Shown: in pieces, positions 1 to 22,668 of the stretch
Position numbering within the stretch: position 1 is the first letter of the stretch
Layout: the number at the start of each line of letters is the position of its first letter
Source: a virus
Length of the DNA: 22,668 nucleotides
Virus record (IMG/VR): IMGVR_UViG_3300003322_000037
Span: 1 to 22,668 of that record
Reading direction: 5' to 3' (one strand)
The notes under the pieces: generated by a model
The model's input: the letters and a program-made list of their open reading frames with translations, nothing else
The model's database searches: none
Told to the model about the DNA's origin: nothing
Program-made: the position numbers and the translations under genes

Positions 1-223
1 AGATTCCTCGCGTTTTCCTCCTCGCGGCAGGGAGGACATGCCCTGCGATGCGATCGCTCAGCCATGAGGCTGGCAGGCACCCGCGCGACCCATCGCCAAG
101 GGGGTAGGGGGATGTAAAAGTTACCGATCCACGGGCCGGAAACCGCATGTGGGCCCATTCGCGCAAAACGCCGCGTAGGTATGAAACCTCACGCTGGTTT
201 GATTCATTCAGAGGTTTTCAATC
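1..223 (+). other. Non-coding leader upstream of terS with a G-tract, possible cos region
   Basis: I see no convincing gene here. All three forward frames entering from the left edge close early (stops near 63, 107 and 115) and their short translations match nothing I recognise. At 100-115 lies a run of the form GGGGGTAGGGGGATG, followed by TAAAAGTT and then a GC-rich stretch containing two GGGCC-type blocks (about 133-156). From memory, G-tracts of this form followed by a short A-rich piece are common just upstream of terS in HK97-like phages, often next to an HNH gene, where the cohesive-end site lies. That link is inference, and the cut site cannot be placed. A GAGG at 211-214 is the likely ribosome site for terS. 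Confidence 0.35.
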
Positions 224-676
224 ATGCCCCGTGGTGGTGCACGACCAGGCGCCGGCCGCAAGCGTGATCCGAACAGCGCGAACGCGAAGAGGATCGCGGC
301 GCGCGCCGCGCGACAGGCGCAGGAGCTGGCGCGCCAGCTGACGACCGACGGGGTGAAGAATCCCGACGCGCCGGCGAGCTGGCCGTTCGGGACGAAGCCG
401 CCAGGTGCGCCCGAGCCGGTCGCAGAAATTGCCAAGCCTGCCGAAGGCGAGTCCGAGCTTAAGCCCGGTCCGGCCGACGAGCTGCCGGTCGCCGCGATGC
501 TGCGTGTGATGCGCGAGTCGACCGATCCACGCCTCGTGCTGATGGCGGCCACCGCTGCGGCGCCGTATCTGCACCCGAAGAAGGCGCCGATCAGCGCCAA
601 GGCCGAGGGCGGCGCCGAGAAGAAGCCGTCGCGCTTCGCGCCGCCGGCGCCGCCGCGGCTGGTGAGCTCGCGCTGA
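224..676 (+). CDS. terS: Terminase small subunit
   Basis: This 150-residue protein is the likely DNA-recognition subunit of the packaging motor, which binds phage DNA near the cos or pac site and recruits TerL. It opens with MPRGGARPGAGRK, the Gly/Arg/Pro-rich start seen in many phage small terminases. A basic, Ala/Arg-rich helical stretch follows (residues 20-40), then a low-complexity Pro/Glu linker (48-84). The conserved block is at 85-120 and ends in AAAPYLHPKK, which resembles the 'MLxVMxD...AAPYxHPK' core of this family. The tail is Pro-rich and basic. It sits 14 bases ahead of terL, the normal order. The start is preceded by GAGG with about 9 bases of spacing. Family assignment rests on the two motifs and on position. 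Confidence 0.82.
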   Translation: MPRGGARPGAGRKRDPNSANAKRIAARAARQAQELARQLTTDGVKNPDAPASWPFGTKPPGAPEPVAEIAKPAEGESELKPGPADELPVAAMLRVMRESTDPRLVLMAATAAAPYLHPKKAPISAKAEGGAEKKPSRFAPPAPPRLVSSR

Positions 677-690
677 ACTGAAGGTCGGCG

Positions 691-2370
691 ATGCAATGGT
701 CCACAGCGTGCCCTGATTGGGCGGCGCGGCTCCGCGCCGGGCAATCGATCATTCCGCCGCCGCTCTTTCCGGATGAGGCGGCGCGCGCGCTGGAGGTCTT
801 CAAGAGCCTGCGGATCGTGGACGCGCCCGGCTCGCCGACGTTTGGCGAGGCGTGCGCTCAGTGGGTGTTCGACTTGGTCGCGTCGGTGTTCGGCGCCTAT
901 GACCACGAGGGCAAGCTCGGCACGCCGGGCAAGCGCGTGATCACCGAGTGGTTCGTCTGCTTGCCGAAGAAGAACTCGAAGTCGACGATCGCGGCCGGCA
1001 TCATGATGACGGCGCTGATCCTGAATTGGCGCATGTCGGCTGAGTTCGCGATCCTGGCCCCGACGGTCGAGATCGCGAACAACAGCTTCGCGCCGGCGCG
1101 GGACATGTGCTCGGAGCGGGCGGACGAGGACCTGAACGCGGATGCGAACGTTCAGCCCTACGTCAAGACGATTACCTGGCGCGCGACGCAGGCGACGCTG
1201 AAGGTCGTTGCGGCGGACAGCAGCACCGTCGGCGGCAAGAAGTCGGTCGGCACTCTGGTCGATGAGCTCTGGCTCTTCGGCAAGCAGCCGAACGCCGAGA
1301 ACATGCTGCGCGAAGCGACCGGCGGCCTGGCATCTCGACCGGAAGGCTTCGTCATCTACCTGACGACGCAGTCGGACGACCCGCCGACCGGCGTCTTCAA
1401 GCAGAAGCTGCAGTACGCGCGCGACGTGCGCGACGGCGTCATCGTGGATCCGGCCTTCGTGCCGGTGATCTACGAGTTCCCGCCGGAGATGATCGCCAGG
1501 GGCGAAAGCCGCGACCCGATGAACTTCGGGATGGTGAACCCCAACTTGGGGTATTCGGTCGACCTGGATTTCCTGGTCCGCGAGATGCAGAAGGCCGAGA
1601 CGGCGGGCGAAGAGTCTGTCCGCGGCTTCCTTGCCAAGCATCTGAACGTCGAGATCGGCCTCGCGCTCCGCAGTGACCGGTGGGCTGGAGCGGACTTCTG
1701 GGAAGCCGCAGGCCGCGCCTCCCTCACGCTCGAAGAGCTGCTCAGGCGGTGCGAGGTCGTCGACATCGGCATCGACGGCGGCGGCCTGGACGACTTGCTA
1801 GGCCTTGCGGTCATTGGCCGCGAGCGCGAAACGGGGAAATGGCTCGCCTGGTTCAAGGCATGGGCGCATCCCTCGGTGCTTGAGCGGCGGAAATCGGAAG
1901 CCGCGCGGATCGAAGAGTTCGCGAGGTCCGGGCAGCTGTCGATGGTGCATCGCATTGGCGACGACGTCGCAGAGGTGGCCGCCATCGTGCAGCAGGTCCG
2001 CGACGCCGGGCTGCTGGACAAGGTCGGCGTCGACGTGGCCGGAATCAGCGCCATCGTCGAGGCGCTCGAGGCGATCGGCCTGGAGAACGGCGCCGAAATC
2101 GTTGGCGTCTCGCAGGGCTGGCGGCTTTCGGGCGCGATCAAGACGACCGAGCGGCGCCTCGCTGGCGGCGACCTGTTGCATGGCGGGACTGCGCTGATGG
2201 CCTGGTGCGTCGGCAACGCGAAGGTAGAGCCCCGGGCGAACGGGATTCTCATCACGAAACAGGCGAGCGGGACGGCCAAGATCGACCCGCTCATGGCGCT
2301 CTTCAACGCGGTGACGCTGCTCTCCCTCAACCCGGAGTCGGCGGCGTCGCAAGCATGCGTGGTCCTATGA
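691..2370 (+). CDS. terL: Terminase large subunit (Terminase_1 family)
   Basis: The 559-residue packaging motor pumps DNA through the portal using ATP and cuts the concatemer with its C-terminal nuclease. The ATPase domain shows a variant Walker A, LPKKNSKST (91-99), and a Walker B, TLVDELW (188-194, D191/E192). A coupling-type motif, YLTTQSD, is at 223-229. The nuclease domain has three acidic clusters: VDIGIDGGGLDD (357-368), KVGVDVAG (444-451) and KIDPLMALFNA (530-540). The last is a signature of this family, and the length is typical of HK97-like large terminases. A GAAGG lies 7-8 bases before the ATG. The stop codon overlaps the portal start (ATGA), suggesting translational coupling. No catalytic motif appears to be missing. 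Confidence 0.95.
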   Translation: MQWSTACPDWAARLRAGQSIIPPPLFPDEAARALEVFKSLRIVDAPGSPTFGEACAQWVFDLVASVFGAYDHEGKLGTPGKRVITEWFVCLPKKNSKSTIAAGIMMTALILNWRMSAEFAILAPTVEIANNSFAPARDMCSERADEDLNADANVQPYVKTITWRATQATLKVVAADSSTVGGKKSVGTLVDELWLFGKQPNAENMLREATGGLASRPEGFVIYLTTQSDDPPTGVFKQKLQYARDVRDGVIVDPAFVPVIYEFPPEMIARGESRDPMNFGMVNPNLGYSVDLDFLVREMQKAETAGEESVRGFLAKHLNVEIGLALRSDRWAGADFWEAAGRASLTLEELLRRCEVVDIGIDGGGLDDLLGLAVIGRERETGKWLAWFKAWAHPSVLERRKSEAARIEEFARSGQLSMVHRIGDDVAEVAAIVQQVRDAGLLDKVGVDVAGISAIVEALEAIGLENGAEIVGVSQGWRLSGAIKTTERRLAGGDLLHGGTALMAWCVGNAKVEPRANGILITKQASGTAKIDPLMALFNAVTLLSLNPESAASQACVVL

Positions 2371-3653
2371 ACCTTCGAGAAAGCGTCGGCCGAGCTCTGT
2401 CGGCGCTGGGCTCGAGCCTCGTCCGCAATTCCGGCGGCGTGGTCCCCAGCAGCGACCCGCGCGTCTTGGAACTGTTCGGCGCCATGCCGGCCGCCGCTGG
2501 CGTGCACGTTTCTGCTGAGACAGCGCGTCGCGTGGCCGCCGTCAGCGCCTGCGTCGAGCGGATCGCAGGAGGCATCTCGACGCTGCCGTGCAACGTCTAC
2601 GAGCGAAAGTGGGATGCCGACCGCCGGCGCTATGTGCGTCGCGAGGTCGAGGACGCGCCCATGTGGTGGCTCCTGAACGAGCAGCCGACCGCGGCTTGGA
2701 CGGGCGCGGCGCATTGGAACCGCCTCATCGAGCACAAGCTTCTGCGCGGCGACCACTTCACCGAGATCCGCCGCCGGCCGGATGGCAGCGTCTCGGAACT
2801 CGTGCCGCTGCCGTGGACGTCGGTCGTCGTATCGCCGCTGACGCTCGAGGTCGGGTCGCGGCTGATGTACTCCGTGAACGATGGCCTGCGCGTACGCGGC
2901 GTCGACCAGGACGACATGCTGCACTTCCCGGGCTTCGGCTTCGACGGGTGCCGCGGCCGGTCCGTGATCAGCTATGCGGCGCACAACGCGACCGGCAATG
3001 CCCTGGCGATGGACGAATACGCCGGGAAGTTCTTCGCGGGCGGCGCGCATCCATCGATCGTCCTGCAGACGGACAAGGGACTGACCGACCAGGCGATCAA
3101 GCAGCTCCGCACGGAGTTCATCAACCGCTATTCGGGCCTCGCCAATGCCCACGCGAACCCGCTGGTCCTTGCTAACGGCGTGAAGGCGTCGCCGGTGAGT
3201 CTGACGGCTGAAGATGCGCAGCTGCTCGAGGCCCGGAAGTTCCAGGTCATCGACATTGCGCGCGCCTTCGGCGTGCCGCCGCATCTGATCGGCGAGACCT
3301 CGGCGTCGACGAGCTGGGGCAGCGGCTTGGAGTCCCTGGGCCGCGGCTTCGTGCTCTACACGCTCGCCACGCACTTGACGGCGATCGAGCAGGAGCTGAA
3401 CCGCAAGCTATTCCGCAAGGTAACGCGCTACGTCGAATTCGACCGCTCGGCGCTGATGCAGGGCGACTACGCCGCGCAGGCTGCGTACTACCGCGCCGCG
3501 CTCGGCGGCCCTGGCTCCGGCAAGGGCTGGATGTCAGTCAACGACGTCCGCAATGAAAAGAACCTGCCTCCGCTGGACGGCGAGGACGAGATCTTCGACC
3601 CGAACGACATCGATCAGGCCGGTGCGCCGGAACCGAAGGGGGACCAGGAATGA
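2367..3653 (+). CDS. Portal protein (HK97 family)
   Basis: This protein should form the dodecameric ring at the capsid vertex through which DNA enters and to which the neck attaches. The N-terminal part has the family block RRVAAVSACVERIAGGISTL, corresponding to the usual 'VxACVxxIAxxxAxLP'. The middle and C-terminal parts carry further family signatures: GFGFDGCRGRSVI, a DEYAGKFFAGGAHPSIVL stretch, FQVIDIARAFGVPPHLIG, and LTAIEQELNRKLF. At 428 residues it has the usual length. The frame is open well upstream, but those codons overlap terL. I chose the ATG at 2367, which overlaps the terL stop. An in-frame ATG at 2355 would add four residues. Neither start has a strong ribosome site, which fits coupling to terL. 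Confidence 0.93.
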   Translation: MNLRESVGRALSALGSSLVRNSGGVVPSSDPRVLELFGAMPAAAGVHVSAETARRVAAVSACVERIAGGISTLPCNVYERKWDADRRRYVRREVEDAPMWWLLNEQPTAAWTGAAHWNRLIEHKLLRGDHFTEIRRRPDGSVSELVPLPWTSVVVSPLTLEVGSRLMYSVNDGLRVRGVDQDDMLHFPGFGFDGCRGRSVISYAAHNATGNALAMDEYAGKFFAGGAHPSIVLQTDKGLTDQAIKQLRTEFINRYSGLANAHANPLVLANGVKASPVSLTAEDAQLLEARKFQVIDIARAFGVPPHLIGETSASTSWGSGLESLGRGFVLYTLATHLTAIEQELNRKLFRKVTRYVEFDRSALMQGDYAAQAAYYRAALGGPGSGKGWMSVNDVRNEKNLPPLDGEDEIFDPNDIDQAGAPEPKGDQE

Positions 3654-4402
3654 AAAAGCTCATGCAGATGCTGCGCGACAACGCCGCCGGCGAGCGCAAG
3701 CCGCTGAACGTCGTCCGCGCCGAGGGCAGCAACGACGCGACGCTCTACGTCTATGACGTGATCGATGCCTGGTGGGGCGTGAACGCTCAGGACATGGCAA
3801 AGGCGATCGCCGGCCTTGATGCGTCGACCACGCTGCATCTGCGGATCAACTCGCCCGGCGGCGACGTCTTCGAAGCGCGTGCCATCGCCGCGGCGCTGCG
3901 CGGCTTCGGCGGCAAGACGATCGCCCACATCGATGCGCTGGCTGCCTCGGCTGCAACGACGATAGCGCTGGCCTGCCAGGAAGTGGAGATCGCCGATGGA
4001 GGCTTCTTCATGATCCACAACGCGTGGACCTATGCCTACGGCAACAAAGACGACCTCGCCGAGACGATCAGCCTTCTCGAGAAGATCGACGCCGGCATCG
4101 TCGCCGACTACGCCAAGCGCACCGGCAAAACGAACGCCGAGATCGAAGCCTGGATGAACGCGGAGACCTGGTTCACCGCCCAGGAGGCGATCGATGCAGG
4201 CTTCATCGACCGCATGGCGCCCGAGGCCGAGAAGGCGAAGAACGCCACCGCCGACAAGGCATGGAACCTGGCCGCGTTCAACAACGCGCCCAAGGCCCTC
4301 ACCGATCCGGCTCCGAAGCCGGAGCCCGAAGTCGATCCCGCACAACTGGCCGCAGCGCTCGCGAATCGCACGCGCCGCCTGCGCCTCCTCGAACTCGCAT
4401 AG
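3650..4402 (+). CDS. ClpP-like head maturation protease (S14/S49-like)
   Basis: This serine protease of the ClpP fold should remove the delta domain of the capsid protein after prohead assembly. Residues 65-76 (RINSPGGDVFEA) form the oxyanion loop. Ser100 in DALAASAAT is the nucleophile and His123 in MIHNAW the general base. The third triad position falls around ETWFTAQEA (172-180), where family members commonly carry ETWF. The fold ends near residue 190. A charged Ala/Lys/Pro linker and a basic helix follow (230-250), which may act as a scaffold-like tail, but that is inference. At 250 residues it is typical for the separate protease of this head type. The ATG overlaps the portal stop (ATGA) and AGGA lies just before it. 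Confidence 0.92.
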   Translation: MKKLMQMLRDNAAGERKPLNVVRAEGSNDATLYVYDVIDAWWGVNAQDMAKAIAGLDASTTLHLRINSPGGDVFEARAIAAALRGFGGKTIAHIDALAASAATTIALACQEVEIADGGFFMIHNAWTYAYGNKDDLAETISLLEKIDAGIVADYAKRTGKTNAEIEAWMNAETWFTAQEAIDAGFIDRMAPEAEKAKNATADKAWNLAAFNNAPKALTDPAPKPEPEVDPAQLAAALANRTRRLRLLELA

Positions 4403-4425
4403 CGCTCTCGCGCAGCGATCCACCA

Positions 4426-4451
4426 GCCGCCTCCGGGCGGCTTTCTTTTTT
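4426..4451 (+). terminator. Terminator-like hairpin before the capsid gene
   Basis: GCCGCC (4426-4431), loop TCCG, and GGCGGC (4436-4441) form a 6-bp GC stem followed by TTTCTTTTTT. The ribosome site of the capsid gene (AAGGGG, 4456-4461) follows almost at once. It looks like an intrinsic terminator, but its position inside the morphogenesis block means some readthrough, antitermination or RNA-processing role is needed for expression downstream. Confidence 0.7.
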
Positions 4452-4466
4452 CCTGAAGGGGAAACC

Positions 4467-5669
4467 ATGAGCAAGAGCATCCAAGCCCTGCGCGAGAAGA
4501 AGACCGAGATCTCGCGCGCCGCGAACCATCTGCTGGCCGAAAAGGGCGAGCAGGTCTGGACCGCGGAGGACAAGAAGAAGTTCGATGACTGGATGGACGA
4601 AGGCGAGCGCATCCAGTCGCAGATCGACGCCCATCAGAAGCTCCTCGATGCCGAGGCGGCCAAGATCCTGCCGAAGAAGGACGCCGACTTCGACAAGGAT
4701 CAGACGAAGGCGGTCTACGACCTCTTCCTGCGCAAGAGCTTCCGCGACATGTCGCCCGAGGAGGTCAACCTCGTTCGCAACACCATGTCGACCACGACCG
4801 GTTCGCAGGGCGGCTACACCGTTCCGGCGCAGATCTCCAGCGACTTGGTCAACGCCCTGAAGGACTTCGGCGGCATGCGCCGCGCTGCCTCGCGCATCGT
4901 CACGAGCAATGGCCAGTCGATCAGCTTCCCGACCTCGGACGGCACCGCGGAAGTGGGTGAAATCATCGCCCAGAACACGACCGCGACCGCCTCCGACCCG
5001 TCTTTCGGCACGGTGTCGATCGGCGCCTACAAGTGGTCGTCCAAGGTCGTCGCGGTGCCCATCGAACTGCTGCAGGATAGTGTGATCGACGTTGCCGCCT
5101 TCGTGCAGCAGCGTCTGCGCGACCGCATCGGCCGCATCCAGAACACGAAGTTCACCGTCGGCGCGGGCACGACCGAGCCGTTCGGCCTGGTGACGCAGGC
5201 GTCGGTCGGCAAGACGGGCACGACCGGCCAGACCACGACCATCATCTACGACGATCTCGTGGACATGGCTGACTCGGTGGACGTCGCCTATCTCGCCGAA
5301 GGCGACATGAAGTGGATGTTCGGCCAGACCCTGCGCAAGGTGCTGCGCAAGATCAAGGACTCGCAGGGCCGTCCGATCTGGACGCCTGGCTACGAGTCGG
5401 GCATCACGACTGGCACGCCGGACCTGCTGCTGGGCTACCCGATCGTCATCAACAACGACATGCCGACGCCGGCCGCGAACGCCAAGTCGCTGGCCTTCGG
5501 TCAGCTGCAGAAGTACCTGATCCGCGACACCATGGAAGTGACGATGTTCCGCTTCGAGGACTCGGCCTACATGAAGCTCGGTCAGGTCGGCTTCCTGGCC
5601 TGGGCTCGTTCGGATGGCAACCTCATCGACGCCAACGGCGTGAAGCTCTACCAGCATTCCGCCACCTGA
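4467..5669 (+). CDS. Major capsid protein (HK97 fold)
   Basis: This 400-residue protein forms the icosahedral shell. Residues 1 to about 75 are charged and heptad-like, as expected for the coiled-coil delta domain that serves as built-in scaffold. The mature part should begin near TTGSQGGYTVP (110-120), the typical entry to the HK97 fold, so protease cleavage probably falls at about 100-110. Further family features are the substrate-facing strand VVAVPIELLQDS, a TKFTVGAGTTEPFGL stretch, LLGYPIVINNDMP, and a C-terminal MKLGQVGFLAWARSDG. The frame is open upstream to about 4194, but that part overlaps the protease gene. The ATG at 4467 follows AAGGGG with good spacing. Terminator-like hairpins bound the gene on both sides, which could set up a discrete abundant message. 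Confidence 0.95.
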   Translation: MSKSIQALREKKTEISRAANHLLAEKGEQVWTAEDKKKFDDWMDEGERIQSQIDAHQKLLDAEAAKILPKKDADFDKDQTKAVYDLFLRKSFRDMSPEEVNLVRNTMSTTTGSQGGYTVPAQISSDLVNALKDFGGMRRAASRIVTSNGQSISFPTSDGTAEVGEIIAQNTTATASDPSFGTVSIGAYKWSSKVVAVPIELLQDSVIDVAAFVQQRLRDRIGRIQNTKFTVGAGTTEPFGLVTQASVGKTGTTGQTTTIIYDDLVDMADSVDVAYLAEGDMKWMFGQTLRKVLRKIKDSQGRPIWTPGYESGITTGTPDLLLGYPIVINNDMPTPAANAKSLAFGQLQKYLIRDTMEVTMFRFEDSAYMKLGQVGFLAWARSDGNLIDANGVKLYQHSAT

Positions 5670-5687
5670 CGGGTCTTCGGGGGAGCC

Positions 5688-5708
5688 AGCCGGCGCAAGC
5701 CGGCTTTT
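5688..5708 (+). terminator. Terminator-like hairpin 1 after the capsid gene
   Basis: AGCCGGC (5688-5694), loop GCAA (a stable GNRA tetraloop), and GCCGGCT (5699-5705) make a perfect 7-bp stem with a short T-run through 5708. It begins 19 bases after the capsid stop codon. Confidence 0.65.
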
Positions 5709-5739
5709 GCCGCGCGGCGGGAGTCGCGCGGCTCGTTTT
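5709..5739 (+). terminator. Terminator-like hairpin 2 after the capsid gene
   Basis: GCCGCGCG (5709-5716), an 8-base loop, and CGCGCGGC (5725-5732) form a perfect 8-bp stem followed by TCGTTTT. It directly abuts the preceding hairpin, so the two stand in tandem, and a GGAG at 5749-5752 follows for the next gene. Confidence 0.6.
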
Positions 5740-5758
5740 CACCAACCTGGAGTGATCC

Positions 5759-5992
5759 ATGGCAGCTACCGCCAAGACCAAGAAGGCGGACGCCGCGACC
5801 GTGCGCGCGCGCGTCCTGACCGACTTCGACACCTATGCCATCAAGGCCGGCCAGATCTTCGAAGGCGAGAAGTCCGTCGTCGACGAGCTTTCCGCGCTGG
5901 GCGCGGTCGACACCCACGACGACGCCGTCGCCTACGCCGAGAGCGAAGGCGCACAGGTCGTCACCCAGCCGACCGAAGCCGCGGCCGAGTGA
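5759..5992 (+). CDS. Small conserved post-capsid protein, function unknown
   Basis: This 77-residue protein sits directly after the major capsid gene, a place where many HK97-like phages carry a short protein of this type. The N-terminus is Ala/Lys-rich (residues 1-13) and the C-terminus Ala/Glu-rich (60-77). Between them is a small predicted beta-rich core: RARVLTDFDTYAIKAGQIFEG, then VVDELSALGAVDTHDDAVAYA. The core resembles the 'vkvLxdfxxggkxYkxGdxvel...Lv..GaV' pattern of post-capsid proteins. A capsid-associated or head-completion role is possible from position alone, and no catalytic motif is visible. GGAG at 5749-5752 lies 6 bases before the ATG. Its stop is 2 bases from the next start codon. 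Confidence 0.75.
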   Translation: MAATAKTKKADAATVRARVLTDFDTYAIKAGQIFEGEKSVVDELSALGAVDTHDDAVAYAESEGAQVVTQPTEAAAE

Positions 5993-5994
5993 TC

Positions 5995-6660
5995 ATGGAA
6001 CTGCGCTACACCCTCGTCACGCCGCCGGCCGCCGAGCCGTTGACGGCCGAGGACGTGCGCACGTACCTGCGGGTCGACGACGACGACACGAGCCAGGACA
6101 CGGTGATTTCGCTGTTGATCACCGAGGCCCGGCGCTACGCCGAGACCTACACGGGCCGCTCGCTCATGCCGCAGACGTGGCAGGCGGTGGCCGACCAATT
6201 CCCGGGCTGCTGGCTTCCGCCGGCGCCGTTCAGCGCCTACGCATACGGCTCGCGCGCCGGCCTGCTTGAGCACCACTCGGACGAGGCAGTGATCCAGCTC
6301 GCGCGCGGCCCGGTGACGTCCATCACGTCCATCACCTACGTCGACACGAACGGCGCGACTCAGACGATGGACCCGGCGACCTACATCCTCGACACGTCCG
6401 ACCTTGTGCAGCGCGTCGCGCCGGCCTACGGCATGTCGTGGCCGTCGACGCGCCGCCAGCTGGCCGCCGTGAAGATCCAGTTCGCTGCCGGCTACGCGGA
6501 CGCCGCTTCCGTGCCGGCCACGATCAGGAATTGGATGCTGGTGCGCATCGCCACGGCATTCGAACACCGTGAAGCCGAGGAGATCGTCGCGAAGGGCAAG
6601 CTCCAGGCACTCGCCTATGTCGACGGCCTGCTCGACTCCGAAAAGGCGTCCTGGCTGTGA
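5995..6660 (+). CDS. Head-tail connector protein (phiE125 gp8 / gp6-like)
   Basis: This 221-residue protein should form the adaptor ring docking under the portal. The N-terminal helix region PLTAEDVRTYLRVDDDDTSQ and the following LLITEARRYAETYTGRSLMPQTW are typical of the gp6-like connector family, and the length matches the phiE125 gp8 subgroup. A middle beta-rich segment with GPVTSITSITYVDTNG and a YILDTSD stretch follows. The C-terminal helices contain VKIQFAAGYAD...VPATIRNWMLVRIATAFEHRE, also usual for that subgroup. I chose the ATG at 5995. A GTG two codons upstream (5989) is also in frame. The stop overlaps the next gene (GTGA). Confidence 0.88.
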   Translation: MELRYTLVTPPAAEPLTAEDVRTYLRVDDDDTSQDTVISLLITEARRYAETYTGRSLMPQTWQAVADQFPGCWLPPAPFSAYAYGSRAGLLEHHSDEAVIQLARGPVTSITSITYVDTNGATQTMDPATYILDTSDLVQRVAPAYGMSWPSTRRQLAAVKIQFAAGYADAASVPATIRNWMLVRIATAFEHREAEEIVAKGKLQALAYVDGLLDSEKASWL

Positions 6661-6986
6661 CGATCGGAAAGCGCATTCGCCGCGTCTCGATAGAGGCCAA
6701 GAGCACCACGAAGGACTCGTCCGGGCAGGCGATCGACGGCTGGACCGTCGTCCGCGAGACCTGGGCATCGATCGACACCCTGACGGGTGGCGAAGCGCTC
6801 CGCGCGCAAGCGATCGTCTCGTCGGCATCGGCCGAGATCGAGATGCGTTACCGGCCCGGCATCACCGCGGCCATGCGCGTGCGCTACGGCGACCAGGTCT
6901 TCGACATCGGCGCCGTGATCGACGTCGACATGCGCCACGAGATGCTGCGGTTGATCTGCACGACCGGCCTGAACCAGGGGGGCTGA
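6657..6986 (+). CDS. Head closure / head-tail joining protein (SPP1 gp16-like)
   Basis: This 109-residue protein fits the Phage_H_T_join family, which forms the stopper ring that closes the filled head and joins it to the tail. It has the family's short beta-barrel pattern: an N-terminal basic strand KRIRRVSIEAK, then WTVVRETWASIDTLTGGEALRAQ, EIEMRYRPGITAAMRVRYGD and FDIGAVIDVD..HEMLRLICTTG. The start is a GTG at 6657 overlapping the connector stop (GTGA). No ATG occurs before the middle of the domain, so GTG is needed. AAGG about 10 bases upstream is a plausible ribosome site. The next gene starts one base after its stop. Confidence 0.88.
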   Translation: MTIGKRIRRVSIEAKSTTKDSSGQAIDGWTVVRETWASIDTLTGGEALRAQAIVSSASAEIEMRYRPGITAAMRVRYGDQVFDIGAVIDVDMRHEMLRLICTTGLNQGG

Positions 6987-6987
6987 C

Positions 6988-7374
6988 ATGGCGACCCTGA
7001 TCCAGGCCGTCGAGACACTGCTCGATCCGATCGCCGCCGGGGGCGCGTGGTATGGGATCAATCCGAATGAGCCGCTGGCGACCGATTCGGTGGGGCGCCC
7101 GAAGCCATACATCACCTTCCAGCGGGTCGTGAACGCCGACAACGTCTCTCTGGGCGGTCCGTCTGCCATGCAGAGCACTCGGTTGCAGGTCGACTATTTC
7201 GCGCCGCGCATCGCGGATGCGGTGGCGCTGTCTAAGGCCGGCGACAACGCACTGCTGGCGGGGTTCGTCGCGCCCTACGCGTGCATCCCACTGACGTCGC
7301 AAGACCTCTACGAAGAGCCGGTCCGGCTGTGGCGGGTTTCTCGCGACTACAGCATCTGGTTCATCGAGACCTGA
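6988..7374 (+). CDS. Tail completion / terminator protein (DUF3168 family)
   Basis: This 128-residue protein looks like the DUF3168 family, which caps the tail tube at the head-proximal end and helps join the tail to the neck. Visible family features are the N-terminal helix LIQAVETLLDPIAAGGAWYG, the strand PYITFQRV, and the core block RLQVDYFAPRIADAVALSKA followed by a helix. A C-terminal strand, YSIWFIET, closes the domain. In most related genomes the next gene is the tail tube or a gp10-like protein. Here a strong hairpin and a 3.7-kb adhesin cassette intervene. The ATG lies immediately downstream of the closure gene, and the GGGGGG of that gene's last codons may serve as its ribosome site. 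Confidence 0.85.
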   Translation: MATLIQAVETLLDPIAAGGAWYGINPNEPLATDSVGRPKPYITFQRVVNADNVSLGGPSAMQSTRLQVDYFAPRIADAVALSKAGDNALLAGFVAPYACIPLTSQDLYEEPVRLWRVSRDYSIWFIET

Positions 7375-7405
7375 CCCTTTCATCACCGGTGCCCATGTGC
7401 ACCCC

Positions 7406-7442
7406 GCCCGCGCGCAAGCAGTTGCCGCGGGCTTTCTTTTTT
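7406..7442 (+). terminator. Strong terminator-like hairpin at the left edge of the adhesin cassette
   Basis: GCCCGCG (7406-7412) pairs with CGCGGGC (7426-7432). Inside it GCAA (7414-7417) pairs with TTGC (7422-7425), leaving one bulged C at 7413. The stem is followed by TTTCTTTTTT and then directly by GGAG, the ribosome site of the fiber gene. Sequence and layout closely resemble the hairpin at 11153-11190. Confidence 0.75.
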
Positions 7443-7452
7443 GGAGAACCCC

Positions 7453-8337
7453 ATGGGCATGCTTTCCGACTACACGCAGAACTTCCTGATCGACGCCCTG
7501 TACCGCGGCGGCGCACTGAACTCCGGCGGCACCGTCAACAGCACCGCCACGGTCAAGGGTGTCTGGACCGCCTCCACCGCCTACGCTCTGGGCGATACCG
7601 TCGTCCCGCATGCCAACATGACCGGCGCCGGCGGTAAGTTCCTACGCTGCACGACGGCGGGCACCAGCGGCGCGACCAACACCCTGGCCGTGCCCGCGGT
7701 CGGCTCGACCCTGACGGACAACACCGTCACCTGGACCGCAGTCTCGGGCGTTCCCTGCGTCTCGTCTCGCTACATCGCGCTGCTGACCTGCACCAAGGGC
7801 ACGCGCACGAACTCGACGGCCTACGCGCTGAACGACACGATCGTCCTGACGGCCAACGACTCGAAGATCCACTACTACAAGTGCACGACGGCCGGCACGA
7901 CCGCCGCCTCGCAGTCGACGCTGTACCCGGGCGCCGCGAACGAAGCGATCACGGACGGCACGGCGGTCTTCACTGAGCAGAACGCCGGCCTGGACAGCAA
8001 CAGCGCGATCCTGGTCGAGGCCAGCGGCGCCGGCTACGCGCGCGTCAACCTCGCGGCCAGTCTGGCGAACTGGGCCGGCACGCAGTCGGCTGCCTCGACG
8101 ACCGTGTCCACCGGCACTGGCGGCACGACCTCGAACAACTCGGCGATCACATTCGGCACGCCAACGGCCAGTTGGCAGCCGGCCGCGGGCGTGATCTGGG
8201 GCTGGGCCGAGTTCGATCAGCTCACCGGCGGCAACCTGCTGGGCTGGGCGCCGCTGACGACGGTGCAGACGGTCCTGAACGGCCAAGCGGCGCCGAGCTT
8301 CGCCATCAGCGCTCTGACCGACACGCTCGGCAACTGA
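7453..8337 (+). CDS. Tail fiber protein with two carbohydrate-binding-like repeats
   Basis: This 294-residue protein has the ends of a known small phage tail-fiber family. The N-terminus MLSDYTQNFLIDALYRGG is the usual opening. The C-terminal half has GYARVNLAASLANWAG (195-210), ITFGTPTASW and GWAEFDQLTGGNLLGWAPLT. Spliced into this frame are two related modules, at about 38-96 and 117-175. Each has the pattern 'STAYALxDTxV...CTTAGTxxA...TDxTxxxT', like the aromatic-rich carbohydrate-binding modules common in phage adhesins. The likely role is host-surface binding. The start is the ATG at 7453, 6 bases after GGAG. An in-frame TTG at 7441 lies upstream of that ribosome site and is unlikely. 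Placement between tail completion and tail tube is unusual. Confidence 0.78.
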   Translation: MGMLSDYTQNFLIDALYRGGALNSGGTVNSTATVKGVWTASTAYALGDTVVPHANMTGAGGKFLRCTTAGTSGATNTLAVPAVGSTLTDNTVTWTAVSGVPCVSSRYIALLTCTKGTRTNSTAYALNDTIVLTANDSKIHYYKCTTAGTTAASQSTLYPGAANEAITDGTAVFTEQNAGLDSNSAILVEASGAGYARVNLAASLANWAGTQSAASTTVSTGTGGTTSNNSAITFGTPTASWQPAAGVIWGWAEFDQLTGGNLLGWAPLTTVQTVLNGQAAPSFAISALTDTLGN

Positions 8338-8344
8338 TGCCGCT

Positions 8345-8358
8345 CCGGGTTCGCCCGG
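8345..8358 (+). other. Small hairpin between the two adhesin genes
   Basis: CCGGG (8345-8349), loop TTCG, and CCCGG (8354-8358) form a short stable stem in the 55-base gap. No T-run follows, so it is unlikely to terminate transcription. It may stabilise the message end or be incidental. Confidence 0.4.
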
Positions 8359-8392
8359 CTCTTGATCTCCAACAGACCGCGGCGAGCAACTG

Positions 8393-10762
8393 ATGGCCAT
8401 CGTCCAGAAGTCATCGAATTCGCTCGCCTCGGTCGCGTCTTTCTCGCCTTCCCTGACTAGCGTCACGGCAGGCAATACGCTGGTCCTGCTGGTTGCGGCC
8501 AGCGCGTTCACCGACACGACGCCGACCGACTCGACGGGGCAGACCTGGTCGAAGGCGGTCTACCTCAACAACACCGGCTGCCAAGTCGCGGTCTACTACC
8601 TGCTGTCGGCGAACGCCGGCACGCACAATCTCACCGTTTCGCACGGCGGCAGCGCGTTCCCGTCATGGTCGCTGGTCGAGATTCCGACCTGCACGGCGGT
8701 TGATGTCGTCAGTACGCTGGCGAGCGCGACGAACACAGCGACGACGCTGTCTTCGAATGCGATCACGACGACGAACGCGAACGATGCGGTCTTCGTCTTG
8801 TTCGCAGCCGATGTTGCGACCGGTCATACGAACGCCGGTATCACAGATCCGCCGGGCACCTACTCGTCGGTCTTCGCGCAGCAGAACACGTCCTCGTTTG
8901 CTGGTTGCGAGTTTGGTTATCAGGAAGTCTCGTCGACCGGCTCGCAGTCGGCGACCTGGACTTTCACGGCGGACACGACCGGCTCGCTGTACGCGGCCGG
9001 CGCGGTTGCCTTCAAGCTCTCCGCAGCCGGCGGCGCGGCGCTGAGCGGCGCGGGCGTCGCGAAAGCGACCGGGTCCGGCTCCCTCACGCCGAAAGCGCAG
9101 TTCGCGGGAGCCGGTGTCGCGACGGCGCGCGGCTCTGCGACGCTGAGCGGCGGCGCGGTGCTATCTGGCGCCGGATCTGCGACTTCGGTCGGCTCCGGCG
9201 CGCTGACGGTCACGTTGAAGTTCGCCGGCGCCGGTGTCGCCTCGGCTTCTGGCTCCGGCACTCTGACTGTTCCGAGCAGTGGTCCGACGGTCACGCTCAA
9301 GCAGCGGTGGTACCAAGCGGCCGGCGTCGGCAATCCGCCGTCACTCGTGCAGGGTTCGAACCCGCTGACGGCGACCGCAGGAACGACGCTTCTGGTCGTC
9401 TGGTCCGCGGCTGACAACGGGGCGGTGAATCCGCCGACCGACACTGCCGGCACGTTCACGACGCCGACCGGCGGTCTGATCAACGTCAATGGCTCTACGC
9501 ATATCTGGCTGGGCATGGCCCACCAGGCGAACGCCGCGGGCGGGAGTCATACGCTTACGCCGCCGAACCTTGCGGTCGGCGGCGGCGGCGAGATCGGGAT
9601 CTGGGTGTTCGAGGTCACGGGGATGCCCGCGACCATCAACGTCCGTGGCATCTATAGCCAGAACCCGATCAGCACGTCCCAATCGTGGACGCTGACGACT
9701 GATTCGCTGCCGCAGCTCGGAGACATTGCCTTCACGGCGACGACCTACGAAAACACGGCGGCGTGGGTCAACGCGAACCTGACCGATCCGCCGACGGGCT
9801 GGACTTCGCTCGGCGCCATTCAGGACGCGACGAACTTCATCCCGACGGAGATCGCCTATCAGATCGTCCCGTCATCGGGTGCGATTTCGTCGAGCTGGTC
9901 GACCACGGATACCGGCGTCAGCGAGCACCTTGCGCTGACGATGGTGCTGGTGCCGTCCGGCATCGCGGGCGTTGCATTGGCTGGTGCCGGCGCGGCCTCG
10001 GCGACCGGCTCGGGTGCGCTGACCGCGAGGCCGCAGTTTGCGGGCGCCGGGAGCACGGCGGCGGTCGGCTTTGGCTCGCTGATGACGCAGGTTCCGCTCG
10101 CTGGCGCCGGCTCCGCGACAGCCTCGGGCGCCGCGGCCCTGACGACGCGCGTCGCGATGGCTGGGGCCGGCGCCGCTACGGCCGCAGGGTCCGCCGCGCT
10201 GACGGTGCAGGCAGCGCTTTCGGGGGCTGGCTTCGCCGGCGCGGCTGGATCCGCGACGCTGACCGGCGGCTCCGCGGGTGTGAGCCTGGCGGGCGGCGGC
10301 AGCGCTGCTGCGGCAGGTTCTGGCTCGCTGACGGCGGCCGCAGCCCTGAGCGGGGTCGGCACGGCATCGGCATCCGGCGCCGCGACGCTTTCGGGCGGCT
10401 CGGCTGGCGTGAGCTTCACCGGCGTAGGGTCTGCGTCGGCAACCGGCTCCGGTTCGCTGACCACGCGCGCGGCGTTCGCTGGCGGCGGCTTCTCGATCGC
10501 GACCGCGGCCGGGACGCTGACGATCGGCGGCGCGGGTGTCTCGTTCGTCGGCAATGGCTCGGCAACCTCGAGCGGCTCGGCATCGCTGACTGCCCGGCCG
10601 CAGTTCAGCGGTGCGGGCGTGGCGAAGGCGTCCGGCTCCGGCTATCTGTCGCTGGCGAGCCCCTTCCAGTCGGGCAATGAGGCGGTCTGGCTGGTGCCGG
10701 CCCGCAAGACAGTGGCGCAGGTTCCGGCGCGCCAGATCGTTGCGCAGGCGACGACGGACTAG
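8393..10762 (+). CDS. Large repeat adhesin: two duplicated beta-domains and fifteen Gly/Ala/Ser repeats
   Basis: This 789-residue protein is probably a phage surface adhesin, judged by position and composition. Two beta-rich domains, about 1-214 and 300-525, follow the same plan. Each has TAGNTLVLLV or TAGTTLLVVW near its start, then a 'PTDxxG' loop, a 'GxHxLT' strand, a 'DPPxxxxS' loop, and a closing strand before AFKLS or MVLVPSG. After each comes a run of 20-22-residue repeats of the form 'LxGAGxAxAxGSGxLTxxx': four at about 216-293 and eleven at 527-756. The tail (about 760-789) contains VPARKTVAQ and VPARQIVAQ. There is no signal peptide or membrane segment. Repeats of this length could form beta-solenoid rungs or a glycine-rich shaft, which is inference. 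The stop is nine bases before the next start. I know of no precise family name. Confidence 0.7.
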   Translation: MAIVQKSSNSLASVASFSPSLTSVTAGNTLVLLVAASAFTDTTPTDSTGQTWSKAVYLNNTGCQVAVYYLLSANAGTHNLTVSHGGSAFPSWSLVEIPTCTAVDVVSTLASATNTATTLSSNAITTTNANDAVFVLFAADVATGHTNAGITDPPGTYSSVFAQQNTSSFAGCEFGYQEVSSTGSQSATWTFTADTTGSLYAAGAVAFKLSAAGGAALSGAGVAKATGSGSLTPKAQFAGAGVATARGSATLSGGAVLSGAGSATSVGSGALTVTLKFAGAGVASASGSGTLTVPSSGPTVTLKQRWYQAAGVGNPPSLVQGSNPLTATAGTTLLVVWSAADNGAVNPPTDTAGTFTTPTGGLINVNGSTHIWLGMAHQANAAGGSHTLTPPNLAVGGGGEIGIWVFEVTGMPATINVRGIYSQNPISTSQSWTLTTDSLPQLGDIAFTATTYENTAAWVNANLTDPPTGWTSLGAIQDATNFIPTEIAYQIVPSSGAISSSWSTTDTGVSEHLALTMVLVPSGIAGVALAGAGAASATGSGALTARPQFAGAGSTAAVGFGSLMTQVPLAGAGSATASGAAALTTRVAMAGAGAATAAGSAALTVQAALSGAGFAGAAGSATLTGGSAGVSLAGGGSAAAAGSGSLTAAAALSGVGTASASGAATLSGGSAGVSFTGVGSASATGSGSLTTRAAFAGGGFSIATAAGTLTIGGAGVSFVGNGSATSSGSASLTARPQFSGAGVAKASGSGYLSLASPFQSGNEAVWLVPARKTVAQVPARQIVAQATTD
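9038..9271 (+). repeat. First repeat block in the adhesin: four 60-base-class units
   Basis: Four in-frame units of about 20 residues lie between the two beta-domains. They begin ALSGAGVAKATGSGSLT, QFAGAGVATARGSATLS, VLSGAGSATSVGSGALT and KFAGAGVASASGSGTLT. The DNA copies have diverged, so the block is old or under selection at protein level. Confidence 0.85.
9971..10660 (+). repeat. Second repeat block in the adhesin: eleven 60-66-base units
   Basis: Eleven in-frame units of 20-22 residues follow the second beta-domain. They run from ALAGAGAASATGSGALT to FSGAGVAKASGSGYLSL. The invariant core is G-A/G/V-G, then small residues at alternate positions, then a GSG-like turn and L-T. Longer units carry an extra GGSAG-type loop between repeats. 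The alternation of small residues suggests beta-strands separated by glycine turns. Confidence 0.85.
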
Positions 10763-10771
10763 GGAATCGAC

Positions 10772-11131
10772 ATGCAGATCCTGGAAAAGCGCAGCAGCGA
10801 CTCGCGGCGCTTCGATATTGACTGTTCGCTACTGCTGAATACCGGCGAGACCATCCAGAGCGTCGCGACGCCGACGGCTTCACCGGTGACGACGCCCGCG
10901 ATCACGTTCGGCACGCCGGTCGTGAACACGAGCCCGAACACCTATACGGATGCCTTCGGAAACTCGCGCACGGTCGCAACCGGCCAAGCCGTTCAGGTGC
11001 AGATCAGTGGCGGCGCGATTCCTTCGAACGCGCGCCTGCAGAAGTACACGCTGCGCTTCGTGCTGACGACCAACCAGAACCCCGCGATCGAGGCGACCGT
11101 CGTCCTCGATGTGACCGACACGCCGACCTAA
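10772..11131 (+). CDS. Fiber-tail adaptor-like protein
   Basis: This 119-residue protein has a single predicted beta-sandwich. It opens with a charged stretch EKRSSDSRRFDIDCSLLLNTGETI, close to the 'K.PxDxxDYxIDWSxxLxxGDTI' opening of phage fiber-tail adaptor proteins. The end, 'VQVQISGGAIPSNARLQKYTL' in shape followed by RFVLTTNQNPAIEATVVLDV, matches their closing strands ('xVxLSGGxxGxxYxVTxRxTT...RSFxLxV'). The middle is longer than usual and rich in Thr/Pro. It would link the adhesin to the virion, and its place just after the repeat adhesin supports this. An AGGGAA lies about 8 bases before the ATG. The assignment is by remembered pattern and is moderate. Confidence 0.55.
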   Translation: MQILEKRSSDSRRFDIDCSLLLNTGETIQSVATPTASPVTTPAITFGTPVVNTSPNTYTDAFGNSRTVATGQAVQVQISGGAIPSNARLQKYTLRFVLTTNQNPAIEATVVLDVTDTPT

Positions 11132-11152
11132 CCCGCGCGCCCTGCGCATCCC

Positions 11153-11190
11153 GCCCGCTGACGAGCAATCGCAGCGGGCTTTTTCTTTCT
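11153..11190 (+). terminator. Strong terminator-like hairpin at the right edge of the adhesin cassette
   Basis: GCCCGCTG (11153-11160), an 11-base loop, and CAGCGGGC (11172-11179) form a perfect 8-bp stem followed by TTTTTCTTTCT. GGAG of the tail tube ribosome site (11191-11194) follows directly. It shares both arms, the T-rich tail and the GGAGA with the 7406-7442 hairpin. Confidence 0.75.
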
Positions 11191-11200
11191 GGAGACCTCA

Positions 11201-11848
11201 ATGACTTCCACCGCGATCAGCGCGCAGGGCACGATCCTGCAGATCGGCACCGGCTCGAGCGGCGCCAAGACGTTGACGGCTGCGGCCGTCGGCTACCCGA
11301 CGATCATCACGTCGGCCGCCCACGGTCTTGCCAACGGCGACATCGTGACGATGGCGAACTGGGCCGGTACCGGCGCGACGCTGCTGAACGGCCTTTCCTT
11401 CGTCGTCCAGGACGTGACGACGAATACGTTCATGGTCGAGGTCAACACGACCGGCCTGACGCTGACGACCGGCAGCACGCCGACCGCCACGCCGGTGGCC
11501 TGGACGCAGATCAACAACCTGAAGACCTTCACCGGCCTGGACGGTGAAGCGTCCGAGATCGACGTCACGAACCTCTCGAGCACGGCCAAGGAATACGTGC
11601 TGGGCCTGGTCGACAACGGCAAGTTCTCGATCGAAGTCGACCACGACAGCACCGACGCCGGCCAGGCCGCCTGCGTCGCCGCGCAGCAGTCCGGCGCCAA
11701 GAAGCAGTTCAAGTTGACGCTGCCGGACACGCACACCTTCACCTTCTACGCCTTCGTGAAGAAGGCCCCGCTGTCGGGCGGCGTCGACCAGGTCGTCAAG
11801 CGCGGCACGATTGACCTGCGCATCACCGGCGCCTACGTCTTCGTCTGA
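11201..11848 (+). CDS. Major tail tube protein with an inserted E1_FCCH-like domain
   Basis: This 215-residue protein should polymerise into the tail tube. The tube fold is recognisable at both ends: SAQGTILQIGTG (7-18), then INNLKTFTGLDGEASEIDVTNLSS (104-127), AKEYVLGLVDNGKFSIEVDHD, and a C-terminal RGTIDLRITGAYVFV. Between them, residues about 30-90 form an insert with the pattern TIITSAAHGLANGDIVTM...LLNGLSFVVQDVTTNTFMV, typical of the E1_FCCH-like beta-barrel seen in many virion proteins. The insert probably decorates the outside of the tube (inference). The ATG follows GGAG by 6 bases and a terminator-like hairpin lies just upstream, consistent with high expression. No frameshift or truncation is seen. 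Confidence 0.88.
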   Translation: MTSTAISAQGTILQIGTGSSGAKTLTAAAVGYPTIITSAAHGLANGDIVTMANWAGTGATLLNGLSFVVQDVTTNTFMVEVNTTGLTLTTGSTPTATPVAWTQINNLKTFTGLDGEASEIDVTNLSSTAKEYVLGLVDNGKFSIEVDHDSTDAGQAACVAAQQSGAKKQFKLTLPDTHTFTFYAFVKKAPLSGGVDQVVKRGTIDLRITGAYVFV

Positions 11849-11859
11849 TCCACAACAAC

Positions 11860-11877
11860 CGGGCGCTTCGGCGCCCG
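11860..11877 (+). other. UUCG-loop hairpin after the tail tube gene
   Basis: CGGGCGC (11860-11866), loop TTCG, and GCGCCCG (11871-11877) make a perfect 7-bp stem closed by the very stable C(UUCG)G loop. No T-run follows, so it is more likely an RNA-stability or ribosome-spacing element than a terminator. It starts 12 bases after the tube gene stop. Confidence 0.6.
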
Positions 11878-11894
11878 CACCAAGAGGCCCCCCT

Positions 11895-12242
11895 ATGCCC
11901 ATCCTTTCCCGTGCCGAGATCATCGGTGCCCAAGACCTCAAGACCATCGAAGTAGACGTCCCGGAGTGGGGCGGCACCGTTCGCCTGCGCATGCTCTCGG
12001 CTGCCGAACGCTTCGCCGTGAACGAGGCGGCCAACCAGGGCGGCGAATTCGACCCGGCGAAGTTCCAGACCACGCTGATCGAGAAGACTGCCGTCGATGA
12101 AAGCGGCATGCCGATCTTCGAGAAGGGCGACGCCGCGGCGCTGGCCGCGAAGTCCTCCGGCGCCATCGCCCGAGTGTTCGAAGCAGCGGCCACCCTCAAC
12201 GGCCTCGGCGCCAAGTCGGCGGACGTCGCCGAGGGAAACTGA
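11895..12242 (+). CDS. Tail assembly chaperone, short form (lambda gpG-like)
   Basis: This 115-residue acidic protein is the unshifted product of a chaperone pair that coats the tape measure during tail assembly and is absent from the virion. It has the usual opening IEVDVPEWGGTVRLRMLSAAERFAVNEAA, followed by a helical domain (KSSGAIARVFEAAATLNGLG) ending in ADVAEGN. The last codons read GAG GGA AAC TGA and contain the slippery heptamer GGGAAAC, as in lambda G. The frame is open upstream to 11811 but that overlaps the tube gene. The ATG at 11895 follows AGAGG by about 7 bases. Position between tail tube and tape measure is canonical. Confidence 0.88.
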   Translation: MPILSRAEIIGAQDLKTIEVDVPEWGGTVRLRMLSAAERFAVNEAANQGGEFDPAKFQTTLIEKTAVDESGMPIFEKGDAAALAAKSSGAIARVFEAAATLNGLGAKSADVAEGN

Positions 12243-12264
12243 CGAGCCGGCCCGAGCGCCGGTT
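12233..12264 (+). promoter_or_regulatory. Programmed -1 ribosomal frameshift signal
   Basis: GGGAAAC at 12233-12239 has the X_XXY_YYZ form, read in the zero frame as G GGA AAC, with the stop TGA next. Five bases later a hairpin can form: AGCCGGC (12245-12251) with GCCGGTT (12258-12264), allowing one G-T pair, with a 6-base loop. This spacing suits a stimulatory structure. Slipping back one base continues translation into the frame that encodes a DUF4035-like, gpT-type extension. Confidence 0.88.
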
Positions 12265-12598
12265 CCTTTTTCGCTGGGCGCTGCAGATCGGATGGCTTCC
12301 CTGGGAGCTCGCCGAGTGCGTCACCAGCGAGCAGTTCACAGAGATGCTGGCCTACGAGCGGCTCGAGCCGTTCGGGTCGCTCCACGACGAGCAGATGCAC
12401 GGCGCCGGCGTGGCGCTCCAGGTGAACATGAACCGCAAGAGAGGCACCGAGCCCGTGACGGCCGGCCACATCTTCCCGGCACTCGGAAGGGCGCTGGGTA
12501 TCGGCAAGGTTATCGAGCTGAAGGATCCCAAGGCGATGTCCAAGCTCCTCGCCTCGAGGCTATTCGGATTCACCGGAAAGAAGCGCCGTGACCGATAG
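12239..12598 (+). CDS. Tail assembly chaperone extension (lambda gpT-like, DUF4035), made by -1 frameshift
   Basis: This segment is the second half of the long chaperone form. After the slip at 12239 it reads LTSRPERRFLFRWALQIGWL, then PWELAECVTSEQFTEMLAYE and RLEPFGSLHDEQMHGAGVAL. This is the DUF4035 pattern of an amphipathic helix, 'ELxxxxTxxExxEMxAYexlEPFG', and a 'D...A..xA' helix. It adds 119 residues, for a fused product of about 234 residues starting at 11895. The C-terminus is basic (FTGKKRRDR), suited to the coiled-coil-rich tape measure. The only in-frame ATG is at 12344, inside the domain and without a clear ribosome site, so independent translation is unlikely. Its stop overlaps the next gene by 11 bases. 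Confidence 0.85.
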   Translation: MTSRPERRFLFRWALQIGWLPWELAECVTSEQFTEMLAYERLEPFGSLHDEQMHGAGVALQVNMNRKRGTEPVTAGHIFPALGRALGIGKVIELKDPKAMSKLLASRLFGFTGKKRRDR

Positions 12599-13148
12599 CG
12601 TGACGATCGAGATCGAAGGACTCCAGGGCCTTCTCTCGGAGCTCAAGGCGTTCCCGCAGGCTGTGACGACCCGTGTCTTGCGCGGCGCCGCAGCGACAGG
12701 CGCATCGGTCATCCGCAAGGAGGCGATCCTCCGCGCGCCGGTGTCGACGGGACCGGAAGAAGAGGGCCATCCGCCGCCGGGCACCCTGAAGAAGGCGATC
12801 TACCAAGTTCGCATGACGCAGGAGTGCACGCCGACGCGCGAGGTCTTCAAGGTCGACATTCGCCGCGGCAAGCGCGCTCAGTCGGTCGGCAAGAGGGGCA
12901 CGAACCTGGACGCGTTCTATGCCTCCTGGGTCGAGTTCGGCCACTACGCGCGGCCACCTGGCGGGTTGACGAAGACGGCCAAGGCGGCGGCGCGCGTCGC
13001 CGGGACGGCCAAGTGGGTGCCGGCAAAACCCTTCATCCGACCGGCGCTGCAAGCCAAGGGCGAAGACGCCATCAAGGCGATGCGCGATTACATCCAGCAG
13101 AACATTCCGCTGGCAACGACGGCGATGCGCTTCCTGCGCGCCGCCTGA
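12588..13148 (+). CDS. HK97 gp10-like neck/tail protein
   Basis: This 186-residue protein fits the HK97-gp10_like family, thought to act in head-tail joining or tail completion. Family features are the N-terminal EIEGLQGLLSELKAFPQAV, a helix ending in KEAILRAPVSTG (the 'AP..TG.L' loop), PPPGTLKKAI, the strand and loop FYASWVEFGH, and the C-terminal WVPAKPFIRPALQAK. The last two ('xxVEFGT' and 'PFLRPA') are the best markers. The GTG at 12588 follows GGAAAG by 8 bases and overlaps the chaperone stop. A second GTG at 12600 has no ribosome site. The gene usually lies among the neck genes, but here it lies between the chaperones and the tape measure. Confidence 0.85.
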   Translation: MTDSVTIEIEGLQGLLSELKAFPQAVTTRVLRGAAATGASVIRKEAILRAPVSTGPEEEGHPPPGTLKKAIYQVRMTQECTPTREVFKVDIRRGKRAQSVGKRGTNLDAFYASWVEFGHYARPPGGLTKTAKAAARVAGTAKWVPAKPFIRPALQAKGEDAIKAMRDYIQQNIPLATTAMRFLRAA

Positions 13149-13158
13149 GAGGAAAACG

Positions 13159-15477
13159 ATGGCTCAAGGCGACGTCGGCGTAAGGGTCGGCGCGGACACC
13201 ACTGGCTTGCAAGCCGGCATGGTGCAAGCCGCGGTCGTGACCGAAGCGCAGATGAAGAAGATCGCGCAGATGGTCCGGGCGGCCAACGACGCGACCGCGA
13301 ACCTCGGCAAGACCAGCCAGACCGCAGCCTCGCAGGTCCGGGCTGCGCATGAGTCCATCGCCGAAGGCGCCAAGAAGGTCGAAGGCGCGCACGCAGGTGT
13401 GAATCGCGAACTGCTGGTCCTGGCCCACGAGATGAGCCAGGGCAACTATTCGCGGTTCGGCGGCTCGCTGCTGGTGCTGGCCGAACGCACGAACTTCCTG
13501 TCGTTCGCGCTGAGCGGCACCGGCGCGCTGGTGTCGGCCGTCGGCGCCGCGGTACTCGGGACGGCCGCGCTCATGGCGATGGGTGCGGTCGAGGCTGACA
13601 AGTTCGCCAAGGCGCTGCAGTTGACCGGAAACTACGCCGCGGTCACCGAGGAATCCATCCGCGGCTTGGCGGAAGCGCAAGCGAAGCAGACCGGCCAGAC
13701 GGCCGGCGGCGCGCGGTCGTCGATCGAAGCCGTCGCTGGTTCGGGCTTGTTCGGGCCGGACCAGTTGGCCGCCGTGTCGCGTGCGATGGGCGACTATCAG
13801 AAGCTGACGCGCGCCACCGCCGAAGAGGCGCTGAAGAACTTCGGATCCATCCAGGAAGGCGTTGCGAAGTGGGCCGTGGAACAGAACCGGTCCGTGCACT
13901 TCCTGACCTCGGCCGAATTCGAACACATCAAGTCGCTCGAGGAATCCGGCCAGAAGCAGCAGGCCGTCATCGAGACGCTGAACGCCTATGCGGGCGCCAT
14001 CGAGACTCGCGGCGAGCCTGCAGTCGGCGCGCTTGCGCGCGCTTGGCACGCTGTCGCCGATTGGGCAAGCAAAGCAGGCCAAGCCATCATGGATGTTGGC
14101 CGGCCGGTGGACCAGCTTTCGGCGCAGATTGCCGCAGTCGACCGGCAGATCCAGCTTGTCAAGCAAGCCAACACCGCCAATCCGTCGGACGCGGCCTCAA
14201 CCTTGGCGGACCTCTCCGCTGAGCGCGCCCGTCTCGAGCAACTGCAATTCCGCGCCGGCGAGCGACGTTCGAACGCGGCCACAAATGCCGGGTTCCAGCA
14301 AGCAGCCATCGAAGCGGACAAGTTCATTGATAGCGTCCTGAAGGGCGCCAAGGCGCTGTCGCAGCGCACGGAGGAGCTCAAGAAGTGGGATGCCGCCGTC
14401 GCCGCGCGCGCTGCTGCCGGCAATCCTCTGTCGCAGAAGGACATCGACGCCGGCCGCGCGGAGATCAACAAGCGCTTCCAAGATCAGGGGGCCATCACCG
14501 CCGCGAATGAGTACGCCAACCTCATGGCGACCATCAAGGCGTTCAACGATGAGACGGACACACAGATCTCCGTGCAGCGAAAGCTGACGGACTACGAGCA
14601 GTTCGACATCCGCGTTAAGGAAGAGCTGACGAAGTCCGGCAAGAAGCTCAACGCTGACCAGCGCGAGCGAATCCTGCAGACGCTCCAGGAGGCCGAGGCG
14701 CGCCGCAAGGCCGCTGAGATCGCCCTGAAGTCGTATGCGCCGAACTCGCCTCTGTCCGCGTTCCGCTCGTCGGAGTTGGCCGATACCGATGCGGTGAACA
14801 AGGCGCTGCGTGAGGGGCAGATGGTCGAAGACCAGAAGCGCCACAACAAGATCGCGCAGCAGGAATTCAACGACGCCGCGTCGAAGGGCTATGAGAAGGC
14901 GTCGCGCGCCTTCCTGGATCAGGCGAAGAATAACGCCGCGTTTGCCGAACAGATCTTCAATGACTCGACGAAGGGCATGGAGGACGCACTCACGCAGTTC
15001 GCCCTCACAGGAAAGCTCAGCTTCAAGTCGCTGATTGACTCGATGATCGAGGATTTGATCCGCTTCCAGATCCGCCAGCAGGAGGCGAAGCTGATCGGAG
15101 GCTTGTTCGATTGGGGAGGCGGAAGCAGTCCGCTGAAGTTCCTCGGCAGCCTCGGATCCGATTCTTCCAGCGGTGCGACCGGCACATTCGCGAGCCTGTT
15201 CTCCGGCTCGTTCGGCGGCGGCTTCTATGCGAACGGCCTCGACTACGTGCCCTATGACGGCTTCCCGGCCATCCTCCACGAGGGTGAGCGCGTGACGAGC
15301 CGGCAGGACGCGAATGTCGAGCGTCAAGGCGGTCGCCCGCAGATTCACGTCGACATGAGCGGCATGAGCTTCGGCGCCGGCGTGAGCGCGCCTGAAGTGG
15401 CTCAGGCGGTCAAGACTGGCATGGCGCAGGCGAAGGCTGAGATCTATCGGGCTCTCGACACGGGACGGAGGGGCTGA
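13159..15477 (+). CDS. Tail tape measure protein
   Basis: This 772-residue protein sets tail length and is ejected ahead of the DNA. The N-terminal part (1-100) is helical and Ala/Lys-rich. A hydrophobic stretch at about 113-142 (FLSFALSGTGALVSAVGAAV and on) could insert in the host membrane. The middle is long coiled-coil-like helix (about 320-560). Residues about 584-642 (FLDQAKNNAAFAEQIF, ALTQFALTGKLSFKSLIDSM, LIRFQIRQQ) match the lambda-type tape measure C-terminal family. A GLDYVPYDGFPAILHEGERV motif near 693-712 is also typical. No muramidase or peptidase motif is visible. GAGGA lies just before the ATG. At about 1.5 angstrom per residue the tail would be near 115 nm, a rule-of-thumb estimate. 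The stop overlaps the next start. Confidence 0.92.
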   Translation: MAQGDVGVRVGADTTGLQAGMVQAAVVTEAQMKKIAQMVRAANDATANLGKTSQTAASQVRAAHESIAEGAKKVEGAHAGVNRELLVLAHEMSQGNYSRFGGSLLVLAERTNFLSFALSGTGALVSAVGAAVLGTAALMAMGAVEADKFAKALQLTGNYAAVTEESIRGLAEAQAKQTGQTAGGARSSIEAVAGSGLFGPDQLAAVSRAMGDYQKLTRATAEEALKNFGSIQEGVAKWAVEQNRSVHFLTSAEFEHIKSLEESGQKQQAVIETLNAYAGAIETRGEPAVGALARAWHAVADWASKAGQAIMDVGRPVDQLSAQIAAVDRQIQLVKQANTANPSDAASTLADLSAERARLEQLQFRAGERRSNAATNAGFQQAAIEADKFIDSVLKGAKALSQRTEELKKWDAAVAARAAAGNPLSQKDIDAGRAEINKRFQDQGAITAANEYANLMATIKAFNDETDTQISVQRKLTDYEQFDIRVKEELTKSGKKLNADQRERILQTLQEAEARRKAAEIALKSYAPNSPLSAFRSSELADTDAVNKALREGQMVEDQKRHNKIAQQEFNDAASKGYEKASRAFLDQAKNNAAFAEQIFNDSTKGMEDALTQFALTGKLSFKSLIDSMIEDLIRFQIRQQEAKLIGGLFDWGGGSSPLKFLGSLGSDSSSGATGTFASLFSGSFGGGFYANGLDYVPYDGFPAILHEGERVTSRQDANVERQGGRPQIHVDMSGMSFGAGVSAPEVAQAVKTGMAQAKAEIYRALDTGRRG

Positions 15478-16169
15478 TGACCGCCTATGCGTGGCCGGGC
15501 TTTCCGGTCAACCGATTCGAGATGAGCATCCGGCAGAACCTGCGGGTGTTCACCGGACCCTACACGCCGACGACCCAGGCGTTGGACCTGCTGGGTGAGC
15601 GCTGGGGCATCACGCTGACGCTGGCTCCCACTGCGACACGGGACTCGGTGACCGCGGCATCGATCGAGGCGTTCTTCGATCGACTTCGCGGGCAGGTGAA
15701 CTCCATCACGCTGGGGCATCTGAAGCTCACAGCTCCGCAGGGAACGATGCGCGGCTCGGTCGCAGCACAGTGGAAGAACAACGCCTCAGTAAACGCAAAC
15801 TGGCTGAACAACGCTAGCCAGCCGGCGAATTGGTCGACAGGTGAGCCGGTGACGCGCACGGCCATCGCGCAACTCGGCAACACGGTGACCATCGGCACGC
15901 TGCCTGGTCGCACGCTTCTGGCTGGCGATTTGATCGGCCTCGGCACGCAGCTCGTGCGCGTGATGGCGAACGCCACCGCGGATGGCAGTGGAAACCTCGC
16001 CATCGAGTTTGCGCCGCGCGCGCGCACTGCGATCCCAGCGGGAACCACGGTCCTGTGGAGTGCCCCGACGGCCAATTTCATTCTCAAGCCCGGCGCAACA
16101 TTCGTGCCGACGTCCTGGACGCCTGACGTTGTCGACGGCGCGACCATCGAACTGATCGAGACCTTCTGA
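15477..16169 (+). CDS. Distal tail-like tip protein
   Basis: This 230-residue protein occupies the slot just after the tape measure, where distal tail (Dit-like) proteins start the tip. Its layout resembles the family that begins 'xAWPxxPxxxxExxxxxN': here YAWPGFPVNRFEMSIRQNLR, followed by a strand-rich region with SIEAFFDRLRGQVNSITLGHL and a later barrel, TLLAGDLIGLGTQLVRVMAN, ending in FVPTSWTPDVVDGATIEL. Residues 97-122 form an unusual Trp/Asn-rich triplet (QWKNNAS, NWLNNAS, NWSTG) where related proteins have a short linker. The ATG overlaps the tape measure stop, and ACGGAGGGG is a strong ribosome site. The exact role within the tip is inferred. Confidence 0.72.
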   Translation: MTAYAWPGFPVNRFEMSIRQNLRVFTGPYTPTTQALDLLGERWGITLTLAPTATRDSVTAASIEAFFDRLRGQVNSITLGHLKLTAPQGTMRGSVAAQWKNNASVNANWLNNASQPANWSTGEPVTRTAIAQLGNTVTIGTLPGRTLLAGDLIGLGTQLVRVMANATADGSGNLAIEFAPRARTAIPAGTTVLWSAPTANFILKPGATFVPTSWTPDVVDGATIELIETF

Positions 16170-16170
16170 T

Positions 16171-17031
16171 ATGACGCAAATCCTCTTTGCCTCCTCGACG
16201 TCCCCGCTGCTGACGGATCTCGATGCGAATTTCACGGAGCTCTATGGAAGAACAACGCCGCTAACTTCGGCGACGAATGCGCTGGGTGTTGGCTCAACGC
16301 TCAATGCATGGAATTCCGGTCAGAAGGCAATTCAGGTCAATGGTGCGGCATGGAATGCAGGCGGAACGAATGACTTCAGCCTTTCCGTCAACGCTTACTT
16401 CAACACCTCTGGTGTATGGACCTATGTTGCCTCGTCGGCAGCAGTGAATCGATATACGCAGGCGGGCGGTCAGCACCAATGGCACTATGCTGCGGCCGGC
16501 ACTGCGGGGGCGGCAATCACCTGGACTCAGCAGATGACGCTCGACACAAGCGGCAACCTGATGGTAGGCGTCACCAGTGGGGCGGCGCAAGGCGTCACGA
16601 TTCAGCCGAACGGATCGTCTGCCAATGCTGCGAACATCAATATCTGCCACATCAGCGGAACTTCCACTGGTGCTGTTTACACGCAATACGTTTACAACAG
16701 CGCGGCGATTGGGTCCGTAACGCAAAGTGGCACGACAGCCGTTCTGTACAACACGACGTCGGACGAACGCCTGAAGAACAACATCGCCGATGCCGCGGAT
16801 GCCGGCGCGGTGCTGGACGCCGTGAAGGTGCGGCAATACGACTGGAAGGCCGATGGATCGCATCAGCGTTTCGGCTTCGTTGCGCAGGAGCTCATCACCG
16901 TCGTTCCGGAGGCGGTGTATTCGCCATCTGATCCTGACGACATGATGGCCGTCGACTATTCGAAGCTGGTCCCTCTGTTGGTGAAGGAGGTTCAATCCCT
17001 TCGCTCGCGGTTGGCCTCGCACGGACTCTGA
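16171..17031 (+). CDS. Tail fiber/spike with S74 self-cleaving chaperone domain
   Basis: This 286-residue protein ends in a Peptidase_S74 intramolecular chaperone domain. The mark is TSDERLKNNI (196-205), with Ser197 and Lys202 spaced as in the S74 catalytic dyad. FGFVAQELITVVPEAV (234-249) and a closing coiled-coil helix (265-286) follow. In this family the C-terminal part folds the trimer and is then released by cleavage just before the Ser. The N-terminal part (MTQILFASSTSPLLTDLDAN) looks like an attachment segment, and the middle is beta-rich with one short shaft repeat, 'DTSGNLMVGV'. Base composition is clearly lower in GC than the neighbours. It sits between two tip genes that are often adjacent, which suggests later insertion. 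The start lacks a strong ribosome site. Confidence 0.88.
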   Translation: MTQILFASSTSPLLTDLDANFTELYGRTTPLTSATNALGVGSTLNAWNSGQKAIQVNGAAWNAGGTNDFSLSVNAYFNTSGVWTYVASSAAVNRYTQAGGQHQWHYAAAGTAGAAITWTQQMTLDTSGNLMVGVTSGAAQGVTIQPNGSSANAANINICHISGTSTGAVYTQYVYNSAAIGSVTQSGTTAVLYNTTSDERLKNNIADAADAGAVLDAVKVRQYDWKADGSHQRFGFVAQELITVVPEAVYSPSDPDDMMAVDYSKLVPLLVKEVQSLRSRLASHGL

Positions 17032-17034
17032 TCC

Positions 17035-17601
17035 ATGCGCTCCCTCACGACCGCCGGCGCCGCGGCGCTGACGGGCTCGGTCGTTCTCGTGGCGATCCTG
17101 GTCGAGATGGACCTGACGTCGCAGCTGCTGCTGAACACTGCGGCGCAGACCTTGACGATCAACGGCCTGACGTATTCGGGTGTCGGCGGCCTCGGGCAGA
17201 TCGACACCCTCACAGAGTCTTCCGGTGACTTCCCGAAGGTGCGTTTCACGCTGGCCGGCGTGCAGCCGACTTCCGTGGCCCTAGCCCTCTCCGAGCCGGT
17301 GCAGGGCAAAGCCGTGCGCATCAAGCTGGCGCTGTTCGATGCCGCGACCGGCACCAACATCGACGTGCGTCTGATGTATGCAGGCTATCTGGATGTCATG
17401 TCCATCGTCGATGCCAAGGACAGCGCGACGATCAGCGTGACGTCCGAGAGCGCAATGCTCGACCTGCTGCGACCGGCGAACCTGTATTTCAACGATGGCG
17501 ATCAGCAGGCGCTGAATCCCGGAGACCTGTTCTTCCAGTACGTGAATGACCAGGTAGAGCAAAAAATTGTGTGGCCCAGCGCCGCCTACTTCAAGAAATA
17601 G
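17035..17601 (+). CDS. Tail tip hub-like structural protein
   Basis: This 188-residue protein belongs by pattern to the tip proteins found between the distal tail protein and the NlpC-like gene. It shows LVEMDLTSQLLLNTAAQTLT, GLTYSGVGGLGQIDTLTESSG, FTLAGVQPTSVALAL, a strand VRIKLALFD, a YAGYLDVMSIVD stretch, and ITVTSES-like strands closing in a Leu-rich DLLRP segment. The C-terminal FNDGDQQALNPGDLFFQYV ('DxDQxxxxPGDxxFxxV') is a good family marker. The likely role is part of the ring or hub under the tail tube. I cannot say which known tip protein it equals. The ATG is 3 bases after the preceding stop. Confidence 0.72.
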   Translation: MRSLTTAGAAALTGSVVLVAILVEMDLTSQLLLNTAAQTLTINGLTYSGVGGLGQIDTLTESSGDFPKVRFTLAGVQPTSVALALSEPVQGKAVRIKLALFDAATGTNIDVRLMYAGYLDVMSIVDAKDSATISVTSESAMLDLLRPANLYFNDGDQQALNPGDLFFQYVNDQVEQKIVWPSAAYFKK

Positions 17602-17606
17602 CTCCC

Positions 17607-18014
17607 ATGCGTCTCCGCGATTGGACTAGCCGGTTTGCTGTGCTGGTGGACTCGGCGCGCGCGCGACCCTTCGAATGGGGTTCGCACGACTGCTGCCTGT
17701 GGGCCGCAAGCGCCGTCGAGGCGATCACAGGACGTGATCCGGGAGCGCAATGGCGAGGCAGCTACAGGACGGCGCGCGGCGCGCTGGACCTTCTTGAATG
17801 CCTGGGCGGCCTTGAGGGTGCCGGCGCGATGACCGGCAAGCCGATCCACGTCGCGATGGCCTTCGTCGGCGATGTGGGCCTGGTGACCTGGCCGGATGGC
17901 ATCGAATCGCTGGCAGTGTGCTCGGGACATGACTGGATGTGCGCGGGTGATCGGGGCCTGATCCGCCTCCCGATTGATGCAGCTCGCGCCGCATGGGGAG
18001 TTGGTCGTGTCTAA
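17607..18014 (+). CDS. DUF6950 / NlpC-like tail tip protein
   Basis: This 135-residue protein resembles the DUF6950 group of tip-associated proteins, related in shape to NlpC/P60 cysteine peptidases. The signature is FEWGSHDCCLWAASAVEAIT (about 19-38), where the 'DCxxW' Cys sits at the expected nucleophile position. GSYRTARGALDLL follows, and VAMAFVGDVGLVTWPDG is the 'GDVxLV' strand. I see no clear catalytic histidine after that strand, so peptidase activity is uncertain. In other phages a protein here helps cross the cell wall or supports tip assembly. The ATG at 17607 follows the hub stop by 5 bases. The frame is open to a GTG at 17571, but that lies inside the hub gene. The last 8 bases overlap the J-like gene. 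Confidence 0.72.
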   Translation: MRLRDWTSRFAVLVDSARARPFEWGSHDCCLWAASAVEAITGRDPGAQWRGSYRTARGALDLLECLGGLEGAGAMTGKPIHVAMAFVGDVGLVTWPDGIESLAVCSGHDWMCAGDRGLIRLPIDAARAAWGVGRV

Positions 18015-20982
18015 GGGCGTACAGGCCGGCCTCGAGCTCGTCGGTGCGGCGGTTGCCGCCTATTTCGGAGACTATCGCGACGCCGCAGCCCTTGCGGCGG
18101 CGGCGTTCAGCACGAACAAGGCCGGGCAGCAGGAGCGGAAGGCGAAGAATGCCTACAACGCTTCGCTCCGCGACCGCTACGCCATGGTGCGAAGTTCCAC
18201 CGCCGCGCGTCAGCTCGTGTTCGGCCGCTGCCGCGTGTCGGGGCCGGTCGCGTTCGCCGCCAGCTATGGGGCCGACAGCGAGCATCTGGTGATGTGCGTC
18301 GCTCTCGCGGCGCATGAGATCGACGCTGTCGAGGCGGTTTACTTCGACGATAAGCTCGTCAGCATCGACGGTAGCGGCAACGTCACCGGCGTCCAGATCC
18401 ACGAGGCGTTCTCGATCTCGACGACCGGCGCGACCGTGACCATTCAGAAGACGCCGACGGCCGGCTCTGTGACCGCGACGGCACGCTATGGCGAGAACGT
18501 CGTGACGCTGGGTGTGTCGGTGACGGGCACGAGCGTGACGGTGTCGGGGGCGCTGTCGGGGCAGACCGGCCAATTGGACGTCTTCTATAAGCCGAACCCC
18601 GACCCGTATGCGCCAACCGGCTACACGCAGCGCTCAAACGCGTTCACGGTCACGTCGACATCGCAGTCCTTCACGCTTCCGAGCGTTGACAGCAACGGCA
18701 AGCCGATCGCGGCGCCGAACCCGTCCGATGTGCATGCGACGTACCGGATCACCTCGCAGTATGCCGACGATGCGCTGAGCTTCTCGTCCTTCACCGTCTC
18801 CGGCTACACGGTCTCGTGCACCGGCCTGACGGTCGGCCGCACGATCGTGTTCTACTATCAGACGGCCAACGCGCTGACGAAGGCACGGGTGCGAACCTAC
18901 CTGGGCGCGCCTGGCCAGACGGCCGACGCGACGATGATCGCGAACCTTCCGGGGACGTGGACGTCGAATCACAAGGGCACTGGCATCGCCTACCTGGTCG
19001 TCGAACTGGATTACGACCAGGACGCGTTCATCGGCGGCGTCCCGAACGTCTCGGCCGTGGTCCGCGGCATGAAGTGCTACGACCCTCGCACCGGGACAAC
19101 GTCATGGACCGAGAACCCGGCGCTGCAGGCTCGAGCGCTGGCGACGCATAGTCTCGGCGGCAATCTCTCGTCCTCGCAGATCGACGACCCGTCGGTCATC
19201 GCCGCCGCCAATGCCTGCGACACGTCGGCGACCTTCGTGGTCGGCTCGGCCACGCATGTCCGTCCGATGTACAAGGCTGCGCTCGCGCATACGGTCGACA
19301 AGAAGCCGATCGATGGCATCGAGGACCTCTGCCAGGCCATGGGCGGCGCCTGGGTATGGTCGGACGGGCAGCTGAGGCTGTTCGCGGGGACCTACGTCAC
19401 CCCGAACCCGATGGTTCTGGATGAGACCTGGCTCTCGGACGACCAGCCGCCGAGCATCCAGCCGGCGCCGGCGCGCCAGAGCCTGTTCAACACCGTCACG
19501 GCGTCGTTCCCGGACCAGTTCCAGGACTACACGGTCGTCCCGATGCCGAAGATCTCGCCGTCGGCCTATGTGACGACCGACGGCGCGGTGCTGGCGCAGA
19601 ACATCGAATACCCGGCGGTGACGTTCTCCGGGCAGGCGCAGTACCTGGCTTCGTGCCTGCTGCGCCGGCAGCGGCTGGGCCTGACGATCAAGATCAGCTG
19701 CAACTATCGCGCATGGCAGGTCCAGGCCAAGGACGTGCAGCTCGTGACGCTCTCGCGGTTCGGGTGGGTCAACAAGCCGTTCGAAGTCCTCGAGGATGCG
19801 AAGTCGGCGGACGGCTCGATTGAGCTCACGCTTCAGGCGACCGATCCGAGCGTCTGGAACATGGACGCCGCCTTCACGGCGCTGCCGATCAACCCGAACA
19901 CCCTGATGCCTCAGCCGTGGGGCCTACCGCAGATCACGAACCTGGCCGCCACGTCCGGCGATGCCACGCTAGTGCGCCAGGTTGACGGCACCGTCGTACC
20001 GCAGATCCAGGTCACATGGGATGCGATCACCGACAGCCGCATCTTGCAAGGCGGCTACGTCGAGATCCGCTACTGGAGGATGGGCGACAGCGCGGACACC
20101 TACCTGACCGTCAAGGCGCTTGGCACCGACACGCAAGCCTATCTGCAGGGCGTTCGCGCCGGCTCGCAGTACGTGATCGTCGCCCGAGCAGCCAGCGTGA
20201 TCACGCAGTCGCTATGGACGGCGCAGGTGTTCGCGACGGCGCAGGGCAAGAGCAATCCGCCGGCCAACGTCACGAACCTGACCGCATCCGAGACCTACGG
20301 CGCGATTTTCCTGACGTGGGACCAGCCGGCGAATTTCGACTATGCCCGCACGGAGCTGCGCCGCGGCGCGAGCTGGGCGGCCGGCGTGCCGCTGACCGGC
20401 TCGCTGCCGACCTACGTGCGAGGCGTGACCTACCTGTGGGCATGGCCGGCGCAGGGCAGCTATACCGTCTGGGCCGCCCACTATGACACCAGCGGCAATG
20501 TCAGCGCGACGCCCGTGAGCGTAGCTGTGACGGTTGATGCTGGCATCAACATCCATGACGGCAACGTCGCGACGGCATCCTCGGTGAGCGTCACGAATGC
20601 GGCGCACGTACCGGACGGCGAAACGTTCCGAACGAACGTGGTTTCACTGAGCTATACGCCGACGCAGAACTGCAGTGTCGTCGTGACTGTCTCGGGGACT
20701 GCTACTTACACGGTAGGCGCGTCGAACCCAATTCCGGCAGTCGAAATGAAGGGCGGAATTTACATCGCCGGTGCTTCGTGGGCGCAGGTCGACTGCCTGC
20801 ACAAGTATTCGCGGATCTCCATCGGACAAACCGATTACACGGGCATCAACGGCCAGCGGACGTTCTCTCTCACTGCTGGCACCACCTACACGTTCAAGTT
20901 TCTGGCGAACAAGCTGGATGCGACGGACACCTGCTCCGTCGACAACATCGAAATGCGTTACGACGTCCTCAAGGGCGTATGA
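18007..20982 (+). CDS. J-like central tail tip / host specificity protein
   Basis: This 991-residue protein is the central tip protein that plugs the tail end and reaches the receptor. The N-terminal part has a Gly/Ala-rich helix, then RQLVFGRCRVSGPVAFAAS. The core 'KARVRTYLGAPGQ', LVVELDYDQDAFIGGVPNVS and YDPRTGTTSW sequences (from about 291) are classic for this family. Between about 121 and 289 two extra beta-domains are inserted. FnIII-like domains lie at about 637-750 and 751-848, and a C-terminal beta-domain of about 140 residues may contact the receptor. The GTG at 18007 follows GGGGAG by 6 bases. An ATG at 17977 is in frame but lacks a ribosome site. It overlaps the preceding gene by 8 bases. 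Confidence 0.9.
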   Translation: MSKGVQAGLELVGAAVAAYFGDYRDAAALAAAAFSTNKAGQQERKAKNAYNASLRDRYAMVRSSTAARQLVFGRCRVSGPVAFAASYGADSEHLVMCVALAAHEIDAVEAVYFDDKLVSIDGSGNVTGVQIHEAFSISTTGATVTIQKTPTAGSVTATARYGENVVTLGVSVTGTSVTVSGALSGQTGQLDVFYKPNPDPYAPTGYTQRSNAFTVTSTSQSFTLPSVDSNGKPIAAPNPSDVHATYRITSQYADDALSFSSFTVSGYTVSCTGLTVGRTIVFYYQTANALTKARVRTYLGAPGQTADATMIANLPGTWTSNHKGTGIAYLVVELDYDQDAFIGGVPNVSAVVRGMKCYDPRTGTTSWTENPALQARALATHSLGGNLSSSQIDDPSVIAAANACDTSATFVVGSATHVRPMYKAALAHTVDKKPIDGIEDLCQAMGGAWVWSDGQLRLFAGTYVTPNPMVLDETWLSDDQPPSIQPAPARQSLFNTVTASFPDQFQDYTVVPMPKISPSAYVTTDGAVLAQNIEYPAVTFSGQAQYLASCLLRRQRLGLTIKISCNYRAWQVQAKDVQLVTLSRFGWVNKPFEVLEDAKSADGSIELTLQATDPSVWNMDAAFTALPINPNTLMPQPWGLPQITNLAATSGDATLVRQVDGTVVPQIQVTWDAITDSRILQGGYVEIRYWRMGDSADTYLTVKALGTDTQAYLQGVRAGSQYVIVARAASVITQSLWTAQVFATAQGKSNPPANVTNLTASETYGAIFLTWDQPANFDYARTELRRGASWAAGVPLTGSLPTYVRGVTYLWAWPAQGSYTVWAAHYDTSGNVSATPVSVAVTVDAGINIHDGNVATASSVSVTNAAHVPDGETFRTNVVSLSYTPTQNCSVVVTVSGTATYTVGASNPIPAVEMKGGIYIAGASWAQVDCLHKYSRISIGQTDYTGINGQRTFSLTAGTTYTFKFLANKLDATDTCSVDNIEMRYDVLKGV

Positions 20983-20992
20983 GGGAGAACTC

Positions 20993-21163
20993 TTGAACAG
21001 CGATCATGCATCCATCGGCTCTCTCCTGATCTCTTATGCAGGAGCGATTGCAACCTGGTTCACGCAGTCCCATGTGCTGGGGCTGCTCACCGGGATCTTC
21101 ACGCTGATCAACATCGCGATCGGCGTCATCAAGTTGAGGCGCCTCCTGCGCGAGCAGCTGTGA
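20993..21163 (+). CDS. Small membrane protein, candidate holin
   Basis: This 56-residue protein has one clear membrane segment (about 27-47, HVLGLLTGIFTLINIAIGVI) and a basic end, KLRRLLREQL. The first 25 residues are amphipathic (SLLISYAGAIATWFTQ), which could lie on or enter the membrane. Size and topology suit a small holin, or an accessory to one. Its place at the start of the lysis block supports that, but sequence alone does not prove it. The start is a TTG at 20993, chosen because GGGAG (20983-20987) lies 5-6 bases before it and no in-frame ATG exists. The stop overlaps the next start (GTGA). Confidence 0.7.
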   Translation: MNSDHASIGSLLISYAGAIATWFTQSHVLGLLTGIFTLINIAIGVIKLRRLLREQL

Positions 21164-21369
21164 ACAACGAGGTCCTCGAGCTCGAATGCCGGCTTCGATT
21201 CATCGACTTGTGCGCCAGCAACATGATGTCTGATGCGCCGACAGGAATGGATCTGTTCATCGAGGGATTCTGGGCGGCGGCCGATGCGATGCGTCATCCG
21301 CGCGATTCGGCCGAATTGCAGACCTTGCTCAGCTTGGCGCGCGCCCGCGCCGAGGGGCTCATCAAGTAG
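21160..21369 (+). CDS. Small hypothetical protein in the lysis block
   Basis: I do not recognise this 69-residue protein. It is mainly helical, with an acidic N-terminus (NNEVLELECRLRFIDLCAS), a central DLFIEGFWAAADAMRHP, and a helical end, ELQTLLSLARARAEGL. No membrane segment, signal peptide or catalytic motif is visible. Two cysteines and several methionines (NMMSDAP) are present. The start is GTG at 21160, overlapping the preceding stop by four bases (GTGA), which indicates coupled translation. Its ends fit tightly between neighbours, which supports it as a real gene. Function is unknown. Confidence 0.65.
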   Translation: MNNEVLELECRLRFIDLCASNMMSDAPTGMDLFIEGFWAAADAMRHPRDSAELQTLLSLARARAEGLIK

Positions 21370-21378
21370 GAGCGCGCG

Positions 21379-21549
21379 ATGACGAGGACAACGGACGACA
21401 CGCAGGACAAAGACCGCTTCCAGCCGCTCGGCTCTCCGATTCGCAAGCCCGCTCCTGCGCCGGAGCCCAAGCGCATCGCGCCGGGTGTCCTCGAGGGGAA
21501 GGATGGGCGGCTCTATACCGACATTCCGCTCCCGAAGGAAAAGCAATGA
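21379..21549 (+). CDS. Very small hypothetical protein before the endolysin
   Basis: This 56-residue gene is shorter than common ORF cut-offs. It reads MTRTTDDTQDKDRFQPLGSP, then IRKPAPAPEPKRIAPGVLEG, and ends KDGRLYTDIPLPKEKQ. It is polar and Pro/Lys/Asp-rich with no membrane segment, so probably flexible. Evidence for a real gene is the strong AGGAG (21368-21372) with 6 bases of spacing, the exact fit after the previous stop, and the ATGA overlap of its stop with the endolysin start. Translation of this gene may mainly couple or tune the endolysin. I cannot give a function. Confidence 0.6.
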   Translation: MTRTTDDTQDKDRFQPLGSPIRKPAPAPEPKRIAPGVLEGKDGRLYTDIPLPKEKQ

Positions 21550-21980
21550 ACCTGACTGCGCACTTCACCCTGGAGGAGCTCACCTTCTCCAGCACGGCTC
21601 AACGCCTGGGCATCGACAACATGCCGAGCCCGGAGATCGCCGCGCATTTGACGGTCTGCGCCATGGGTCTAGAGAAGGTCCGCGCGCTTCTCGGCGCGCC
21701 GCTGCACATTGACAGCGGCTACCGCTGCCCTGCGCTGAACAAGGCCGTCGGCGGCGTGCCGGATTCGGCGCACGTCCAGGGCTATGCGGCGGACTTCGTC
21801 TGCCAGGACTACGGCACGCCGCTGATGATCGCTCGCGCCATCGCCGGCAGCGACATCGCCTTCGACCAGGTCATACAAGAGGGATCCTGGGTGCATATCT
21901 CGTTCGACCCGCGCCTGCGCCATCAGGCGCTCACGGCCACCTTCGGCGCCGGCGGCGCCAGCTACTCGAAAGGCGTGTGA
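21546..21980 (+). CDS. Endolysin, M15-type peptidase (Peptidase_M15_3)
   Basis: This 144-residue protein should cut peptide cross-links or stems of peptidoglycan during lysis. It carries the M15_3 signature: the helix HFTLEELTFSSTAQRLGIDN, then LHIDSGYRCPALNKAVGG (53-70), SAHVQGYAADF (74-84), FDQVIQEG and SWVHISF (114-120). The zinc ligands expected for this family are His76, Asp83 and His117. No signal peptide or membrane anchor is seen, so it relies on a holin to reach the wall. The ATG overlaps the stop of the preceding small gene and its own stop overlaps the next start, so it sits in a tightly coupled lysis cluster. Confidence 0.92.
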   Translation: MNLTAHFTLEELTFSSTAQRLGIDNMPSPEIAAHLTVCAMGLEKVRALLGAPLHIDSGYRCPALNKAVGGVPDSAHVQGYAADFVCQDYGTPLMIARAIAGSDIAFDQVIQEGSWVHISFDPRLRHQALTATFGAGGASYSKGV

Positions 21981-22201
21981 TGAAGCTCGTCGACAACTGG
22001 CACAAGCTCCACAAGACGTTCAGTGTGCAGGCCATGGCCGCCGCTGGCGCCATCCAGGCCGTCTGGCCAACGATTCCTGACGACCTGAAGGCCGCGCTCC
22101 CGCACAACGTCGTGCACTGGGTCTCGCTGGCGTTGCTCGGTGCGGGGATCTTCGGCCGCATGGTCGATCAGGGCATTCAGGCGCCGAAGGATCCGTCGTG
22201 A
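21980..22201 (+). CDS. Holin-like protein (DUF7940-type)
   Basis: This 73-residue protein resembles the small phage holin-like family that begins 'MKLxDxWxxxxxxxSVQ'. Residues 13-31 (TFSVQAMAAAGAIQAVWP and near) and 46-62 (HWVSLALLGAGIFGRMV) are two short hydrophobic segments, joined by a loop with DDLKAALP. A hydrophilic tail follows. It would permeabilise the inner membrane and let the M15 endolysin out. The position directly between endolysin and spanins suits a holin. The ATG at 21980 shares its first base with the endolysin stop. A GTG one codon earlier is possible. Family naming is from memory. Confidence 0.75.
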   Translation: MKLVDNWHKLHKTFSVQAMAAAGAIQAVWPTIPDDLKAALPHNVVHWVSLALLGAGIFGRMVDQGIQAPKDPS

Positions 22202-22668
22202 TCGGCCTCGGCATTGCTGCGCTTCCTCAGAAGCTGGTCGCCGAAGTCCTCGGCCTCGTTCTCGAGGTTGCGCTCGTGGCCGGCGTGACGTACCACTACA
22301 CCGCCGAGCACTTCGAGATGAAGGCGAAGGCGGAAGCCGCGGCGCAGGTCGCCGCGAACCTGGCGCAATCTGAGAAGAACCGCGCCCTCGAAACCCAGCT
22401 CGCCCAGGCGAAACAGGATGCTCTCGATGCACGCGCTTCCGCTCAGTCTCAGGTGGCGTCTATCGCTGCTGCTTTCCGTGCTGACAATGACGGGGTGCGC
22501 AACGCCCTTGCCGTCGCCCTCCGTGGCGCCGCCGGCGATTCCCTTGCCGCCTGTGAACAGCGCGCCGCCCGAGCCGGGGACCTATTGGCGGATGGTCTGC
22601 GCATACAGGCAGAGCTTGCAGGAGCAGCTGAATCTCTCGCTGCCGACGCTCGCGCCGTGCGCGACTAC
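22198..22668 (+). CDS. Rz: Inner-membrane spanin (Rz-like), incomplete at the window edge
   Basis: The frame from the GTG at 22198 stays open to the end of the window (157 residues so far, no stop). It has an N-terminal membrane helix (about residues 13-31, VAEVLGLVLEVALVAGVTYH) followed by a long Ala/Glu/Gln/Lys coiled coil: FEMKAKAEAAAQVAANLAQS, ALETQLAQAKQDALDARASA and more. This is the i-spanin plan of a type II membrane anchor with a periplasmic coiled coil. The late part contains LAACEQRAARAGDLLADGL, similar to the CEQRAxxLGxLLxxG pattern of phage Rz proteins. With the nested lipoprotein it would fuse inner and outer membranes at lysis. The start overlaps the previous stop (GTGA). Confidence 0.8.
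   Translation, partial: MIGLGIAALPQKLVAEVLGLVLEVALVAGVTYHYTAEHFEMKAKAEAAAQVAANLAQSEKNRALETQLAQAKQDALDARASAQSQVASIAAAFRADNDGVRNALAVALRGAAGDSLAACEQRAARAGDLLADGLRIQAELAGAAESLAADARAVRDY
22427..22668 (+). CDS. Rz1: Outer-membrane lipoprotein spanin (Rz1-like), nested in Rz and incomplete at the window edge
   Basis: An ATG at 22427 opens a +1 frame inside Rz with 80 residues to the window end and no stop. It starts MHALPLSLRWRLSLLLSVLT, a signal peptide with a basic start and Leu-rich core. MTGC then forms a lipobox with the acylated Cys at position 24. A Pro-rich stretch follows (residues 27-50, with APPAIPLPPVNSAPPEP), as in lambda Rz1. The rest (GTYWRMVCAYRQSLQEQLNL) is helical with further cysteines. 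The combination of lipobox, Pro-rich region and nesting inside Rz is diagnostic for an o-spanin. No clear ribosome site precedes it, which is common for nested Rz1. Confidence 0.82.
   Translation, partial: MHALPLSLRWRLSLLLSVLTMTGCATPLPSPSVAPPAIPLPPVNSAPPEPGTYWRMVCAYRQSLQEQLNLSLPTLAPCAT

Follow-up and report, generated by a model that had tools for sequence, protein, structure and literature searches.

Fiber I of the Ralstonia podophage GP4 (PDB 8JOU; Zheng et al. 2023, J Mol Biol 435:168258) reportedly comprises the gp80 fibre, a strand and the gp77 fiber-tail adaptor: a rope protein is reported to string gp80 dimers into a chain, which is seated on a Gp77 ring of 15-fold symmetry. 8JOU_g has been described as a dimer and as a fibril joining an adhesin to the collar (PMC13243795). 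The same source describes an 'extra structural module' (gp34-gp35-gp36) in phage LSH1 and in Alishewanella phages Slicko01 and Slickus01, in which gp35 resembles 8JOU_g and gp36 is Ig-like; gp34-type proteins carry one, two or three domain copies between poorly predicted, beta-helix-like spacers, which the authors left unexplained (PMC13243795). Anabaena phage A-1(L), in the part of its description drawn on here, has five bead-chain neck fibres on a 15-fold neck ring, with genes gp80-gp81-gp82 (PMC10966104). A literature search for bead-chain neck fibres with tandem repeats found none.

The stretch of DNA analysed here (the window, 22,668 bases) is an entire IMG/VR record and probably a genome fragment. 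Its morphogenesis genes, which encode large terminase, portal, capsid, connector, tail terminator, tail tube and tape measure, mark it as coming from a tailed phage of the lambda/HK97-like type. Between the tail terminator and the tail tube gene lies a trio of genes, whose middle member encodes the protein of interest, P0001:

6988-7374, plus strand: tail terminator-like gene (phrog_78/347, E 3e-5)
7453-8337, plus strand: P0008, Gp80-type (bead) protein (PF23140), with a Gp80-like N-terminus, a two-domain insert and a Gp80 C-terminal core
8393-10762, plus strand: P0001, 789 amino acids
10772-11131, plus strand: Gp77-type fiber-tail adaptor, 119 amino acids (PF23148)
11201-11848, plus strand: major tail (tube) protein, lambda-like (PF16460; phrog_584, E 3e-25)

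By analogy with GP4, P0001 is probably the strand (or 'rope') of a fiber-I-like appendage that projects from the virion like beads on a string. This reading is preferred because a Gp80-type gene lies upstream and a Gp77-type gene downstream, both scoring above curated cut-offs, and because the trio and its repeat period recur in unrelated phages. P0008, encoded directly upstream of P0001, matches PF23140 (Gp80, 'Podophage GP4 fiber I protein') over residues 191-293 (E 6.1e-13, 49.7 bits, cut-off 27), and its N-terminal and C-terminal stretches match PDB 8jou_a (E 0.0017), a chain found in ten copies in 8jou. The start of P0008 was set by its homologue (MGMLSD) in L034, the locus of the only close relative. 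The adaptor gene begins 10 bases past P0001, and its product matches PF23148 (Gp77, 'Podophage GP4 fiber-tail adaptor') at 31.1 bits against a cut-off of 27; a closer Gp77 relative matches an 8jou chain present in 3 copies. In the cultured Salmonella phage SP-016 (terminase 65% identical), the major tail gene directly follows the terminator, so the trio is an accessory insert. The insert within P0008 consists of a tandem pair of related domains, each about 75 residues long (their score is 110, and shuffled sequences reach at most 49); the sequence resembles a small carbohydrate-binding module. Elsewhere among the tail genes of the window, the gene at 16171-17031 ends in a Peptidase_S74 (chaperone of endosialidase) domain, which suggests a self-processing fibre. 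At another locus (L035:1860-3248), an open reading frame has, by eye, a glycoside hydrolase-like start and a tail terminator-like end; it is directly followed by a tail tube gene that shares 57% identity with its counterpart in the window.

The locus resembles that of GP4 in that a Gp80 family gene and a Gp77 family gene lie on either side of one whose product has a period of about 20 residues, the period being read in the GP4 relatives BcepIL02 and BcepMigl. It differs in several respects: the phage of the window belongs to the long-tailed lambda/HK97-like type, P0001 is far longer (789 residues against 246-285), P0008 carries an insert, and P0001 has two globular domains, one of them mid-strand. 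The module is thus best read as one of the known GP4 fiber-I kind, and what is new is the second globular domain set within the strand. The original prediction, that no named family has this whole plan, therefore holds for P0001 itself, which is unnamed, but not for its setting, a known Gp80-rope-Gp77 fiber I module; the proposed role on the virion surface is supported by this gene context. The LSH1 module is likewise a three-gene unit with a Gp80-like member and with variable numbers of domain copies between beta-helix-like spacers, although the gp34 domain is a lyase-like beta helix; by analogy, it is possible that a 20-residue strand repeat lies behind the poor predictions for the LSH1 spacers. 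Slickus01 encodes a hypothetical protein of 2313 residues (L121:7380-14321) with a 20-residue period at residues ~1400-2150 only; it is a candidate gp34 homologue, and its neighbours have no match to the Gp77 or Gp80 profiles. A-1(L), likened by description only, also encodes a bead-chain fibre in three genes; its beads are gp81 trimers, and no repeat strand is mentioned in the portion of the description used (PMC10966104).

P0001 itself follows a simple plan, in which D1 is succeeded by four repeats, D2, eleven repeats and a short C-terminal tail:

8393-9022, plus strand: D1, N-terminal beta-sandwich domain (residues ~1-210), homologous to D2 and to L034, with an AF2 model and viral fold matches
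9041-9280, plus strand: repeat block 1 (residues 217-296), four 20-residue units starting at 217-277
9275-9964, plus strand: D2, second beta-sandwich domain, inside the repeat shaft (residues ~295-524), homologous to D1 and missing from L034
9977-10663, plus strand: repeat block 2 (residues 529-757), eleven units, each 20 or 23 residues long, starting at 529-738
10664-10762, plus strand: C-terminal tail (32 residues) and stop, with two PAR-x-x-V copies (AVWLVPARKTVAQVPARQIVAQATTD); putative adaptor anchor

The 15 repeat units are accompanied by a lag-20 autocorrelation of z=7.5 over the whole of P0001 and z=8.0 in block 2, while the remaining proteins of the window reach at most 2.8 over lags 18-24. 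Further along block 2, units of 20 and 23 residues alternate, the longer form adding G-G-x-A-G-V-S, and a super-period of 43 residues is found (z=9.4); a 43-residue peak is also present in L034. At the DNA level, the best pairs of units are about 65-77% alike, and owing to this divergence Tandem Repeats Finder missed the array. The AF2 model of the repeats has a strand every 10 residues (pLDDT 57.6), and a search of PDB folds with this low-confidence model gave only matches with E>1, the best of them mostly beta-helical. The beta-solenoid suggested in the original prediction and an extended strand are both conceivable shapes for such repeats.

Across an alignment of 201 columns, D1 and D2 share 28% identity (E 2e-14), and their local score of 141 exceeds the maximum of 81 among 500 shuffles; the motifs TAGNTL/TAGTTL, PTDSTG/PTDTAG and DPPGTYSS/DPPTGWTS occur in the same order in both. 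The AF2 model of D1, made from just 3 sequences, is a beta sandwich (pLDDT 76.8, pTM 0.80). It has 75 viral fold matches at E<=0.001 (TM 0.52-0.78), many of them annotated as minor tail protein, and no global match among PDB folds; a PRD1-like coat fold from the PDB was ruled out, with a TM of about 0.25 spread across gapped alignments. In sequence searches, P0001 has no match in Pfam, PHROGs, NCBIfam or PDB sequences, and its parts give chance-level matches only. The anatomy anticipated by the original prediction is confirmed: two similar domains with one motif order, predicted to be beta structures, are each followed by a repeat block, with four units and then eleven. A lack of similarity between the domains, which would have spoken against the prediction, did not emerge. 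The domain length of about 215 residues given there roughly fits D1, while D2 is closer to 230.

Comparison with L034, whose tail tube protein is 92% identical to that of the window, bears on the origin of this plan. The L034 strand protein has 505 residues, with a single D domain, about 12 units and a tail resembling that of P0001, so that both strand length and domain number are variable, and the expectation of a length-variable repeat shaft is upheld. It had further been proposed that a domain-plus-repeat module was duplicated and that block 2 then expanded. As a recent event, this is not supported: D1 shares 62% identity with the one domain of L034, against 28% for D2, which is therefore not a recent copy of D1, and the units of block 1 are no more alike among themselves than they are to those of block 2. 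Judged from these identities, the pairing of D1 and D2 would predate the split between the window and L034, or else D2 would have been acquired; gain or loss of D2 with adjacent units explains the two-domain and one-domain forms.

Further relatives were sought at several levels. No relatives of P0001 or its domains were found by tblastn in 50,697 phage records. Genome contigs scanned with the domain alignment gave none, and the tail tube gave three loci, all without the cassette. A domain profile run on 300 genomes gave two weak matches, of which L061 is broken by stops; L060 was rejected as a shadow frame of a transporter gene. A D-like fold joined to tandem repeats does occur in Gordonia phage GodonK, where gp96 (L087:6806-7804), a minor tail protein, is encoded two genes from a Gp77 relative; the fold match (TM 0.63) is to a 332-residue GodonK protein that was equated with gp96 by length. 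In gp96, unlike P0001, repeats of 12/24 residues come before the domain, and comparison of the D-domain profile with gp96 by hhalign gave no support.

The trio is a recurrent arrangement. Searching about 700 bacterial genomes with PF23148, and phage records with one Gp77 relative, returned many Gp77 cassettes, along with some Gp77 matches that have no large-protein partner. Gp80 is Pfam-confirmed in a cassette with a large protein in L077, L079, DSL-LC06, BcepMigl, BcepIL02, Itty13, Faith1 and Aegeus, and the hosts of the trio include podophages (BcepIL02, BcepMigl and Itty13), mycobacteriophages (Faith1 and Aegeus) and prophages, L077 and L079 among them. Four of these trios are:

BcepIL02, gp55-56-57: all three annotated as virion-associated
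BcepMigl, gp56-57-59: the large protein and Gp77 are separated by a pectin-lyase-like protein
Faith1, gp22-23-24: order Gp77, Gp80, large protein
Aegeus: order Gp77, Gp80, large protein

A period of 20 to 23 residues is present in the large protein of nearly every cassette examined, with low values in controls. The lag-20 z is 7.8 for BcepIL02 gp56 and 4.0 for BcepMigl gp57, the members nearest to GP4, and from these two we infer that a period of about 20 residues marks the GP4 rope; it is 10.6, 7.7 and 9.7 for the strand proteins of prophages L077, L078 and L079, and 6.6 and 4.3 for the large proteins of Aegeus and Faith1. The three prophage proteins resemble P0001 in having an N-terminal domain, about 13-17 twenty-residue units and a C-terminal tail, followed by a Gp77 gene, and they differ in that their N-terminal domains are unrelated to D1 and no domain is set mid-strand. 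Their repeats are similar to those of P0001 at z 8-13 over shuffles, whereas similarity to the BcepIL02 strand is at shuffle level (z 1.3), for which reason the period common to P0001 and the podophage ropes may be convergent. The N-terminal parts of the large proteins differ between cassettes, which is what one would expect if a shared type of strand carried exchangeable tips.

Many of the cassette strand proteins have tandem Arg-x-x-x-hydrophobic units at their C-terminal end; this feature was derived in the present analysis and is not an established defining one. A rope-tail profile was built from ten tails, leaving out the mycobacteriophage proteins, and used to rank 1955 real and shuffled tails. 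Faith1 gp24 and Aegeus gp25 ranked 1st and 2nd, the protein of Atu_ph08, which directly precedes a Gp77 gene, 4th, and Shagrat 7th. This ranking supports, at the level of sequence, what may be a common anchor among strand proteins, and it speaks independently for the trio being a single system. Arginine spacing in the tails, put to a simple test, performed no better than background. The tail of P0001, partly conserved in L034, is not recognised by the profile (rank 1061 of 1955, and 490 for L034), even with two more tails added (ranks 434 and 243); since the profile fails on both proteins, only position and the two PAR-x-x-V copies point to an anchor at this end of P0001.

As the strand of a fiber-I-like appendage, P0001 would be anchored close to the head-tail junction, where the Gp77-type adaptor (10772-11131) would grip its C-terminal end, and its 20-residue repeats would form an extended strand of variable length. 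Along these repeats, the Gp80-type subunits (P0008) would be ranged as beads, as in GP4. D1 would form the distal tip and D2 would sit within the length of the strand, both of them candidate receptor- or surface-binding domains. The whole would be placed near the neck or tail of the virion, with D1 and D2 presumably binding the host.

Some of the same observations could be accommodated by a stand-alone host-binding tail adhesin, in line with the original prediction, with D1 and D2 binding the host and the repeats serving as a mere stalk with no beads. The paired beta sandwiches do resemble domains seen in numerous phage 'minor tail proteins', and a relative with one domain is known (L034), but Gp80-type and Gp77-type genes are constant companions in unrelated phages, and we consider such an adhesin unlikely. 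We also think it improbable that the appendage is a fibre or decoration of the capsid, in which P0008 would sit on the head and P0001 project from it, instead of belonging to the neck or tail. In favour of the head are the match of the P0008 insert to PHROG 20658 ('head decoration'), which aligns to the protein in two stretches, and the label 'head protein' given to Gp80-type proteins in Faith1 and Stenotrophomonas phages; the Pfam name of Gp77, fiber-tail adaptor, argues otherwise, as does the location of the cassette between the tail terminator and tail tube genes, away from the head genes. Gene position is weak evidence here, because a relative whose capsid protein shows 68% identity has a different surface cassette right behind its capsid gene (L003:11632-15766). 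By eye, one product of that cassette is esterase-like and another, an fn3 protein, has a D-domain-like N-terminus.

The repeats might, finally, lack any structural role, having drifted as G/A/S/T-rich low-complexity sequence through slippage in high-GC DNA. Their composition is extreme, with G+A making up about half, and their model is of low confidence; nevertheless, the units retain period and pattern despite divergence of their DNA, about 12 units are retained at the protein level in L034, and an equal period occurs with other repeat sequences in unrelated phages (Aegeus and BcepIL02). Drift of this kind is accordingly very hard to credit, and a strand of the GP4 fiber-I kind remains the preferred reading of P0001.

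A more tentative idea is that the number of repeats serves as a ruler, two units seating one Gp80-type dimer, with gain and loss of units setting fibre length, bead number and the position of D2, in one system that spans podophages, siphophages and mycobacteriophages. The super-period of 43 residues would suit one dimer per two units. Large repetitive proteins called 'hypothetical' or 'minor tail' and left unnamed by profiles are common in phages, and once those with a 20-residue period are linked to Gp80 and Gp77, they acquire a structural role that can be tested, with the prediction that repeat number sets fibre length and adhesin position. In three small genomes of 2.0-2.5 Mb (G343, G581 and G642; loci L101-L114), there are three to six Gp77 matches each, several of them within single open reading frames of 1253-1494 residues.
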